In this document: piece by piece, positions 1 to 64,000 of the stretch
Position numbering within the stretch: the stretch's first letter is position 1
How the letters are laid out: the number at the start of each line of letters is the position of its first letter
Assembly (NCBI GenBank): GCA_903945375.1
Contig: CAJAVP010000016.1
Coordinates: 1 to 64,000 of the forward strand
Source of the DNA: an uncultured Methylococcaceae bacterium
Lineage (GTDB): Bacteria; Pseudomonadota; Gammaproteobacteria; Methylococcales; Methylomonadaceae
Length of the DNA stretch: 64,000 nucleotides
Direction: 5' to 3'
Position numbers and translations under genes: made by a program
The notes under the pieces: generated by a model
What the model was told of the DNA's origin: nothing
What the model saw: the letters and a program-made list of their open reading frames with translations, nothing else
The model's database searches: none

Positions 1-2364
1 CAACTAAAACACGCCCACAGTGAGGAAGATGTCAAAGACATTTACATCAAAGCATTGGGTTTAAAAAGCTACACCAAAGGTCTGGTTGACATCCGCACCG
101 ATGAAATCTGGTTTGAAGCCAAAGACACCGGCAAGCATTCCAGTTATGCCATGTTTACTCAGCTCTTGCATTATGTCCAAGATGGGCTTAACAAAGGTGA
201 AGCCATACCGCCCTTTTTAGCGGTGATTGATACCGAAAAAGCCGCATTGATGAAAACCTCCGATGTACTGCCGTTCTTAAAAAAGAAGACCGTCAAATGG
301 GGTAAATCCGCCAGCCAATACCCAAAAGCAGCCTTAGATGAGGTATCTGCCCATATAGGGACGCATTTTGTGTCATTTAGAATGGCGACGCATGAAGCGG
401 AGTTTATTCAAACCGTCAAAGCAGCGATTCAATCAGGCGACATCATTCGCACGCAAATTACCCCAGACAACTTAAAACAAGTGTTTGATAAATGGGTAAC
501 AATGATCGGGCGAGAAATTGTCGGCGTAGCTGAAGACGATTATGCCCTGCTCTTTTTTGCCGATATTTTGCACGATGGTACGGTCTCAACCCATGAGAAC
601 TTGCCCGCAGAATTACTACATAAAAACAATGCGCCGTTGTTTTGTTTGAATGGAAAAAATTACCCGCTTGGCAATAAAGAAGGCTACCGTCAATTTTGGG
701 CGATTTATCACAAACCGCCTCACGCCGATTACCGCGATTATTTACTGGAACGCCGTGACAGTTTAATCCCATTGAATGAGCGCAGTTTTAAAGGCGCGTA
801 TTACACGCCGCTGGCTGTCGTCGATAAAGCCTATGACAAACTGGCCGAAACCTTGGGCAAAAACTGGCAGAAAAACTATATTGTGTGGGATATGTGTTGT
901 GGTGTAGGTAACTTGGAAGTCAAGCACAGCAACCCACGCAACATTTTCATGAGTACGCTCGACCAAGCCGATGTGGATGTCATGAAAGCCACCAAAACCT
1001 GTGTTGCGGCGCAGCGGTTTCAATACGATTATTTGAATGACGATATTACCGACGATGGCAGAATTGATTACAGCCTGAGCAATAAAATCCCTAAGAGTTT
1101 GCGTAAGGCGATTAGCGAGGGTAAAAAGATTTTGGTGTTGATTAATCCGCCGTATGCTGAAGCGGCAAACTCACAAGGTCACGAAGGCAAAACAGATGTC
1201 GCGACAACAAAAATTGGCGTGCTGATGAATCAGGCAGATTATGGTTATGCTGCACGTGAATTATTCGTGCAATTTATGGCACGAATTACACAAGAAATAC
1301 CAAATGCCACGTTGGCAATGTTTAGCACGTTGAAATATGTGAACGCACCGAATTTTGAAAAATTTCGTGACACATGGAATGCCAAATATCTAGGTGGATT
1401 TGTCGTTCACAGCAAAGCATTTGATGGTCTGAAAGGCGACTTCCCAATTGGTTTTTTAGTTTGGGCGACTAACCAAAATACCAAGAAAAAAACTCCGATT
1501 ACCGAAATTATTGTTGATGTTTTAGACAAAAAGGCACAACCAATTAGTGAAAAGAAGTTTTATAACTTACCCAACAAAAGTTTTTTAAGTTTGTGGATGC
1601 CACGATTAAAAACAAATTGCACAAATATCCCACTTAAAAATGCCGTAACACCTCAAGACAAATATGCAAAAGTAACATCGTGGATTGATAGAGCAATTGG
1701 CTATATGTATTGCAACAGTAACGACCTTCAAAATGCAGCAACACAAACCGCAATTACATCATCTGTATTTAGTACTGGTAATGGCTTTTATCTAACCCCA
1801 GAAAACATCTGGCAAGCCGCTATCATTTTTTCCGTGCGCCGCCTTATAAAACCCACCTGGTTAAACGACCGCGACCAATTCTTACAACCCACCGAGCCAT
1901 TATCTGACGAATTGAAACACGATTGTTTGATTTGGATGTTATTTAACGGCAGTAATTTAACCGCCAGCGCAGATAATCTCGAATGGAACGGCAACACATG
2001 GTGCATCGTCAATCATTTTATCCCGTTCACCGAAACAGAGGTTAATGCGCCCGATCGCTTTGAATCCGATTTTATGGTGCAGTATTTAAAGAAAAAGAAA
2101 TTATCCACAGAAGCCAAAGCGGTATTAGCCGCCGGCAAACTATGTTGGCAAGCGTATTTTTCAGAAACCGACCCTTATACTGTACGTCAAGAATTAAAGT
2201 TAAATAGACCCGATGTCGGCTGGTATCAAATTCGTAATGCCTTAAAAAAACGCAACGCTAGCTCAGACAGCCTACCCTTTAGTTTTGAACCCTTTGAACA
2301 CGCCTACGCAAACTTGACCGAAAAACTACACCCTCAAGTGTTTGAATTGGGCTTTTTGAAATAG
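1..2364 (+). CDS. Restriction-modification enzyme with adenine-N6 methyltransferase domain, 5' end missing
   Basis: The reading frame is open from base 1, so the N-terminus lies outside the window; at least 787 residues are present. Near the visible start is a D...ExK pattern (VDIRTDEIWFEAKD), which fits a PD-(D/E)xK nuclease core. The centre carries methyltransferase motifs in order: FKGAYYTP (motif X-like, about base 786), DMCCGVGN (SAM-binding motif I, about base 888) and NPPYAEA (motif IV of N6-adenine enzymes, about base 1144). The roughly 400 residues that follow should hold the target-recognition region. Nuclease plus methylase in one chain suggests type IIG. The methyltransferase call is firm; the nuclease call rests on a short motif and is inferred. 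A stand-alone methylase or a phage-defence (BREX-like) methylase is an alternative. No partner gene follows it. Confidence 0.75.
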   Translation, partial: QLKHAHSEEDVKDIYIKALGLKSYTKGLVDIRTDEIWFEAKDTGKHSSYAMFTQLLHYVQDGLNKGEAIPPFLAVIDTEKAALMKTSDVLPFLKKKTVKWGKSASQYPKAALDEVSAHIGTHFVSFRMATHEAEFIQTVKAAIQSGDIIRTQITPDNLKQVFDKWVTMIGREIVGVAEDDYALLFFADILHDGTVSTHENLPAELLHKNNAPLFCLNGKNYPLGNKEGYRQFWAIYHKPPHADYRDYLLERRDSLIPLNERSFKGAYYTPLAVVDKAYDKLAETLGKNWQKNYIVWDMCCGVGNLEVKHSNPRNIFMSTLDQADVDVMKATKTCVAAQRFQYDYLNDDITDDGRIDYSLSNKIPKSLRKAISEGKKILVLINPPYAEAANSQGHEGKTDVATTKIGVLMNQADYGYAARELFVQFMARITQEIPNATLAMFSTLKYVNAPNFEKFRDTWNAKYLGGFVVHSKAFDGLKGDFPIGFLVWATNQNTKKKTPITEIIVDVLDKKAQPISEKKFYNLPNKSFLSLWMPRLKTNCTNIPLKNAVTPQDKYAKVTSWIDRAIGYMYCNSNDLQNAATQTAITSSVFSTGNGFYLTPENIWQAAIIFSVRRLIKPTWLNDRDQFLQPTEPLSDELKHDCLIWMLFNGSNLTASADNLEWNGNTWCIVNHFIPFTETEVNAPDRFESDFMVQYLKKKKLSTEAKAVLAAGKLCWQAYFSETDPYTVRQELKLNRPDVGWYQIRNALKKRNASSDSLPFSFEPFEHAYANLTEKLHPQVFELGFLK

Positions 2365-2634
2365 GCATGATGATGTACGCCGATAACTAAAACAATTTAA
2401 AAATGTTGAACATTTAGGCGACAAGGCATGGGAACACGCGAAAGCCTGTGACTTACATTGGTAGCTCATTTTTCCAAATTACGGCATTGAATTTTAGTTA
2501 AAGTCGGAAATAATCTCTTACGTGGCCAGTGCGTTCTAAAAAAAAATCCTTATGAATCAATAAATACCTATGCTATAAACAGAATCGCTGCACCAACAAT
2601 AATTATAATTTACTTAAATGTAGTGGGAGAATTT

Positions 2635-3438
2635 ATGCTCAACAAAACACGTCTATTGTTAGGATTAACGCTCACCTTAATCACGTCGGGGTCGCTTTAT
2701 GCCCAAACCCTGACCGTTAACATTAAGAACTTTCAGTTTCAACCCAGTAATCTCAGCATCGATCAAGGCGATACCGTGCAATGGGTCAATCAAGATAGTT
2801 CGACTCACACGAGTACCTCAGACCATTCGCTATGGGACAGCAAGAATCTGTCTCAAGCCGGTACTTTCACACGGTCATTTGATAAACCCGGGAAATTCAC
2901 CTATCACTGTGCAATTCATCCGGGCATGAAAGCAACCGTGATTATCCGCACTGCGGAACAAACGCAAATCAAAATTGGCAAAGACATCATCGCTAGCCTC
3001 CCCAAACAACTTCCGATTACGCTTAAATTAGCGGGGCAAAATGCAGATCAGGTGTATCGGGGCAGTTACCTTGTCAATGCCCAAGGCGCTTGTGCCGATT
3101 GTCATAGTTGTCCGACCTATGCCGCCGGTCATAATCCTTATCAAGGACAACCCAAGCAATTTAATGCACAGAGTTATTTAGCCGGAGGCCGAGCCTTTGG
3201 GCCGTTTATTTCTGCCAACATAACGCCAGATGAAAGCGGTAAGCCAGCCGGCATCACTCTAGCGCAATTTAAAGACCTTCTGCGTACCGGTCATGATCCT
3301 GATGTACCCGGCAATATCCTACAGGTAATGCCATGGCCGATTTACGGCATGATGAGTGATCGCGATTTAGACGCGATATATGCTTATTTAAGTGCTATCC
3401 CTAAAGCAACACAACCATTGGCATCGGCTTGCCCCTAA
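2635..3438 (+). CDS. Periplasmic cupredoxin-cytochrome c fusion protein
   Basis: A signal peptide (MLNKTRLLLGLTLTLITSGS..., cleaved near YAQ) leads into a plastocyanin-like domain of about 90 residues. A first His lies in the STHTSTS region and the C-terminal copper loop YHCAIHPGM gives the Cys-His-Met ligands of a type 1 copper site. After a linker comes a small cytochrome c domain with one haem site, CADCH, and a possible distal Met in QVMPWP. The start is the ATG preceded by GTGGGAGA six bases upstream, rather than the GTG at 2623. The likely role is periplasmic electron transfer; donor and acceptor are unknown. It has its own upstream region and no operon partner. Domain calls are well supported; the fusion's function is not established. 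Confidence 0.8.
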   Translation: MLNKTRLLLGLTLTLITSGSLYAQTLTVNIKNFQFQPSNLSIDQGDTVQWVNQDSSTHTSTSDHSLWDSKNLSQAGTFTRSFDKPGKFTYHCAIHPGMKATVIIRTAEQTQIKIGKDIIASLPKQLPITLKLAGQNADQVYRGSYLVNAQGACADCHSCPTYAAGHNPYQGQPKQFNAQSYLAGGRAFGPFISANITPDESGKPAGITLAQFKDLLRTGHDPDVPGNILQVMPWPIYGMMSDRDLDAIYAYLSAIPKATQPLASACP

Positions 3439-3440
3439 GC

Positions 3441-3475
3441 TTTTAAAAAAAATGGGCGATCCGCAGATCGCCCAT
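3441..3475 (-). terminator. Rho-independent terminator of the TerB operon
   Basis: A perfect 10-bp stem (ATGGGCGATC / GATCGCCCAT, 3452-3461 and 3466-3475) with a four-base loop is followed on the minus strand by a run of eight T. It lies just after the TerB stop codon at 3501. It also sits just downstream of the cupredoxin gene, but on the plus strand it has no T-run, so it mainly serves the minus-strand operon. Confidence 0.85.
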
Positions 3476-3500
3476 TGTGGTAACACCTAGCGTTGATTTA

Positions 3501-3956
3501 TCAGCCTAATTCAAATTCGCTTGGATTTAAACCTAACTCTCTGGCTATTTTGGCTGCCACTGTTTTTTCAGAGACATCAAAATTACCATCAGAGGCAGCA
3601 ATCGCAATAATCATACGAATTAATAATCGCGCCGCTTCTGAATTAGATTTCATTTTACCAATGGCCTGATACGCTTTCGCTTCACCGATATCTTTGTCAA
3701 ATTCCAATTGTCCGACAAATTCTTGAAAAGCTTTGATGACATCGCTAGTTGTAAAAACAGACAGCGCATCGTGTCCTTCAATAAATTTGATCATTTTTTG
3801 CTTTTCTTCAGAGCTGACACTGCCATCAGCCATTGCAATTAAGGCAGAACCAGCCATTGCGGCATTTAAAAAATCTTTGTTTTTAAATTTTAAAACATCG
3901 GTTTTTAATTCATTAGCTTTCGTTTTTAACTGACTCAAAAAGTTTTCAAAACTCAT
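3501..3956 (-). CDS. TerB-like tellurite-resistance family protein
   Basis: The 151-residue helical protein has the TerB pattern: an acidic MADGSVSSEEKQKM segment near residue 40-55 and a second similar ASDGNFDVSEK segment near the C-terminus, the paired acidic sites thought to bind metal in this family. The N-terminal 30 residues are lysine-rich and probably helical. It is the last gene of a minus-strand run, 56 bp after the CitE-like gene and just ahead of a strong terminator. TerB proteins are found with phage-, colicin- and metal-stress systems. With the preceding three genes it makes up a reduced Ter-associated operon. No terC, terD, terE or terZ is present in the window. Confidence 0.75.
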   Translation of the reverse strand: MSFENFLSQLKTKANELKTDVLKFKNKDFLNAAMAGSALIAMADGSVSSEEKQKMIKFIEGHDALSVFTTSDVIKAFQEFVGQLEFDKDIGEAKAYQAIGKMKSNSEAARLLIRMIIAIAASDGNFDVSEKTVAAKIARELGLNPSEFELG

Positions 3957-4012
3957 AGTGAACTCCGGGTTGATTAATAATATTAAGCGATTGTGACAAG
4001 TAAGCCCGCCGG

Positions 4013-4960
4013 TTAAACCGATGATTCGGCAAACACCTCTAGTGGCCTGAACATTTTAACACCAAAACACGCTTGTCGATTGAGGATGGTTTGACTCCAT
4101 TGTTGATGTGTTGCAACCTCACACATGGCATTGTGCATACGAAACACCGCTGGCGCATCTGATTTAACTAAGCTTAACGCCATGTCATAATCCGCTTTAT
4201 CCACCGCATAAGCAAATTCAATCATCGGCACTTGATCAGGATGTATCGCTGTTTTTCCGGTCAGACCATACGCCAAATCTAACGCAATCTCTTTTTGTAA
4301 GGTTGCATGATCGTCCAAATACTCAAATACGGGGGCAGACAATGCAAAACCGTAGGGCTTAAAAATCGTCACTAAATGCGCCAACACCTGTCCTAAGGGT
4401 GTTTCATACAGTGTAAATCCTCGCGGTCTACGCAGCCCCAATAAATTCATTAAATCATTCCCACCAATCCGCAACATTAAAATACGTTGCAAAATGTCTT
4501 CTTGTGATAAACCCTGCCGTAGTTCACGCATTGCGCCTAAATCAAAGACATCTTGGGTTTCTAAGGTCGGCATAATTTTAAATGTCGTCCCTTGTAATTG
4601 ATCAAAATAGGCGTGGAATACAGCATGATTAAATTTGGGTAGTACGAAACCATCAATCTTTTCGATTCCGGGTAAATCGAGCAACCGCGCTAATATGTCC
4701 GGGTTTCGGGTACGAATAAAACGCAACCGTTGGGGCGTTTCTCTAAATCCTTGCAGACATAACGCCAAATGCCGCAAACTGCTATCTAGCTCTTGTTTGG
4801 CAACCGCATCTTCTGTACAAAAAATCATGGCACGTAAGCTAGGCAGTTTTTCACCATTCGCAATATCCATTAAATCTAATCGATGCGCTGGCATATAAAG
4901 CGGTGCGCCTAAGCACCAAGGCGAAAAGGGCGATGCCAAAGCGTGTTCGTATTGACTCAT
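4013..4960 (-). CDS. HpcH/HpaI aldolase / CitE-like lyase of the Ter biosynthetic module
   Basis: The 315-residue protein resembles the citrate-lyase beta / HpcH TIM-barrel family: a TLETQDVFDL segment in the place of the family's IET metal-binding motif, then LRIGGNDL, and a KTAIHPDQV motif near residue 240, typical of CitE proteins. It starts two bases after the stop of the phosphoribosyltransferase gene, so the two are translationally linked. Comparative work on Ter gene neighbourhoods describes CitE-like enzymes beside phosphoribosyltransferases and HAD phosphatases in pathways proposed to make a nucleoside-like metabolite. The substrate is unknown. Family assignment is good; membership of the Ter pathway rests on gene context. 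Confidence 0.75.
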   Translation of the reverse strand: MSQYEHALASPFSPWCLGAPLYMPAHRLDLMDIANGEKLPSLRAMIFCTEDAVAKQELDSSLRHLALCLQGFRETPQRLRFIRTRNPDILARLLDLPGIEKIDGFVLPKFNHAVFHAYFDQLQGTTFKIMPTLETQDVFDLGAMRELRQGLSQEDILQRILMLRIGGNDLMNLLGLRRPRGFTLYETPLGQVLAHLVTIFKPYGFALSAPVFEYLDDHATLQKEIALDLAYGLTGKTAIHPDQVPMIEFAYAVDKADYDMALSLVKSDAPAVFRMHNAMCEVATHQQWSQTILNRQACFGVKMFRPLEVFAESSV

Positions 4961-4962
4961 TT

Positions 4963-6054
4963 TTACAGCTCCTTGATTAAAGCCACCGCACGATACGGTA
5001 GCTCATGACAAACAGTGATAGGAATGGCTTTAGATTCTGCAAGCCAGCGCAAATGCAAGGTTTCGGTAGCTGCCAAGTCTTGCAACAGCAATAATCTCGC
5101 TTCACGCCGCAATAACACCCGCGTCGCTTCTCCAATACCCGGTTTAATATAGTGTGTACGACTAATTTGATAACGCTCACTCAACAAGCGTAGTAGCTTT
5201 TGAGAGGCGTTTTGCAACTGTACGTTATCTCGATTGGGCAAAAAACGCTTGCTAGGGCTTTGCCAAAACGAGGCTACGCTAGCCATTATTTCATCGACAA
5301 AATAGTTCGACAAATCCTGCGCTTTAAATTGCTCGTAATAAACGCAGCCATGAAAATCAGCCTGCGTTAATAAGTTATTATCATAAATGGAACGACTCAC
5401 CAATCCAGACACTGTGGCATTCAGAATACATGAAGGCAGTAAATAATCTTCCGATGTCACCGCGACTGTCGCCGAACCCGATAAATCTGCCAAGACATAA
5501 AGTTCAGCGGGAATAGATAGGCCATCGCTGAGTGCGAACGCCTGCAAACTATCCGCTAATTGTTTCGCAATAACGCCCTTGCCCGTCCAACCATCTACAA
5601 AAACCCACGTTTCTGGTGCGTGCCGTTTGGCGATATAGCGTAGTGCTTGTGTATCTAAGCCGACATCTCGGATGATAGAAATGCCATAGTGCGCCACATC
5701 AGTATCAAAATATTGTTTTAATACGCGCTTAAGTAAAACACCAACAGGCGTACCGGCGCGTAGCAAAGACACCAAGGTAATGCCATGAGGTCTAGTTGCC
5801 ACAATCTGCTCAGCCAAAATTAGAATATGCTCAGCCACTCTATTTTTATTAGCCGCCATTGCCTGATAGAACAAGTCTAAATATTCAGGGGTCGGTAAAC
5901 TTTCATGAGAAAGCAGCTGAGAATAATGCTTTTGCCCTGATTGAATCAGCGATTCTTTAATCGCAACGGGCGTATCGGGCATAGACAACTGAGTTAATAA
6001 GAATTGCACGTCCTCTGCCGGATAGCTACCTGAAAAGAGCGGCGTTGTCTTCAT
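4963..6054 (-). CDS. Phosphoribosyltransferase (StiP/PRTase_1 type) with C-terminal Pelota-like domain
   Basis: The 363-residue protein has a phosphoribosyltransferase core whose PRPP loop is probably VFVDGWTGKGV near residue 150; the upstream TLVSLLRAGTPVG segment also fits the fold. The last 70 residues (from about HYIKPGIGEATRV) resemble the Pelota RNA-binding domain that is fused to this PRTase class in Ter operons. Older databases call the N-terminal part 'cysteine protease StiP', which is probably a misnomer. The start codon overlaps the HAD stop as TAATG, and the stop is two bases before the next ATG. The reaction is presumably transfer to or from ribose-5-phosphate; the base is unknown. 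Confidence 0.75.
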   Translation of the reverse strand: MKTTPLFSGSYPAEDVQFLLTQLSMPDTPVAIKESLIQSGQKHYSQLLSHESLPTPEYLDLFYQAMAANKNRVAEHILILAEQIVATRPHGITLVSLLRAGTPVGVLLKRVLKQYFDTDVAHYGISIIRDVGLDTQALRYIAKRHAPETWVFVDGWTGKGVIAKQLADSLQAFALSDGLSIPAELYVLADLSGSATVAVTSEDYLLPSCILNATVSGLVSRSIYDNNLLTQADFHGCVYYEQFKAQDLSNYFVDEIMASVASFWQSPSKRFLPNRDNVQLQNASQKLLRLLSERYQISRTHYIKPGIGEATRVLLRREARLLLLQDLAATETLHLRWLAESKAIPITVCHELPYRAVALIKEL

Positions 6055-6809
6055 TAAATATTTACCATGATGTTGAATAATTGCGTGTTTTTAGGTATCA
6101 CCGCATAATCGCAAAGTGCTAGAAAAGGCGCGTCTGTTTTGCTATCACCGGCACCAAAACTCAGTACCTCTGAATATAATTGATGGTAGTTGTCTAATAA
6201 GTAACTCACCGCACTTTCCTTATTAATTATCTTAGGCAGAATCGCCAAATTATTGCCGTTGAGATGCCAATACAAGCTGCCATCAAGCACATACGGGTGA
6301 CATTTAATGAGCTCATCCAATAACGTTCTTAACGTTGCCTCCGTTCCATCTTCGTGCTTGATAACGCCATACCACGTCACACCAAAATCCTCTACTAATC
6401 GTGGTTTAAAGCCCGTATAACGCTGACAATAGGCTTCAACGACTTGCCAAACAATCAGCAATTTATCATGGTAAAAAGGCAGCTCAGCCTGTATTTTTGT
6501 TTGCCAAAAGGGATCTACTTCGCCTTGCTTAGTTAAAATCACGGCACCATGATTCAACACCACTTCTTCTCGAAAAGGTAAATTAACACGACGAAACGCC
6601 TGAACATCACGCGCAGTGACAGGCACCATTCGAAAGCCTTGGTCTAACCATTGCCAAAGCCATTGTTGTTTGAGTGTAGAGAACGAATTAGCACTGCCAT
6701 CTGGCAAGAACGCCCTAACCTGTAAACAGGCTGGATCATGATTAGCGTCGCATTTTCTTAGGGTTTGAAATAAGGTGTCATCAAGGTCTACAAAGAAATA
6801 GCGTTGCAT
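6054..6809 (-). CDS. HAD-superfamily phosphatase of the Ter biosynthetic module
   Basis: Motif I is FVDLDDTLFQ at residues 5-14, with the nucleophile Asp and the second Asp; motif II is the Thr in VPVTARD; motif IV is GAGDSKTDAPF near the C-terminus. A cap domain lies between, so this is a complete HAD hydrolase of 251 residues. It is the first gene of the four-gene minus-strand run and overlaps the next gene by one base. In Ter-linked operons such HAD proteins are proposed to dephosphorylate a nucleotide-like intermediate. The HAD call is firm; the substrate is not known. Confidence 0.8.
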   Translation of the reverse strand: MQRYFFVDLDDTLFQTLRKCDANHDPACLQVRAFLPDGSANSFSTLKQQWLWQWLDQGFRMVPVTARDVQAFRRVNLPFREEVVLNHGAVILTKQGEVDPFWQTKIQAELPFYHDKLLIVWQVVEAYCQRYTGFKPRLVEDFGVTWYGVIKHEDGTEATLRTLLDELIKCHPYVLDGSLYWHLNGNNLAILPKIINKESAVSYLLDNYHQLYSEVLSFGAGDSKTDAPFLALCDYAVIPKNTQLFNIMVNI

Positions 6810-6878
6810 GGATTACACCTATTAAAATTTAAAATGGCACTGACAAAAGCTATCGAGTCACGCCAACCTATTTCCCAT

Positions 6879-7526
6879 TCACCACGTTTTTGGCGAAAAT
6901 TTAGCATCGTTACGAATCAACACCGTGTCGCCGCTTTGTGCCAAAACATATAAGCCTTTGCGATAAGCAAATCGCGCCGCCTCATCCGACATCACCATAC
7001 CAGCCACCGCGCCCATTAAATTAACATCACGATATTTGGGTAATAAGCGTTTGATTTTTTCTAAGCGCTCAAGATGATCTTTAACATCATCAATGGTTAA
7101 CTGGCTTTTGCATTCAACCGCAATGGCTTCTTGATCATTAACAACCAGCAAATCAATTTCCGCACATTCCCCATTACGTTCAACATTGATATTAGGATGT
7201 ACCTCGTGAACATCAACACCTCGCTCACGAAACAAACGTACCACAGCAGGACGCACCATCTCTTGTACAAATTCACCTAAACGATTACCTAAATCACCAA
7301 TACTTTTGCTGACTTGTTTAACCAAACGATCGGTTTCTTGGATTTTTCGATCCGTGTCTTGGGTTTTACGGTCAGTATCTTGGAATTTACGATCTGTTTC
7401 TTGGAATTTACGATCTGTTTCTTGAAATTTACGATCTGTTTCTTGAAATTTACGATCTGTTTCTTCAAAGCGTCGAGCGACTTCGCGGAACATATCCCAC
7501 ACTTCATCACGTGTTACCGTTGTCAT
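6879..7526 (-). CDS. Coiled-coil protein with C-terminal PD-(D/E)xK nuclease-like domain (DUF3782-like)
   Basis: The ATG at 7526, with GGAGA ahead of it, gives 215 residues. Residues 22-70 are seven tandem heptads (consensus ETDRKFQ), which must form a coiled coil. Further on, AEIDLLVVNDQEAIAVECKSQL has the D...ExK arrangement of the PD-(D/E)xK nuclease fold. Proteins with this layout are common in cyanobacteria and filamentous gammaproteobacteria; their role is unknown and nuclease activity is not established. The gene is 69 bp upstream of the HAD gene's start on the same strand, so co-transcription with the Ter-like operon is possible but unproven. Confidence 0.7.
   Translation of the reverse strand: MTTVTRDEVWDMFREVARRFEETDRKFQETDRKFQETDRKFQETDRKFQDTDRKTQDTDRKIQETDRLVKQVSKSIGDLGNRLGEFVQEMVRPAVVRLFRERGVDVHEVHPNINVERNGECAEIDLLVVNDQEAIAVECKSQLTIDDVKDHLERLEKIKRLLPKYRDVNLMGAVAGMVMSDEAARFAYRKGLYVLAQSGDTVLIRNDAKFSPKTW
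7317..7463 (-). repeat. Seven 21-bp tandem repeats encoding coiled-coil heptads
   Basis: Seven in-frame 21-bp units encode ETDRKFQ-type heptads. The first four are nearly identical at DNA level (GAAACAGATCGTAAATTC core); the last three have diverged. Such an array can expand or contract by slippage without breaking the frame. Confidence 0.9.
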
Positions 7527-7627
7527 CTTGATTCTCCGATATAAGAAGCGCTTTTTTACATTAAATGACAGACAAGCCGTTAGGTGCACAAACAGCATTT
7601 AGCTATTTGTACACCCAAGGTAATCAA

Positions 7628-8635
7628 TTAATTATTGAATGTAGTGCCGGGCGTACCAGGTAAAACCGGCATTTTTTGTTTGGGGAATTCACCGCTTAAC
7701 GCGTTCAAAAATGCGACAATATCGGCAATATCGGCTTTAGATAAGTCTTTACCCAATTGCACCTGTCCCATGATCGCAACGGCTTGATCTAACGTTTTTA
7801 CCGAGCCATTATGGAAATAAGGCGCAGTCAACGCAATGTTGCGTAAGGTTGGTACTTTCCAGAGATTTTCATCCGCTGGGTTTTTGCTCACTTCAGCCAC
7901 ACCTTTATCTTTTTTGAAATGGTATTGCGCTTCAAAATAACCATTAGCAATCATAGGGAACTTTTGAAACATACCCGCCCCATTGAATGCCGCACCACTA
8001 TGACAGCCTGTACAACCCAAGTCCGACATTTTCTCCATGCCGCGCACTTGCTGTAAGGTTAATGCCGCTTTATCACCTTCGACGTATTTGTCATAAGGGC
8101 TGTTAGGCGTGATTAAAGTCCTTTCATAAGCCGCAATCGCTTTTGTCGCGTTGTCTTTGGAAATTGCATCTTTGCCAAATGCTTTTTCAAACGCGACCTG
8201 ATAGCCATCAATACTTTTTAAACGGGCAACCACATCATCCCAACTTTTCATACCCATTTCGATCGCATTTGTGACAGGTCCTGCGGCTTGTGCTTCTAAG
8301 CTCGCTGCACGACCATCCCAAAACTGCACTTTATTAAATGCAGAATTCCAAACGGTAGGGGCACTACGTCCGCCCGTTTGTCCGTTTACACCCATTGAAT
8401 TAGCGCGATTATCTTCACCGCCCAACATCGTATTGTGGCATGACGCACATGAAACCGTGCCTGTAGAAGACAAGCGTGGATCGTGATAGAGCATTTGCCC
8501 TAATTCAACTTTTTCCGATGTTGTTGGATTTTCTGCCGGTGCCGGTGCTTCGGTTGGTAAAGTTTCCCAAGCAGATGCAAGTGATACGGAACAAGCCAAA
8601 GTCAAAGCCGTGGCCAGTGATTTAAATTTAAGCAT
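7628..8635 (-). CDS. Di-haem cytochrome c peroxidase (MauG/CcpA family)
   Basis: A signal peptide (cleaved near ASA) is followed by two haem c sites: CASCH near residue 66 and CTGCH near residue 210, as expected for periplasmic bacterial cytochrome c peroxidases that reduce H2O2 with electrons from small cytochromes. Conserved blocks LGQMLYHDPRLS, FWDGRA, YERTL, KVPTLRNI and PYFHNGS are present, and the length (about 335) is usual. The start is the ATG at 8635 with GGAGG just upstream, not the TTG at 8647. The gene appears monocistronic. The family also includes MauG-type oxygenases, but the absence of partner genes and the sequence blocks favour the peroxidase. Confidence 0.88.
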   Translation of the reverse strand: MLKFKSLATALTLACSVSLASAWETLPTEAPAPAENPTTSEKVELGQMLYHDPRLSSTGTVSCASCHNTMLGGEDNRANSMGVNGQTGGRSAPTVWNSAFNKVQFWDGRAASLEAQAAGPVTNAIEMGMKSWDDVVARLKSIDGYQVAFEKAFGKDAISKDNATKAIAAYERTLITPNSPYDKYVEGDKAALTLQQVRGMEKMSDLGCTGCHSGAAFNGAGMFQKFPMIANGYFEAQYHFKKDKGVAEVSKNPADENLWKVPTLRNIALTAPYFHNGSVKTLDQAVAIMGQVQLGKDLSKADIADIVAFLNALSGEFPKQKMPVLPGTPGTTFNN

Positions 8636-8932
8636 TTCATCCTCCAATTGTTTTTATTTAATTTTAGCGTGTTTTGTGTAGTTCATGCGGTCACGCATTG
8701 CATTTTTAAGAAAACTGAATTATCGAAGCGAGGTTCAACGCGACCATCCAAAGCAATTCCTAACCGCGTGAAGTATAACACTAGGCAATCTACAGTCAGT
8801 AGCTATTACCCACTTGAATTGTAGAATATAACTAATGAAAGAAACAATGAATTTGCTGTAGAGTCGGCTGATTCATATGCTAAGTTTTTGGAAGTGTTAT
8901 TTATGAAAAAGGATATATGAATTTAAAAAGGC
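8636..8932. other. Non-coding stretch between the peroxidase gene and the tRNA terminator
   Basis: This AT-rich region should hold the promoter of the minus-strand peroxidase gene. I see no convincing coding frame, no repeat and no clear operator in it. Confidence 0.4.
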
Positions 8933-8964
8933 ATAAAAAAAGGCTACCATTACTGGTAGCCTTT
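8933..8964 (-). terminator. Terminator of the tRNA-Ala/Glu/Glu cluster
   Basis: An 11-bp perfect stem (AAAGGCTACCA / TGGTAGCCTTT, 8939-8949 and 8954-8964) with a four-base loop is flanked by T-runs on both strands. It stands seven bases after the last tRNA in the minus direction, so it most probably ends tRNA transcription. It could work in both directions. Confidence 0.85.
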
Positions 8965-8970
8965 ATTTTT

Positions 8971-9046
8971 TGGCGTCCCCAAGGGGGTTCGAACCCCTGT
9001 TACCGCCGTGAAAGGGCAGTGTCCTAGGCCGCTAGACGATGGGGAC
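8971..9046 (-). tRNA. tRNA-Glu (TTC), copy 2
   Basis: A full 76-nt cloverleaf read on the minus strand: acceptor GTCCCCA, anticodon loop with TTC, T-arm GGTTCGAACC and an encoded CCA. It is apparently identical to the copy at 9119 and is the last tRNA of the three-gene unit. Confidence 0.97.
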
Positions 9047-9118
9047 TAAACAGGTATTGCTCAACCTTACTTAAGGTTGCTATTCATCAAAGTAAACTCA
9101 TTTAATCCAGATGCCAAA

Positions 9119-9194
9119 TGGCGTCCCCAAGGGGGTTCGAACCCCTGTTACCGCCGTGAAAGGGCAGTGTCCTAGGCCGCTAGACGATGGGGAC
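9119..9194 (-). tRNA. tRNA-Glu (TTC), copy 1
   Basis: Same 76-nt sequence as the following copy, with anticodon TTC and an encoded CCA. It lies 72 bp upstream of it in the same transcription unit. Confidence 0.97.
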
Positions 9195-9215
9195 TAGCGT
9201 GTTACTTTAGTTATT

Positions 9216-9291
<76 letters not shown>

Positions 9292-9342
9292 TCAGCAAAG
9301 AAACGGCATTATACAGGCTTTATTGTGTTTGTCCAAGTAAAA

Positions 9343-10740
9343 TTAACGTTGTATGTAATCTATGGCTCTTTTTATTCTGGACAAGGTTTTTTCTCTGCCT
9401 AATAACGATAAAGTTACATCAATAGCTGGAGAAACAGCTGAGCCACAGACAGCAACACGTAAAGGTTGAGCAATTTTTCCCATATTGAGAGCTAATCTTT
9501 CAGCTAAATCGATAACAATTTGATGCAATTGTTCGCCTTCCCAAATTTCTAGGGCTGCAAATGCGTGATAAATCTGTGCTAAAACCTCATCCGACCCGGT
9601 GGTGAAATTCTTTTTGACCGATTTTTCATCATAAGCATCAAACTCTTTATAGAAATAGCGACTCACACTTGCCATTTCTACCAAGGTTTTACAACGTTCC
9701 CGCTGAGCTTTAACGACATCAACTAAAGCGGGTCCTTCGGAGGGATCAATACCTAATTGCCCCATATGCCAACTTAAATGCCGAGCAACATGAGCAGGTT
9801 CACTATTCATAATGTATTGATGATTGAGCCACAACAGCTTTTCCATGTTAAACGTTGAGGCTGAGCCATTGACATCATTCAAGTCAAAATAATTGATCAT
9901 TTCATCTAAAGAAAAAATCTCTTGATCGCCATGCGACCACCCTAATCGAACCAGATAATTCAATAAGGCTTCAGGCAAATAACCCTCATCACGAAACTGC
10001 ATCACACTGACTGCGCCATGTCGTTTAGAAAGACGCGCTCCATCTGCACCTAATATCATCGGCAAATGGGCATATTGAGGTAATGCTGCGCCAAGTGCCT
10101 TCAGAATATTCATTTGTCTCGGGGTGTTATTGATGTGGTCGTCACCTCGAATCACATGACTGACACCCATATCCATGTCGTCCACGACAACCGTTAAGTT
10201 ATACGTGGGTGTACCGTCCGCACGCGCAATAATCAAATCATCCAATTCTTTATTAGCAACAACGATATCACCCTTGACTAAATCAGGAATGGTAACAACG
10301 CCATCTACCGGATTTTTGAAGCGTACGACCGGTTCACGTCCTGTAATCGGTTCAGCACACACTCGGCATTTACCGTTATAACGTGGCTTTTCTTTATTTG
10401 CCATTTGCTCCGTGCGTAATTGTTCCAGCTCTTCCTTACTGCAATAACAATAATAAGCATCACCTTGCGCTAATAATTGTTGGATGACTTCTTTATAGCG
10501 ATCAAAACGATGCGTTTGATAAAAAGGGCCTTCATCATAATTGAGCTCCAGCCAAGTCATGCCTTGTAAGATAGCATCGACGGATTCTTGAGTAGAGCGC
10601 TCTAAATCGGTGTCTTCAATACGCAAAATAAATTTGCCACCGTGTTTGCGAGCATAAAGCCATGAAAATAAAGCGGTACGCGCACCGCCAACGTGTAAAT
10701 AGCCGGTAGGGCTTGGAGCGAATCGAGTAGTAATGGTCAT
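9343..10740 (-). CDS. gltX: Glutamyl-tRNA synthetase
   Basis: A class I synthetase of 465 residues that charges tRNA-Glu. The HIGH-type motif appears as GYLHVGGA near residue 14 and the KMSKS-type motif as ARLSKRHG near residue 235. A cysteine cluster (CYCS ... CRVC) at about residues 100-130 matches the zinc-binding insertion of the E. coli enzyme. Its start overlaps the stop of the Sel1-repeat gene by four bases (ATGA), and the genes for tRNA-Ala and two tRNA-Glu follow on the same strand, so the enzyme may share a transcript with its own substrate tRNAs. Confidence 0.97.
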
Positions 10741-11210
10741 TTGCTGAGTGTCAGTAAGATTTTTTTAGCATATTCAGTGGGAATTTGTTTGGAAGCACTT
10801 AAGCGCATAGCTTGATAATTAAATGCCACACCACCTTTGGCAATTGGATTCTTGCCCAAAATGGCTAAAGAAGGCGTATGACCTTGGGCTGCTGCTTTTT
10901 CATACCAATACGTTGCTGTTTTGACATCATTTTTAACACCGATGCCGCTATCAAAAAGTGCTGCCATAATCACTTGTGCTTCAAGATAACCTTGATTAGC
11001 GGCTTTCAAAAACCATTGAGCCGCTTGTTGTTCATCTTTTTCAATATCGCTTCCTAATAGATACATCGCGCCTAGTTGCGCTTGTGATTTTGCATCGCCT
11101 TGTTCGGCTAATTGTTGACGTGTTGATTGTGTATTATCCGTTTCCGCTGCAACCGTCAAAGGCTGCGAGAGCATTAAAGATAAAAATAGTAATTTTAGAA
11201 ATATAGTCAT
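10737..11210 (-). CDS. Secreted Sel1-repeat protein
   Basis: The 157-residue protein has a signal peptide (cleaved near VAA) and two clear Sel1-type repeats ([20 protein letters not shown].. and [20 protein letters not shown]..), helical units that mediate protein contacts. It sits between serS and gltX, overlapping gltX by four bases, so it is co-expressed with translation genes. No enzymatic motif is seen. The partner is unknown and the protein is probably periplasmic. Confidence 0.75.
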
Positions 11211-11240
11211 TAGGTTCCTCAGTAGATTGAAGCGAAATCA

Positions 11241-12530
<1,290 letters not shown>

Positions 12531-12621
12531 TTAGTGAATAAAAACGGTTTGAGATAATTGTCCTTGGAGTTGCCTTGAAAAACAAGCACAAAACACCGGT
12601 CATACTTGTAATTCATCCTAA

Positions 12622-13533
12622 TTATGGTTTTTTCCCAAGCCAATAAACTCCCGACAGCACCAATAGCGTGCCGCTTATTTGTACTAAAGTGATAGGCTCA
12701 TTCAGAATAAAAAAGGCGAGTGCTAACGTACTAATTGGTCCAGTCGTGCTGATGATAGCCGCTTTACTCGCACCAATCCGACGAATGCCCGCGTTCATAA
12801 AAAATGCGGGTAACACCGTGGAAAAAATCGCCATGATCAGTGCTAAGCCATAAGCTTGAGTGGGTAATTGCCAGATTAAAGCCAGGCCATGTTGAAAAAC
12901 AAAATGGCTCAGTGTGCCAAATGTCGCAACAATCATGGTGTAAGCCGTAAAGCGGGTTGAGCCAATACTGTGCGTCATCATGCCGCTGCCTAAGGTAAAC
13001 ACCGCAAAAATAACCGCACTGCCCAGCACTAAAAGTGAGCCCCAACTAATTGACCTGCTGGCAAAATTCATTTGCTCGATAAACACCAAAATCATCCCTA
13101 CGTAACTGAGTGCTAACGCAAAAAGCACATGCCTATTAATGCGACGACGATGAAACAGTGCCGAAAAGATCACCACAAAAGTCGGGTATAAAAACAAAAT
13201 AACCCGCTCTAATCCGGCAGAAATAAACTGTAATCCTTGAAAATCCAGCCAACTAGACACGTAATAGCCCATCAAACCCAGCAAAAAAATACTGATATAC
13301 TGGCGATTGTGCATAGACTGCGGGCGTTTGACTTGGTTATACCAAATCGCTGTCACTATAAAAAACGGCAATGAAAACAACATCCGCAAAGCCATTAATG
13401 TAATCGCATCAACTGACGAGCTGTTGATATAAGCCAGTTTAATCAAAATGGCTTTAGCAGAAAAACCAAACGCGCCGAGTAGCACTAAGCCAAAACCGCT
13501 CCAGAATTGCCGTTTATCCGTTGACTGAAACAT
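12622..13533 (-). CDS. EamA-family (DMT) membrane transporter
   Basis: From the ATG at 13533 the protein has 303 residues and about ten hydrophobic segments arranged as two EamA halves, typical of drug/metabolite exporters. The start overlaps the kinase gene's stop as TAATG. The substrate is not predictable from the sequence. Coupling to the kinase gene suggests an exchange or salvage function for a small alcohol or sugar-like compound, but that is speculation. Confidence 0.82.
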   Translation of the reverse strand: MFQSTDKRQFWSGFGLVLLGAFGFSAKAILIKLAYINSSSVDAITLMALRMLFSLPFFIVTAIWYNQVKRPQSMHNRQYISIFLLGLMGYYVSSWLDFQGLQFISAGLERVILFLYPTFVVIFSALFHRRRINRHVLFALALSYVGMILVFIEQMNFASRSISWGSLLVLGSAVIFAVFTLGSGMMTHSIGSTRFTAYTMIVATFGTLSHFVFQHGLALIWQLPTQAYGLALIMAIFSTVLPAFFMNAGIRRIGASKAAIISTTGPISTLALAFFILNEPITLVQISGTLLVLSGVYWLGKKP

Positions 13534-14576
13534 TAAGACTGAACTCGAATTTGGCAGGCATAGATTAAATCCCTCAATGCCGATTCTTGTGCCATGATAG
13601 AACGGCATAATCGAAATTGTTGCCGGGCACGACGAAGATTTTGTTCCGCATCAGTGACTTTAAAATAGTGATTGCCAGCCAGATAATCCGTATAAAAGCG
13701 TAGCCCCAACTCAAACGGAATCAGTTGAATCGCCGCGTACAGAAAATCATATTCAGCCATCGTAAAAAAATCAGCCGTTTCTGCTAAATAATGACTCAAA
13801 ATAACCTCACACAACGGTAAATCAAACCCGTCATCGGCAACGCGATGACAACACGAGCGCAGACAATCGCCAATATCATAATGCAGCAGTCCTGGCTTGA
13901 CCGTATCAAGGTCAATCAAACTCACAATCACCGGTTCGTGTTGATGAAACAAGAAATTATTGAGCTTAGGATCGCCATGAATCACCCGTATGGGTAACAA
14001 GCCTTGGTGCTTAGCCTGCTCCAGCACCTCGGCAAGTGCTTCGTGTTGTTCAATAAATGCTGCACAATCGCGGTCGGTGTTTGCCGATTGCTTGGCAATA
14101 ACGTAATAGTGCGCTAAATACTCAGGGGTAATATGAAAGCCTGGCAAAGTGTCGTGTAGCACAGCCGGATCAAGCGTACTGAATAATCGATGAAAATGCC
14201 CTAAAGCAAAACCCGTTTGCTCGGCATCGGCAAACGATCTCAAACGCTCTAGGCTTTGAGTAGGCTCGATATACTGTTGCGCTCGCCAGATAGCCTCTTC
14301 ATCGTCTTGGTAATAAGGCTCGCCGGCTTGCGTGTCGATCAATACCGGAATTTGTAAACGAATAGTGGATTGCTGTTGCAAATGCAGCTGCATTTTCAAC
14401 CCATTTTCCATAATCCAATGTGGTTTGGGGAAAACGCTGGCATTAATGCGTTGCAGCACAAACGGAGTCGTATCGGTAGTCACTAGATAGGTATCATTAA
14501 TCAAGCCATTGCCTAAAGGCGTCATGGCTTTGATGACTGAAGTAAACTGATTGGCAATAGAAATAAGTGAATTCAT
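13533..14576 (-). CDS. Aminoglycoside-phosphotransferase-fold small-molecule kinase
   Basis: This 347-residue protein carries the APH-type kinase signature: catalytic loop VIHGDPKLNNFLF near residue 200 and the metal-binding SLIDLDTVKPG about 20 residues later. The N-terminal LGNGLINDTYLV resembles the nucleotide-binding loop of choline/N-acetylhexosamine-type kinases. The ATG at 14576 is preferred over the upstream TTG. It is translationally linked to the EamA transporter that follows. Real substrates of this family include choline, homoserine and sugars; a resistance role is not implied. Confidence 0.75.
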   Translation of the reverse strand: MNSLISIANQFTSVIKAMTPLGNGLINDTYLVTTDTTPFVLQRINASVFPKPHWIMENGLKMQLHLQQQSTIRLQIPVLIDTQAGEPYYQDDEEAIWRAQQYIEPTQSLERLRSFADAEQTGFALGHFHRLFSTLDPAVLHDTLPGFHITPEYLAHYYVIAKQSANTDRDCAAFIEQHEALAEVLEQAKHQGLLPIRVIHGDPKLNNFLFHQHEPVIVSLIDLDTVKPGLLHYDIGDCLRSCCHRVADDGFDLPLCEVILSHYLAETADFFTMAEYDFLYAAIQLIPFELGLRFYTDYLAGNHYFKVTDAEQNLRRARQQFRLCRSIMAQESALRDLIYACQIRVQS

Positions 14577-14591
14577 AGACACATAAAAAAG

Positions 14592-14609
14592 CAGCAATTC
14601 TCATTATGG
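14592..14609 (-). repeat. Short dispersed repeat CCATAATGAGAATTGCTG, copy 1
   Basis: The 18-base motif, on the minus strand, lies 16-33 bases upstream of the kinase ATG. Two other copies occur at 14825 and 32003. With the 14825 copy it forms an inverted pair bracketing about 215 bp of AT-rich non-coding DNA. Confidence 0.7.
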
Positions 14610-14824
14610 ACTATTTTGTTAAATCAATTACTTATGATCAAACAAAACAAAAACAAGTCGATTGTTCAATAAATTTTATGTTCGTCACGCAGGTTTTCGC
14701 TACAAAACATAAGATTTATTGGATGCCAACCGCTTTGTACGCCATTTGTTCGCAAGTGTTGCCAGAATAATAGCGTTAATATCGGATAAAAATTTATTTA
14801 ATTTATTGAAATATAAAGCAATAG

Positions 14825-14842
14825 CCATAATGAGAATTGCCG
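14825..14842 (+). repeat. Short dispersed repeat, copy 2
   Basis: CCATAATGAGAATTGCCG differs by one base from copies 1 and 3. It is preceded by AATAG as in copy 1 and followed by a run of A. The integrase remnant begins about 40 bp downstream. Confidence 0.7.
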
Positions 14843-14879
14843 ATAAAAAAGCGGCCAGTTGGCTGGACGAGGGATAATA

Positions 14880-15265
14880 TGATACTCCCCCATATTTCTA
14901 TAGTCAGGACAATTTTAAACACAGCAAAGAATAAATGGGAATGGATTGAGTCAGTTCCTCATATAAAAACACTAGCAGAGTCTAAGTTGCGCATACGTTG
15001 GTTAACTCATAATGAAGCTAATGCACTGTTAATAGAATTGCTCGATCATTTACGCGCAATGGCATGGTTTACTTTAGCCACCGGTTACGCTGGGATCAGA
15101 TTGACATGATTAGACGGTGTGCATGAATTGCAGGTATTAGAAGAGTTGGGGGGTTGGAATGATTTGACAATGGTTTTACGCTATGCCCGTTTGTCGAGTG
15201 AACACTTACATGAGTATGCTGGAAATTTATCAGCCCGAGTATTTGAGACGAACTTTACTACATAG
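14880..15265 (+). pseudogene. Remnant of a tyrosine recombinase (phage/island integrase)
   Basis: The translated frame reads through an integrase core-binding segment (ILNTAKNKWEWIESVP, then RIRWLTHNEANALL and MAWFTLATGY), hits a stop at 15107-15109, and continues in the same frame with the C-terminal end (VLEELGGWNDLTMVLRYARLS), which includes the position of the catalytic tyrosine. The middle, with the Arg-His-Arg catalytic residues, is missing: an internal deletion of roughly 100 residues. The N-terminal DNA-binding part is also lost. It ends 41 bp from the 3' end of tRNA-His, a classic integration site. No second attachment site is visible in the window. Confidence 0.8.
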
Positions 15266-15305
15266 AAAAAATAGCTAATTAAAGAGGTATAACTATTTGA
15301 TTTAT

Positions 15306-15382
15306 TGGGGTGAACGACGGGGCTCGAACCCGCGACAACAGGAATCACAATCCTGCACTCTACCAACTGAGCTACGCTCACC
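15306..15382 (-). tRNA. tRNA-His (GTG)
   Basis: A 77-nt cloverleaf on the minus strand with the extra 5' G paired to C73, as in bacterial tRNA-His. The anticodon loop TTGTGAT gives GTG, and CCA is encoded. It is the last tRNA of a Pro-Arg-His unit; the integrase remnant lies just beyond its 3' end. Confidence 0.97.
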
Positions 15383-15412
15383 ATAAATGGGATATTAGAA
15401 ACTTTCAGGGAT

Positions 15413-15489
15413 TGGCGCGCTTGGCAGGACTCGAACCTGCGACCCCCAGCTTAGAAGGCTGGTGCTCTATCCGGTTGAGCTACAAGCGC
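15413..15489 (-). tRNA. tRNA-Arg (TCT)
   Basis: A 77-nt cloverleaf; acceptor GCGCTTG, anticodon loop CTTCTAA giving TCT, encoded CCA. Middle gene of the Pro-Arg-His unit. Confidence 0.97.
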
Positions 15490-15492
15490 AAA

Positions 15493-15569
15493 TGGTCGGG
15501 ATGGAGGGATTCGAACCCCCGACATCCTGCTCCCAAAGCAGGCGCGCTACCAAACTGCGCTACATCCCG
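15493..15569 (-). tRNA. tRNA-Pro (TGG)
   Basis: A 77-nt cloverleaf; acceptor CGGGATG, anticodon loop TTTGGGA giving TGG, encoded CCA. First gene of the three-tRNA unit, only three bases from tRNA-Arg. Confidence 0.97.
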
Positions 15570-15669
15570 ACAACCTTCTTAGCAATCGCTTGTATTTTTG
15601 ACTACGTCTGAAGAGCTGACTATATTAACGGCATGAGACGATTACGTCAATAATTTTATATGTTGTTTT

Positions 15670-16299
15670 TTACAATTTTGTTTTCACTAATTGATAGATT
15701 TCTTCTACTAAGGTATCTGTTCCAGCTAAAATAGCTTCTAATTCAGTGATTTTTGTTGCAGCATAATCGGTATCTTTGAGACAGCCCGTATTAACATAAA
15801 CATTTAATGCTGCACTTTTTAAGCCGCTGCTTGCAGCAATTACTGCGACGCCCGCATCGCTGATTACACCAAGATTTCCTAAGTTTGCGGCTACTTGACT
15901 AAGCGCAATAAGTTCTTTACAGGCTTTTGCACAGGCTAAGGGAACTTCAGTGGCATCTTTTAAAATCGATTGAATTAATTCACTGCGTAGTGCTTTTTCC
16001 TCATCTGTTTCTTTGGGGGAGCTATAAGCACTCATTAGACGATTAAAAACGTCAATATCTGCTTTAACCATGCTTGTTAGATGTTCACGTAACATCTCTG
16101 ATTGCCCGAGTAACGTTCGCATTTGTGCATCGACTTCTTCATAATTGGGCTTGCCGATGGTTAAATTACATACCATGCTGATTAAGGCTGCAGATTGTGC
16201 GCCCATCAGCGCAGCAACGCTGCCACCGCCAGGTGTTGCGTTTTTGCTGGCTAGTTCATCCAAAAACAATTGGACTGATTTATCTTTCGTTTCGCTCAT
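15670..16299 (-). CDS. fchA: Methenyl-tetrahydrofolate cyclohydrolase / cyclodeaminase family protein
   Basis: The 209-residue helical protein matches the FTCD cyclodeaminase/cyclohydrolase family: an N-terminal FLDELASKNATPGGGSVAALMGA motif (the folate-binding glycine-rich segment), followed by the usual helical core with an AANLGNLGVISDAGVA segment. In methylotrophs this protein (FchA) converts methenyl- to formyl-tetrahydrofolate in the C1 assimilation and oxidation branch. It lies 72 bp downstream of cysS on the same strand. The family is certain; the cyclohydrolase role is inferred from size and from the methylotrophic context. Confidence 0.85.
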   Translation of the reverse strand: MSETKDKSVQLFLDELASKNATPGGGSVAALMGAQSAALISMVCNLTIGKPNYEEVDAQMRTLLGQSEMLREHLTSMVKADIDVFNRLMSAYSSPKETDEEKALRSELIQSILKDATEVPLACAKACKELIALSQVAANLGNLGVISDAGVAVIAASSGLKSAALNVYVNTGCLKDTDYAATKITELEAILAGTDTLVEEIYQLVKTKL

Positions 16300-16371
16300 A
16301 GGAAATTCGCTTTAAATTAACAATTTTTGAATGTTGACGATGAATGGGAGGCTACAATTTATCTTATAACG

Positions 16372-17745
16372 TTATTCTCGTCGCCAACTGGTTGAGCCAT
16401 CGGGGCGATCTTCAAGAATAATTCCTTGCTGTTTTAATTCATCACGAATTTGATCCGCTAATGCCCAGTTTTTAGCTTTTTTGGCATCAATCCGCGCTTG
16501 GATTTGTTGGGCTATTTGGTCATCTGGCGACTCACCTTGTAAAAAAACATCTGCATCTTCTTGTAAAAGCCCTAGCAAACCACCTAAATGTCTAAGCGTG
16601 GCGGTAAATTTGGCGATTTTTTTAGGTTCGTCTTCTTGTTTGGCAATATTTAATTCTCTGGCTAAATCAAATAATACTGACAGGGCGACGGGCGTATTGA
16701 AATCATCGTCCATAGCTTGTTTAAAACGATGGATGATATCGCTATCCGGGTTGCTATTGACTGAACTAACGCCTCTCAGTGCGGTATAAAGGCGTGTTAA
16801 GGCAGCACCTGCGTCGTTGAGTTGTTCATCGGAATAGTTGAGCGGGCTACGATAATGGCTGGATAAGATGAAAAAGCGGATGATTTCAGGGCGATATTGC
16901 TTTAAAACCTCACGCACTGTAAAAAAATTACCCAGCGATTTGGACATTTTTTCTTCGTTGACGCGGACAAAACCGTTGTGCATCCAATAATTAACAAAAG
17001 GTTCGCCGGTTGCGCCTTCCGATTGGGCGATTTCGTTTTCATGATGCGGGAATTGTAAGTCCATGCCGCCGCCATGAATGTCAAAATGATTACCTAAGCA
17101 GCAGGTAGACATTGCCGAGCATTCAATATGCCAACCAGGACGACCTAAACCCCAAGGCGAATCCCAAGAGGGCTCGTTGACTTTAGCCATTTTCCACAAA
17201 ACAAAATCCATTGGGTTTTGTTTTGCCTGATCTATATCGACACGCTCACCGGCTTGCAAATCATCCAGATTTTTACCTGAAAGAAGACCATAATTTTTAA
17301 ACTTGCCAACCGAATAAAACACATCGCCATTGCTGCCTACATAAGCAAAACCTTTGGTAATCAGCATGTCAATCATGCGAATAATGTCAGCAATAGATTG
17401 TGTTGCACGCGGTTCACGATCAGGAGGTAGCACGGACAAGGCGCATTCGTCTTCGTGCATTGCGGTGATGAAACGCTCAGTCAAGGCATCGAATGGCTCA
17501 CCATTTTCAAGCGCACGTTGAATAATTTTGTCATCAATATCAGTGATATTGCGGACATAGGTCAAATCATAATCGCTATAACGCAAATATCTGGCAACGG
17601 TATCAAACACCACCATGACCCGTGCGTGACCAATATGACAATAATCATAAACCGTCATCCCGCACACATACAGGCCAACTTTTCCAGCGACACGCGGTTG
17701 AAATGGTTCTTTTTTTCGAGATAGGGTGTTATAAATTTTTAACAT
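16372..17745 (-). CDS. cysS: Cysteinyl-tRNA synthetase
   Basis: A 457-residue class I synthetase. Zinc ligands and the HIGH motif are in [17 protein letters not shown] near residue 30, the second zinc site in HIECSAMS and [10 protein letters not shown], and KMSKSLGN near residue 265. Length and start ([15 protein letters not shown]) are typical. It is transcribed away from ppiA. Confidence 0.97.
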
Positions 17746-17877
17746 AGCAGTTGAGTTTTCAAGGAATTTGCAGACGAGTCCTTAAGCAAAATGTGGGTTA
17801 ATTTACCAAGCCAATACTTCTCTTTCAAGATAAAAACACATAGAATTGGGCATTTGCATCAACCACAAGGAAAAACC

Positions 17878-18459
17878 ATGTTTAAATTTATGCTTGCCCT
17901 GATGCTGTTTTTAACTACAACACTCTCTTTTGCAACGGAAAATAAAATGTCTGAATCATCAACAAAAGTTAAACTAACTACCACATTGGGCGACATTATC
18001 ATTGCCTTAAATTCTGAGAAGGCACCTATTTCATCGGCTAATTTTATTAATTATGTCAATGAGGGTTTTTACAACGGAACGATCTTCCATCGAGTAATTC
18101 CAGGTTTTATGGCGCAGGGCGGTGGATTCGATGTCGACTTCAATCAAAAAGCAACGAACGCGCAGATCAAAAATGAAGCGGACAATGGCTTAACCAACCA
18201 ACGAGGTACTTTAGCTATGGCGCGAACAAATGTTCCCGATTCAGCTACGGCACAATTTTTCATAAATTATAAAGACAATAGTTTTTTAAATTACACCAGT
18301 CCAACAGCTAGTGGCTGGGGTTACGCGGTGTTTGGAGAGGTTATCGAAGGCATGGATGTTGTTGATGCCATGGCAAAAGCGGCAACTGGCAATCGTGGTG
18401 GCCATCAAGACGTGCCAAAAGTTGATATTGTGATTGAAAAAGCAGAAGTTATTAAATAA
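17878..18459 (+). CDS. ppiA: Periplasmic cyclophilin-type peptidyl-prolyl isomerase
   Basis: Cyclophilin motifs [13 protein letters not shown] and the [13 protein letters not shown] block identify a peptidyl-prolyl cis-trans isomerase. The ATG at 17878, with AAGGA upstream, gives a signal peptide ([19 protein letters not shown]), so export to the periplasm is expected. Starting at the internal ATG at 17947 would give a cytosolic PpiB-like form; the clear signal peptide favours the longer protein. The lpxH gene follows 97 bp downstream. Confidence 0.88.
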
Positions 18460-18556
18460 TCTCCCAATGCTTTGCTGGAGGATAGGCATAAAATGTTTTT
18501 AAACTCCAGCAAGCCCCTACGAATAGCGCATTCATGCGCCTAACCAATCATTCCCA

Positions 18557-19282
18557 TTGAATACAGACATCCTGTTCATATCCGATTTACATCTTGCTTT
18601 AGATAAGCCTGAAATTACTCACCGATTTCTGGAATTTTTACGCAACTATGCCATCAAAGCCAGTGCTGTTTACATATTGGGTGATTTATTTGATGCGTGG
18701 ATTGGTGATGATGATTTTACGCCGCCTAACAAAATCATCCGAGCGCAACTCAAGCAATTAACCGATACCGGCGTTGCCATTTATTTACAAACGGGTAATC
18801 GTGATTTTTTGTTGGGACAAGGTTTTGTTCAAGAGACTGGCGTACGCTTGTTGGGAGACTATGCGGTGATTGATTTGTACGGTGTACCGACGTTATTAAC
18901 GCATGGTGATTTACTCTGTACCGATGACATTGCCTATCAACGTTTTCGTGAGCAATCACGCCACCCAGTGTGGCAAAGCAAGATTTTATCTAAGCCCTTA
19001 CTGTTACGCTTGCTCGCGGCACGTTGGTATCGTTTACGCAGTTATTTACACAAACGGCATAAAACAGCTGAAATTATGGATGTTAACCAGGATACGGTTG
19101 TTACCACCATGATGAAATACCACTGTTTACGTTTGATTCATGGACATACTCATCGTCCTGCCGTGCATGATTTTACAATTAATGGCGCAGCGGCACAGCG
19201 TTATGTGCTTGCCGCTTGGAATAAACAAGCCGGTTATGTTCTGCGCTGGAATCAGCACAGTAACCATGTGGAAGTTATTTAG
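18557..19282 (+). CDS. lpxH: UDP-2,3-diacylglucosamine diphosphatase
   Basis: A calcineurin-type metallophosphatase of 241 residues that makes lipid X in lipid A synthesis. The metal-binding blocks are SDLHLALDKPE, GDLFDAWIGDD, GNRDFLL, THGDLLCTDD and HGHTHRPAVH. The best start is TTG (MNTDILFISDLH), because no ATG lies near the conserved N-terminus. Co-transcription with ppiA, 97 bp upstream, is possible. Confidence 0.93.
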   Translation: MNTDILFISDLHLALDKPEITHRFLEFLRNYAIKASAVYILGDLFDAWIGDDDFTPPNKIIRAQLKQLTDTGVAIYLQTGNRDFLLGQGFVQETGVRLLGDYAVIDLYGVPTLLTHGDLLCTDDIAYQRFREQSRHPVWQSKILSKPLLLRLLAARWYRLRSYLHKRHKTAEIMDVNQDTVVTTMMKYHCLRLIHGHTHRPAVHDFTINGAAAQRYVLAAWNKQAGYVLRWNQHSNHVEVI

Positions 19283-19318
19283 GAAACAACAGACTATAAG
19301 GCGCAGACTTATTAAAAG

Positions 19319-19334
19319 TTGACTTTTAAGTCAA
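19319..19334 (+). promoter_or_regulatory. Inverted repeat in the xoxF upstream region
   Basis: TTGACTT-TT-AAGTCAA is a perfect 7-bp inverted repeat about 135 bp before the xoxF start. TTGACT could also act as a -35 box. Either an operator or a promoter element is possible; there is no direct evidence. Confidence 0.4.
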
Positions 19335-19469
19335 AATCATTAAATCTAGGCACTTGGTATGAATCGTCCTGTATACGAGGGGAACACACAATTCAGCCAA
19401 AAACTAATATTAGTCAAAAAAACATAATCAATATTTTGTTGTACAACAGAATATCAGGAGAAAATAATT

Positions 19470-21323
19470 ATGAAGAAGCCTTTAAAAAGTTGGCTGCTTG
19501 CTTCAAGTGTAGCTGCTTTGTTAGCCGCACCTGCTATTTCAACCGCTAACAATGGCGTTGAAAAACTGACCCAAGACCCTGCTAACTGGGCGACTTGGGG
19601 TGGTAACTATGCAGGTACCCGTTACAGTGAATTGAATGAAATCAACGCGAGTAACGTTAAAAATCTGCAACCCGCTTGGTCTTTCTCTACAGGCGTTTTA
19701 CGTGGTCATGAAGGCGGCCCGTTGGTAGTTGATGACGTTCTTTACATTCATACCCCATTCCCAAATACCGTTTACGCAATCGACCAAAAAACCCAATCCG
19801 TTATTTGGGAGTTTACGCCGACTCAAGATGCTGATGTAACTATCCCAGTTATGTGCTGCGATACGGTAAACCGTGGTTTAGCTTATGGCGACGGCAAAAT
19901 CTTCTTGCAACAATCCAACACCGTTTTAACTGCTTTAGACGCTAAAACCGGTAAACGTGTCTGGAGTGTTCAAAACGGCGACCCAAAATTGGGTATGACC
20001 AATACTAACGCACCTTTGGTCGTTAAAGATAAAGTTTTAACCGGTATTTCCGGTGGTGAATTTGGTGTTCGCGGTTTCTTAGCCGCTTATGACATCAACA
20101 CTGGCAAATTGGCTTGGAAAGGTTATAGCATCGGTCCAGACAAAGAAATGCTGATTGACCCAAAGAAAACAACAACTTGGAAAGATGGTAAAGTTGTTCC
20201 TGTTGGTGCCGATTCGAGTCTTAGCACTTGGGAAGGGGATCAATGGAAAATCGGCGGCGGTACAACTTGGGGTTGGACAAGCTACGATCCTAAATTAAAC
20301 TTGGTTTACTACGGATCAGGCAACCCTTCAACCTGGAATCCAGTACAACGCCCAGGCGACAACAAATGGTCTATGTCATTATGGGCTCGTGATGCAGACA
20401 CTGGAGCTGTAAAATGGGTTTACCAAATGACTCCACACGATGAGTGGGATTTTGACGGCATCAACGAAACTGTTTTAGTTGACCAAGAAGTTAAAGGCAA
20501 AATGCACAAAACGATCGTGCATTTTGATCGTAACGGTTTTGGTTATACCTTGGATCGTGAAACAGGCGAATTATTGGTTGCTGAGAAATTTGACAAATCT
20601 GTCAACTGGGCAACTCACGTTGACATGAACACCGGTCGTCCACAAGTTGTTTCTAAATACAGTACTGAACAAAACGGTGAAGATGTCAACACCACAGGTG
20701 CTTGCCCTGCGGCCTTAGGTTCTAAGAACCAACAACCCGTTTCTTACTCACCACAAACTGGCTTGTTCTACATCTCAGGTAACCACCTGTGTATGGACTA
20801 CGAACCATTCGAAGTCTCTTATACGGCAGGTCAACCTTATGTAGGTGCGACCTTAACCATGATGCCTGCGGGTGCTGATGTTTTAACTGGCAAACCCGAT
20901 GGTACAACCAACTTAGGTCAGTTCACTGCCTATGATGCTAAAACCGGCAAAATCGCGTGGTCAAACAAAGAGCAATTCTCAGTTTGGTCAGGTTCAGTGG
21001 CTACAGCTGGCGGCGTTGTTTTCTACGGAACGTTAGAAGGTTACTTGAAAGCTGTTGATGCTAAAACCGGTAAAGAATTGTACAAATTCAAAACCCCATC
21101 CGGCATCATCGGTAACGTTAATACTTGGAAATTCAACGGTAAACAATATGTTGGCGTACTTTCAGGTATCGGCGGTTGGGCAGGTATCGGTATCGCTGCG
21201 GGCTTAGACGATGGTACAGACAAATCTGGATCAGAAGGTTTAGGTGCTGTTGGTGCATACAGAAGCTTAAGCTCTTACACCAAATTGGGCGGTACGTTAA
21301 CCGTATTCGCACTGCCTAACTAA
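19470..21323 (+). CDS. xoxF: PQQ- and lanthanide-dependent methanol dehydrogenase XoxF
   Basis: This 617-residue periplasmic quinoprotein oxidises methanol to formaldehyde or formate and passes electrons to a cytochrome c. It has a signal peptide (cleaved near STA), the vicinal cysteine pair CC at residues 129-130 that covers PQQ, and repeated tryptophan-docking blades such as [14 protein letters not shown]. The active site HDEWDFDG gives the catalytic Asp327 and the second Asp329; an Asp here, instead of Ala, marks lanthanide-dependent XoxF rather than calcium-type MxaF. CAGGAG lies nine bases before the ATG. No xoxG or xoxJ follows; a strong terminator closes the gene. Overall sequence suggests the XoxF5 clade. 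Confidence 0.95.
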
Positions 21324-21349
21324 TCAATCGTTATTTTAGATTGATGGTT

Positions 21350-21386
21350 AAAGCCCTGGTTGAGCAATCTACCAGGGCTTTTTTTA
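21350..21386 (+). terminator. Rho-independent terminator of xoxF
   Basis: An 11-bp stem (AAAGCCCTGGT / ACCAGGGCTTT) with a 10-base loop is followed by a T-run. It ends 22 bp before the next start codon, so xoxF is most likely monocistronic. Confidence 0.92.
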
Positions 21387-21407
21387 TTCCTAAGCGTAGT
21401 TGAGCCA

Positions 21408-22388
21408 ATGTCTGTTTTTTTTAACTTATGGATTTTAGCGGTTTGTCTACTGATTAGTCCGCTCGTTTGCGCGGAAGACAAAGCCGGTCAAGATACCAAC
21501 GCAATAGTATTGGCGGTACACGCTCAAAAAACTGCGGGTATCGAAACTATGACGCTTGAATCGGCTAATTATCGCTCTGAAATAGTCGCTTATGGCAAGG
21601 CGATTGCCACTCAAGCGGTGTTGGCATTGCATCATCAGTACTTACAAAATTTAACGGAGTATCAGCGAATTGCCGCGCGTTTTCAACAATCCGAACAAGC
21701 CATCAAACGTCAGCAAGAACTCTTTCAAGAAGGAGTTAGCGCAAAGCGAAATTTGCAAGAGCAGCAGGCGCAATGGCAATCCGATAAAGCCCAACTGAAT
21801 GCGATACAGCTACAAATTCAGAGCATGAAAGAAGAAGTACAATTAAGTTGGGGGGACAAGTTGAGTGCATGGATTTTATCCGAGCAGACAAAATCATTAG
21901 CACCATTTATCAGTGGTCAACAAGTGCTACTGCAAATTACCTTGCCCAGCAATCGACAATGGCTTGAAAAAAGCGGCGCGACTATTTTTGTTGAGTCATC
22001 AGGGGCGCGTAGTAAAGCACAGCCTGCCCAAATAATTAGTGACGCACCTCAAACAGATGCTGGCAATCAGGGCAATAGCTATTTTTTTCAAACTCGTGCG
22101 GGCACAATCAAAGCGGGTATGAATCTGACCGCTTGGCTGCCTGAGCAACATCAACAACTGGGCGTTATCGTGCCCAAAACTGCGCTGGTGTGGGCAATGG
22201 ATCAGGCCTTTGTATTTATCAAAACCGATGACGAAACGTTCAATCGCCGCCAGCTTAGTGATTACACGGCAACGAATGAGGGTTATTTTGTGACCAATAC
22301 TGTCAGGCCAGGTGACGAGATTGTCTCCACCGGCGCTCAAATGCTGTTATCTGAAGCCTTGCGCGGACAAATTCCAGATGATGATTAA
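21408..22388 (+). CDS. Orphan periplasmic adaptor (HlyD/RND membrane-fusion family)
   Basis: From the ATG at 21408 the protein has 326 residues; an earlier start would lie inside the xoxF terminator. A signal peptide (cleaved near CAE) precedes a coiled-coil hairpin of about 75 residues (YQRIAARFQQSEQAIKRQQEL...) and a beta-barrel/C-terminal region with PKTALVWAMDQAFVFI, as in RND adaptors. No pump or outer-membrane channel gene is adjacent, so it must act with proteins encoded elsewhere or have another role. A metal-related role is conceivable from its place beside xoxF, but that is only a guess. Confidence 0.7.
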   Translation: MSVFFNLWILAVCLLISPLVCAEDKAGQDTNAIVLAVHAQKTAGIETMTLESANYRSEIVAYGKAIATQAVLALHHQYLQNLTEYQRIAARFQQSEQAIKRQQELFQEGVSAKRNLQEQQAQWQSDKAQLNAIQLQIQSMKEEVQLSWGDKLSAWILSEQTKSLAPFISGQQVLLQITLPSNRQWLEKSGATIFVESSGARSKAQPAQIISDAPQTDAGNQGNSYFFQTRAGTIKAGMNLTAWLPEQHQQLGVIVPKTALVWAMDQAFVFIKTDDETFNRRQLSDYTATNEGYFVTNTVRPGDEIVSTGAQMLLSEALRGQIPDDD

Positions 22389-22405
22389 ATCGTGATGTCA
22401 AACGA

Positions 22406-23182
22406 TCAATCCGCGAGCTGGCCGTTATGAAGTATCGCTTCGTGATACTCAAATACAATCTCGGTGTCTGGTTCAATCAAATCATGATTTTTCCCCGCAT
22501 AATCTAAACGTGACAGTAGATCTTTGATGACATTAATACGAGCAGCGGGTTTATCATCGGCCTTAACAACCGTCCAAGGTGCGCTAGCTTGATGTGTTTT
22601 GGCAAACATCCGATTTCGTGCATGGCTGTATTGATGCCAGTATTTTTGAGCGGATTTATCAATTGGGCTAATTTTCCATTGTTTTAACGGATCGCGTTCA
22701 CGTTCCGACAGTCGTTTTTTCTGTTCATCCTTGCCAATGTCCAGATAATATTTCAGCAGCTTAATCCCTGAACGCATCAACATACTCTCATAACTGGGTA
22801 CGGTTTCAAGAAATTCGCGGTATTGCTCATCCGAGCAAAATCCCATCACGTATTCAACACCAGCGCGGTTGTACCAGCTGCGATTAAATAAAACCATCTC
22901 AGAGGCTGTGGGCAGATAGGCGGTAAAGCGTTGAAAATACCAACCACTGCGATCACGGTCAGACGGCATACCCAACGCAACTACGCGGGTTTCGCGTGGA
23001 CTTAGATGTTCAATAATCCGCTTGATTGTGCCATCCTTGCCGGCGGCATCCCGACCTTCAAAAATCACCAAAATACGGTCATCATGTTTGATTATATGGT
23101 TTTGTAATTTGACTAATTCAATTTGCAAATCACGTAACGTCTGTTTATAGATTTTTTTATTCAATAGCGGTTTTTTAGTCAT
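22406..23182 (-). CDS. ppk2: Polyphosphate kinase 2
   Basis: The 258-residue PPK2 domain has Walker A EGRDAAGKDGTIKR near residue 45, followed by SDRDRSGWYFQRFTAYLP and LFNRSWYNRAGVE, then a charged lid (KKRLSERERDPLKQWKIS). This class phosphorylates nucleoside diphosphates using polyphosphate. It is a single-domain protein, convergent with the adaptor gene, and has no neighbours of related function. Confidence 0.93.
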   Translation of the reverse strand: MTKKPLLNKKIYKQTLRDLQIELVKLQNHIIKHDDRILVIFEGRDAAGKDGTIKRIIEHLSPRETRVVALGMPSDRDRSGWYFQRFTAYLPTASEMVLFNRSWYNRAGVEYVMGFCSDEQYREFLETVPSYESMLMRSGIKLLKYYLDIGKDEQKKRLSERERDPLKQWKISPIDKSAQKYWHQYSHARNRMFAKTHQASAPWTVVKADDKPAARINVIKDLLSRLDYAGKNHDLIEPDTEIVFEYHEAILHNGQLAD

Positions 23183-23367
23183 GTCTAATTTCTGCTATTT
23201 CAAGTGAGGTGGGGTTAGGATTAAGACAGTAAGTCAACGGTACGAGAGGAGGATAAACAATTACAAAAAAATAAGTGGCGAGTATAAGGAAATGGTTTTA
23301 ATAAAACAATCACATAAATAATTTACCATCAAGCCCATTCTCTGTTTTGTTAACCGTCATCCCTTTT

Positions 23368-24210
23368 ATGAATCTTTCGCTACTGACGCTCAATCTCCAC
23401 ACCTATCAGGAACATCCTTATCATTGTTGTTTCGAGACCATGCATCAACATGAACGTGAGGTCAATATTATTGCTGATGCCATTGCCCATTTAGGGATTG
23501 ATGTGATTTGTTTTCAGGAAGTTGGCGAGTATATGCACGACCCAATAAGTACGCCCTATGGCGAATCGCCCTCCAATATGGCATTTCGAATTTGTACCAA
23601 ACTGCGTCAGCGTGGATTGTGGTATCACATTCATCAGGATTGGAGTCATATTGGCTTTCAACGCTGGCGAGAAGGGAGCGCGATTTTAAGCCGCTATCCT
23701 ATGCAGCATAATTATTCCGCTTATGTGTCTCTTGATCATCGTAAAGACAATTATATGTCGCGCAATATTACCGTTTCGTGCATTGATGTGCCATGGTTTG
23801 GTTTATTGCATATTGCTAACGTCCATCTAAGTTGGGCGCATCATGGTTTTTATGAGGAATTTGCCAATTTGCGTAGACTGATTCGATCACGTCAGCATTT
23901 TGGAGTCAGGGGCGATTTAATCGCGGGCGATTTCAATGCCCCTGCGGGTGATTATGCGTATCAGCATATTGTCGGTAACGGCGAATACGTGGATCAATTT
24001 TATGAATTACATCCCCACCGTTTTTATGAGCCTAGCTATCAGGGTCAAATTGATGGCTGGAAAAACTATCCGCCGAAACGCATTGACTATATCTTTAAGC
24101 GCAGTGGCAGCCCTTTGCAGATCCGATCGATGGATATTATTTTTAACAATAATTTTTATCCGATGGTCTCAGATCATTTTGGTTACTTAGCCAAATTTGA
24201 TTTGTACTAA
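23368..24210 (+). CDS. Endonuclease/exonuclease/phosphatase-fold protein
   Basis: The ATG at 23368 gives 280 residues with all EEP fold motifs: TLNLHTYQEH, the metal ligand Glu in CFQEVGEY, NVHLSWAHHG, AGDFNAP, RIDYIF and SDHFGY at the C-terminus. These enzymes cut phosphodiester or phosphomonoester bonds in DNA, lipids or inositol phosphates; the substrate is not predictable. No signal peptide is evident. Its last four bases overlap the end of the convergent beta-propeller gene. Confidence 0.8.
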   Translation: MNLSLLTLNLHTYQEHPYHCCFETMHQHEREVNIIADAIAHLGIDVICFQEVGEYMHDPISTPYGESPSNMAFRICTKLRQRGLWYHIHQDWSHIGFQRWREGSAILSRYPMQHNYSAYVSLDHRKDNYMSRNITVSCIDVPWFGLLHIANVHLSWAHHGFYEEFANLRRLIRSRQHFGVRGDLIAGDFNAPAGDYAYQHIVGNGEYVDQFYELHPHRFYEPSYQGQIDGWKNYPPKRIDYIFKRSGSPLQIRSMDIIFNNNFYPMVSDHFGYLAKFDLY

Positions 24211-25379
24211 TGCGCCGCATCATGATGCCACTCTGGCAGCATGACAATCGAGTTGGGATTAAAGCCTTGGTGTTTTAAGGTGTTAATGTCAGTTTTCTTT
24301 TCTAATTTGACCAAATCTACAACACTAATTGAACCATCATCCATTTGCGGCAAGTTTAAAAAACTATTTTGCACAAACGCATAATGCTCGTCGGGTGAGA
24401 ACACTACATGATGAGCGCCACCCGCCGTTGGTATGGCTTTTAGTAGTTTGGGTTGTTTAGGTTGGCGAATATCAAAAATGTTTAAATAGCCAGGATTCGC
24501 GGTGGTGATATACATGCGATCATGGTTATGGTTGAAATAGATTTCTAAAGGCACACCTTGTTTGAGCGGATTAAAATCAAAGACTTGCTGAAATTTAAAC
24601 GTCTTATCAGTGTTATCCCAAGTGCCTGTCCAAACCGTACCACCAAACATCGTGTTGATGTAAGCCATTGCCGGTTTTGCGCCGGGTAAAAAAACCGCTT
24701 CAACCGGTGCGACACCAGAGGGTGAGGCTTTATCTGAAAGTTTGTGCGTAGATAACACGTTGCCAGTGCTAGCTTCAATAACTGAAACAGTTTCACCTGG
24801 TGCGCCTAAATCAGCGGGTCTTACTGTGCTAGTGACAATAAGGCGGTCTATCTCGTCTTGCAAGCCAATGCCGTGTGGGTAGCTGATAAATGGACTATCT
24901 CCATGAGACTCGGGTGCGGAGATCACTTTAAGGGATTTATCGGTTTGTGCATCACCGACAATGACATTGCTTGAGCCCATACAAGTTAAATACCAGTTTT
25001 TTTGATCTTCAGAAAAAACAATATCTTCGCCGACTTGACAGTCCGGTACAGCAACGGTTTGTAAGCGATAGGGGTATTTTTTCATATCCATCACTTGCAA
25101 GGGATTGCTACCTAATGCGGTCAGATAGGCTTTACTGGCATCTTTGTTATAAAAAAGGTGATGAGCGACCAAATCAGTGGGTAAAGGGATATCGGTAAGG
25201 ATTTTGCTGAAATTTTTTGATTCAGGATCAACATCGATAATGGCAATGCCCTCACGTCTGGGTGTTTGACCGGGCTTGCTTTCATAATTTAGCATAGCCA
25301 GTATTTCCGCTTGTGCTAATAATGGGCAGAGTAATAAACCGGCTAGGCCTAGCAATTTGATAGTGTGGTTTGTTTGCAT
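24207..25379 (-). CDS. Periplasmic beta-propeller protein (YncE/lactonase-like)
   Basis: A signal peptide (LLLCPLLAQA) is followed by about 365 residues with propeller-like repeats such as SPDEHYAFVQNSF, NHDRMYITTANPGYLNIFDI and SVIEASTGNVLS. No catalytic motif can be named. It follows the DUF4242 gene with a 78-bp gap, and both probably answer to the TetR-like regulator upstream. In the sequence it resembles the propeller at 57713 only in fold. Methanethiol-oxidase-type activity cannot be supported. Confidence 0.65.
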   Translation of the reverse strand: MQTNHTIKLLGLAGLLLCPLLAQAEILAMLNYESKPGQTPRREGIAIIDVDPESKNFSKILTDIPLPTDLVAHHLFYNKDASKAYLTALGSNPLQVMDMKKYPYRLQTVAVPDCQVGEDIVFSEDQKNWYLTCMGSSNVIVGDAQTDKSLKVISAPESHGDSPFISYPHGIGLQDEIDRLIVTSTVRPADLGAPGETVSVIEASTGNVLSTHKLSDKASPSGVAPVEAVFLPGAKPAMAYINTMFGGTVWTGTWDNTDKTFKFQQVFDFNPLKQGVPLEIYFNHNHDRMYITTANPGYLNIFDIRQPKQPKLLKAIPTAGGAHHVVFSPDEHYAFVQNSFLNLPQMDDGSISVVDLVKLEKKTDINTLKHQGFNPNSIVMLPEWHHDAAH

Positions 25380-25457
25380 CGTTGTCTCTTGGCTGTAATT
25401 TTTATTATGACGATGGGATTGGGCATTCGTTTGCAGAATGCCCGTGTTAGCGAGATT

Positions 25458-25733
25458 TTACGCTTCTGCCGTAATGGGGCTGATGATAGTTTTAACTTCG
25501 GCGATTGAGTTGGCTGGAAAACCGCCTTTTTCCGCATGTTCTTTAACGGTTTCTGCATCGGGTGCAATGTAAACACAATAGATTTTGTCGTTGGTGACAA
25601 AGCTCTCTAGCCATTGAATGCTAGAACCCATTTCACTAAGAATACCGCAAGATTTTTGTGAAATGCCTTGCAAGTCAGCGGCTGTTAATGCGCCTGCACC
25701 GGGAATTTCGCGTTCGATAATGTATTTTGGCAT
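25458..25733 (-). CDS. DUF4242 small protein
   Basis: The 91-residue protein, MPKYIIEREIPGAGALTAADL..., has the N-terminal beta strand and FVTNDKIYCVYIAPDAETVKEHA motif of DUF4242, a ferredoxin-like fold family that includes a nickel-binding actinobacterial protein. Its function is unknown. It starts 27 bp after the putative operator and precedes the beta-propeller gene, with which it is probably co-transcribed. Confidence 0.75.
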   Translation of the reverse strand: MPKYIIEREIPGAGALTAADLQGISQKSCGILSEMGSSIQWLESFVTNDKIYCVYIAPDAETVKEHAEKGGFPANSIAEVKTIISPITAEA

Positions 25734-25760
25734 AGTATGACCTCGTTGAATGAATAATAT

Positions 25761-25777
25761 GACCGGTCGTCTCGGTC
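25761..25777. promoter_or_regulatory. Candidate TetR-family operator
   Basis: GACCG-N7-CGGTC forms an inverted repeat between the regulator's stop codon and the DUF4242 start; it also includes the palindrome GACCGGTC. The spacing and the GACC/GGTC arms resemble operators of NemR-type regulators. Binding is inferred from position only. Confidence 0.5.
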
Positions 25778-25793
25778 GTAAAAAATGATACCA

Positions 25794-26390
25794 TCAAGCT
25801 CTAAAATAATCATCCAATAAATTTTCACAGCATTGTTTAAGCGGTACAGAAGATTTTTCAATCTTCATACGCAATAGCACACCTTGCCAAGTGTTGACTA
25901 ATAAATCTGCCAATTCTTCGGCGGATTTATCCGCTCTTACCGTTCCTTCCTGTTGCGCTTTTTCTAAACCGTAGCGTAATAAATCACGATATTGAATGAC
26001 CGCCACTTGCAATGAAGTGCGTACAATATCGCTGGTATCGCCTAGTTCGCCCATTAAGTTGCCCAAAAGACAGCCTCCTTTAAAATCTGTTTTTTCTAAT
26101 TCAATAATTAATTCGTTGAAATAGCGCGTTATTGCCGTTAAAGCATCTTGTTCGCTGTTTTGCAAGTGGGATTCTAGTTGTTCAATAAAAGGCGCAAGGT
26201 AATACTGGACAACTTCCGCACAAAAATTTTCTTTACTACCGAAATAATTATAAAAAGATCCTTTAGGTATTTGTACCGCATCGAGAATTTCTTTTAACCC
26301 AGTGCCGTGATAACCCTGTTGTGTCAACAGAGTGACGCCTTTGGCAAGTAAGTTTTCTCGATTAGCTTGTTTTTGCGACGATTGCAACAT
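25794..26390 (-). CDS. TetR-family transcriptional regulator (NemR-like)
   Basis: From the ATG at 26390 the protein has 198 residues. The N-terminal helix-turn-helix reads GYHGTGLKEILDAVQIPKGSFYNYFGSKENF, the KGSFYNYF signature found in NemR/AcuR-like repressors of electrophile and aldehyde responses. A Cys in the ligand-binding half (KGGCLLGN) may be relevant for sensing. It lies upstream of DUF4242 and the beta-propeller on the same strand, so these are the likely targets. Confidence 0.82.
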   Translation of the reverse strand: MLQSSQKQANRENLLAKGVTLLTQQGYHGTGLKEILDAVQIPKGSFYNYFGSKENFCAEVVQYYLAPFIEQLESHLQNSEQDALTAITRYFNELIIELEKTDFKGGCLLGNLMGELGDTSDIVRTSLQVAVIQYRDLLRYGLEKAQQEGTVRADKSAEELADLLVNTWQGVLLRMKIEKSSVPLKQCCENLLDDYFRA

Positions 26391-26532
26391 GAGAACAGTC
26401 AAATTATTTATGTAGACGAAGTGAATACGGCATATTTAGACATTATAAACGATGCTTCACCAGAAATTGTTGGCAGATACGAAGTGGCTGTCAACTCTCT
26501 TCACTAAGGAAGGGAAGAAATTTTCAAACTTA

Positions 26533-26560
26533 TCTTGAAATTTTGTTTTTGAATCCTTGC
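26533..26560 (+). promoter_or_regulatory. Possible heat-shock-type promoter of lon
   Basis: CTTGAAA matches the -35 element of sigma-32 promoters, and CCTTGCTA after a 14-bp spacer is a poor match to the -10. lon is a heat-shock gene in many proteobacteria, so the site is reasonable but weak. Confidence 0.3.
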
Positions 26561-26626
26561 TATTTTTATTACTACCCTCATAATCTTGCCTTTGAAATTG
26601 TGTTTAGCATTGATGGAACGCATAAA

Positions 26627-29047
26627 ATGACAGAGATAAATAAATCAGAGGGATTAATTCCCGTTTTACCATTGAGAGATGTTGTTGTTTATCCTCACAT
26701 GGTGATCCCTTTATTCGTAGGTAGAGAGCGTTCAATAGACGCACTCGATGCCGCGATGCGTGACAGCAAGCAAGTTTTATTGGTTGCCCAAAAAGAGGCA
26801 GAAATCGATGAGCCCGAGTTTGTTGACCTTTACCATGTGGGGACTTTAGCTAACATTCTACAATTGTTAAAACTCCCTGACGGCACCGTCAAAGTTTTAG
26901 TTGAAGGCAGTCAGCGTAGTACCGTTATTAATTACATTGAAACGGGAACGTTTTTCTCGGCACAAATTAAACCTCAAGAAGATAGTCTGAATTTGTCCGA
27001 GCAAGCGCAAGATGTCTTACAGCGCACCGCAATCAGTTCCTTTGAACAATATGTTAAGCTGAATAACAAAATTCCTCCCGAAGTATTGACCTCGTTAGCT
27101 GGTATTGATGATTTGAGTCGTCTTGCTGATACGATGGCTGCTCATATGAGCTTGCGTGTTTTTGAAAAACAAAAAGTACTCGAAAATGCAGATATTGAAA
27201 ACCGTCTGGAAAACTTGATGACGCTAATGGAGGGCGAGGTCGATATTCTGGAAATGGAAAAGAAAATTCGGGTTCGAGTTAAACAGCAAATGGAGAAAAA
27301 CCAGCGCGAGTATTATCTGAATGAGCAAATGAAGGCCATTCAAAAAGAATTGGGTGATATGGATGATGTGCCTAATGAAATTGAAGAGTTGGAGAGAAAA
27401 ATTGCTGAAGCCGGTATGTCTAAGGAAGCGAAGGCAAAAGCTGATGCAGAACTCAGTAAACTTAAGCTGATGTCGCCTATGTCGGCGGAAGCAACAGTGG
27501 TGCGCAATTATATTGATTGGATGGTCAGCGTGCCTTGGAAAAAGAAAACCAAAGTCCGCCATGATCTGAAAATTGCTGAGCAGGTGCTCGAAGAAGAGCA
27601 TTATGGTTTAGAAAAAGTTAAAGAACGAATCCTTGAATACCTTGCTGTGCAACAACGTGTAAAACAGCTCAAAGGCCCTATTCTGTGTTTGGTAGGGCCT
27701 CCAGGTGTGGGCAAAACGTCTCTAGGCGAGTCGATTGCAAGAGCGACTAACCGTAAATATGTGCGTATGGCTTTGGGTGGCGTTCGGGATGAAGCGGAAA
27801 TTCGCGGTCATCGGCGAACCTATATTGGCTCAATGCCCGGTAAAATTTTGCAAAACTTGAGTAAAGTAAAAACACGCAACCCGATGTTTTTGCTGGATGA
27901 GATTGACAAGATGGCGGCAGATTTTCGTGGTGATCCTGCATCGGCTTTACTTGAAGTCTTAGATCCAGAGCAAAATCATACGTTTGCGGATCATTATTTA
28001 GAAGTCGATTTCGATTTGTCCGATGTCATGTTTGTCGCAACAGCGAATACCATGAATATTCCACCGGCTCTTTTGGATCGGATGGAGGTCATTCGTCTTG
28101 CTGGGTATACCGAAGATGAAAAGATTAATATTGCGATACGTTATTTAATTCCTAAACAAATCAAAAATAACGGCCTTAAAGTCGGTGAAATGGAGATCAC
28201 CGAGCCGGCAGTTAGAAATGTCATTCGCTATTATTCACGAGAAGCGGGGGTGCGGAGTTTAGAACGCGATATTTCTAAAATTTGTCGAAAAGTCGTTAAA
28301 GCCCAGCTGCTATTTCCAGAGACCAGTACCATTTTGATTACCGAAGAAAATTTAGGTGATTATCTAGGGGTAAGACGCTTTAACTATGGTATTGCCGAGG
28401 AACAAGACCAAATTGGTCAAGTGACTGGCTTAGCCTGGACAGAAGTGGGTGGTGAATTGCTCACCATTGAAACAGCCGTAATTCCAGGTAAAGGCAAGCA
28501 CTCAGCAACCGGTAAATTAGGCGATGTCATGAAAGAGTCGATTGAAGCCGCTATGACAGTTGTTAGAAGCCGTTCAGCTATTTTAGGCATCGATCCTGAG
28601 CAATTCCAAAAAAATGATATTCATATTCATGTGCCTGAAGGTGCAACGCCCAAAGATGGGCCAAGTGCTGGTATCGGCATGTGCACAGCGATTATCTCGG
28701 CATTGACCAAGATACCTGTGCGTGCAAATGTCGCTATGACGGGAGAAATTACCCTGCGAGGTGAGGTCTTGCCTATTGGTGGATTGAAAGAAAAATTGTT
28801 AGCCGCGCATCGTGGCGGAATAACGACCGTGTTAATTCCTGCTGAAAATGAAAAAGATTTGGTAGATATCCCTCAAAATATTAAACAAAATATTGAGATT
28901 AAACCTGTTCATTGGATCGACGAGGTGCTGGCGGTTGCCTTGCAATATTTGCCTGTGCCAACTGAAAAATTAGTCCTAGATGAACCGGCCAAAAGTGAAG
29001 CGGATAGCAGCAAAGTTATCACGTCCGGCGGTGTTACCGCGCATTAA
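26627..29047 (+). CDS. lon: ATP-dependent protease Lon
   Basis: From the ATG at 26627 the protein has 806 residues; the N-terminal 28 residues of a longer frame do not look like Lon. The substrate-binding domain begins [24 protein letters not shown]. The AAA+ module has Walker [10 protein letters not shown] and Walker [10 protein letters not shown]; the catalytic Ser lies in PKDGPSAG and the Lys in GGLKEKLLA. It degrades damaged and regulatory proteins in the cytoplasm. Gene order lon-hupB-ppiD is conserved in gammaproteobacteria. Confidence 0.97.
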
Positions 29048-29416
29048 CAGCCATTGCATACACCCTGTTTTTAAATCTGCTTAGTGGTAGTGACTCTTTT
29101 TAAGAGGAGCGCTAACGAAATGTTTGCGCTCCCTCTAAAATAATGAGTCGATATTAAAACTGCTGTAACTCATTCGCTATATTTGTTTTTCTGTTAGAAT
29201 CGCTCCGACAGTAAAGACTTTACAGGCGATTAGTTAAAACTAATCGATAGAATACCGTCTTGAGTGTTATATAGCGTGTGGATGTCAAGCTTGACACTAG
29301 ATAAGCCCTGTTGATATAAATACCGGCGTTTCCTGCATTACTTACAAGGTGGACTTAAGAGCTAATGCCTACTACACGCAACACAATAAAATAATAACTT
29401 CCTAGGGGGAAATTTA
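29048..29416. promoter_or_regulatory. Intergenic region between lon and hupB
   Basis: It holds an imperfect GC-rich hairpin after lon (29102-29136, AGCGC/GCGCT core, no T-run) and a perfect palindrome CGATTAGTTAAAACTAATCG at 29227-29246. The latter lies upstream of hupB, after a -10-like GTTAGAAT. A regulated hupB promoter with a long leader is likely. No small gene is apparent. Confidence 0.45.
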
Positions 29417-29707
29417 ATGAATAAATCCGAACTTATCGATGCTATGGCAGACACTGCTGGGCTAACAAAAGATCAGGCAGTCGCCGCTTTAAATGCTTTT
29501 GTAAAAGTCGTAGAAAACACATTAAGCAATTCTGAGCTTGATATCAAAGAGCAAAATGTTACGTTAGTAGGCTTTGGAACGTTCTCCGTAAAAGAAAGAG
29601 CGGAAAGAAAAGGTCGTAATCCACAAACGGGTGAAGAAATTTTAATTAAATCTGCAAGAATTCCTTCATTTAAAGCTGGTAAAAGTTTAAAGGATGCTGT
29701 AAACTAA
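29417..29707 (+). CDS. hupB: DNA-binding protein HU
   Basis: The 96-residue protein matches HU: MNKSELIDAMADTAGLTK at the N-terminus, the hinge VTLVGFGTFSVKERAERKGRNPQTGEEI, and the DNA-arm tip RNPQTG. It compacts the nucleoid. The extra residues relative to E. coli HU-beta (90) are around SNSELDIKEQN. It lies between lon and two tRNA genes, and tRNA-Val begins only 12 bases after its stop. Confidence 0.95.
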   Translation: MNKSELIDAMADTAGLTKDQAVAALNAFVKVVENTLSNSELDIKEQNVTLVGFGTFSVKERAERKGRNPQTGEEILIKSARIPSFKAGKSLKDAVN

Positions 29708-29719
29708 TCAGCATTAGTC

Positions 29720-29795
29720 GGGTGCTTAGCTCAGCTGGGAGAGCATCGCCCTTACAAGGCGAGGGTCGGGGGTTCGAACCCCTCAGCACCCACCA
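29720..29795 (+). tRNA. tRNA-Val (TAC)
   Basis: A complete 76-nt cloverleaf from GGGTGCT to CCA, with anticodon TAC. It is probably on the hupB transcript. Confidence 0.97.
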
Positions 29796-29803
29796 GACTT
29801 TTT

Positions 29804-29880
29804 GGAGTGGTAGTTCAGTTGGTTAGAATACCGGCCTGTCACGCCGGTGGTCGCGGGTTCGAGTCCCGTCCGCTTCGCCA
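29804..29880 (+). tRNA. tRNA-Asp (GTC)
   Basis: A 77-nt cloverleaf, GGAGTGG...CCA, with anticodon GTC. It follows tRNA-Val by eight bases and is closed by the terminator. Confidence 0.97.
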
Positions 29881-29891
29881 AAAATATAATA

Positions 29892-29927
29892 AAAGCCCCG
29901 AGCCACTTGGTTCGGGGCTTTTTTTTT
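29892..29927 (+). terminator. Terminator after the hupB-tRNA unit
   Basis: A GC-rich stem (AAGCCCCGA / TCGGGGCTT) followed by nine T. It separates the tRNAs from ppiD. Confidence 0.93.
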
Positions 29928-29959
29928 GCATCATAAGTTGATTAAATCAGAGAGCAACC

Positions 29960-31837
29960 ATGCTGACAACAATTAGAGAAAAGTCCCAAGGTGCATTTGC
30001 TTGGGGGATATTAATAACGATATGCGTACCTTTTGCATTATGGGGTATCAATAATTACATGGATAATGGGCAAGAAGCACCGGTAGCTTCTGTTGGCGAT
30101 AAGGATTTTTTCCAGCGGGATATTAATAAAGCCTATGAGCAATATAGCCAAAGTCTTAGAGGCTTGGGGATTGATGAGCAGATTTTAAAAGCGCAAGCTT
30201 TGCAAAAACTGATCAAAGATGAGGTGTTATTACAATACGTTAATGCCAATGGCCTAACTGTGACAGATGACAACATTCGAAGCTTCATACAAACCTTAGA
30301 ATATTTCCAAACAGATGGAAATTTTGATGAAAAAAAATACAAAGCCCTGTTGTCATCCCAGCGTCTTTCATCGAGTGAATTTATTAGCCGAATCAAAAAT
30401 GCCTTAGTTATGGAACAGTTCCAGCACAGCATTATGGATTCAGCAATTGCTACACCATTTGATATAGAAAGTTTTTTTAAAATTCAAAATCAGCAACGTG
30501 ACATTGAATATGTCACTCTCCCTTTAAAATCGCCTGCTGAACCACTGAAAGAAGAAGAGATTACAGCATATTACCAGCAGCATCAGGACTTATATCAATC
30601 TCCTGAACAGGTATCTATTGATTACCTTGAGTTATCACTCGCTGATATTGCTAATAAAATCACCGTGACAGAAGACAAGTTAAAAGCCTTCTATGAAGAA
30701 CAAAAAGATCAATATACAACGCCTGAACGCCGAAAAATAAGTCATATCTTATTTACCATCAATGATAAAACACCCGCTAACATTGCTTTGGAGAAAGCTC
30801 AGAAAGCCAAGCAGGCATTGGTGACTAAAAATTTTGCCGCTTTAGCAAGCGAAGTTTCTGACGACAAAATGACCGCTAAAACGGGAGGTGACCTTGGGCT
30901 ATTTACAGCGGGTGTTATGGAAAAAGCTTTTGAAGATGCGGCTAAAACGTTACAGCAAGGCGATGTCTCTGAACCAGTGAAATCATCGTTTGGCTACCAC
31001 CTGATTAAAGTCACCGAACTTGTTGCAGGCAAAACTAAGCCGTTTGATGTGGTTAAAGATGAAGTGACTAAAGCATATCAAAAGTCGCAAGCCGATAATG
31101 GCTTTTATGAAGCGGGTGAAAAATTGGCAGAATTAAGCTATCAAAATCCTGACAATCTGCAAGTAGCTGCTGACGCGCTAAGTATCAGCATAAAAAAATC
31201 CGCCTTATTTAACAAGGATAAAGGTGATGGGATTACATCAGAAGACAAAGTTCGCAGTGCCGCTTTTTCCGAAGAAGTGCTTCAAGGCAACAATAGTGCA
31301 CCGATAGAATTAGGTACGGATCGCTTAATTGTTTTGCGTATGCAAGAGCATAAGCCCGCAGCACCTTTAGAGCTAAATTTAGTAAAAAAAGCTATCCAAG
31401 CCACATTATTAAGTGAAAAAGCTAAACTAATCGCCGTTGAAAAAGCCAAAGAGATTAAATCGCGCTTACAGTCAGGGGAAAAACTACAAGCCTTAGCCGC
31501 AGAAAACAAACTGGAGATTAAAGCACTAAAAGCTGTGATGCGTAGAAATACAGAAATTCCATCTCAGGTGCTAGAAGCCTTATTTAAAGCCGCAAAACCT
31601 GTTGCAGACAAGTCCAGTATCTTCTCGATGACATTGCCTTCAGGCGAGCCCGTCGTGGTAAGCATCAATAAAGTCACTGAAGGCGTTATGACAGACAGTG
31701 ACAAAAAACAAATGGAGTTAGCAAAAAAGAACATTGCCAATGCCTTTGGTCAAGCCGAATTTAATGCCGTTTTAAGCAGTCTCGAAGCCGATGCGGACAT
31801 CTCTGTCAAAGAGAGCCGTGAGAAAGTCCAGGAGTAA
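29960..31837 (+). CDS. ppiD: Periplasmic folding chaperone PpiD
   Basis: The 625-residue protein has a short cytoplasmic tail, one membrane anchor (GAFAWGILITICVPFALWGI), a SurA-N-like domain and a parvulin domain (RRKISHILFTI ... GDLGLFTAGVMEKAFEDAA). It assists newly secreted outer-membrane proteins at the SecYEG exit. Its position after hupB is the usual one. Confidence 0.92.
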   Translation: MLTTIREKSQGAFAWGILITICVPFALWGINNYMDNGQEAPVASVGDKDFFQRDINKAYEQYSQSLRGLGIDEQILKAQALQKLIKDEVLLQYVNANGLTVTDDNIRSFIQTLEYFQTDGNFDEKKYKALLSSQRLSSSEFISRIKNALVMEQFQHSIMDSAIATPFDIESFFKIQNQQRDIEYVTLPLKSPAEPLKEEEITAYYQQHQDLYQSPEQVSIDYLELSLADIANKITVTEDKLKAFYEEQKDQYTTPERRKISHILFTINDKTPANIALEKAQKAKQALVTKNFAALASEVSDDKMTAKTGGDLGLFTAGVMEKAFEDAAKTLQQGDVSEPVKSSFGYHLIKVTELVAGKTKPFDVVKDEVTKAYQKSQADNGFYEAGEKLAELSYQNPDNLQVAADALSISIKKSALFNKDKGDGITSEDKVRSAAFSEEVLQGNNSAPIELGTDRLIVLRMQEHKPAAPLELNLVKKAIQATLLSEKAKLIAVEKAKEIKSRLQSGEKLQALAAENKLEIKALKAVMRRNTEIPSQVLEALFKAAKPVADKSSIFSMTLPSGEPVVVSINKVTEGVMTDSDKKQMELAKKNIANAFGQAEFNAVLSSLEADADISVKESREKVQE

Positions 31838-31869
31838 CTCATAATTTCTGAGCTGAATCTAGTTTTTAG

Positions 31870-31968
31870 GTAAGTGTTCAGCCCCCCAAATTATTAAGAG
31901 AGATAGCGTCATCTCGGCAGGGATGACGACTTAATGACAGTGATTTTTTGGAGGGGCTAAATAATTAC
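31870..31968. repeat. MITE-like inverted-repeat element
   Basis: The 99-bp segment begins GTAAGTGTTCAGCCCC and ends GGGGCTAAATAATTAC, so the ends are imperfect inverted repeats of about 20 bp. A second copy of the right half (ATGACGA-TTAA...ATTTTTT...ATAATTAC) occurs at 59221-59268, and an element with similar ends at 50972-51081. No coding capacity. Confidence 0.6.
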
Positions 31969-32002
31969 TGTCTATCTAATACCGATCACAGTTTATCTGT
32001 TT

Positions 32003-32020
32003 CCATAATGAGAATTGCTG
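32003..32020 (+). repeat. Short dispersed repeat, copy 3
   Basis: CCATAATGAGAATTGCTG, identical on this strand to copy 1 and one base different from copy 2. It abuts the ubiC stop codon. Confidence 0.7.
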
Positions 32021-32021
32021 A

Positions 32022-32570
32022 CTAAAAAGCCGTGCTTAAAAAAAATTCACAAACCAGTAATGCTTTATGCTTGAGTGCATAAACCGTTCTTCTTCCCCAT
32101 ACAGGGTGCTGGATGGGGATCGTTTTGGCTATCGCAGTTTGCCATTGCGAAGGCGTAACTAACACAATATCCATCGCTAAACGCGCTAATTGTGGATGAG
32201 CAAAAAGAATTTCACCTAAGGGTCTTGTGCCTAATTGCGCTAAATTACTATTAGCCGCTTTGATAGTTGCGGACGGAATAAGGGTTCTCGCTAGTATTAA
32301 GGGAGTATCGTGTGCTTTGAGTAAGACTTCGCGGCTTAGGCAATAGCGATTTTCTGGTTGCTGCAAGAGCTGTTGCTCAGAAATAAATGGTTTACTCCAC
32401 TGCTGCCTCAACAGTTCAACCACCACCGCCTCACCATACGCATCACGCAAACGTTGCGTGAGTGAACCGGACTCATAAACCCAAGATTGTACGTCATGAG
32501 GCAGTTTATGCCGTGTACCTTGACGATTTTCACGCCAAGCCAGCTCTCGTTTTAATAACACGCTTTTCAT
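32022..32570 (-). CDS. ubiC: Chorismate lyase
   Basis: This 182-residue protein matches UbiC, which converts chorismate to 4-hydroxybenzoate for ubiquinone synthesis: REVLLKAHDTPLILARTLIP and LGTRPLGEILFAHP are conserved, and the C-terminus holds the GRRTVY product-binding segment. It starts 10 bp after the stop of recG on the same strand, so the two probably share a transcript. ubiA is not adjacent. Confidence 0.88.
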   Translation of the reverse strand: MKSVLLKRELAWRENRQGTRHKLPHDVQSWVYESGSLTQRLRDAYGEAVVVELLRQQWSKPFISEQQLLQQPENRYCLSREVLLKAHDTPLILARTLIPSATIKAANSNLAQLGTRPLGEILFAHPQLARLAMDIVLVTPSQWQTAIAKTIPIQHPVWGRRTVYALKHKALLVCEFFLSTAF

Positions 32571-32580
32571 CGTTAGATGC

Positions 32581-34662
32581 TCAAACCTCTGCGTAAATGT
32601 GGCGTGCCGTTAACCAGCGATTGCATAATGGAGTAATCGTTTGGGGGTAATCCGTAAAAAAAAGCTCGCCGACGTGCTGGATGCTATCTAACAACTCGGT
32701 ATCTCGACTTAAATCCGCTATCTTAAATTGCATTTGTCCCGTTTGGCGCGTACCCATGACATCGCCTGGGCCGCGTAGTTGCAGGTCTTTTTCGGCAATC
32801 AAAAAACCGTCGTTGCTGTCTCTTAAAATACCTAAGCGTTGCCTAGCCGTGTCTGATAACGGAGCTTGATACATCAATACACAGTAACTGTCGCCACTGC
32901 CTCGTCCAACGCGACCGCGAAGTTGATGTAATTGCGACAAGCCTAATCGTTCTGGATTTTCGATAATCATCAAGCCCGCATTAGGCACATCAACACCGAC
33001 TTCAATCACCGTCGTCGCGACCAATAAATCCAGATGATGTTGTTTGAAATCCTGCATGACCTTTTCTTTTTCCGAGGCTTTCATGCGGCCATGGACTAAG
33101 CCAACACGCACTGTCGGCAAGCTGAGCATTAGACGTTCAGCCGTTTGCTCGGCGGCTTGGCATTCTAAGGTTTCGGATTCTTCGATTAAGGTACACACCC
33201 AATAGGCTTGCCTTTTTTGGGCAACCCAGTGCGTAATTCTAGCGATCACGTCATCACGACGATCTGCCGGTATGACACTGGTCACCACCGGTTTTCTACC
33301 AGGTGGCAATTCATCAATAATGGAAATATCTAAATCGGAATATTGCAACATGGCTAAGGTACGTGGAATTGGCGTAGCCGTCATGACTAATTGATGCGGT
33401 CTCATATTGGGTTGCCGTGTTTTTTCTCTTAAAGCCATACGTTGATGCACGCCAAAACGATGTTGTTCATCAATAATAATCAGGCCTAGCTTGTCAAATT
33501 GTACGCGCTCTTGAAATAAGGCATGGGTGCCCATGATTAAAGAGACTGAGCCTTCAGCGAGGTCGTACAGAATGTTCTCGCGTGCTTTACCTTTGATTTG
33601 TCCGGTTAATAATGCAATGTGAATGTTGAAACCCGTAAACCACGCACAAAAATTTCGATAATGTTGCTCGGCAAGTAATTCAGTAGGCGCCATCAGTGCG
33701 ACTTGATAGCCTTCAGAAATTGCCAATAAGGCGGCGTAGGCTGCCACCACCGTTTTGCCCGAGCCGACATCGCCTTGCACCAAACGCAACATCGGACGAT
33801 GGCTTTTGCAATCGTTTTCGATTTCCCTAATTACGCGCTGCTGTGCGTTGGTTAGTTGAAACGGCAAAGACTGTAAGAAATGGGTCATCTCATGGGCTGA
33901 GCCTATGAACATAGGCGCTTGCCAGGCTTGGGCGGTGTGTTTTTGTTGACGTAGACTTAAATGATGAACCAGTAACTCTTCAAAAGCTAAGCGTTTTAAA
34001 GCGGGAATATCCCCGTTTTCTAACGCCGTGATACTGATGGTTTCATCTGGCGCGTGTAAGGTTTGAATTGCCTCAGCTAAACTGGGATACCCGTATTGCT
34101 GCAAAATAGTTTGGGGTATCCAATCCATTAGCACGCTCGTATTTTGTTCACACCACACTAAAGCTTGTTGAATAGCTTTACGAAGTACGCGCTGAGACAA
34201 GCCTTCTGTGAGTGGGTAAACGGGAGTCAAGTGGTTCTCTGTCAGTGCGAAGTCACTGCCAGCTACAACGGTATAATCGGGATGCACCATTTCTAAACCG
34301 GCAAAACCGTAGCGCACTTCAGCAAAAACCGTTAACCAAGTGTCCGCTTTCAAAGTCTGTAATTGATTGGCGTTAAAATGGAAAAATCGTAAAAAAATAA
34401 AGCCTGTTGTATCACTTAATCGACAAACGAGGCTTTTGCGACCTCGGGGTAATATTTCAGCAAATTCGATTTTGCCACAAATGAGAGCTGTCATACCCGC
34501 TGCCAATGAACCAATGGCTTGAATGCGCGTTCGATCTTCGTAACGATGTGGCAGATGGAATAGCAAATCTTGAATCGTGCGAATACCCAATTTTTCGAGG
34601 CGGTTTGCTGTTTGAAAACCAATGCCCGTTAGTTGGGTTACCGGCAAGTTGGCGGTCGTCAT
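32581..34662 (-). CDS. recG: ATP-dependent DNA helicase RecG
   Basis: A 693-residue helicase that remodels stalled forks and Holliday junctions. The wedge (OB) domain is N-terminal; Walker A is QGDVGSGKTVVA near residue 300, the DExH-type box is IIDEQHRFG, and motif VI is QLRGRVGRG. Length is typical. It leads a recG-ubiC pair. Confidence 0.96.
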   Translation of the reverse strand: MTTANLPVTQLTGIGFQTANRLEKLGIRTIQDLLFHLPHRYEDRTRIQAIGSLAAGMTALICGKIEFAEILPRGRKSLVCRLSDTTGFIFLRFFHFNANQLQTLKADTWLTVFAEVRYGFAGLEMVHPDYTVVAGSDFALTENHLTPVYPLTEGLSQRVLRKAIQQALVWCEQNTSVLMDWIPQTILQQYGYPSLAEAIQTLHAPDETISITALENGDIPALKRLAFEELLVHHLSLRQQKHTAQAWQAPMFIGSAHEMTHFLQSLPFQLTNAQQRVIREIENDCKSHRPMLRLVQGDVGSGKTVVAAYAALLAISEGYQVALMAPTELLAEQHYRNFCAWFTGFNIHIALLTGQIKGKARENILYDLAEGSVSLIMGTHALFQERVQFDKLGLIIIDEQHRFGVHQRMALREKTRQPNMRPHQLVMTATPIPRTLAMLQYSDLDISIIDELPPGRKPVVTSVIPADRRDDVIARITHWVAQKRQAYWVCTLIEESETLECQAAEQTAERLMLSLPTVRVGLVHGRMKASEKEKVMQDFKQHHLDLLVATTVIEVGVDVPNAGLMIIENPERLGLSQLHQLRGRVGRGSGDSYCVLMYQAPLSDTARQRLGILRDSNDGFLIAEKDLQLRGPGDVMGTRQTGQMQFKIADLSRDTELLDSIQHVGELFFTDYPQTITPLCNRWLTARHIYAEV

Positions 34663-34750
34663 GTGTTTAGCTCGGTGGGTAGGCTAAGATACACAAAACA
34701 CCTGTTTTATATAGCGACACAATTTAGCACAACGGTCTTAGTCGTATGGA

Positions 34751-35155
34751 TTAGCAAGCCGGATATTCTTGAGCAGGTAAGCGCATAATGGCGTCCATTT
34801 CTACTTCTGCACCCTTAGGTAGTGCCGCAACACCAATAGCCGCCCGTGCCGGATAAGGTGCAGAAAAATACTGCCCCATGATTTCATTGACAATGGGAAA
34901 ATGCGCTAAGTCGGTCAAAAACACATTCAGTTTGACAACATCCACAAGGCTGCCACCAGCGGCACTGGCAACCGCTTGTAAATTTTCAAAAACCTGTTTA
35001 ATTTGTTCTGAAATATCGCCATCGATTAGCATCATGGTGCTAGGTACTAAAGGAATTTGTCCTGAGAGATAAACCGTATTGTCGATTTTTACGGCTTGTG
35101 AATAAGTGCCTATGGCTTGAGGAGCGTGTTCAGTGTGGATAATTGTTTTAGTCAT
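34751..35155 (-). CDS. ridA: RidA family enamine/imine deaminase
   Basis: The 134-residue protein matches RidA (YjgF): [22 protein letters not shown] at the N-terminus and the [20 protein letters not shown] block with the substrate-binding Arg. It hydrolyses reactive 2-aminoacrylate-type intermediates. It lies downstream of the VOC gene, separated from it by a terminator. Confidence 0.92.
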
Positions 35156-35178
35156 GGAGTTACCTTAGCGTTTTTTAT

Positions 35179-35202
35179 AAAAAGTGGGCAAAAACTTGCC
35201 CG
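35179..35202 (-). terminator. Terminator after the VOC gene
   Basis: A 6-bp stem GGGCAA/TTGCCC with a four-base loop is followed on the minus strand by ACTTTTTAT. It is a weak but plausible terminator between the VOC and RidA genes. Confidence 0.6.
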
Positions 35203-35214
35203 ACTTATATGTCT

Positions 35215-35613
35215 TTAGTGCGTTGAATTACTGGGTTTTTCACCCGTAAAGTTCAGTTCAATTTTAATCCCGGCAGGATCAATGACGTTGACTTGCGTCA
35301 TTTCTGGTGGCGAACGAAAATCCAGTTGATAAGGGATATTGTAACGAGCCATTGTCAATAAACAGGCATCGACATCCGTACACGTCAAGGCCACATGATT
35401 GAAAATTGTATCCGCACCGGCATAGGGCGCTTGTTCAACAACGGATACGTGAATAATCGGTTGAGCCCCGCAATATAACCAAGCCCCATCTCGTCTGGAT
35501 ATGGCACGTTGCCCTTTTTTTAAACCGAGAACTTGCTCATAAAACGCGACGACATCCGCCAGTTTATCCGCCGTTACGGTGATATTTATGTGGTTAATCC
35601 CTGATATTTTCAT
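35215..35613 (-). CDS. VOC-superfamily (glyoxalase-like) protein
   Basis: The 132-residue protein has two beta-alpha-beta-beta-beta units of the vicinal oxygen chelate fold, with candidate metal ligands in INHINITV (His), FNHVALTC (His) and the C-terminal Glu in IKIELNF. The function may be lyase, dioxygenase or isomerase; there is nothing in the neighbourhood to decide. bcp lies 32 bp upstream on the same strand. Confidence 0.8.
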   Translation of the reverse strand: MKISGINHINITVTADKLADVVAFYEQVLGLKKGQRAISRRDGAWLYCGAQPIIHVSVVEQAPYAGADTIFNHVALTCTDVDACLLTMARYNIPYQLDFRSPPEMTQVNVIDPAGIKIELNFTGEKPSNSTH

Positions 35614-35645
35614 GCCTATTCAACCCGTGGCGTGTGTAATGACGA

Positions 35646-36137
35646 TTATTCTGAAGTTGTGGTACTCGCATTTTCCAATGCGATAATGAGTTCTAAAACC
35701 GCTTGAGCATGACCTTCCGGCGTTACGCCGTACATCACTTCCGCTAAGCGGCCTTGTTTGTCGATAATAAAGCTTGAACGAAAAATAGCCATGCTTTTAA
35801 CGCCTTCTTTTTCTCGCTCGCGCCAAACGCCATAATTCTCGCATAGTTCGCCGCTGGTATCAGCCAGCAGTTCAACTTTTAAGCTATATTTAGCGACAAA
35901 ATCCGCATGACTGGCGCAACTATCTTTGCTTACACCGATAATCACTGTGTTTTGTTCAGCAAATTGATCAATCCGTTGAGTAAATTGATTGGCTTCAATC
36001 GTACAACCCGGTGTGTCATCTTTGGGGTAAAAGTATAACACGACATTTTTTGAACCGGCATAGTCAGCAAGGCTAATTAATTGATTATTTTGGTTTAATG
36101 AGCTAAAAAGTGGTGCAATTTGATGTTTTTCTAACAT
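35646..36137 (-). CDS. bcp: Thioredoxin-dependent thiol peroxidase (BCP type)
   Basis: The 163-residue peroxiredoxin has the peroxidatic Cys in FYPKDDTPGCTIEANQF, with the Thr three residues before the Cys as in all peroxiredoxins. It reduces H2O2 and organic peroxides in the cytoplasm. Further cysteines at KDSCASH and GELCENY could resolve the sulfenate. It lies between mtaB and the VOC gene. Confidence 0.92.
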   Translation of the reverse strand: MLEKHQIAPLFSSLNQNNQLISLADYAGSKNVVLYFYPKDDTPGCTIEANQFTQRIDQFAEQNTVIIGVSKDSCASHADFVAKYSLKVELLADTSGELCENYGVWREREKEGVKSMAIFRSSFIIDKQGRLAEVMYGVTPEGHAQAVLELIIALENASTTTSE

Positions 36138-36255
36138 GAGAAACCTTTTATAAGTAGTTCAGTGGGTTTTTGAAAAGAAATTTTTCCAAATAACGAGTGT
36201 TTGATCGCTCACCAAGCTTAAGCCAGTCCAGAGCCTTGTGCAATCCTGTTGTTAG

Positions 36256-37554
36256 TTATTGCTGACTAAGCGAAAGGCGTTCCGTCAAAATGTAATTTTC
36301 AGTGACTTTACTCAAGCATGCGTAACTAATGTGATTAGCCAAACATTCATCCGGCGCGGTCACGCAAGCAACACGTAAATAATTGGGTGTATAACCAAAA
36401 GTCAAGCGCTGATCTTGATAAGCTTCGGTGTAGGCTTCCCATAATACCGGTAGTGTTTGCCCTAATTGACTTTGACAAAACTGCTGCTTCATGACACTTG
36501 CTAGGTCATGTAATTGGCGGCTACGTTGCTTTTTAATGGCTTCGGGAACGGGATTCGGTAAGCTGGCGGCTTTAGTGCCTGCTCGTGGTGAATACGAGAA
36601 AATATGTACGTGACCAAACCCCATTTGTTGAACGAAATCATAGCTCTCTTGCCACTCTTGCTGGGTTTCTCCGGGAAAGCCGACAATAATATCCGTGGTG
36701 ATATTAAATTGCGGGCTGATAGCACGTAGACGCGTAACCATGCTGGCAAACTCTGCCGTTTTACAACGCCTTGCCATGCGCCGCAAAACGGCATCCGAAC
36801 CGCTTTGCAAGGGTAAGTGCAAATGCGGTAGTAAGCGGGGATTTTCAAATAAAGTATAAAACTCATCTGACAACTCCCACGGCTCTAAAGAACCTAAACG
36901 CAACCGTTGAATCGACGTTTCTTTTAAGATAACTTGAATCAACTCCGTCAGTTGTGTATTGATTTCACTGCCGTAACCGCCTAAATGGACACCCGTTAAA
37001 ATCACTTCATCAATACCTTGCTGATGCAGCGCGTTAATTTCATCTACAATCAAGGGAATAGGTCGACTGATTTCTTCGCCCCGTGCGACGGTTACGATAC
37101 AAAAGGTGCATCGATAACGACAGCCATCTTGCACTTTAACAAAAGCGCGTTGTCGACCGCGCGTAAATAAGGATATTTCACCCGGATCGGTCGATAATTG
37201 CGGCATGACCGCCATATTGAGTTGCGCTAACGTCGTTTCAACCAGCTGATTTTTATCGCGATTACTGATTACTAAATCGACACCCAGCAAAGCGGACGCT
37301 TCTTGCTCATTGAGCGTGGCATAACAGCCACTAACAACCAGTTTGGCGTGTGGATTATCGCGATGAATACGGCGAATCAAATGGCGAGATTTTCTTGCGG
37401 CATCCTGCGTCACCGCGCAGGAGTTGATAATAACCAATTGGGCTTGTTCAATATCACGGGTGATGTGATGACCTGCGTTTTGAAACGCTTGCGCCCAAGT
37501 TTCCAATTCCGCCTCATTAAGACGGCAACCGAGTGTTTTGAGAGATACGTGCAT
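36256..37554 (-). CDS. mtaB: tRNA ct6A37/t6A37 methylthiotransferase
   Basis: A 432-residue radical-SAM enzyme that methylthiolates t6A37 in tRNAs. The N-terminal domain has three cluster cysteines (LGCRLNEAE, NSCAVT, SGCYATL), and the radical SAM cluster is in CRYRCTFC. The TRAM-like C-terminal segment is present. The ATG directly follows the stop TAA of the SpmAB gene. Confidence 0.92.
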   Translation of the reverse strand: MHVSLKTLGCRLNEAELETWAQAFQNAGHHITRDIEQAQLVIINSCAVTQDAARKSRHLIRRIHRDNPHAKLVVSGCYATLNEQEASALLGVDLVISNRDKNQLVETTLAQLNMAVMPQLSTDPGEISLFTRGRQRAFVKVQDGCRYRCTFCIVTVARGEEISRPIPLIVDEINALHQQGIDEVILTGVHLGGYGSEINTQLTELIQVILKETSIQRLRLGSLEPWELSDEFYTLFENPRLLPHLHLPLQSGSDAVLRRMARRCKTAEFASMVTRLRAISPQFNITTDIIVGFPGETQQEWQESYDFVQQMGFGHVHIFSYSPRAGTKAASLPNPVPEAIKKQRSRQLHDLASVMKQQFCQSQLGQTLPVLWEAYTEAYQDQRLTFGYTPNYLRVACVTAPDECLANHISYACLSKVTENYILTERLSLSQQ

Positions 37555-38784
37555 TTATCCAAAAAATTGATAACAAATAAAAATACTGGCAACAACGCCA
37601 GCAAGGTCGGCGATTATCCCACAAGTTGCAGCATAACGAATACGCTTGATGCCTACTGAACCAAAGTAAATGGCAAGTACGTAAAAAGTGGTTTCAGTAC
37701 TACCTTGCACAATACAGACGAGACGACCTACAAACGAGTCCGCACCATAGGTTTTCATTGCATCAATCATCATTGCTCTAGCGCCACTGCCACTGAAGGG
37801 TTTAATCAGTGCTGTGGGTAAGCCATCGACAAATCGGGCATCCCAACCCAGAGCTTGCACTATTTCACGAATCAACTGTGCCAGTAAATCCATTGCGCCA
37901 CAGGCACGAAAAACACCAATTGCCGTCAACATGGCAACCAAATACGGAATAATCGTTATCGCCGTTTGCAGTCCTTCTTTCGCACCTTCTATAAATGCCT
38001 CATACGCATTAATCCCTTGATAAATAGCGCCACCGATAAAGCTAATAATAAGGCTAAATAAAATGCTATTACTTAAGGTTGCAGATTGTTTAAGCATTTG
38101 CTCTTGCGGTAGGGCTGTAAAATAAGCCAATAAGCTAGCAATCAAGACGGTAAAGCCAAACAAATAACTGAAAACGACTTTATCCAGTAGATTAATTCGT
38201 TGCACGATTGCAACGGCGATCAAACCCGCCATCGTCGATACATAAGTAGCTATCAAAATAGGTAAAAAAACATCGGTCGGATTAGCCGCACCCAACTGAG
38301 CACGATACGTTAAGATACTAATCGGAAATAACGTCACGCTGGAGGTGTTAATCACCAAAAACAAAATCTGTGCATTACTCGCAACGCTGGGATTAGTGTT
38401 AAGTTTTTGCAATTCTTGCATCGCCTTAATACCCAACGGTGTAGCTGCGTTATCAAGCCCTAAAGCGTTTGCGGAAATATTCATCACGATGGCGCCGATG
38501 GCGGGATGATCTTTGGGAATTTCAGGCATTAAGCGAGTAAATAAAGGTGTTAATACGCGAGTCAATAACACAATAAAACCGCTTTTTTCGCCAATTCGCA
38601 TAATGCCCAACCATAACGACAACACGCCCGTCAGTCCCAGTGAAATTTCAAATGCGACTTTGGCTTGGCTGAATAAGGCCGCCATGATTGCGGCGAAAGC
38701 ATCTGCTTCTCCCAGCACCCATTGCTTAATTAAGGCTAGCACAAAAGCTGATAAGAAAAAGAAAATCCAGATTGCATTTAGCAT
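37555..38784 (-). CDS. SpmA-SpmB fusion membrane protein (nucleoside-recognition/Gate domains)
   Basis: The 409-residue protein has about 9-10 membrane segments. The first half has the SpmA-like NALGLDNAATPLGIKAM block, and the second half the SpmB-like VQGSTETTFYVLAIYFG block with the conserved STET. These are separate proteins in spore formers and are fused in many non-sporulating bacteria. The function is unknown; transport of a nucleoside-like compound has been suggested for the Gate domain. It directly abuts mtaB. Confidence 0.85.
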   Translation of the reverse strand: MLNAIWIFFFLSAFVLALIKQWVLGEADAFAAIMAALFSQAKVAFEISLGLTGVLSLWLGIMRIGEKSGFIVLLTRVLTPLFTRLMPEIPKDHPAIGAIVMNISANALGLDNAATPLGIKAMQELQKLNTNPSVASNAQILFLVINTSSVTLFPISILTYRAQLGAANPTDVFLPILIATYVSTMAGLIAVAIVQRINLLDKVVFSYLFGFTVLIASLLAYFTALPQEQMLKQSATLSNSILFSLIISFIGGAIYQGINAYEAFIEGAKEGLQTAITIIPYLVAMLTAIGVFRACGAMDLLAQLIREIVQALGWDARFVDGLPTALIKPFSGSGARAMMIDAMKTYGADSFVGRLVCIVQGSTETTFYVLAIYFGSVGIKRIRYAATCGIIADLAGVVASIFICYQFFG

Positions 38785-38816
38785 GACAGCTTGTTTAATC
38801 TCTTACAATATAGCGT

Positions 38817-38841
38817 GTGGGCACGAAAAGCCTGTGCCCAC
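38817..38841. repeat. Perfect 8-bp hairpin between norB and the SpmAB gene
   Basis: GTGGGCAC / GTGCCCAC with a nine-base loop, without a T-run. It may attenuate or end nor transcription, but a terminator call is not supported. Confidence 0.45.
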
Positions 38842-38892
38842 TCTGCTGGAATAATAACTTAATCGCAATAATTTTAGCGGAGGTCCGAATAG

Positions 38893-40410
38893 TTACATTT
38901 CAATAAGCTCTGGTATTTTTCTTGACTCACCCTTGCCAATTGTCAGTAAATCCCAAACTAACAAAATAAACCCAATAAAGGTCATGCCGCCAAAAAACAA
39001 ACGCCAACTCATTGCGCTTTGAAATGACGGGTGATTTTGCGCGGTAAAATAGCCACCCCAGGTTGAACCCTCTACCGCACGTTCAATAAAAGATTGTTCA
39101 TAACCGGCTATCAATAAGGCAATCGTCATCCCAAGTACGCCACCATTGAGCAAACCCAACGCCCATTTCCAACGCCAAGCATTCTGGCTACCTCTGCCCA
39201 TCCAGACATCACCACGCCAGTGTTGAATTGCCAGATAAAAGAAGGCGATATTTATCGTCGCGTAAGCACCAAAGAACGCTAAATGACCATGCGAAGCCGA
39301 CCACTGTGTCCCATGCGTATACAGGTTAATTTGTGGCAAGGTGTGCATAAAACCCCAAACGCCCGCGCCAAAAAAATTACCAAACGCTTGAGCAATAATC
39401 CAAGCCATTGCCGGATGATTGCCATTTTTAAACGCATGAGAACCCGAATCATAAACGGCATGAACCACCATTGCGACCAGCGGAATAGGCTCAAGTGCTG
39501 AGAAAAAACCGCCAATAGTCAACCAATATTCAGGCGTGCCTATCCAAAAATAATGATGCCCCAGCCCTAGAATACCTGAGCCAAACATCAAGGCAACTTC
39601 AATATATAACCAGGTCTCTACAATTTTACGTTTGACGCCTAACAGCTTCATCAGTGACCAAGCCATAATCACGCCAACCAACACTTCCCATGTGGCCTCA
39701 ACCCACAAATGGATCACCCACCACCACCAATATTGATCGTGGGTGATATTGGTCATGTAAAACATACCCGCCAGATATAAACCCGCTAACGCAACCAAAT
39801 CCAGCGTTAAAACGCCCGCAATACCGGACCATTTACCTTTGCTGAACGTAGCGACTACGTTATAGAAAAAGATTAGCATAACCACGACAATGCCAATATC
39901 TGCCCAGCGAGGGGCTTCAATATATTCACGACCTTCATTAATGAACCAGATACTGGAATCTTTGCCGGGCCCAATCTGTACCAGCAAATACACCAGCACG
40001 ACCAGCGTAACCGCGCCAGTTAATACCCAAAAAGCGATACGACCCAACTTTAAACCGATAATCTCAGTACCACTCTCCTCTTCAAGAAACCAGTAGACAC
40101 AACCGATAAAGCCATACAACATCCACACAATCATCGCGTTAATGTGTATCATGCGGTTGACACTAAAATCCAGAATTTCATACAAAAAACCGGGCACGAT
40201 AAATTGTGTCGCTGCCAACAAGCCAAACAAAATTTGTGCAAAAAACAAAATGACCGCAACGGTAAAATATTTAACCGCCAATTGTTGACCGTCCGATAAA
40301 TTTGCGCTATCAAGTTGCACCCAAGCTTTGAACTGATTGAATCGCTCAGCTGATTTTTTACATAAAGCGCCCGTCTGTTGCATAACTCCATTTAATCCAC
40401 TTGTCTTCAT
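38893..40410 (-). CDS. norB: Nitric oxide reductase, cytochrome b subunit
   Basis: A 505-residue, 12-segment haem-copper-type protein that reduces NO to N2O. Visible ligands: low-spin haem His in RMIHINAMIVW and HGH, non-haem iron His-Glu in HLWVEATWE, and the HH pair in LGLGHHYFWIG. The absence of an N-terminal quinol-oxidising extension and the presence of norC indicate the cytochrome c-dependent type (cNOR). It is about 30 residues longer than typical NorB, at the N-terminus. It starts three bases after norC's stop, with a GGAGG upstream. Confidence 0.95.
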   Translation of the reverse strand: MKTSGLNGVMQQTGALCKKSAERFNQFKAWVQLDSANLSDGQQLAVKYFTVAVILFFAQILFGLLAATQFIVPGFLYEILDFSVNRMIHINAMIVWMLYGFIGCVYWFLEEESGTEIIGLKLGRIAFWVLTGAVTLVVLVYLLVQIGPGKDSSIWFINEGREYIEAPRWADIGIVVVMLIFFYNVVATFSKGKWSGIAGVLTLDLVALAGLYLAGMFYMTNITHDQYWWWWVIHLWVEATWEVLVGVIMAWSLMKLLGVKRKIVETWLYIEVALMFGSGILGLGHHYFWIGTPEYWLTIGGFFSALEPIPLVAMVVHAVYDSGSHAFKNGNHPAMAWIIAQAFGNFFGAGVWGFMHTLPQINLYTHGTQWSASHGHLAFFGAYATINIAFFYLAIQHWRGDVWMGRGSQNAWRWKWALGLLNGGVLGMTIALLIAGYEQSFIERAVEGSTWGGYFTAQNHPSFQSAMSWRLFFGGMTFIGFILLVWDLLTIGKGESRKIPELIEM

Positions 40411-40412
40411 GC

Positions 40413-41009
40413 TTATTCCTCCGCATTGATGGTTTTAAAATTATAGGGAAAGCCATTGGTGTCAATACTCGACATCCATTTTAAAAAAGCAACAATGCCT
40501 TTAGCTTCTTGTTCAGTAATTTTCAAATTTGGCATTTTCCGATTACTACCAAAGGTACGGGCATTTTTTTCAGGATCCATTAAAAACTTCACCATCATCT
40601 CTTCACGCATTTCTTTGGAAATCCACCCCTTATCCAGCCAAGCTTTAGTTAAATCAGGGGCGTAATAAGCGCCATTGCCCAATAAGGTATGGCAATTCAT
40701 ACAATTCTTAGCTTGCGTGGTTTTTTTACCCAGATCGACTAATTGCAGGGCTTCTTCTTCGGTATATTCTTTACCGAATAAAAACTCATTGTCACCAATA
40801 ACCGGCATCGATTTATGCAAGGCTTGGTCATATTGATAGTCAATTTTTTTATTAATCACACTATAACTGGGCACACGTTTGCCACCCGCTCGAGTCTGAC
40901 TTAAAGAATCGAAGGTCAACACGACTAAAATCAAAAATGATCCCGCCGTTACCCAGATCGCCGTTTTTTTCCAGAATGATTCCGAAGCCCATAAGGGTGT
41001 TTCACTCAT
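40413..41009 (-). CDS. norC: Nitric oxide reductase, cytochrome c subunit
   Basis: The 198-residue protein has one N-terminal membrane anchor (WVTAGSFLILVVLTF) and one haem c site, CMNCHTLLGNGAYYAPDL, with the Met ligand in NRKMPNLKI, all typical of NorC. It delivers electrons to NorB. Its ATG overlaps the stop of the upstream small gene as ATGA. Confidence 0.95.
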   Translation of the reverse strand: MSETPLWASESFWKKTAIWVTAGSFLILVVLTFDSLSQTRAGGKRVPSYSVINKKIDYQYDQALHKSMPVIGDNEFLFGKEYTEEEALQLVDLGKKTTQAKNCMNCHTLLGNGAYYAPDLTKAWLDKGWISKEMREEMMVKFLMDPEKNARTFGSNRKMPNLKITEQEAKGIVAFLKWMSSIDTNGFPYNFKTINAEE

Positions 41010-41332
41010 AGTTTTTCCTCTGTTGTTGAAGTTAAATTATCGGTATGTGTGTTAACGCACAGATGCCAGATACCCATTGGTGCAAAAAAATAGCCAATCA
41101 CCATCACGAAGGAAATGATCAGCCAATAACCTTGAAATTGTGCCGCTCGTGTCAACTCAACCACTGAGAGCATTAACACAATATAAGAGACATAAGCGGC
41201 AAATCGAATACGAAAATTTGAGCTCACTTTAGACCATGCAAACAGTAATGCGTAACTGGCACCTGACAGTATGATTAAAGCGGACGAAAAAAATGTGATA
41301 AAAAAATCTTGTAACGCGACGGGTTGAATCAT
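41006..41332 (-). CDS. Unknown small membrane protein in the nar-nor operon
   Basis: I do not recognise this family. The 108-residue protein has three hydrophobic segments (FFITFFSSALIILSGASYALLF, AYVSYIVLMLSVVELT, GYWLIISFVMVIGYFFAPMG) and no haem or metal motif apart from scattered His and one Cys. It overlaps norC by four bases (ATGA) and begins 39 bp after narI, so co-expression with NO reductase is very likely. It may help assemble or stabilise the NorCB complex. It is not NorD, NorE or NorQ. Confidence 0.7.
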   Translation of the reverse strand: MIQPVALQDFFITFFSSALIILSGASYALLFAWSKVSSNFRIRFAAYVSYIVLMLSVVELTRAAQFQGYWLIISFVMVIGYFFAPMGIWHLCVNTHTDNLTSTTEEKL

Positions 41333-41371
41333 GATGCTTAATCTGAAGGTCTAGGGTTGGAATATTGAAAA

Positions 41372-42049
41372 TCAGCGTCTTCGAACCACTTGATAGGGGC
41401 GAGCGAGATAACCCAGCGGCACACTCCAGACATGAACCAATCGGCTGAAGGGAAAAATCAAAAACAAGGTCATACCCAAAAACAAATGTAATTTAAAAAT
41501 GATGCCAATACCCTCGATTTGATCAGCGGCCCCGCTGCGGAACGTAACAATACGTTGCGCCCAGTCCGACAATAGCAACATGTTTGCCCCGTCATAATGG
41601 TAAAGCGAGATAGGTAAGGTCAATAAACCTAACACCAACTGCACACCAATCAGCAACAGAATAAAAATATCCATACGACTACTGGTTTTGCGAATGCGAA
41701 CATCAGTTAAGCGGCGGCGTATCAGTATGTAAATACCTTTGAAACAAATCCCACCAAAGATACCGCCCGCAATCACCGCCAGCACTTGTTTGGCTGAAGT
41801 TGATAGACCTAAACTGTGATACAGTTCAGGCGGCGTCAACAATCCCACAAAATGCCCGACAAACAACAACAAAATACCGATATGGAATAAATTGCTGCCC
41901 AAGCGTAAGTCTTTCGCCCGCAACAATTGACTCGACCCTGTTCGCCAACTGTATTGGTCACGGTCATACCGAGCAATGCTGCCAATGATAAACACACTCA
42001 TCACTATGTATGGGTAATAACCAAACAATAATGTATTGAAATAGCTCAT
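41372..42049 (-). CDS. narI: Respiratory nitrate reductase, gamma subunit
   Basis: The 225-residue, five-segment cytochrome b of NarGHI, which oxidises quinol. Haem-ligand His pairs appear at FHIGILLLFVGH and KLHLFLGMTLFLIFPFSRLVH. It is separated by 12 bp from narJ. Confidence 0.95.
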   Translation of the reverse strand: MSYFNTLLFGYYPYIVMSVFIIGSIARYDRDQYSWRTGSSQLLRAKDLRLGSNLFHIGILLLFVGHFVGLLTPPELYHSLGLSTSAKQVLAVIAGGIFGGICFKGIYILIRRRLTDVRIRKTSSRMDIFILLLIGVQLVLGLLTLPISLYHYDGANMLLLSDWAQRIVTFRSGAADQIEGIGIIFKLHLFLGMTLFLIFPFSRLVHVWSVPLGYLARPYQVVRRR

Positions 42050-42061
42050 GATTTGACTCCT

Positions 42062-42763
42062 TTAAAGAGAACGGTTTTGTGATTGCTGATACTGGCTGCT
42101 CCGCATAATAGTGACAGGACTCGACTCGGCCTGAGTCTGACAAGTCTCCCCTGCCCCCATAAAGCTAACCGCTTCTTCTGCCCATATTTCATCCATGTGT
42201 AATAAAGTTTCATCTGGAGACTCCGTAGCGGCTTGTTGACGAATTTCACTGATTCCATCAGGTTCTCCAACCAGACCTTCCAGTGCCTCAAAAATGGCGT
42301 GAAACGCACTACCCCTTTCCGCTAAACGTGCACCCAGCAAACTGAAAACTGGCATAGCATCGTGTAGTAACTGAATAGCATCCTCTGCCTCTTGCTGCGA
42401 CAGAAATTCCAAAAATAAGGGGATGTAATCCGGCAATTCCTGGGTGGATAACTCAAAACCATGCCTCTCATACCGCTGTAATAAATTGACCATCGCCTGC
42501 CCTCGGTCGCGTGATTCGCCATGGACATGCTCAAAAATATGCAGCGATAAAAACCGTCCTCGATCAAATAACGCCACATACTGTGCTTGCAAATCTAACA
42601 AATCGGCATCGCGATAGCTGTTTATCCGTGCCAGCAATGATTTTTTGTGGGCTTCCGACAGCCTGTTTTCCTGTTTAATAACGGCAATCATGTCGTCCAG
42701 TGCTGCCAACATATCGACTTCTGGATAGCTTAATAATAATGATAGGACTTTCAAGGTTAGCAT
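42062..42763 (-). CDS. narJ: Nitrate reductase molybdenum-cofactor assembly chaperone
   Basis: The 233-residue cytoplasmic chaperone of NarG. The helical TorD-like core has VLSLLLSYPEVDML at the start and HVHGESRDRGQAMVNLL in the middle. It holds apo-NarGH until the cofactor is inserted. It lies 22 bp after narH. Confidence 0.93.
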   Translation of the reverse strand: MLTLKVLSLLLSYPEVDMLAALDDMIAVIKQENRLSEAHKKSLLARINSYRDADLLDLQAQYVALFDRGRFLSLHIFEHVHGESRDRGQAMVNLLQRYERHGFELSTQELPDYIPLFLEFLSQQEAEDAIQLLHDAMPVFSLLGARLAERGSAFHAIFEALEGLVGEPDGISEIRQQAATESPDETLLHMDEIWAEEAVSFMGAGETCQTQAESSPVTIMRSSQYQQSQNRSL

Positions 42764-42785
42764 CGTCTTTCCTTTACCAAGCTCT

Positions 42786-44351
42786 CTATTTTAATGGCTT
42801 AACGTTAACGGGGATCTTTATCGGAATCCCCCCGCCATGACGCTGAGGTTTTTTGTTACCACCGAATAAATTTGTCTCACTATTACCGGTGGAGCAACCA
42901 CTGCCAAAACTAAATCCGCAACCACCCTGTTCGCCATACGCATCAAACGTAGCACTAGCATATTCACGATGACTGGTCGGGATAACAAAACGGTCTTCAT
43001 AATTGGCAATTGCCATATAGCGGTACATGTCTTCAACCTGCAATTGAGTCAGATCAACGCGCTCCAAAACCGCAGTATTGACGACACCATCCACAGTTTT
43101 GCTACGCATATAAGAGCGCATCGCCAGCAGCCGTTCCAAACCCAATATAACCGGCTCTTCTTTGCCCGCGGTCAGCAAATTCGCCAAATACTGCACCGGA
43201 ATACGCAACGAGCGAACATCAGGAATATCGCCGTCCATACCGATTTGCTCATTTTCAGCCGCCGATTGAATCGGCGACAAAGGTGGCACATACCAAACCA
43301 TCGGCAGTGTGCGAAACTCAGAATGTAAGGGAAAAGCCACTTTCCAATCGATAGCCATTTTATAAACTGGCGATTGTTGTGCTGCGGTCAACCAAGATTC
43401 AGGAATACCGGCTGCCCGTGCTTCGGCTATCACCGCCTCATCGTTAGGATCAAGAAACACATCAAGTTGTTGGCTGTATAAATCTTGCTCGTTCTCACAA
43501 CTGGCTGCGGCTTCAATACGGTCAGCGTCATACAACAACACGCCTAAATAACGAATGCGCCCGACACAGGTTTCCGAACAAACTGTTGGCTCGCCCGCTT
43601 CGATACGCGGATAACAGAACGTGCATTTCTCCGATTTTCCGGTTTCCCAGTTATAGTATATTTTTTTGTACGGACAGGCAGAAACGCACATCCGCCAGCC
43701 CCTACATTTGTCTTGATCGATTAAAACAATACCATCTTCTTCACGCTTATAAATAGAACCGCTGGGGCAAGCCGCAACACAGGTCGGATTAAGACAATGC
43801 TCGCATAAACGCGGCAAATACATCATGAAGGTGTTTTCAAATTCACCGTACATGGCTTTTTGGATATTATCGAAGTTGGTATCGCGGGAACGCGACTCAA
43901 ACTCCGTACCCAAAATTTCCTCCCAATTAGGCCCGCCTTCAATTTTCTCCATGCGTTCACCGGTTATCAGTGAGCGAGGCCTAGCGGTCGGTGGTGCTTT
44001 CGAAGTCGCGGCCTGTTGTAAATGGCTGTAATCGAAATCGAAGGGTTCGTAATAATCGTCAATTTGCGGCAAATCGGGATTGGCAAAAATGTTACGCAAG
44101 ATTTTATGTTTACTGCCTTGGCGCGGCTCTATCTTGCCGTTGATTTTGCGTACCCAGCCGCCATTCCATTTGTCCTGATTTTCCCACTGTTTAGGAAAGC
44201 CTATGCCCGGCTTGGTTTCGACATTGTTAAACCAAGCGTATTCGACACCTTCTCTTGACGTCCAAACGTTTTTGCAGGTGATGGAACACGTGTGGCAACC
44301 GATGCACTTGTCCAGATTCAAAACCATGCCAATTTGTGCGCGGATTTTCAC
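42786..44351 (-). CDS. narH: Respiratory nitrate reductase, beta subunit
   Basis: The 521-residue protein carries four Fe-S clusters: CIGCHTCSITCKNVW at the N-terminus, CEHCLNPTCVAACPSG, CRGWRMCVSACPYKK, and CTFCYPRIEAG...CSETC. The Trp in CRGW replaces a Cys and marks the [3Fe-4S] cluster, as in NarH. The start is GTG, overlapping the narG stop codon. The C-terminal 30 residues contain an extra Cys-rich GGCGFSFGSGCSTG segment. Confidence 0.95.
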   Translation of the reverse strand: MKIRAQIGMVLNLDKCIGCHTCSITCKNVWTSREGVEYAWFNNVETKPGIGFPKQWENQDKWNGGWVRKINGKIEPRQGSKHKILRNIFANPDLPQIDDYYEPFDFDYSHLQQAATSKAPPTARPRSLITGERMEKIEGGPNWEEILGTEFESRSRDTNFDNIQKAMYGEFENTFMMYLPRLCEHCLNPTCVAACPSGSIYKREEDGIVLIDQDKCRGWRMCVSACPYKKIYYNWETGKSEKCTFCYPRIEAGEPTVCSETCVGRIRYLGVLLYDADRIEAAASCENEQDLYSQQLDVFLDPNDEAVIAEARAAGIPESWLTAAQQSPVYKMAIDWKVAFPLHSEFRTLPMVWYVPPLSPIQSAAENEQIGMDGDIPDVRSLRIPVQYLANLLTAGKEEPVILGLERLLAMRSYMRSKTVDGVVNTAVLERVDLTQLQVEDMYRYMAIANYEDRFVIPTSHREYASATFDAYGEQGGCGFSFGSGCSTGNSETNLFGGNKKPQRHGGGIPIKIPVNVKPLK

Positions 44352-47300
44352 ACGGCCTCCTTTTTATTGACATCAGAACTGGACTCGTCCAGCCAATCGA
44401 CCTTATTCATCTTGCGGATGATGATAAATTCATCGCGATTAGAACCGACCGTACCGTAATAGTTAAAGCCATAACTTTGCTGAGCATAACCGCCGATCAT
44501 GTGCGTGGGCTTCAACGTCGCGCGGGTCACCGAATTATGGATACCGCCACGCCCGCCAGTAGTCTCTGCGCCCGGCATGTTGATGATTTTTTCCTGCGCG
44601 TGATACATCATGCATAGACCTTCAGGCACCCGCTGACTGACCACCGCACGCGCCACTAACGCACCATTGACATTGAAGGATTCAATCCAGTCATTATCTT
44701 TAATGCCGACTTTGGCGGCATCAATTTCACTCATCCAGACAATCGGCCCACCGCGAGACAGCGTTAACATCAATAAATTGTCCGTGTAGGTGCTGTGTAT
44801 ACCCCATTTCTGGTGCGGGGTGATGAAATTCAACACCAGCTCCTCATTACCATTAGGTTTTTGACCTAAAATCGGCGTAATGGAACGGGTATCAACCGGC
44901 GGTTTGTACACACACAAGGTCTCGCCAAACGCCCGCATCCAGCTATGATCTTGGTAAAACTGCTGGCGTCCCGTCAATGTGCGCCATGGAATACGCTCAT
45001 GGACATTGGTATAACAGGCGTTGTAGCAAACGTGTTCCGATTCCAGACCACTCCACGTCGGTGAAGAAATAATCTTGCGTGGTTGCGCCTGGACATCATG
45101 GAAGCGAATTTTGTCATCTTCGCGCGGCAATGCCAGATGAGTATGGTCACGTCCAGTGATTTGGCTCAACGCGGCCCAAGCTTTAACCGCAACATGTCCA
45201 TTAGTTTCCGGTGCCAGCATCAGAATAACTTCTGTTGCCTCAATATCCGATTCAATACGCGGCAAACCTTGACTGATGCCCTCCGCAGTAACCAAGCGGT
45301 TTAACTCCCCGAGTTGTTTGACCTCCGTTTCGGTATTCCAAGCAATGCCCTTACCACCGTTACCGATTTTGCTCAGCAGCGGCCCTAGCGCGGTGAACAT
45401 TTTGTAAGTATTGGGATAATCGCGCTCTACCACTACCCAGTTGGGCATGGTTTTACCCGGAATCGGCGCACACTCGCCTTTTTTCCAGTCTTTTACCTCC
45501 AGCGCTTGCGCCAATTCTCCGGGCGTATCATGTAGCGTTGGCACAGCGACAATATCTTTTTCGACACCTAAATGCCCGACCGTCAATTCCGAAAATTTTC
45601 GTGCAAGACCTTTATAAATATCCCAGTCAGAACGCGATTCCCAAGCGGGATCAACGGCTTTGGATAAGGGGTGGATGAATGGGTGCATATCCGAGGTATT
45701 AAGGTCATTTTTCTCATACCAGGTCGCTGTCGGAAGCACAATGTCGGAGTACAAACAGGTCGTGGACATACGAAAATCCAGCGTCACCAGTAAATCCAGT
45801 TTGCCTTCAGCGGCTTGATCGTGCCAAACGACTTCAGATGGTTTTTCGCTGTACTGATCGCCGATGTCACCTAACTCTTTGCCTTGCACACCATGCTGTG
45901 TACCCAACAAATATTTTAAAAAGTATTCATGGCCTTTACCCGACGAGCCTAGCAAATTTGACCGCCAGACAAACAGATTCCTAGGAAAATTTTGTGGATT
46001 ATCAGGATCTTCGCACGACATTGTTAAACTGCCGCGAGTTAAGCCCTCAACGACATAATCAACGGGATTTTTTCCGGCTTTGTCGGCATCCTTGCAAACT
46101 TGCAAGGGATTGGTTTGCAATTGCGGCGCGGAAGGCAACCAGCCCATACGTTCGGCGCGGACGTTATAATCAATCAAACTACCTTGCCAATCGACTGGGT
46201 CAGCCAGTGGGGACAGAATCTCATTGATGCTGAGTTTCTCGTAACGCCATTGACTGGTGTGACTGTAAAAAAATGAGGTGCTATTCATTTGCCGAGGCGG
46301 ACGTTTCCAATCCAAACCAAATGCCAGTGGCAGCCAGCCTGTTTGCGGGCGCAGCTTTTCTTGTCCAACATAATGCGCCCAACCGCCACCCGATTTGCCG
46401 ATACAACCGCACAACATCAACAGATTGATAATGCCACGGTAATTCATGTCCATGTGATACCAGTGATTAAGCCCTGCACCCAAAATCACCATTGAGCGAC
46501 CTTGAGTTTTTTCGGCATTAGTCGCAAATTCGCGTGCAACGGCAATAACGTTTTGTCGCGACACGCCGGTTATTTTTTCCTGCCATGCGGGAGTGTAAGG
46601 CACATCGTCGTTATACGAGCCCGCAACATGACCGCCGCCTAAGTTACGGTCTATGCCGTAATTGGCAACCAGCAAATCAAATACGGTGGTCACTAATGCG
46701 TCCGAGCCATCCGCTAACGTGATTTTTTTGATCGGTACATGACGCCATTGAATCGCATCATGAGGCGAATGCGTGAAATGTGGATGCGTTGAGCCACCAA
46801 AATAGGGAAAGCCGACCTTGGCAACGTCATCTTTAGTATCGATCAGCGTTAAACGTAAATGCACAACCTGATTATCAACAGTTTTTTGTTCAATATTCCA
46901 GTGACCGCTCTCGCCCCAACGGAAGCCAATAGAACCGGTAGGGAGAACAATATGTCCGGTCATCTCATCGAAAGCGACAGTTTTCCAATCGGGATTATTG
47001 TCTTGACCCAGTTCGCCAGTAAAATCCGATGCTCTCAAAAATCGGTCTTGCACATAACCATCGCCCTGTTCTTTCAATAGCACTAAAAACGGCAAATCGG
47101 TATTTTCACGGACATACTGCGTGAAATAAGGGCTTTGTCGTTCGATGTGAAATTCTTTCAGAATGACATGCCCTATTGCCATCGCCAACGCCGCATCGGT
47201 GCCTTGTTTGGGATGTAACCACAGATCAGCAAATTTGCTGGCTTCGGAATAATCAGGACTGACCACTACGACTTTTGCGCCTTTATAACGTGCTTCAGTC

Positions 47301-48100
47301 ATAAAATGCGCGTCAGGGGTGCGAGTTTGCGGGACATTAGAGCCCCACATCATAATAAAACCGGCGTTATACCAATCAGCAGATTCGGGCACATCCGTTT
47401 GCTCGCCCCACGTTTGTGGCGACGCTGGCGGCAAATCGCAATACCAGTCATAAAAACTCATGCTCACGCCACCGATTAAGGACAGATAGCGGCTACCGGC
47501 TGCATAAGACACCATCGACATCGCCGGAATCGGTGAAAAACCAATAATACGGTCAGGGCCGAAAGTTTTTGCCGTGTAAATATTAGCGGCAGCAATGATC
47601 TCATTCACTTCCTCCCAGCTGGCGCGAACCATACCGCCTAAACCGCGCTGGGATTTATAGGTCGTGCTTTTTATGGGGTCTTCAACAATCGAGCCCCACG
47701 CGTCAACCGGCGACAAGGTTTGCCGTGCTTCACGCCATAATCTGACTAACTGCACTCTGACGAGTGGGTATTTAAGCCGGTTTGCGCTGTACAAATACCA
47801 CGAATAACTCGCGCCGCGCGGGCAGCCTCGCGGTTCATGATTCGGTAAATCAGGGCGAGTGCGCGGATAATCAGTTTGCTGAGTTTCCCAGGTTACTAGG
47901 CCGTTTTTAACGTAAATCTTCCAACTGCAAGAACCCGTACAATTCACACCATGCGTGGAACGCACAATTTTGTCGTGTTGCCAACGTGACCGGTAACTGT
48001 TCTCCCAGCTTCGGTCTTCATTGCTTACGATTCCGTGATTACCGGAAAAGGTGTCTACTTTTTTCTTGAAAAACAACAAGCGGTCGAGAAAATGGCTCAT
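44348..48100 (-). CDS. narG: Respiratory nitrate reductase, alpha (catalytic) subunit
   Basis: A 1250-residue molybdopterin enzyme of the cytoplasmic face of the inner membrane. The FS0 ligands are HGVNCTGSCSW, the molybdenum ligand Asp lies in the VPESADWYN/WGSNVPQTRTPDAHF region, and the pterin-binding motifs follow. It reduces nitrate to nitrite, with electrons from NarH/NarI. No Tat signal for export is seen. AGGTAAATCT precedes the ATG. It begins 164 bp after the narK stop. Confidence 0.96.
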   Translation of the reverse strand: MSHFLDRLLFFKKKVDTFSGNHGIVSNEDRSWENSYRSRWQHDKIVRSTHGVNCTGSCSWKIYVKNGLVTWETQQTDYPRTRPDLPNHEPRGCPRGASYSWYLYSANRLKYPLVRVQLVRLWREARQTLSPVDAWGSIVEDPIKSTTYKSQRGLGGMVRASWEEVNEIIAAANIYTAKTFGPDRIIGFSPIPAMSMVSYAAGSRYLSLIGGVSMSFYDWYCDLPPASPQTWGEQTDVPESADWYNAGFIMMWGSNVPQTRTPDAHFMTEARYKGAKVVVVSPDYSEASKFADLWLHPKQGTDAALAMAIGHVILKEFHIERQSPYFTQYVRENTDLPFLVLLKEQGDGYVQDRFLRASDFTGELGQDNNPDWKTVAFDEMTGHIVLPTGSIGFRWGESGHWNIEQKTVDNQVVHLRLTLIDTKDDVAKVGFPYFGGSTHPHFTHSPHDAIQWRHVPIKKITLADGSDALVTTVFDLLVANYGIDRNLGGGHVAGSYNDDVPYTPAWQEKITGVSRQNVIAVAREFATNAEKTQGRSMVILGAGLNHWYHMDMNYRGIINLLMLCGCIGKSGGGWAHYVGQEKLRPQTGWLPLAFGLDWKRPPRQMNSTSFFYSHTSQWRYEKLSINEILSPLADPVDWQGSLIDYNVRAERMGWLPSAPQLQTNPLQVCKDADKAGKNPVDYVVEGLTRGSLTMSCEDPDNPQNFPRNLFVWRSNLLGSSGKGHEYFLKYLLGTQHGVQGKELGDIGDQYSEKPSEVVWHDQAAEGKLDLLVTLDFRMSTTCLYSDIVLPTATWYEKNDLNTSDMHPFIHPLSKAVDPAWESRSDWDIYKGLARKFSELTVGHLGVEKDIVAVPTLHDTPGELAQALEVKDWKKGECAPIPGKTMPNWVVVERDYPNTYKMFTALGPLLSKIGNGGKGIAWNTETEVKQLGELNRLVTAEGISQGLPRIESDIEATEVILMLAPETNGHVAVKAWAALSQITGRDHTHLALPREDDKIRFHDVQAQPRKIISSPTWSGLESEHVCYNACYTNVHERIPWRTLTGRQQFYQDHSWMRAFGETLCVYKPPVDTRSITPILGQKPNGNEELVLNFITPHQKWGIHSTYTDNLLMLTLSRGGPIVWMSEIDAAKVGIKDNDWIESFNVNGALVARAVVSQRVPEGLCMMYHAQEKIINMPGAETTGGRGGIHNSVTRATLKPTHMIGGYAQQSYGFNYYGTVGSNRDEFIIIRKMNKVDWLDESSSDVNKKEAV

Positions 48101-48264
48101 TAGATTTACCTATGTTTTAAGCTCATTCCCAGATTTAGGAATGAGAAGGGGGATTACAGCGTTTTCAATTTCTGTTGATGATGACCGAAGCTGTTTTATT
48201 TCAATAGCTAAAGCCATCTAACTCCAACACAAGCTTGCCGACGCCTCTGCAATCGCAGTAACAA

Positions 48265-50949
48265 TCAACACGGCATCGGCGCGTTTTTACGCGCGTAATT
48301 CCACCAAGTAATCGCGATACAAGCGACATAAAAACCGATAAAACAATACAAGGCTGCATCCGGACTACCCGTTAAACTGATTGCTGTGCCGTAACTTTTG
48401 GGGATAAAAAATGCGCCATACGCAGCAATTGCAGAACTAAAGCCCAGCACGGCTGCCGCTTCTTTAGCGGCGTCTTTTCTTGCTTGTGCCTGTACTTCTG
48501 TCGATTGCCCCTTAACTACACATAAACGCTCGGTCATAAAAATCACCGGAATCATACGGAAAGTCGAACCATTGCCCACACCGGTGGTGATAAACAACAG
48601 CATAAACATCGTCAGAAAGCCCCAGAAATCCCCCGTGCTGTCAGCAGTCGGCATAAAATGCAGTACCCCAAAAACCGCCGCGATCATGATGACAAAATTC
48701 CACAGGGTAACCTGGGCGCCGCCTAGCCTATCCGCCAACCAACCGCCAACCGGTCGTATCAACGCACCGACTAATGGTCCTAAAAAAGCGTATTGAGTAG
48801 GATTGACCTCAGGGAACAGAATTTTAATCAGCATTGGGAAACCGGCTGAATAGCCGATAAATGAACCGAAAGTACCGGTATAGAGCCAGCACATCAGCCA
48901 ATTGTGTTTGCGTTTAAATATGATGGATTGCTCTTTAAACGAGGCTTTAGCCGAAGCAATATCGTTCATACCAAACCAAGCGGCAATGCTGGTCACAATA
49001 ATAAAGGGAGTCCAAATAAATCCAGCATTTTGCAGCCAGATGTTTTTTGTCACCTCCGCCTTGACCCAGATTTGCGGATCGCCGCCCCACGAGCCGAACA
49101 CGCTCATAGCAATCACTAACGGCACGACGAACTGCACCGTGCTGACACCTAGATTGCCCAACCCCGCATTCAATCCCAGCGCAGTACCTTTTTGAGATTG
49201 CGGATAAAAAAAGCTGATATTCGCCATGCTAGAGGCAAAATTACCACCACCAAAACCACATAATAAGGCTAATATCACCATCAAAACGTAAGGTGTATTT
49301 GGATTTTGCACAGCAAAGCCTATCCAAATGGATGGCAACAACAATGAAGCTGTGCTGAGGGTCGTCCAGCGACGACCGCCAAAAATTGGCACCATGAAGG
49401 AATAGAAAATCCGTAGGGTCGCACCGGACAAACCGGGCAATGCCGCCAACCAAAACAACTGATCGGTCGTGTATTTAAAGCCGATACTCGGCAGATTGAT
49501 AACGACGACACTCCACACCATCCACACAGCGAATGACAATAACAAGGCGGGAATACTGATCCACAAGTTGCGGGTAGCAATTTTTTGACCCGTTTTTTTC
49601 CAAAACCCCGCATCTTCAGGATTCCAATCCGTCAGCACTAATGTTGACGGGTGACTTAATTCAGGTAAATAGCTTGAAATTTTTGCCAGTTCAGGAACAA
49701 CACGACGCTCCATTCGAACAATAGAGAAGTGCATCCAAGCCAGTGCAATCATTACCAAAACAAACAGCAACATAAAGCAACTGCTCCAGATCCCTGTCAA
49801 ATCGTTCAACATGCCAAATGTCAGCGGCAAAAGAAAACCGCCCAAGCCACCGATCATGCCGACGGCACCACCCACGGCACCCACATTATCGGGATAATAA
49901 ACCGGAATATGTTTATAAACGGCGGCCTTGCCAAACGACATAAACAATCCCAGTACCGCCATCATAGAAACAAAACCGACGGGGCCAATAGCTAAACTAA
50001 AATGGATGTCGCCCTTAATGCCATGTACGACATAATCGGTTGGCGGATAAGACAGAAAAAAGCTACAAAGGGCAGCAACGATAAACGTCCAATACATAAT
50101 CAGCCGTGCGCCATAGCGATCGGATAACCAGCCACCTAACGCACGAAACAAGCTGGCAAAAATGGAAAACGAGGCCGCCAACATGCCGGCTGTTTTAATA
50201 TCAAAACCGTAAGCCCCCACCAGATAACGGGGTAGCCAGAGCGCTAGCGCGACAAACGCACCAAATACGCAAAAGTAGTACATGGAAAACCGCCACACCT
50301 GCATGTTTTTTAACGGTTCCAGTTGTTTCATGAAGGCAACGGGCTTAGTGCCTGCTAAGCGTCTCGCTTTCAACATTGGCTCGTCGTCCGAGCTAAACCA
50401 AAAAATCGCTGCCATTAATAGGAGTGCCGCACCCCAGATTTGCGCCACAGCATGCCAACCCAAGGCCACCATCACAAAAGGCGCAGTAAACTTAGTGACT
50501 GCCGCACCGACGTTGCCCAAACCGAAAATACCCAAAGCAGTGCCTTGTTTTTCGGTTGGAAACCAGCGTGAGGTGTAAGCAATACCCACAGCAAACGAGC
50601 CGCCTGCGATACCTATACCTAATGCGGCGACCAAATACAGCGCATACGTATCCACCGTCGTCAGCAAAAATGTCGCAATCGCCGCCGTTACCATCACCGT
50701 GGTATAAACCACACGTCCACCGTATTGATCAGTCCAAATACCTAGAATCAGTCGGATTAACGAGCCGGAAAGAATCGGCGTACCGACCAGCAAACCGAAT
50801 TCAGTTTCGCTTAAACCCAAGTCTTTTTGAATTTGTATACCGATGATGGAAAAAATAGTCCATACCGCAAAACAGGTCGTAAAAGCGACGGTGCTTAAGG
50901 CAAGCGCCCGTGACTGTTGACCGATGGTGACGTTATCAACACTAGACAT
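48265..50949 (-). CDS. narK: Nitrate/nitrite transporter, NarK1-NarK2 fusion
   Basis: The 894-residue protein contains two complete major-facilitator domains: residues 1 to about 430, and about 450 to 894. Nitrate signature-like stretches GIAGGSFAVGIAYTSRWFP and GFGGGNFASSMANISFFYP occur in the two halves, each followed by GTALG. The double domain matches the NarK1-NarK2 fusion known in Paracoccus, combining nitrate/proton symport with nitrate/nitrite exchange. AAGGA precedes the ATG. It is the first gene of the nar-nor run. Confidence 0.93.
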   Translation of the reverse strand: MSSVDNVTIGQQSRALALSTVAFTTCFAVWTIFSIIGIQIQKDLGLSETEFGLLVGTPILSGSLIRLILGIWTDQYGGRVVYTTVMVTAAIATFLLTTVDTYALYLVAALGIGIAGGSFAVGIAYTSRWFPTEKQGTALGIFGLGNVGAAVTKFTAPFVMVALGWHAVAQIWGAALLLMAAIFWFSSDDEPMLKARRLAGTKPVAFMKQLEPLKNMQVWRFSMYYFCVFGAFVALALWLPRYLVGAYGFDIKTAGMLAASFSIFASLFRALGGWLSDRYGARLIMYWTFIVAALCSFFLSYPPTDYVVHGIKGDIHFSLAIGPVGFVSMMAVLGLFMSFGKAAVYKHIPVYYPDNVGAVGGAVGMIGGLGGFLLPLTFGMLNDLTGIWSSCFMLLFVLVMIALAWMHFSIVRMERRVVPELAKISSYLPELSHPSTLVLTDWNPEDAGFWKKTGQKIATRNLWISIPALLLSFAVWMVWSVVVINLPSIGFKYTTDQLFWLAALPGLSGATLRIFYSFMVPIFGGRRWTTLSTASLLLPSIWIGFAVQNPNTPYVLMVILALLCGFGGGNFASSMANISFFYPQSQKGTALGLNAGLGNLGVSTVQFVVPLVIAMSVFGSWGGDPQIWVKAEVTKNIWLQNAGFIWTPFIIVTSIAAWFGMNDIASAKASFKEQSIIFKRKHNWLMCWLYTGTFGSFIGYSAGFPMLIKILFPEVNPTQYAFLGPLVGALIRPVGGWLADRLGGAQVTLWNFVIMIAAVFGVLHFMPTADSTGDFWGFLTMFMLLFITTGVGNGSTFRMIPVIFMTERLCVVKGQSTEVQAQARKDAAKEAAAVLGFSSAIAAYGAFFIPKSYGTAISLTGSPDAALYCFIGFYVACIAITWWNYARKNAPMPC

Positions 50950-50971
50950 AATAATCCTTACTTGATTGGTG

Positions 50972-51081
50972 GTAACTATTCACCTCCCCCTTTGAAAAAG
51001 GGGGATTTATTTAATAAGATTTCCCCTAACCCTTTATGCCCTTTGGCTGCTCTTTTTCAAAGAGGGGGTCTGAATACTTAC
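50972..51081. repeat. MITE-like palindromic element upstream of narK
   Basis: The 110-bp segment has inverted ends (GTAACTATTCACCTCCCCC... and ...GGGGGTCTGAATACTTAC) that continue as TTTGAAAAAG / CTTTTTCAAAG. It lies only about 25 bp before the narK start, so the narK promoter must sit within or beyond it. Confidence 0.6.
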
Positions 51082-51320
51082 GATTGGTATATGTTTTGAG
51101 CGTTTACAGCGTCAGTCCGTAAGAACATACTCGCCTTAAGACACGGAGACCTGCGGTATAATGCAAAGGTAGTAGATGCAAATTCTTCACACCTACTAAC
51201 AAAACATTAACCCGGTCTAAAAAGTGCTGTAACTGGTATTTGTCATCATGGGTTGAATAGCGGCGACAATCACAGTAAACCCGCGCTCACTCGTGTTAAA
51301 TAACTTTTGCTCACGCCTAA

Positions 51321-51343
51321 AACATGTATTGAAAATACAGCTT
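51321..51343. promoter_or_regulatory. Candidate NsrR-binding site
   Basis: AACATGTATTG-AAAATACAGCTT is a near-palindrome whose arms ATGTATT / AATACA match the NsrR consensus half sites (AAGATGTATTT and its complement) at 19 of 23 positions by my count. A TATAAT-like -10 box at 51348-51353 follows directly, so the site overlaps the -35 region of the regulator's own promoter. Confidence 0.6.
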
Positions 51344-51375
51344 ATACTATAATTCTTTTTCTAAACACTAGCAAC

Positions 51376-51804
51376 ATGCAAATCACCAGTTATACAGACT
51401 ATGCACTCAGGGTATTAATTTATCTGGCAAAATCGCCCAACAATCGAGCAACCATTGTGGAAATCGCTGATTTTTTTGATATTTCAAAAAATCATTTGGT
51501 TAAAGTCGCGCACCAACTCGGAACAAAGGGTTTTGTGACAACGGTACGCGGTAAAGGTGGCGGCTTGTCTTTACAGCGCCCTCCAGAGCAAATAGGTATT
51601 GGGGAGGTAGTACGCAGTATGGAAAAGCATTTTGACTGGGTAGAATGTTTTGATGAGGAGCGGCAACACTGTCGGTTATTACCCAATTGCCGCTTGAAAC
51701 TCTTATTTGCACACGCCGGAGACACTTATTTACAAGTGCTGGACGGAGCAACCTTGTCGGATGTGATCTTAGAAGATATAGACCATATGCTGCAAAATGA
51801 ATAA
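51376..51804 (+). CDS. nsrR: Rrf2-family NO-responsive repressor NsrR
   Basis: From the ATG at 51376 the protein has 142 residues. The winged helix begins MQITSYTDYALRVLIYLA, followed by the Rrf2 recognition region ISKNHLVKVAHQL and VRGKGGGL. Three cysteines, Cys91, Cys99 and Cys105, match the iron-sulfur-cluster ligands of NsrR in number and spacing. NsrR uses an NO-sensitive cluster to control NO-detoxification genes. It is divergent from the narK-norB run, its likely target. IscR is less likely from the context. Confidence 0.87.
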   Translation: MQITSYTDYALRVLIYLAKSPNNRATIVEIADFFDISKNHLVKVAHQLGTKGFVTTVRGKGGGLSLQRPPEQIGIGEVVRSMEKHFDWVECFDEERQHCRLLPNCRLKLLFAHAGDTYLQVLDGATLSDVILEDIDHMLQNE

Positions 51805-51820
51805 CGACGAATCTTATGGC

Positions 51821-52522
51821 TTAGTCATCAAGTTGACGCGTTCCCAATTGCCGCATCTGTCGCAGTATCCATTGCTGGCGTCGGATTAAATAATTCGAGG
51901 GTTGCGTGGCTTTAAAATGAATGGGATTGGGTAGCGTTGCGGCTAGCATCGCACTTTGTGCGGGCGTTAATTGTTTGGCACTAATGCCATAATAATGTTG
52001 GCTGGCGGCTTCAATACCAAAGAGATGATCGCCAAATTCGGCAATGTTCAAATACACTTCTAATATACGAGCCTTATCCCAGAAGAGCTCTAATAATACG
52101 GTAAACCAAACTTCCAAACCTTTACGGATAAAACTTTTGGAGGGTGTTAAAAACAGATTTTTCGCAGTTTGCTGAGAAATCGTACTCGCGCCCCGCAATT
52201 GACCGCCCCGTTGAAAATGCTTAATGGACGCTAAGATGGACGTGACATCAAATCCGTAATGACTGAAAAAAAGTTGATCCTCGCCAGCAATAACCGCAAG
52301 TTTGGCATAACTCGATATATTCTCAGAACTTACCCATTGGTAATCAATGGACTTTACGCGTGGTGTGTTGAATAAGTCTTCCGCATGACGGTAGAACATA
52401 AACATGGATGTCGGTGGCGGCAACACGCGCAATAAAAGACAACTGCCAATCGACACCCAAAAAAAGAACGTTACTGCACGTCGCAGTTGCTGAAAGAAGC
52501 GGTTATAACGTCTAAGCATCAT
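51821..52522 (-). CDS. mtgA: Monofunctional peptidoglycan glycosyltransferase
   Basis: The 233-residue protein has an N-terminal membrane anchor (AVTFFFWVSIGSCLLLRVL) and a GT51 domain: catalytic Glu in AGEDQLFFSHYGFD, RGASTISQQTAKNLF, and the second Glu in EVYLNIAEFG. It polymerises glycan strands from lipid II. The ATG overlaps the stop of the outer-membrane channel gene, so it is co-translated with an export operon, an unusual setting. Confidence 0.93.
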   Translation of the reverse strand: MMLRRYNRFFQQLRRAVTFFFWVSIGSCLLLRVLPPPTSMFMFYRHAEDLFNTPRVKSIDYQWVSSENISSYAKLAVIAGEDQLFFSHYGFDVTSILASIKHFQRGGQLRGASTISQQTAKNLFLTPSKSFIRKGLEVWFTVLLELFWDKARILEVYLNIAEFGDHLFGIEAASQHYYGISAKQLTPAQSAMLAATLPNPIHFKATQPSNYLIRRQQWILRQMRQLGTRQLDD

Positions 52523-54024
52523 TTAAAGCGCGGAATCGCATTGGCGGCATCTCGTATGTGTTCCGCCCAACTTTTATCGCATTCTGTGCAGTCATTCAGC
52601 TTGGCAACGGTTTGCCAACCTCCTCCCAAGGCTTTATAAAGCGCAAGCATTTTGCTAGACAAAGTGGCTTGACTGCCGATTAATGCGGTCTCCGCTTGAA
52701 ATAAGGCTTGTTGGCTTTGCAACACATCAATAAAGCCAGTTAGTCCTTTCTGATAACGTTCATTCGCTAACTGAACTGCCAGCCGATTGGCATCAACCGC
52801 TTGCTGTAAAGATTGCTGGCGATTTAGCTCTTTACTATGCGCCACCAACGCATCTTCAACATCTTTGAATGCGTCCAGCACGACTGACTGATACGCAAAC
52901 AACGCCGCCTCAGCCTGTGCCTCTTTACTTTTAATATTGGCTTTTAGTCGTCCCCAATTAAAAATTGGCATACTGATAGACGCCGCTGTTGACCATGACT
53001 TACCGAGCGGTGTGACATCCGTCAAACGCATATTTTGTAAACCCAAAAACGCGCTTAAATTCAGTTTAGGATACAACTCCACCGTTGCCATGCCGATTGC
53101 CGCGCTACTTGCCGCCAATTGGCGTTCCGCGCGGCGAATATCGGGTCTGCGTTTTAATAACTCAGACGGCAACTCGGCAAGGGAAAAATGGGCAACCGAA
53201 GGGATTGGGCGGGCAGACGCCAAGCGCGTTGCCAGGTTATTGGGCGCTTTGCCCAGCAACACACTGAGTGTGTGAATGCCCAACTGAATATCGCGCTCGT
53301 AAACGAAACGCTGTGCTTCCGTACTTGCTAGTTGCGCTTGGGCTTGAATAACTTCCAGGCTATTGGATAAACCGGCGTGTTGTCTCACTTGCATTAAATC
53401 TGCGGTTTCCTGTTGCAAGCTCAACATCGCTTGCGTCATCGTCAGCAAGCTTTGATTGGCACGCAATTCAATATAATTTTCTGCCACCTCAGCCAATAAA
53501 CTGACCCATACCGCTCGACTGCTCTCGATTTCGGCCTCTAACGTTGCATCGGCTGATTCTGCGGTGCGCTTTGAGCCGCCAAATAAATCTAACTCCCATT
53601 GTGCATCAAAACCACTTTGGAATAGGTTAATCAGTTGATTACCCACACCAAAGCCACCGCTCGCACTACCAGTTTGTGCTGATGACGAGCTATTGTTTAA
53701 CCGACGACTGACATTGCTTTTAGCGGTAACGCTAGGTAATGCACCGGCAAAAATAGCCACCCGTTGCGCTCTGGCATCTTTGACACGCGCCAACGCTTGC
53801 TGCAAATCCAAATTGCTAGCAGCCGCCTCGTTGATGAGTTGATTTAAAATAGGATCATTGAATGTTTGCCACCATTGCGCGGTAAGCGTGTTAGGCTCGG
53901 CATTGGGTGGCGCAGCTTGCCAACGCTCAGGCACAGCCAGCGCAGGCGGTTGATAATCGGGCCCTACCGTACAACCCAAAACGAGCAAGCTGCCCAGTCC
54001 TAAGACAACCCAAGAACACCTCAT
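52519..54024 (-). CDS. Outer-membrane efflux lipoprotein (NodT/TolC family)
   Basis: A lipoprotein signal (GSLLVLGC) is followed by a 480-residue TolC-like channel: VGPDYQPPALAVPERW at the N-terminus, paired coiled-coil repeats (LQQALARVKDARAQR and its counterpart), and LLKRRPDIRRAERQL. It provides the outer-membrane duct. It overlaps both neighbours by four bases. Confidence 0.92.
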   Translation of the reverse strand: MRCSWVVLGLGSLLVLGCTVGPDYQPPALAVPERWQAAPPNAEPNTLTAQWWQTFNDPILNQLINEAAASNLDLQQALARVKDARAQRVAIFAGALPSVTAKSNVSRRLNNSSSSAQTGSASGGFGVGNQLINLFQSGFDAQWELDLFGGSKRTAESADATLEAEIESSRAVWVSLLAEVAENYIELRANQSLLTMTQAMLSLQQETADLMQVRQHAGLSNSLEVIQAQAQLASTEAQRFVYERDIQLGIHTLSVLLGKAPNNLATRLASARPIPSVAHFSLAELPSELLKRRPDIRRAERQLAASSAAIGMATVELYPKLNLSAFLGLQNMRLTDVTPLGKSWSTAASISMPIFNWGRLKANIKSKEAQAEAALFAYQSVVLDAFKDVEDALVAHSKELNRQQSLQQAVDANRLAVQLANERYQKGLTGFIDVLQSQQALFQAETALIGSQATLSSKMLALYKALGGGWQTVAKLNDCTECDKSWAEHIRDAANAIPRFK

Positions 54025-54992
54025 AAGCGTGAACCGTCAGTATTATTCGGTACAGGCGCAAGCATTTTGGTTTCAATAAACACATCCATTTGTTGCCCGA
54101 CATACGCCGTTAATTGACGGCGATCAAAGCTATAAAGTGCTTGCAAAACGCGCGTATCAACGCGCTCGGTAGTATCACCGGTTAATGAACGTTTAGGAAC
54201 GACAAACGGTTCAACATAGGCCAGTTTTAATTCTGCTTTAAAATCACGATTCCCTCGCAAATACGCGACGGCTTTGCCGTTTTTGTCAAAACGCCAAATA
54301 TCACTTTCGTCAATATCCACCCGAACATGTAGCTGATCGAGATTACCCAGTAATAACAAGGGCGTGTTGTTGGTGCCCGCTGCTGCAAACTCGCCTGGAC
54401 GAATATTGACCTGTAACACCTCACCATTTATCGGAGCGCGAATGATTAAGCGATCAAGTAAACTCTTTACATTGGCGAGCCCCGCTTCCGCCTGCTGAAC
54501 AAAAGCTAAGGCACTCGCTAATCGCGCCCTAGCAACAGCCAAAGCATTTCGACGTTTTAGCAATTCTTCGCCGCTAATAGCGCGACTATCGGTTACCGCC
54601 ACCGCTAAGTCATTCAGCGATTTGGCATCAGCTAAACTGACATTGGCAACTTCCGCATCGGCCTGCGCTTTTTGTAAGTCCGCCTGCCGCATAGCCAATT
54701 CCGCCACGGCATCACGATCATCCAAACGAAACAGCACCGCACCGGCACTGATTTTGTCGCCAACCTTAACATTGACTTGACTCACTAATCGCGACAGCGG
54801 CGAGCCAATGGCTATATTCTGACTTTTTGCTTCAATAATCCCCGAGCCTGCGATAAATGTCTGAAAAGGCGCGGAAGCAGGCTCGGCAACTGCCGGCGCA
54901 ATCGGCAGCGGCTGACTGCCTTGAATGACGTTATAAATGGCAAAAAGTAAACCAGCTACCGCAAGAATGGGTAATAAGAATGGGATTTTCAT
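54021..54992 (-). CDS. Membrane-fusion adaptor of a DevB/HlyD-type exporter
   Basis: The 323-residue protein has an N-terminal membrane segment (FLLPILAVAGLLFAIYNVI), a lipoyl/barrel start VSQVNVKVGDKISAGAVLFRLD, a helical hairpin, and APINGEVLQVNIRPGEFA. It links the inner-membrane ABC complex to the NodT-type channel. It lies 13 bp after the ATPase gene. Confidence 0.9.
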   Translation of the reverse strand: MKIPFLLPILAVAGLLFAIYNVIQGSQPLPIAPAVAEPASAPFQTFIAGSGIIEAKSQNIAIGSPLSRLVSQVNVKVGDKISAGAVLFRLDDRDAVAELAMRQADLQKAQADAEVANVSLADAKSLNDLAVAVTDSRAISGEELLKRRNALAVARARLASALAFVQQAEAGLANVKSLLDRLIIRAPINGEVLQVNIRPGEFAAAGTNNTPLLLLGNLDQLHVRVDIDESDIWRFDKNGKAVAYLRGNRDFKAELKLAYVEPFVVPKRSLTGDTTERVDTRVLQALYSFDRRQLTAYVGQQMDVFIETKMLAPVPNNTDGSRL

Positions 54993-55005
54993 AACATTAT
55001 AAAAA

Positions 55006-55713
55006 CTAGCGGTCTAAGTGATGAGAAGTTTGATTTGAAATTTTGACAATGTGCCCATCATCCATTTCTGCAATACGGTCGGCAAAGCTAAAAATTCGTG
55101 CATCATGGGTGACAATCACTAAAACGCGATCGTGTTGTACGGCGACTTGTTTTAGCAATTCCATGACATTATGACCACTTTTATGATCTAAAGCACTGGT
55201 TGGTTCATCGCAAACAATGAGCCGAGGACTATGGACTAACGCACGAGCAATGGCGACCCGCTGCTGTTGTCCACCGGATAATTGCGCGGGCAATGATTGA
55301 GTACGCTCACCTAAACCTACTTGCGCCAAGACGTCTTTGGCTTTGCGTTCTGCCACACTGCGTTTCATACCATTAATAATCAGCGGCACAGAGACATTTT
55401 CAGCGGCATTTAATGACGGTAAGAGATTATACGCTTGAAAAACAAAGCCAATATTAACGGCTCTAAAACGTAGCTGGTCTTTATTGGACATGGACTGAAA
55501 ATCTTCACCAAACAATTCACAACGCCCCGAATCTTGATTAAGAATACCGGCAATAATGGAAATTAAGGTGGTTTTGCCACAACCCGAAGGGCCGACCAGC
55601 ATCATCAGCTCACCTAACGCAATGTCCAAGTCAACACCATTCAGTGCGACCACTTGCTGTCCGTCAGTTGTATAGGTTTTAACAATATTTTGGCAATGAA
55701 TGGCCAGGCTCAT
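55006..55713 (-). CDS. ABC transporter ATP-binding protein (DevA/MacB type)
   Basis: A 235-residue ATPase: Walker A GPSGCGKTT, signature LSGGQQQRVAIARAL, Walker B LIVCDEPTSALD. The high similarity in order to DevBCA-type exporters fits the neighbouring permease and adaptor. It follows the permease by three bases. Confidence 0.95.
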   Translation of the reverse strand: MSLAIHCQNIVKTYTTDGQQVVALNGVDLDIALGELMMLVGPSGCGKTTLISIIAGILNQDSGRCELFGEDFQSMSNKDQLRFRAVNIGFVFQAYNLLPSLNAAENVSVPLIINGMKRSVAERKAKDVLAQVGLGERTQSLPAQLSGGQQQRVAIARALVHSPRLIVCDEPTSALDHKSGHNVMELLKQVAVQHDRVLVIVTHDARIFSFADRIAEMDDGHIVKISNQTSHHLDR

Positions 55714-55716
55714 AAT

Positions 55717-56877
55717 TTAACTTTTGAAAACAATAGCCGGTTCAAGACGAATGACTTTAAGAATGCTGATTAAAGCGGCGATAATGCAAATTAAACCCAC
55801 ACCTGCACCACTAAAAACCAATAATTGCCAAGGCATTTTAAAGGCGAGAATGGTATGACGCATCGCAAACCCAAACAAGGCGGCTAAGCCCACGCCCAAG
55901 CCATAGCCAATACTACCGACCAAAACCGCTTGTAACAGAATCATCCGCAACAAACTCCCATTGCTTGCGCCCATCGCTTTTAACACGCCAAACTGACGCA
56001 GGTTTTCCAGCGTGAAATTGTAAAACGTTTGTCCGGCTATGGCGGTGCCGACGATAAAACCCAATGCGATAGTAATACCAAAATTAATGGGAATCCCCGT
56101 GTTTTTCATAAAATAATTATAGGTTAAGGTTTTAAAGCCATCTTGCGTATAAGCCGCCAGCCCTGTTGTCGCACGAATACGCTCAATTAATTCTTGTGGG
56201 TCTTGACCTGCTTTAACCTTAACCAAAACAAATGACAATAAACGACGCTCTCTAGGGGCATAACTTTTCGCCCGAGAATAGGTTGTATAAATAACGGGTT
56301 GTGACTGGAATGTCCGGGTGACTTTAGCAATACCAACAATCGTCGCGCGGTGATCATTCAACTCCAAAGAATCGCCTATTTTTAAAGGGATATTTTTACC
56401 ACCTGATTCGGGCGAAGGTTTGCCCAATTTGTCTCGCGCTCCGTCAATATCCACGATAACGGCATCACTACGGCGCAAATCTGCCAATGTTCCTTCTAAC
56501 ATAACAGCCGGGCCGCCCACTAAAGTGGTATCATCCAGGCCAATGACATTACAGGTTTGAAACGTACCATCTGCCAGTCGTACTTTTAACAAACCTTTAT
56601 ACAACGGCATCGCCCATTCAACGCCAGAAATGCCACGCACCCGATACAATTCTGTTTCTTGCAGCGGCTTAATATCGTCAATAAACTGCACTTTGCTATC
56701 CATCACCCAAATATCAGGCAAGCCGACATCCGATATAAAGCTGTAAGAACGCGCCATTAGGCCGACAAAAATAGCGGGCTGCTGGGTCATAATCAAGGAA
56801 GCAAACGTTAGCCCCATAACGATACCCAAATACTTTCCTTTATCGCCCATTAACATTTTTAAAGCGATATGATTCAT
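55717..56877 (-). CDS. ABC transporter permease (DevC/FtsX type)
   Basis: From the ATG at 56877 (MNHIALKMLMGDKGKYLG) the protein has 386 residues, the usual length of DevC permeases; a GTG/ATG start 40 codons upstream gives a tail unlike the family. One membrane segment near residue 20, a large periplasmic domain, and three C-terminal segments follow, with FTLENLRQFGVLKAMGAS as the FtsX motif. The substrate is unknown; glycolipids or peptides are exported by relatives. Confidence 0.85.
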   Translation of the reverse strand: MNHIALKMLMGDKGKYLGIVMGLTFASLIMTQQPAIFVGLMARSYSFISDVGLPDIWVMDSKVQFIDDIKPLQETELYRVRGISGVEWAMPLYKGLLKVRLADGTFQTCNVIGLDDTTLVGGPAVMLEGTLADLRRSDAVIVDIDGARDKLGKPSPESGGKNIPLKIGDSLELNDHRATIVGIAKVTRTFQSQPVIYTTYSRAKSYAPRERRLLSFVLVKVKAGQDPQELIERIRATTGLAAYTQDGFKTLTYNYFMKNTGIPINFGITIALGFIVGTAIAGQTFYNFTLENLRQFGVLKAMGASNGSLLRMILLQAVLVGSIGYGLGVGLAALFGFAMRHTILAFKMPWQLLVFSGAGVGLICIIAALISILKVIRLEPAIVFKS

Positions 56878-57141
56878 GGTCTGTGGCTCTCGGTGTATTG
56901 TAGTGCGGGATTGGGTTGCGATATTTTCATCAGAATCCAGTGTATAGACAATGCCATTAATTGGCAACCACTGCGTTCGTACTTGCACTTGTGCCATTAT
57001 TCACTGAGCCGCATAGTTTTTAGCGAGCTAACCTTGCTTATCCAGAACGATTGCTTTTAAATACGCGCACTAAGCTTGCGATGTTCAGATCACTGAGTCA
57101 CCGCGCTTAGTTTTTTACGATCCTTGACTTGAGAAATTTAT

Positions 57142-57705
57142 ATGAAAAAAATCGCTTTATTTTTTACATCCTTACTGTTCTTTTTCGTAAGCGCAGCCAA
57201 TGCACATGGCCCCGTCCGTCAAAAAGCAGAAGAAGACATCACCATTAATGCACCTGCAGAAAAAGTGTGGGCAATCATTAAAAACTACGATGATATGTCT
57301 TGGCTACCTGCTATAAAAAGCACCAGTGCCGACAAAGGCAACACCAAAGGCTCAATCCGCGTATTGACCTTAAAAGACGGCGGCACGATTACCGAAGAAT
57401 TGAAAAAATATGACGATAAAAATATGTCATATGCTTATAAAATCAACGAAATGAGTACCGCAAAAACCATCACCCACTCCGGTGCTGAAGAAAAAGTTCC
57501 CGTATTACCAGTCGACAACTATGCCGCCAGCATTGATTTAGAAGACAAAGGTGGCTCTACAGTTGTCTCTTGGAAAGCCGGCTATTACCGCGCTTACATG
57601 AACAACAATCCTCCTGAAGAGATGAACGAAGAAGCCGCCAATACCGCTGTCAATGCCATCTTAAAAACGGGCTTGGCAAATCTGAAAGCTTTGGCTGAAA
57701 AATAA
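57142..57705 (+). CDS. MxaD-like SRPBCC periplasmic protein
   Basis: A signal peptide (cleaved near ANA) is followed by an SRPBCC domain of about 160 residues: ITINAPAEKVWAIIKNYDDMSWLP near the start and GGTITEEL...Y in the middle. In methanol dehydrogenase gene clusters MxaD is thought to aid electron transfer between the enzyme and its cytochrome. The gene is not near xoxF (36 kb away), but the next genes make a set with it. The family is clear; the methanol link is inferred. Confidence 0.75.
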   Translation: MKKIALFFTSLLFFFVSAANAHGPVRQKAEEDITINAPAEKVWAIIKNYDDMSWLPAIKSTSADKGNTKGSIRVLTLKDGGTITEELKKYDDKNMSYAYKINEMSTAKTITHSGAEEKVPVLPVDNYAASIDLEDKGGSTVVSWKAGYYRAYMNNNPPEEMNEEAANTAVNAILKTGLANLKALAEK

Positions 57706-57712
57706 GGCAATT

Positions 57713-58669
57713 GTGGCTACGTTAAACCTTCTCGCGGTTTTTTTTACCGCCATTTTTTTATCGATGCCACTGTTTGCAGCGCCCTATGCCTGTATCAGTA
57801 ACCAACTAAACGACACGGTTTCGGTTATTGACACAGGCAGTCGCCGTGTTGTCCACACGGTTCAGGTGAGCGGCAAACCAGCCGGCATTGCCATTCGTAC
57901 TGACGGCAAGATGTGCTATATCAGCACCCCTGAAGCACACGGCTTTGCGGTTTTAGATACCCAACAGGCCAAAATCACCCAAACAGTTAAAGTCAGTGAT
58001 GGGGCATTAGGCATTGCGCTTAGTCCTGACAATCGACTGATTTTTGTCGCCGACTGGTATAACAACACCGTCGCAGTGCTCAACAGCCAATCTTTTGAAT
58101 TACTCAACACCATTGCGGTCGGACAATCTCCGTCAGGCCTAGCGATTAGTCCCGATAATCATTGGCTATACGTGGCTAACCGACTGGATAATTCCGTTTC
58201 CAAAATAAATTTGCGTGACTTTACGGTGAGCAAAACCACCACCGTTGGCGAGCATCCGTTTGGTATCACCCTCGATAGCACCGGTACGCGCTTATATGTC
58301 GCTAATGTAAAAAGTGATGATGTCACTGTATTAACAACTAGCACGATGCAAACACTGGCGACCGTTAAAGTGAATATGCTGCCTTATGCCAGTGCATTGG
58401 CTTTAAACGACAGTCGATTATTTGTTACCAATCAAGATGATAGCTCCGTATCCGTAATCGATACCGTCAGCTTAAAAGAATTTGCGCTAATTCCCGTCGG
58501 TGACAAACCCGAAGGTATTAGCACTCACCCTGATGACCGTCACGTCTATGTCGCTAATTGGTTTGATAATAATGTTTCTGTCATTGATGCCAAAACATTA
58601 CGCGTTATTGACACGATTAAAACCGGCGAAGGCAGTCGTGCATTTGGTCAATTTATAGCCACACATTAA
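57713..58669 (+). CDS. YVTN-type beta-propeller protein
   Basis: A 318-residue exported protein starting at GTG, with AAGG upstream. Seven-fold YVTN/NHL-like blades are visible: SVIDTGSRRVVHTVQVSGKP, LFVTNQDDSSVSVIDTVS and VYVANWFDNNVSVIDAKTL. Such propellers occur next to PQQ enzymes in methylotrophs, but their role is not known. It begins eight bases after the MxaD-like gene's stop and is clearly in its operon. Confidence 0.82.
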   Translation: MATLNLLAVFFTAIFLSMPLFAAPYACISNQLNDTVSVIDTGSRRVVHTVQVSGKPAGIAIRTDGKMCYISTPEAHGFAVLDTQQAKITQTVKVSDGALGIALSPDNRLIFVADWYNNTVAVLNSQSFELLNTIAVGQSPSGLAISPDNHWLYVANRLDNSVSKINLRDFTVSKTTTVGEHPFGITLDSTGTRLYVANVKSDDVTVLTTSTMQTLATVKVNMLPYASALALNDSRLFVTNQDDSSVSVIDTVSLKEFALIPVGDKPEGISTHPDDRHVYVANWFDNNVSVIDAKTLRVIDTIKTGEGSRAFGQFIATH

Positions 58670-58688
58670 TTAAACAAAGGTAAGCAAC

Positions 58689-58970
58689 ATGGCAGAAACA
58701 GTCGATGAATTAACCGTCACTTATGAAGATGGCGGTATTGAAACCGTTAAGCAATTAGATAAAAAAGTGCTAACTAAAGGCGCATGGGCAACCGTCATGT
58801 ACCGTTATCAAGACTGGAATCGCGCCAAAGAAGAATACGGCCCAGACAAATACACCATCCGACGTTACCAAAAACGTAATGGCGAATACCAACAAAAATC
58901 GAAGTTTAATATTTCCAGCAAAGACCAAGCAAAAAGCATTATCGCCGCATTGCAAGAATGGGTGGATTAA
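58689..58970 (+). CDS. Small charged cytoplasmic protein of unknown function
   Basis: Unrecognised as a named family. The 93-residue protein is rich in Glu and Lys, with no signal peptide, and has a central WATVMYRYQDWNRAKEEYGPDKYTIRRYQK motif and a helical C-terminus (SKDQAKSIIAALQEW). AAAGGTAAGCAAC before the ATG gives a good ribosome-binding site. It follows the propeller gene by 19 bp and completes the three-gene unit. Confidence 0.75.
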   Translation: MAETVDELTVTYEDGGIETVKQLDKKVLTKGAWATVMYRYQDWNRAKEEYGPDKYTIRRYQKRNGEYQQKSKFNISSKDQAKSIIAALQEWVD

Positions 58971-59040
58971 TCAAAGGCAGGTGCTTTATGCCGCCGAATA
59001 GTCCTTACGCGTTGTTTTTCGCTCAGAGCTGATTTTAGGC

Positions 59041-59067
59041 GCATTCCCAAGCCCAGCTTGGGAATGC
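59041..59067. repeat. REP-like perfect palindrome
   Basis: GCATTCCCAAGC-CCA-GCTTGGGAATGC, 12-bp arms and a three-base loop. A related but weaker form occurs at 59275 and a degraded one (CTCATTCCCA...AGGAATGAG) at 48121, in the narG-narK gap. Confidence 0.75.
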
Positions 59068-59220
59068 GGTAAGTGAGGCTCTAGCTTCGCGTGTCGGGAA
59101 GTTAGAGCAGCTCTCATTGTTATACACAAATCGCTATTGCGCTCTACTTGCTTAAATCTGTTTATAACACCATCTACGACTCCGGCACTCGCTAGAGCGC
59201 GATAGCGAATCCATGCCGGA

Positions 59221-59268
59221 ATGACGATTTAACGGCAGTAATTTTTTAAGAGGGGTTTGAATAATTAC
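59221..59268 (+). repeat. Right end of a MITE-like element
   Basis: About 48 bp (ATGACGATTTAA...GAATAATTAC) match the right half of the element at 31922-31968 at most positions. The left boundary is unclear; GTAAGTGAGGCTC at about 59069 is a possible left end. Confidence 0.55.
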
Positions 59269-59386
59269 GAGCAACCCAAGATGGAGCTTGGGAACGAGTT
59301 AAAATTTGTTTAGGAAAATCATACTGTTAGGCCATAATGGACACCACTGAATGCTTACCTTTAGCAACTAACACAATGCTATAAAA

Positions 59387-60586
59387 ATGACCACAAAGAT
59401 ACTAGCACCAGAACAAATTCTCTGTCTAAAAAGTCAGCAATTCAGTGATACCGAACCGGGTACCTTGCTAAAGGATTTTTCTAGCCTGCTCGATTTTATC
59501 GGTTCTACTGGGATTCCGGTTTCAAAGGAAAATCATTTATTGGCTATCAAGCTGCTTCCGCAACTGAATCAATTAATGTCTAACCCATTAGATGTAAAAT
59601 TGAAACGCCCCCCTGCAAAAATCTTTTCCTCACATCAATGGCCTGTATTTATTGCTGAGGGCTTCTGGTTTATCAGAAATCGTTATCGAAAAGAAAGAAG
59701 CCAAGTTAATACTGGATGAGCAGGTATTGGCCGATTGGCATTCGATGAACTCAACAGAACGCTATTTTGCATTACTTCAGGCGTGGTGGTATCGAGGAAG
59801 TCCTGAAATTATAGGAGAGCGCGAAATGGATTTCTATTTTTCTGAATGCTTGATTTTTTCTAAACGTATTATGCGGTCACCCAAACCGTATAAGTAAACT
59901 CAACGTTTCTTATTTCCGGTACACACTGGGACTTCATAATCTTGCCCTAATGGAACTGTTTGGGTTTGTTAGGATAGAATGCCGCTTTAAGTAGAGAAAA
60001 CTGGCCTATCGTTAATGTTGAGCCCACCGCGTTGGGACATGCCTTATTTAGCTATCATGAGAAAATTGATAACGACCCTTCATGCGATGATGAAACTGAT
60101 TGCTGGAGTTACGAGTTAAAAACACATCTTCCTACATGGGAAAAAGATTTAACTCAGCCAGTAATAAAAGAAATGCAAGACAGTGTTTTTGTTTTTAAAG
60201 TCACTCTCGCCTCAGCCTACCGTAAAATAGCTGTTCCAGGAACTACCGATCTTGATGAGTTGGCAGGCAGTATTTTAAGTGCTTTCGAATTCGATAACGA
60301 TCATTTGTACGAATTCATCTATATAAACCGTAATCGAATAACCGAACGCGTTAAACATCCTTATATGCAGAGCAGTGAATTATGTACCGATGAATGTGTT
60401 GGCGGCGAATTACCATTGCACAAAGGTATGGCACTTACCTTTCATTTCGATTTTGGTGATGACTGGCGATTTCAATTGGTTGTAGAGTCGATTTCAAGCG
60501 AAAATTTTAGCTACTCAGAACCCACTGTTATCGAACGGCACGGTGAACCGGTAAAACAGTATCGGGACTGGGATGAGGAAAATTGA
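59387..60586 (+). pseudogene. Broken plasmid pRiA4b ORF-3-like gene
   Basis: One gene is split over several frames. The first frame runs to KRPPAKIF; a one-base shift in a T-run near 59626-59632 continues as PHINGLYLLLRASGLSEIV through WYRGSPEIIGE. A second shift near 59885-59900 gives SYFRYTLGLHNLALMELFGF; a third near 59970-59990 gives ENWPIVNVEPTALGHALFSYHE, running to the stop at 60586. The last frame holds the pRiA4b ORF-3 domain (FDFGDDWRFQLVVE). With three shifts it cannot make the full protein. The family has been found in plasmids and transposons. Confidence 0.75.
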
Positions 60587-60625
60587 TACGCTTAATTGAC
60601 ATCAAGTCTGTCAAATCAGGCGACT

Positions 60626-60736
60626 AACTTAAGACGGGACACCAGTAAAATCAACTTCTGAAGTGATTCTTAGAGATATCAGCTTTCTGGATATTATCAC
60701 TATTCAAAAGCTCTCTAAACTGTCCCGTCTTAAGTT
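60626..60736. mobile_element. 111-bp MITE-like element with perfect 16-bp inverted ends
   Basis: AACTTAAGACGGGACA (60626-60641) and its exact complement TGTCCCGTCTTAAGTT (60721-60736) flank 79 AT-rich, non-coding bases. No target duplication is obvious. TGTCCCGCTTTAGATAACG at about 60798 resembles a degenerate third end. Confidence 0.6.
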
Positions 60737-60869
60737 GGTAGCCCATGTCATTGACTTACAGGCAGGGCCTTCACGCCTTAATTTACGTTGCTGACTCTGT
60801 CCCGCTTTAGATAACGTTAGTAACTCTAACTCGCGTTGCATGTAATACATCAGACGATGTTTACACCAT

Positions 60870-62999
60870 TTACCAACTACTTTCTCTGACTAAGAGTGCG
60901 ACTAAGGCGCGAAATAAACGCTTAAGTAAACTTTCGGGTGGCGTTTCGACACTAACTCTACCACGAATACTAAGCGTCTTATTAGGTAAAGGAGCTTTTG
61001 TCTGAAGTAAAACGCGGTAGACTGCTTGCTCTGGGATTAAATGGTGCTGCTCATCTTCACGCGCGGCAATTTCACCGCCATAAACGGATGCCAATTCGGC
61101 TCGGCTTAATTGCCGTGTGCCGGTTTGATCTATCGTGATGATTTGCACGGGAGTTGTTGCAACATCACCGCCTTCAGGATAAAAACGTCCCTTAGCACCG
61201 AGTTGCATTAACCCTAAATCGGCTTCTTCTACGAAAGCTACCACCGTCGAATTAGGGGCTTCAACAACACCTAATGCCTCGCCCTTTGCCAACCATTCGC
61301 CAACTTGTAAGACATCCGATAAATCTCGAACATAGCCGTCGAATGTTGCATTTAAACTAAGTTTTTTCTGGCGCTCTTGCAAACCTTGTAATTCTGCTAC
61401 GGCAGATTGTAGGGCTTCCATATCCATAGGATTGTGCCACGCTAGATCGAGATTGACACTTTGCGAGGATAATTGCTGAGTAATTTCCGCCAATTTTCGT
61501 TCTGCTGTTGCCAAACTAAAATCTAAATCAGGCGAGTTTAGTTGTACTAATAATTGACCAGTTTGTACTTTTTCACCTTCCTGAACTAAAACCTGCTGCA
61601 CTTGTGCAGGCTCAGCGCTGTATAAGGTAAATTCCGCTTCAGTATGCAATAAACCTGACAGTAAAACCTGAGAACGCCACGGGATAAAGAGCAAAATCAG
61701 CGCAGTCATTGGCACGAGCCAAATCCATCGAGGACGTAAACTTTGCGAGGCTGAGGCGACGATTTTTCGCCAACTTAAAATTTCTTTGATTATCGGTAAC
61801 ACAACAAACCAACCCATTTCTACCGCAAATAAAAAAACACCCAATGCCTTAAAGAAGAAATGGTAGACCATCCACGCAATACCGGTGAATAAAATCAGCC
61901 GATAAAGCCAAGTGCCATAGGCGTAGCCCATCAAAAATCGCTGTTGGTGCTTAGTCCATTGCTCCGGTGGTGGTAATTCGCAAGCAAACAGCACTTCACG
62001 TAAACGCCAACGCGCTAAAGCAAAGGCACGTTCTTGTAAATTAGCCACATCTAACCAATCGGATAGCAAATAATAGCCATCAAAGCGCATAAACGGATTG
62101 AAATTAATACTTAAGGTCAGTAGCCAAACGCTACTTGCCAACAAATAGACCCCTGTCCGCAAAGCACCATCGGGCAATATGGCCCAAAACAAGGTAGCAA
62201 CAACCGCTAACGATAATTCTGCGGCGACACCAGCGGCATCAATCATTAAACGCTGATGGCGATTAGGCAAGCGCCACGCATCGGTCACATCTGTCCATAA
62301 CATCGGAAAGCCCAACATAAAGGCAACCCCCATTGAAGGAACACGACAACCGAAGTAACTGGCAGTAAAAGCATGACCTAACTCATGAACAACTTTTGAG
62401 AGCGATAACATAGCCGCTGTCGCCAACATGCCTTCTGGACTGAAAACATACATAAAGCTATGGCTAAAAATTGACCATTGTTCAGCAACCAAATAAATCG
62501 CGATTAACGCAGCGAACACCAATACAGCGACAAACGGCATCGAAAACATCCATCGAACCCATTTTAAATTTTGTTTTAAAAAACGGTTCGGACGGATTAA
62601 AGGAATGCGTAAGAATAAATAATTGTGTAGTAGCCATGTCCAAAATGGCGGTTTAGTCGCTTGCTGTTTTTTGGCCAGTAATGCGCTGGCTTCCACACCC
62701 TGCGCCTTAGTCAATTGATGATTAACCAAAAAACCAAGCACTTGCACGACTTCCTCAGCTTGCACCGTAATCGGCGTATCTTGACTGATTGACTGAGCAA
62801 TCGCCGCCGCCTCCGCTAAACCCCAGCGTTGCAAACATTCAAACTCCAGCCAACCCAATCGAAAATAACGATGAACGCAAGGATCATACAGTGTCCAAGT
62901 CGGCGTTCCATCCGCCGAGCGTGGCCCTGGATAAAGACTTAAATCTTCTCGCAGTATAGGCCAAACCGTTGGCTTATTCGGTAGTTCGCTGCTTACCAT
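60870..62999 (-). CDS. M50-type membrane protease-HlyD fusion with PqqD-like N-terminus
   Basis: From the ATG at 62999 the protein has 709 residues. The first 90 (TWTLYDPCVHRYFRLGWLEFECLQRW...) resemble the PqqD/RRE winged-helix fold. Then come membrane segments and the site-2-protease motif HELGH near residue 205, with the second metal-ligand region NFNPFMRFDGYYLLSDWLD. The C-terminal 230 residues form a HlyD-like adaptor with a coiled coil (LATAERKLAEITQQLSS). Its start overlaps the stop of the upstream HlyD gene. The HlyD and M50 calls are firm; RiPP handling is inferred. Confidence 0.8.
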   Translation of the reverse strand: MVSSELPNKPTVWPILREDLSLYPGPRSADGTPTWTLYDPCVHRYFRLGWLEFECLQRWGLAEAAAIAQSISQDTPITVQAEEVVQVLGFLVNHQLTKAQGVEASALLAKKQQATKPPFWTWLLHNYLFLRIPLIRPNRFLKQNLKWVRWMFSMPFVAVLVFAALIAIYLVAEQWSIFSHSFMYVFSPEGMLATAAMLSLSKVVHELGHAFTASYFGCRVPSMGVAFMLGFPMLWTDVTDAWRLPNRHQRLMIDAAGVAAELSLAVVATLFWAILPDGALRTGVYLLASSVWLLTLSINFNPFMRFDGYYLLSDWLDVANLQERAFALARWRLREVLFACELPPPEQWTKHQQRFLMGYAYGTWLYRLILFTGIAWMVYHFFFKALGVFLFAVEMGWFVVLPIIKEILSWRKIVASASQSLRPRWIWLVPMTALILLFIPWRSQVLLSGLLHTEAEFTLYSAEPAQVQQVLVQEGEKVQTGQLLVQLNSPDLDFSLATAERKLAEITQQLSSQSVNLDLAWHNPMDMEALQSAVAELQGLQERQKKLSLNATFDGYVRDLSDVLQVGEWLAKGEALGVVEAPNSTVVAFVEEADLGLMQLGAKGRFYPEGGDVATTPVQIITIDQTGTRQLSRAELASVYGGEIAAREDEQHHLIPEQAVYRVLLQTKAPLPNKTLSIRGRVSVETPPESLLKRLFRALVALLVRESSW

Positions 63000-64000
63000 G
63001 CCAACCAAGTACGCACAGTACGGATAGGTTTTCTAAGCAACCATAGCAGCAACGGACGGTGAGAGCCGTACAATTTAGCCACACCGCGATATCCCAAGCG
63101 GGGCAGTTTTTCGCTATCGGTAAACTGGGCTTTTAAACGATAAGCCATAACATTCGCTGGCGTTGGGCTTGCTCGATAACTAAAGTAACTTAAGGCCGCA
63201 GGCATCGGATGATGGGGTTCCACATTGGGAAAAAATAGTACCTCACTGCCCTCCTCCAAATAAATCAAATCCTCCATTGGCAAACGCACTTCCAATTCCA
63301 CGGTTTGCGGATTAGCGACCGCCAATATTTTTTCACCCTGTGTCACAGGATGCCCCAACCAATCATTGGGATCATCAAATACCGCCACACCCGCTTTGCT
63401 CGCCGTCACTTCACAACGCTTGAGTAAGGTTTGCAAATACTCGGCCTCCGCCACTTGCTGATCCCATTTACTTTTTAACGTTGCCAGTTTTGCTTTAGCA
63501 GCCGGATCTAACATCGCTTGTTGAGTGGTTTGCAAATATTCAGTTTTAGCAATGTCTAAGGTTTCTTGTGCCACATTCAATCGACTACGCAACTGGGTCA
63601 TATCGAGAGCAAACAGTTTTTGCCCAATACTCACCGATTCATTAGGTTGAATATAAAACGTTTCAATCACGCCATCCAGCGGCGCACGAACTAAATGTGG
63701 ATGATGCGGAATAACTTCAGCATCTGCCAAGACCGATTGACGCACTGGCAACACCAAAACAAGCACCACAAGAGCGGCAATATATCGTTGTAACCGTTTG
63801 CCTTTAAGGGGTAAATGCCAAGTCCGTTGCGGCACATTGGCCGTCGATAAGGCTAAAGCATGACCATAAGCACTGCATAAATAAGTCAAAATATGCAACT
63901 CTGCTTCAAACCAGACGGATTCTCTAAAGAGTAATAACACAAACGATGAACCCGACGGCGATGGTAATGGCAACCATAAGCCATGTTCAGGCAACCATTC
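62993..64000 (-). CDS. HlyD-family adaptor, N-terminus outside the window
   Basis: The frame is open to the right edge, so the start is missing. A membrane segment (YIAALVVLVLVLPVRQSVLA) precedes a barrel and lipoyl half (VRAPLDGVIETFYIQPNESVSIGQKLFALD), a coiled coil and the second half. It pairs with the M50-HlyD protein downstream through a seven-base overlap. The segment before the membrane anchor (EWLPEHGLWLPLP...SAYGHALALS) is not recognised. Its transport partner is not in the window. Confidence 0.8.
   Translation of the reverse strand, partial: EWLPEHGLWLPLPSPSGSSFVLLLFRESVWFEAELHILTYLCSAYGHALALSTANVPQRTWHLPLKGKRLQRYIAALVVLVLVLPVRQSVLADAEVIPHHPHLVRAPLDGVIETFYIQPNESVSIGQKLFALDMTQLRSRLNVAQETLDIAKTEYLQTTQQAMLDPAAKAKLATLKSKWDQQVAEAEYLQTLLKRCEVTASKAGVAVFDDPNDWLGHPVTQGEKILAVANPQTVELEVRLPMEDLIYLEEGSEVLFFPNVEPHHPMPAALSYFSYRASPTPANVMAYRLKAQFTDSEKLPRLGYRGVAKLYGSHRPLLLWLLRKPIRTVRTWLAW

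What the first reader, a model, noticed from the sequence alone, without database searches (positions are those of the whole stretch)
3501..6809. Reduced Ter-type nucleoside-metabolite operon
Four tightly packed genes (HAD phosphatase, PRTase-Pelota, CitE-like lyase, TerB) end in a strong terminator. Overlaps of one base and a two-base gap show they are co-translated. The set matches part of the biosynthetic module described for Ter operons, but the usual ATP-grasp enzyme, the second PRTase and terC/D/E/Z are absent within the window. This may be a minimal, self-standing version with an unknown product.
Basis: partly seen in the sequence, partly recalled or inferred. Interest (0 to 1): 0.6.

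Follow-up and report, generated by a model that had tools for sequence, protein, structure and literature searches.

The report
Scattered Ter stress-metabolite gene set
Four packed genes in a bacterium related to methane oxidisers are one piece of a known bacterial stress-response gene set that has broken up across the genome, not a new minimal system, because the other pieces are present elsewhere in the same genome.

Summary
The four genes are real and correctly placed (HAD 6054-6809, StiP-PELOTA 4963-6054, CitE-like lyase 4013-4960, TerB 3501-3956, minus strand, strong terminator). They are the back half of the known Ter biosynthetic module. The 'minimal, self-standing' reading fails: the same genome holds three TerD genes plus the Ter ATP-grasp on another contig, PRTase_2-TRSP on a third and a DUF475/TerC gene on a fourth. 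In a same-genus relative TatD-TerD(x3)-ATP-grasp-PRTase_2-HAD-StiP-CitE-TerB-cupredoxin gene is one locus; here it has split. The set is kept after splitting: all 84 StiP-bearing genomes among 251 of the order also have PRTase_2 and TerD matches, and among 398 of the phylum the 12 StiP genomes over cut-off are the 12 PRTase_2 genomes. StiP, described in Pfam as a cysteine protease, has no invariant cysteine and is confidently predicted as a phosphoribosyltransferase fold. Its best solved match is CriT, which puts ribose-5-phosphate on a hydroxyl before a HAD phosphatase strips the phosphate. The HAD gene's near-identical Pseudomonas Ter-plasmid counterpart is solved as 'trehalose phosphatase'. 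These leads make the unknown Ter product testable.

The parts
6054..6809 (-). HAD phosphatase, 251 aa, first gene of the operon; homologous to the P. aeruginosa protein solved as PDB 6CJ0/6D3V
   Evidence: DLDxT, TxR, K and GDSxxD positions conserved in an alignment of 62 sequences
4963..6054 (-). StiP-PELOTA, 363 aa: predicted phosphoribosyltransferase fold fused to an L7Ae/PELOTA-type domain
   Evidence: Pfam PF11202 322.9 bits and PF15608 90.6 bits; model mean pLDDT 95.3; fold matches
5287..6030 (-). StiP domain (residues 9-256)
5569..5604 (-). PRPP-loop-like stretch of StiP (residues 151-162, VFVDGWTGKGVI): D154, G155, W156, K159, G160 identical in 83 of 83 sequences; the second acid of the usual DD pair is Gly
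   Evidence: DD-pair role from PMC10299916 passages
4969..5205 (-). PELOTA_1 domain of StiP
   Evidence: weak profile match to L7Ae proteins, best E 0.0013
5104..5148 (-). IKPGIGEATRVLLRR stretch that aligns with the conserved K-G-x-N-E-x-T-K stretch of L7Ae; K304, E309, T311, R312, R316, R317 identical in 83 of 83
4013..4960 (-). CitE-like C-C bond lyase (PF15617), 315 aa; CxED, FxRxRxP, TLE, GGND and GKTxIHP positions conserved in 49 sequences
3501..3956 (-). TerB, 151 aa, last gene
   Evidence: PF05099 79 bits
3451..3476 (-). intrinsic terminator of the operon
2623..3438 (+). convergent cupredoxin-domain gene: a relative of it also lies next to TerB in same-genus G188, G028 and G106, so it marks the ancestral right-hand flank; landmark, not part of the module

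Best explanation
The operon is the HAD-StiP-CitE-TerB portion of a complete Ter stress-response system whose genes have been scattered over at least three loci (four with DUF475/TerC) in this genome and presumably work in trans. Shown by sequence: which genes are present, that the intact order exists in relatives, that the set is kept together after splitting, and (by prediction) the folds. Inferred: the chemistry. PRTase_2-TRSP (adenine-phosphoribosyltransferase-like) and StiP (a phosphoribosyltransferase fold with a changed PRPP loop) handle ribose-5-phosphate from PRPP. HAD removes the terminal phosphate. The CitE-like enzyme makes or breaks a C-C bond. The ATP-grasp enzyme from the C36 locus joins a carboxylate-bearing unit. 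TerB, TerD and TerC form the metal-linked membrane side. The product is a ribosylated small molecule, as proposed in print for Ter systems, identity unknown.
For: Own genome: TerD x3 and ATPgrasp_Ter in tandem on C36, PRTase_2-TRSP on C100, DUF475/TerC on C128. Un-split order with the same left flank (HolB-PilZ-TatD; for the query) and right flank (cupredoxin gene) in G188, locus L139. Same core order on annotated plasmids. Set kept together: StiP in 84 of 251 genomes of the order; PRTase_2 over cut-off in 84 of those 84 (two of them, G162 and G226, weak or fragmentary), TerD in 84 of 84. Phylum: 12 of 398 each over cut-off, the same 12 genomes, and only this genome has them on different contigs. 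In the 60 of 80 genome-contig loci with enough flank, the stretch held also has HAD in 58, PRTase_2 in 55, CitE in 53, TerD in 52. StiP model pLDDT 95.3 with PRTase matches; model of a PRTase_2 ortholog pLDDT 91.4, best matches adenine PRTases, Z 12.0 over 172 residues.
Against: No product, substrate or phenotype is tested here. The genome is a draft of 133 contigs, so the distances between the loci are unknown; about 6.5 kb of C36 follow the ATP-grasp gene and 3.5 kb of C16 follow TerB. A close ATP-grasp relative (E <= 1e-10) was found in only 72 of 84 StiP genomes. CitE was not found near StiP in 7 of 60 loci and PRTase_2 in 5 of 60 (whether they lie elsewhere in those genomes was not tested), so parts may be dispensable. 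TerC and ATPgrasp_Ter models also match 9 and 13 of 14 control genomes, so the C128 gene's place in the system rests on DUF475 genes seen beside TerD elsewhere. Co-occurrence counts are not corrected for shared ancestry.
Confidence: 0.85

Rival explanations
1. A minimal, self-standing Ter operon that makes its own product without the ATP-grasp enzyme, second PRTase or TerC/D.
For: The four genes form one compact unit with its own terminator.
Against: The missing parts are in the same genome. In the order sample no StiP genome lacks a PRTase_2 or a TerD match, 84 of 84.
Confidence: 0.04
2. A decaying remnant: the Ter cluster was broken up and is being lost in this lineage.
For: StiP, PRTase_2 and ATP-grasp are on three contigs here, while the nine same-genus genomes grouped with it in the StiP tree have StiP and PRTase_2 on one contig.
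Against: The module genes are full length with conserved motifs. Genuine separation was seen in 13 of the 14 separated genomes whose StiP surroundings I read, in six genera, and each of the 13 still has a PRTase_2 and a TerD match over cut-off, weak for PRTase_2 in G162.
Confidence: 0.06
3. StiP is a cysteine protease, as its Pfam description and plasmid product names say, so the operon is a proteolytic stress system.
For: The Pfam description and plasmid annotations. His235 is invariant and Cys237 is present in 75 of 83 sequences.
Against: No cysteine is invariant; Cys237 is Ala, Ser or Val in 8 of 83, including members beside TerD, PRTase_2 and HAD genes. The predicted fold is that of phosphoribosyltransferases. 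The PRPP-loop-like stretch holds invariant residues.
Confidence: 0.03
4. The HAD gene is a trehalose-6-phosphate phosphatase and the operon belongs to trehalose metabolism.
For: It matches PDB 6CJ0/6D3V, named trehalose phosphatase, at 4.3e-31. PMC6838324 treats the P. aeruginosa extra-chromosomal enzyme as a TPP (passages read).
Against: The near-identical P. aeruginosa plasmid gene sits inside a Ter cluster between PRTase_2 and StiP. In 58 of 60 loci a HAD gene lies in the same stretch as StiP. Apart from the HAD gene itself, no neighbour listed or 61 is named a trehalose gene.
Confidence: 0.05

Closest known systems
Ter biosynthetic module (Anantharaman, Iyer and Aravind 2012, Mol Biosyst; the paper itself was not held, known from citing passages and recall), e.g. 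Polaromonas plasmid pPNAP04, Klebsiella and Pseudomonas ter plasmids
   Same: ATP-grasp, PRTase, HAD, StiP, HpcH/CitE in this order with TerD genes nearby (the Klebsiella HAD is annotated 'hypothetical', and in Pseudomonas a peptidase gene lies between ATP-grasp and PRTase); TerC or DUF475 in all three stretches, TerB in the Klebsiella and Pseudomonas ones
   Different: In this genome the module is split into separate loci; the vWA, TerY-C, kinase and PP2C genes of the Polaromonas and Klebsiella versions were not looked for genome-wide
Un-split locus of the same genus (G188, L139; G248, L138)
   Same: Same genes and the left flank HolB-PilZ-TatD (both); in L139 also the cupredoxin gene on the right
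   Different: One locus there (with two extra ORFs in L139); in the query the left part is on C36, PRTase_2 on C100 beside a radical-SAM gene, the right part on C16
CriT-CrpP pair of the Bcs3 capsule polymerase (PDB 8A0C, 8A0M) and Cj1432
   Same: StiP's best solved match by VIA-align is the CriT part (Z 13.1, 200 residues, rmsd 3.8); a PRPP-using transferase followed by a HAD phosphatase (PMC10299916 and PMC12096443 passages); no vicinal DD pair in either
   Different: No sequence match to 8A0C at E <= 1; CrpP's cap is inserted in the flap while the Ter HAD is nearest to HAD-IIB families, below their cut-offs; StiP carries a PELOTA domain
PDB 6CJ0/6D3V, P. aeruginosa extra-chromosomal 'trehalose phosphatase'
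   Same: Homologous over nearly the whole HAD protein; a near-identical gene lies in a P. aeruginosa Ter plasmid cluster
   Different: Assigned to trehalose in print; Ter context not mentioned in the passages I read

Membership tests
Ter biosynthetic module | StiP-PELOTA, HAD and C-C_Bond_Lyase genes together | tested here: met
Ter biosynthetic module | PRTase_2-TRSP in the same genome | tested here: met
   C100
Ter biosynthetic module | Ter-type ATP-grasp in the same genome | tested here: met
   C36, next to TerD x3, 136.5 bits; a second weak hit on C42 is just over cut-off
Ter biosynthetic module | TerD and TerC/DUF475 in the same genome | tested here: met
Ter biosynthetic module | genes in one cluster (usual, not required: 64 of 84 order genomes have StiP and PRTase_2 within 6 kb) | tested here: not met
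   different contigs with other genes around them
Ter biosynthetic module | makes a nucleoside-like metabolite or gives tellurite, phage or colicin resistance | not testable with these tools
   no experiment
Cysteine protease (Pfam description of PF11202) | invariant nucleophilic cysteine | tested here: not met
   no invariant Cys in 83 sequences; Cys237 replaced in 8
Cysteine protease (Pfam description of PF11202) | protease fold | tested here: inconclusive
   the listed matches are PRTases and other Rossmann-like or PLP enzymes; absence from a list does not exclude a fold
Type I phosphoribosyltransferase | PRTase fold | tested here: met
   the 50 rows are CriT chains, PRTases and PyrR, Z 9.2-13.1; in Foldseek's own order three IscS rows with TM-scores of 0.23 or less come first and PRTases follow
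Type I phosphoribosyltransferase | two vicinal acids in the PRPP loop | tested here: not met
   D154-G155 in 83 of 83; CriT too has its acid pair split over two loops
Glycan PRTase (CriT/gPRT) | sequence homology to CriT | tested here: not met
   StiP profile against PDB sequences at E <= 1: only matches to the PELOTA region, no 8A0C
Glycan PRTase (CriT/gPRT) | closest fold | tested here: inconclusive
   top two rows are Bcs3 chains matched over CriT, 2 Z units above the rest; fold alone shows no function
Trehalose-6-phosphate phosphatase | hydrolyses trehalose-6-phosphate | not testable with these tools
   homology only

The most novel reading that the evidence does not exclude
StiP and the HAD gene form a CriT/CrpP-like pair: StiP transfers ribose-5-phosphate from PRPP onto a hydroxyl (a ribofuranoside, not a nucleoside base) and HAD strips the 5-phosphate, giving an O-ribosylated product, while PRTase_2 does the base-type step. 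In the boldest form the PELOTA domain, whose L7Ae-like stretch is nearly invariant, brings an RNA as acceptor, making StiP an RNA ribosyl-phosphate transferase of a stress response.
Probability: 0.2. Interest if true: 0.75.

Novelty: new member of a known kind. Interest (0 to 1): 0.42.

Why it matters
The product of the Ter biosynthetic genes is not known, as far as the passages I read tell, although StiP matches occur in 2567 of 72,556 plasmid records. Scattered sets that keep PRTase_2, StiP and TerD show which genes are tied together in function rather than merely moved as a block. The CriT-like fold of StiP, the adenine-PRTase-like fold of PRTase_2 and the 'trehalose phosphatase' structure from a Ter plasmid relative give three concrete substrate classes to assay.

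Tried and rejected
Minimal self-standing operon: rejected by own-genome searches. Defence annotation: no PADLOC family at E <= 0.1 for the four proteins. StiP as protease: rejected on cysteine conservation and predicted fold. StiP against PDB by single sequence gave only weak PELOTA/L7Ae and chance hits. Rfam at gathering score over L017, L005, L013, L138 and L139: only three tRNAs, all in L017, so no known RNA partner was found. Viral structure library for StiP: few rows at E <= 0.001 (3), mostly PRTase-like, then chance rows. CriT chains do not appear among the 50 rows for the PRTase_2 model; absence from that list excludes nothing. Literature: the library did not hold the 2012 Ter paper. 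Searches for Ter + PRTase + ATP-grasp, PELOTA/HpcH, StiP protease and the PDB codes returned none or nothing on this; the library holds only open-licence papers, so this is no proof that the links drawn here are not in print.

Counts mended on the way: the HAD count was too low because extended StiP ORFs masked HAD genes; one search showed this and one search is the corrected count. Rows dropped before counting: PRTase_2 matches under cut-off (6 of 91 genomes in the order, 20 of 32 in the phylum) and StiP matches under cut-off (4 of 16 in the phylum). The StiP alignment A2 uses the window and 82 of the 83 loci (L217 left out, partial). The PRTase_2 alignment A3 uses 55 of 73 ORFs found (17 left out for length or duplication, and L202, which starts at a contig end). 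In the StiP tree G110 and G222 have very long branches, so their StiP genes may be foreign; they still count as separated sets. Two further same-genus genomes in that tree, G072 and G170, fall outside the clade of ten, as does G197.
Full report
What is there. The window is the first 64 kb of contig C16 (77,264 bp) of a 3.59 Mb, 133-contig genome. On the minus strand lie HAD 6054-6809, StiP-PELOTA 4963-6054, a CitE-like lyase 4013-4960 and TerB 3501-3956. Pfam agrees: Hydrolase_3/S6PP, StiP 322.9 bits + PELOTA_1 90.6 bits, C-C_Bond_Lyase 307.5 bits, TerB 79 bits, all over cut-off. HAD and StiP overlap by one base, StiP and CitE are two bases apart and CitE and TerB 56 bases apart. A terminator stands at 3476-3451 (fold z -4.43). 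No PADLOC family matched the four proteins at E <= 0.1.

The missing genes are in the same genome. TerD gives three hits, in tandem on C36, followed directly by a Ter ATP-grasp gene (136.5 bits; two weaker hits elsewhere, one of them just over cut-off). PRTase_2 gives one hit, on C100, in a PRTase_2-TRSP protein between an ABC-transporter ATPase gene and a radical-SAM gene. A DUF475/TerC protein is on C128; that it belongs here is inferred from DUF475 genes beside TerD in Polaromonas and phage ME3. PELOTA_1 gives one hit and C-C_Bond_Lyase one hit over cut-off, both in this operon.

The set was once one locus. In same-genus genome G188 (L139) the order is HolB-PilZ-TatD-TerD-TerD-TerD-ATP-grasp-(two other ORFs)-PRTase_2-HAD-StiP-CitE-TerB, then the convergent cupredoxin gene; G248 (L138) has the same order without inserts and with another right flank. 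In the query C36 keeps the left flank (HolB-PilZ-TatD) and C16 keeps the right flank (cupredoxin gene, 2623-3438). The simplest reading is that the locus broke between ATP-grasp and HAD and that PRTase_2 moved away. A StiP tree puts the query in a clade of ten same-genus genomes (support 100/97), and the nine others have StiP and PRTase_2 on one contig, although in two of them, G078 and G215, ATP-grasp is on another contig. The other three-contig case of the genus, G197, falls outside that clade, on a long branch and with weak support for its place (80/46). This suggests that the query's split came after it parted from those nine; a single-gene tree cannot settle it.

Split but kept. In 251 genomes drawn from the order StiP is found in 84, PRTase_2 over cut-off in 85, TerD in 110 and a close ATP-grasp relative in 72. 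All 84 StiP genomes have a PRTase_2 match over cut-off (weak in G162, fragments in G226) and all 84 have TerD; only G242 (80% complete) has PRTase_2 without StiP. StiP and PRTase_2 lie within 2 kb in 58, 2-6 kb in 6, far on one contig in 1 and on different contigs in 19. Of these 20 separated cases I read the StiP surroundings of 14. In 13 they are truly apart: G000, G197, G148, G225, G207, G117, G123, G048, G162, G196, G201, G110 and G222, in six genera. G163 was a contig end with a PRTase_2 piece beside HAD. Six (G214, G226, G240, G129, G189, G217) were not read. The break points differ: HAD stays with StiP in G000, G197, G110 and G222, and with PRTase_2 in G148, G207 and G048. In 398 genomes drawn from the phylum, StiP over cut-off is found in 12 and PRTase_2 over cut-off in 12, the same 12; 4 and 20 more genomes have matches under cut-off. 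In 11 of the 12 the two lie on one contig, the query being the exception. These counts are not corrected for relatedness.

The module elsewhere. In the 60 with at least 4 kb before and 3 kb after StiP, the stretch held also has HAD in 58, PRTase_2 in 55, CitE in 53, TerD in 52, ATP-grasp in 39 and TerB in 22. The same core order is annotated on Polaromonas, Klebsiella and Pseudomonas plasmids (the Klebsiella HAD as 'hypothetical', an extra peptidase gene in Pseudomonas), and StiP matches occur in 2567 of 72,556 plasmid records. Acinetobacter phage ME3 carries DUF475/TerC, a TerD, PRTase_2, HAD and StiP within 5.4 kb on one strand.

What StiP is. Pfam's description and plasmid product names say cysteine protease. 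In 83 aligned sequences no cysteine is invariant; the best, Cys237, is Ala, Ser or Val in 8. D154, G155, W156, K159 and G160 are identical in all 83. The model has mean pLDDT 95.3. In Foldseek's list by E-value the first three rows are IscS chains with TM-scores of 0.23 or less and rmsd near 18-20; PRTases follow, many at probability 1.00, and the highest query TM-score among the rows shown is a Bcs3 chain (0.35). VIA-align puts two chains of the Bcs3 capsule polymerase on top (8A0C Z 13.1, rmsd 3.8, 200 residues; 8A0M Z 12.6), and the rest, PyrR and purine PRTases, at 10.6 or less, mostly over 115-172 residues. The matched part, 639-964 of 8A0C, lies in CriT, which moves ribose-5-phosphate from PRPP to a ribitol hydroxyl; the HAD domain CrpP then removes the phosphate, and CriT's two ribose-binding acids lie on separate loops rather than side by side (PMC10299916, passages). 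C. jejuni Cj1432 does the same on a sugar (PMC12096443, passages), and K. pneumoniae O4 and O7 ribofuranosyltransferases are described as the same two-step kind in PMC11231755 (passages). By contrast the model of the PRTase_2-TRSP ortholog from L183 (pLDDT 91.4) matches adenine PRTases first (Z 12.0, 172 residues), and D159, D160, E161, G165 and T167 of its loop are invariant in 55 sequences. So the two PRTases of the module look to be of different kinds. The StiP profile finds no 8A0C sequence match at E <= 1, so the CriT link rests on fold alone.

What HAD is. Its best PDB match is 6CJ0/6D3V 'trehalose phosphatase' (4.3e-31). The P. aeruginosa plasmid gene between PRTase_2 and StiP is near-identical to 6D3V (531.7 bits over 251 residues), so that structure is of a Ter-module HAD or a very close relative. 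PMC6838324 (passages) uses it as the extra-chromosomal TPP of P. aeruginosa and cites Cross 2018 (not read). I take trehalose-6-phosphate to be a stand-in for the true substrate, a phosphorylated glycoside or nucleotide; this is inference.

What CitE and PELOTA say. CitE keeps its acidic, arginine, GGND and GKTxIHP positions in 49 sequences; that these are the catalytic residues of the CitE superfamily is recalled. The PELOTA domain has weak profile matches to L7Ae (best E 0.0013), with the conserved IKPGIGEATR stretch aligned to L7Ae's K-G-x-N-E-x-T-K stretch; that this is L7Ae's RNA-contact stretch is recalled.

Likely working. PRTase_2 and StiP build a phosphoribosylated compound, HAD strips the phosphate, CitE and ATP-grasp tailor it, and TerB, TerD and TerC couple it to a metal-binding membrane side. 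That the Ter cluster makes a nucleoside-like metabolite is a published prediction (cited in PMC8115787 and PMC4633105, passages). The fold results add that one ribosyl step may go to a hydroxyl.

Verdict. It is a known system in a scattered arrangement. The value lies in the constant pairing of StiP with PRTase_2, the re-reading of StiP as a PRTase-fold protein and the HAD link.

Noticed in passing
L178 (phage ME3, KU935715.1 201145-218200): An Acinetobacter phage of 235 kb carries DUF475/TerC, TerD, PRTase_2, HAD and StiP genes close together (small ORFs between), with a vWA gene and a macro-domain gene nearby; no CitE or ATP-grasp hit in the stretch read. A phage-borne Ter core.
   Followed up: partly
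L264 and L263 (IMG/VR contigs): Two further viral-labelled contigs hold Ter modules: L264 CitE-PRTase_2-StiP-HAD with ATP-grasp, L263 a full set with TerD and TerB.
   Followed up: no
window 6879-7598 (-): Gene upstream of the operon with about seven tandem copies of a TDRKFQE-like heptad before a C-terminal half with weak nuclease-like hits (DUF3782, Card1, NERD, PDDEXK).
   Followed up: no
L013 8988-11389 and L159: In the query and in G197 the displaced PRTase_2 gene lies beside a radical-SAM gene of the same family, but in opposite relative orientation.
   Followed up: no
L236, L239 (Candidatus Obscuribacterales), L201 (Planctomycetota): PRTase_2-HAD-StiP-CitE modules with ATP-grasp genes (downstream in the first two, upstream in L201) and no TerD hit in the stretch held.
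   Followed up: no
G110 and G222 (L169, L174): StiP genes with very long branches in the tree although the family score is high; possible replacement by a foreign StiP.
   Followed up: no
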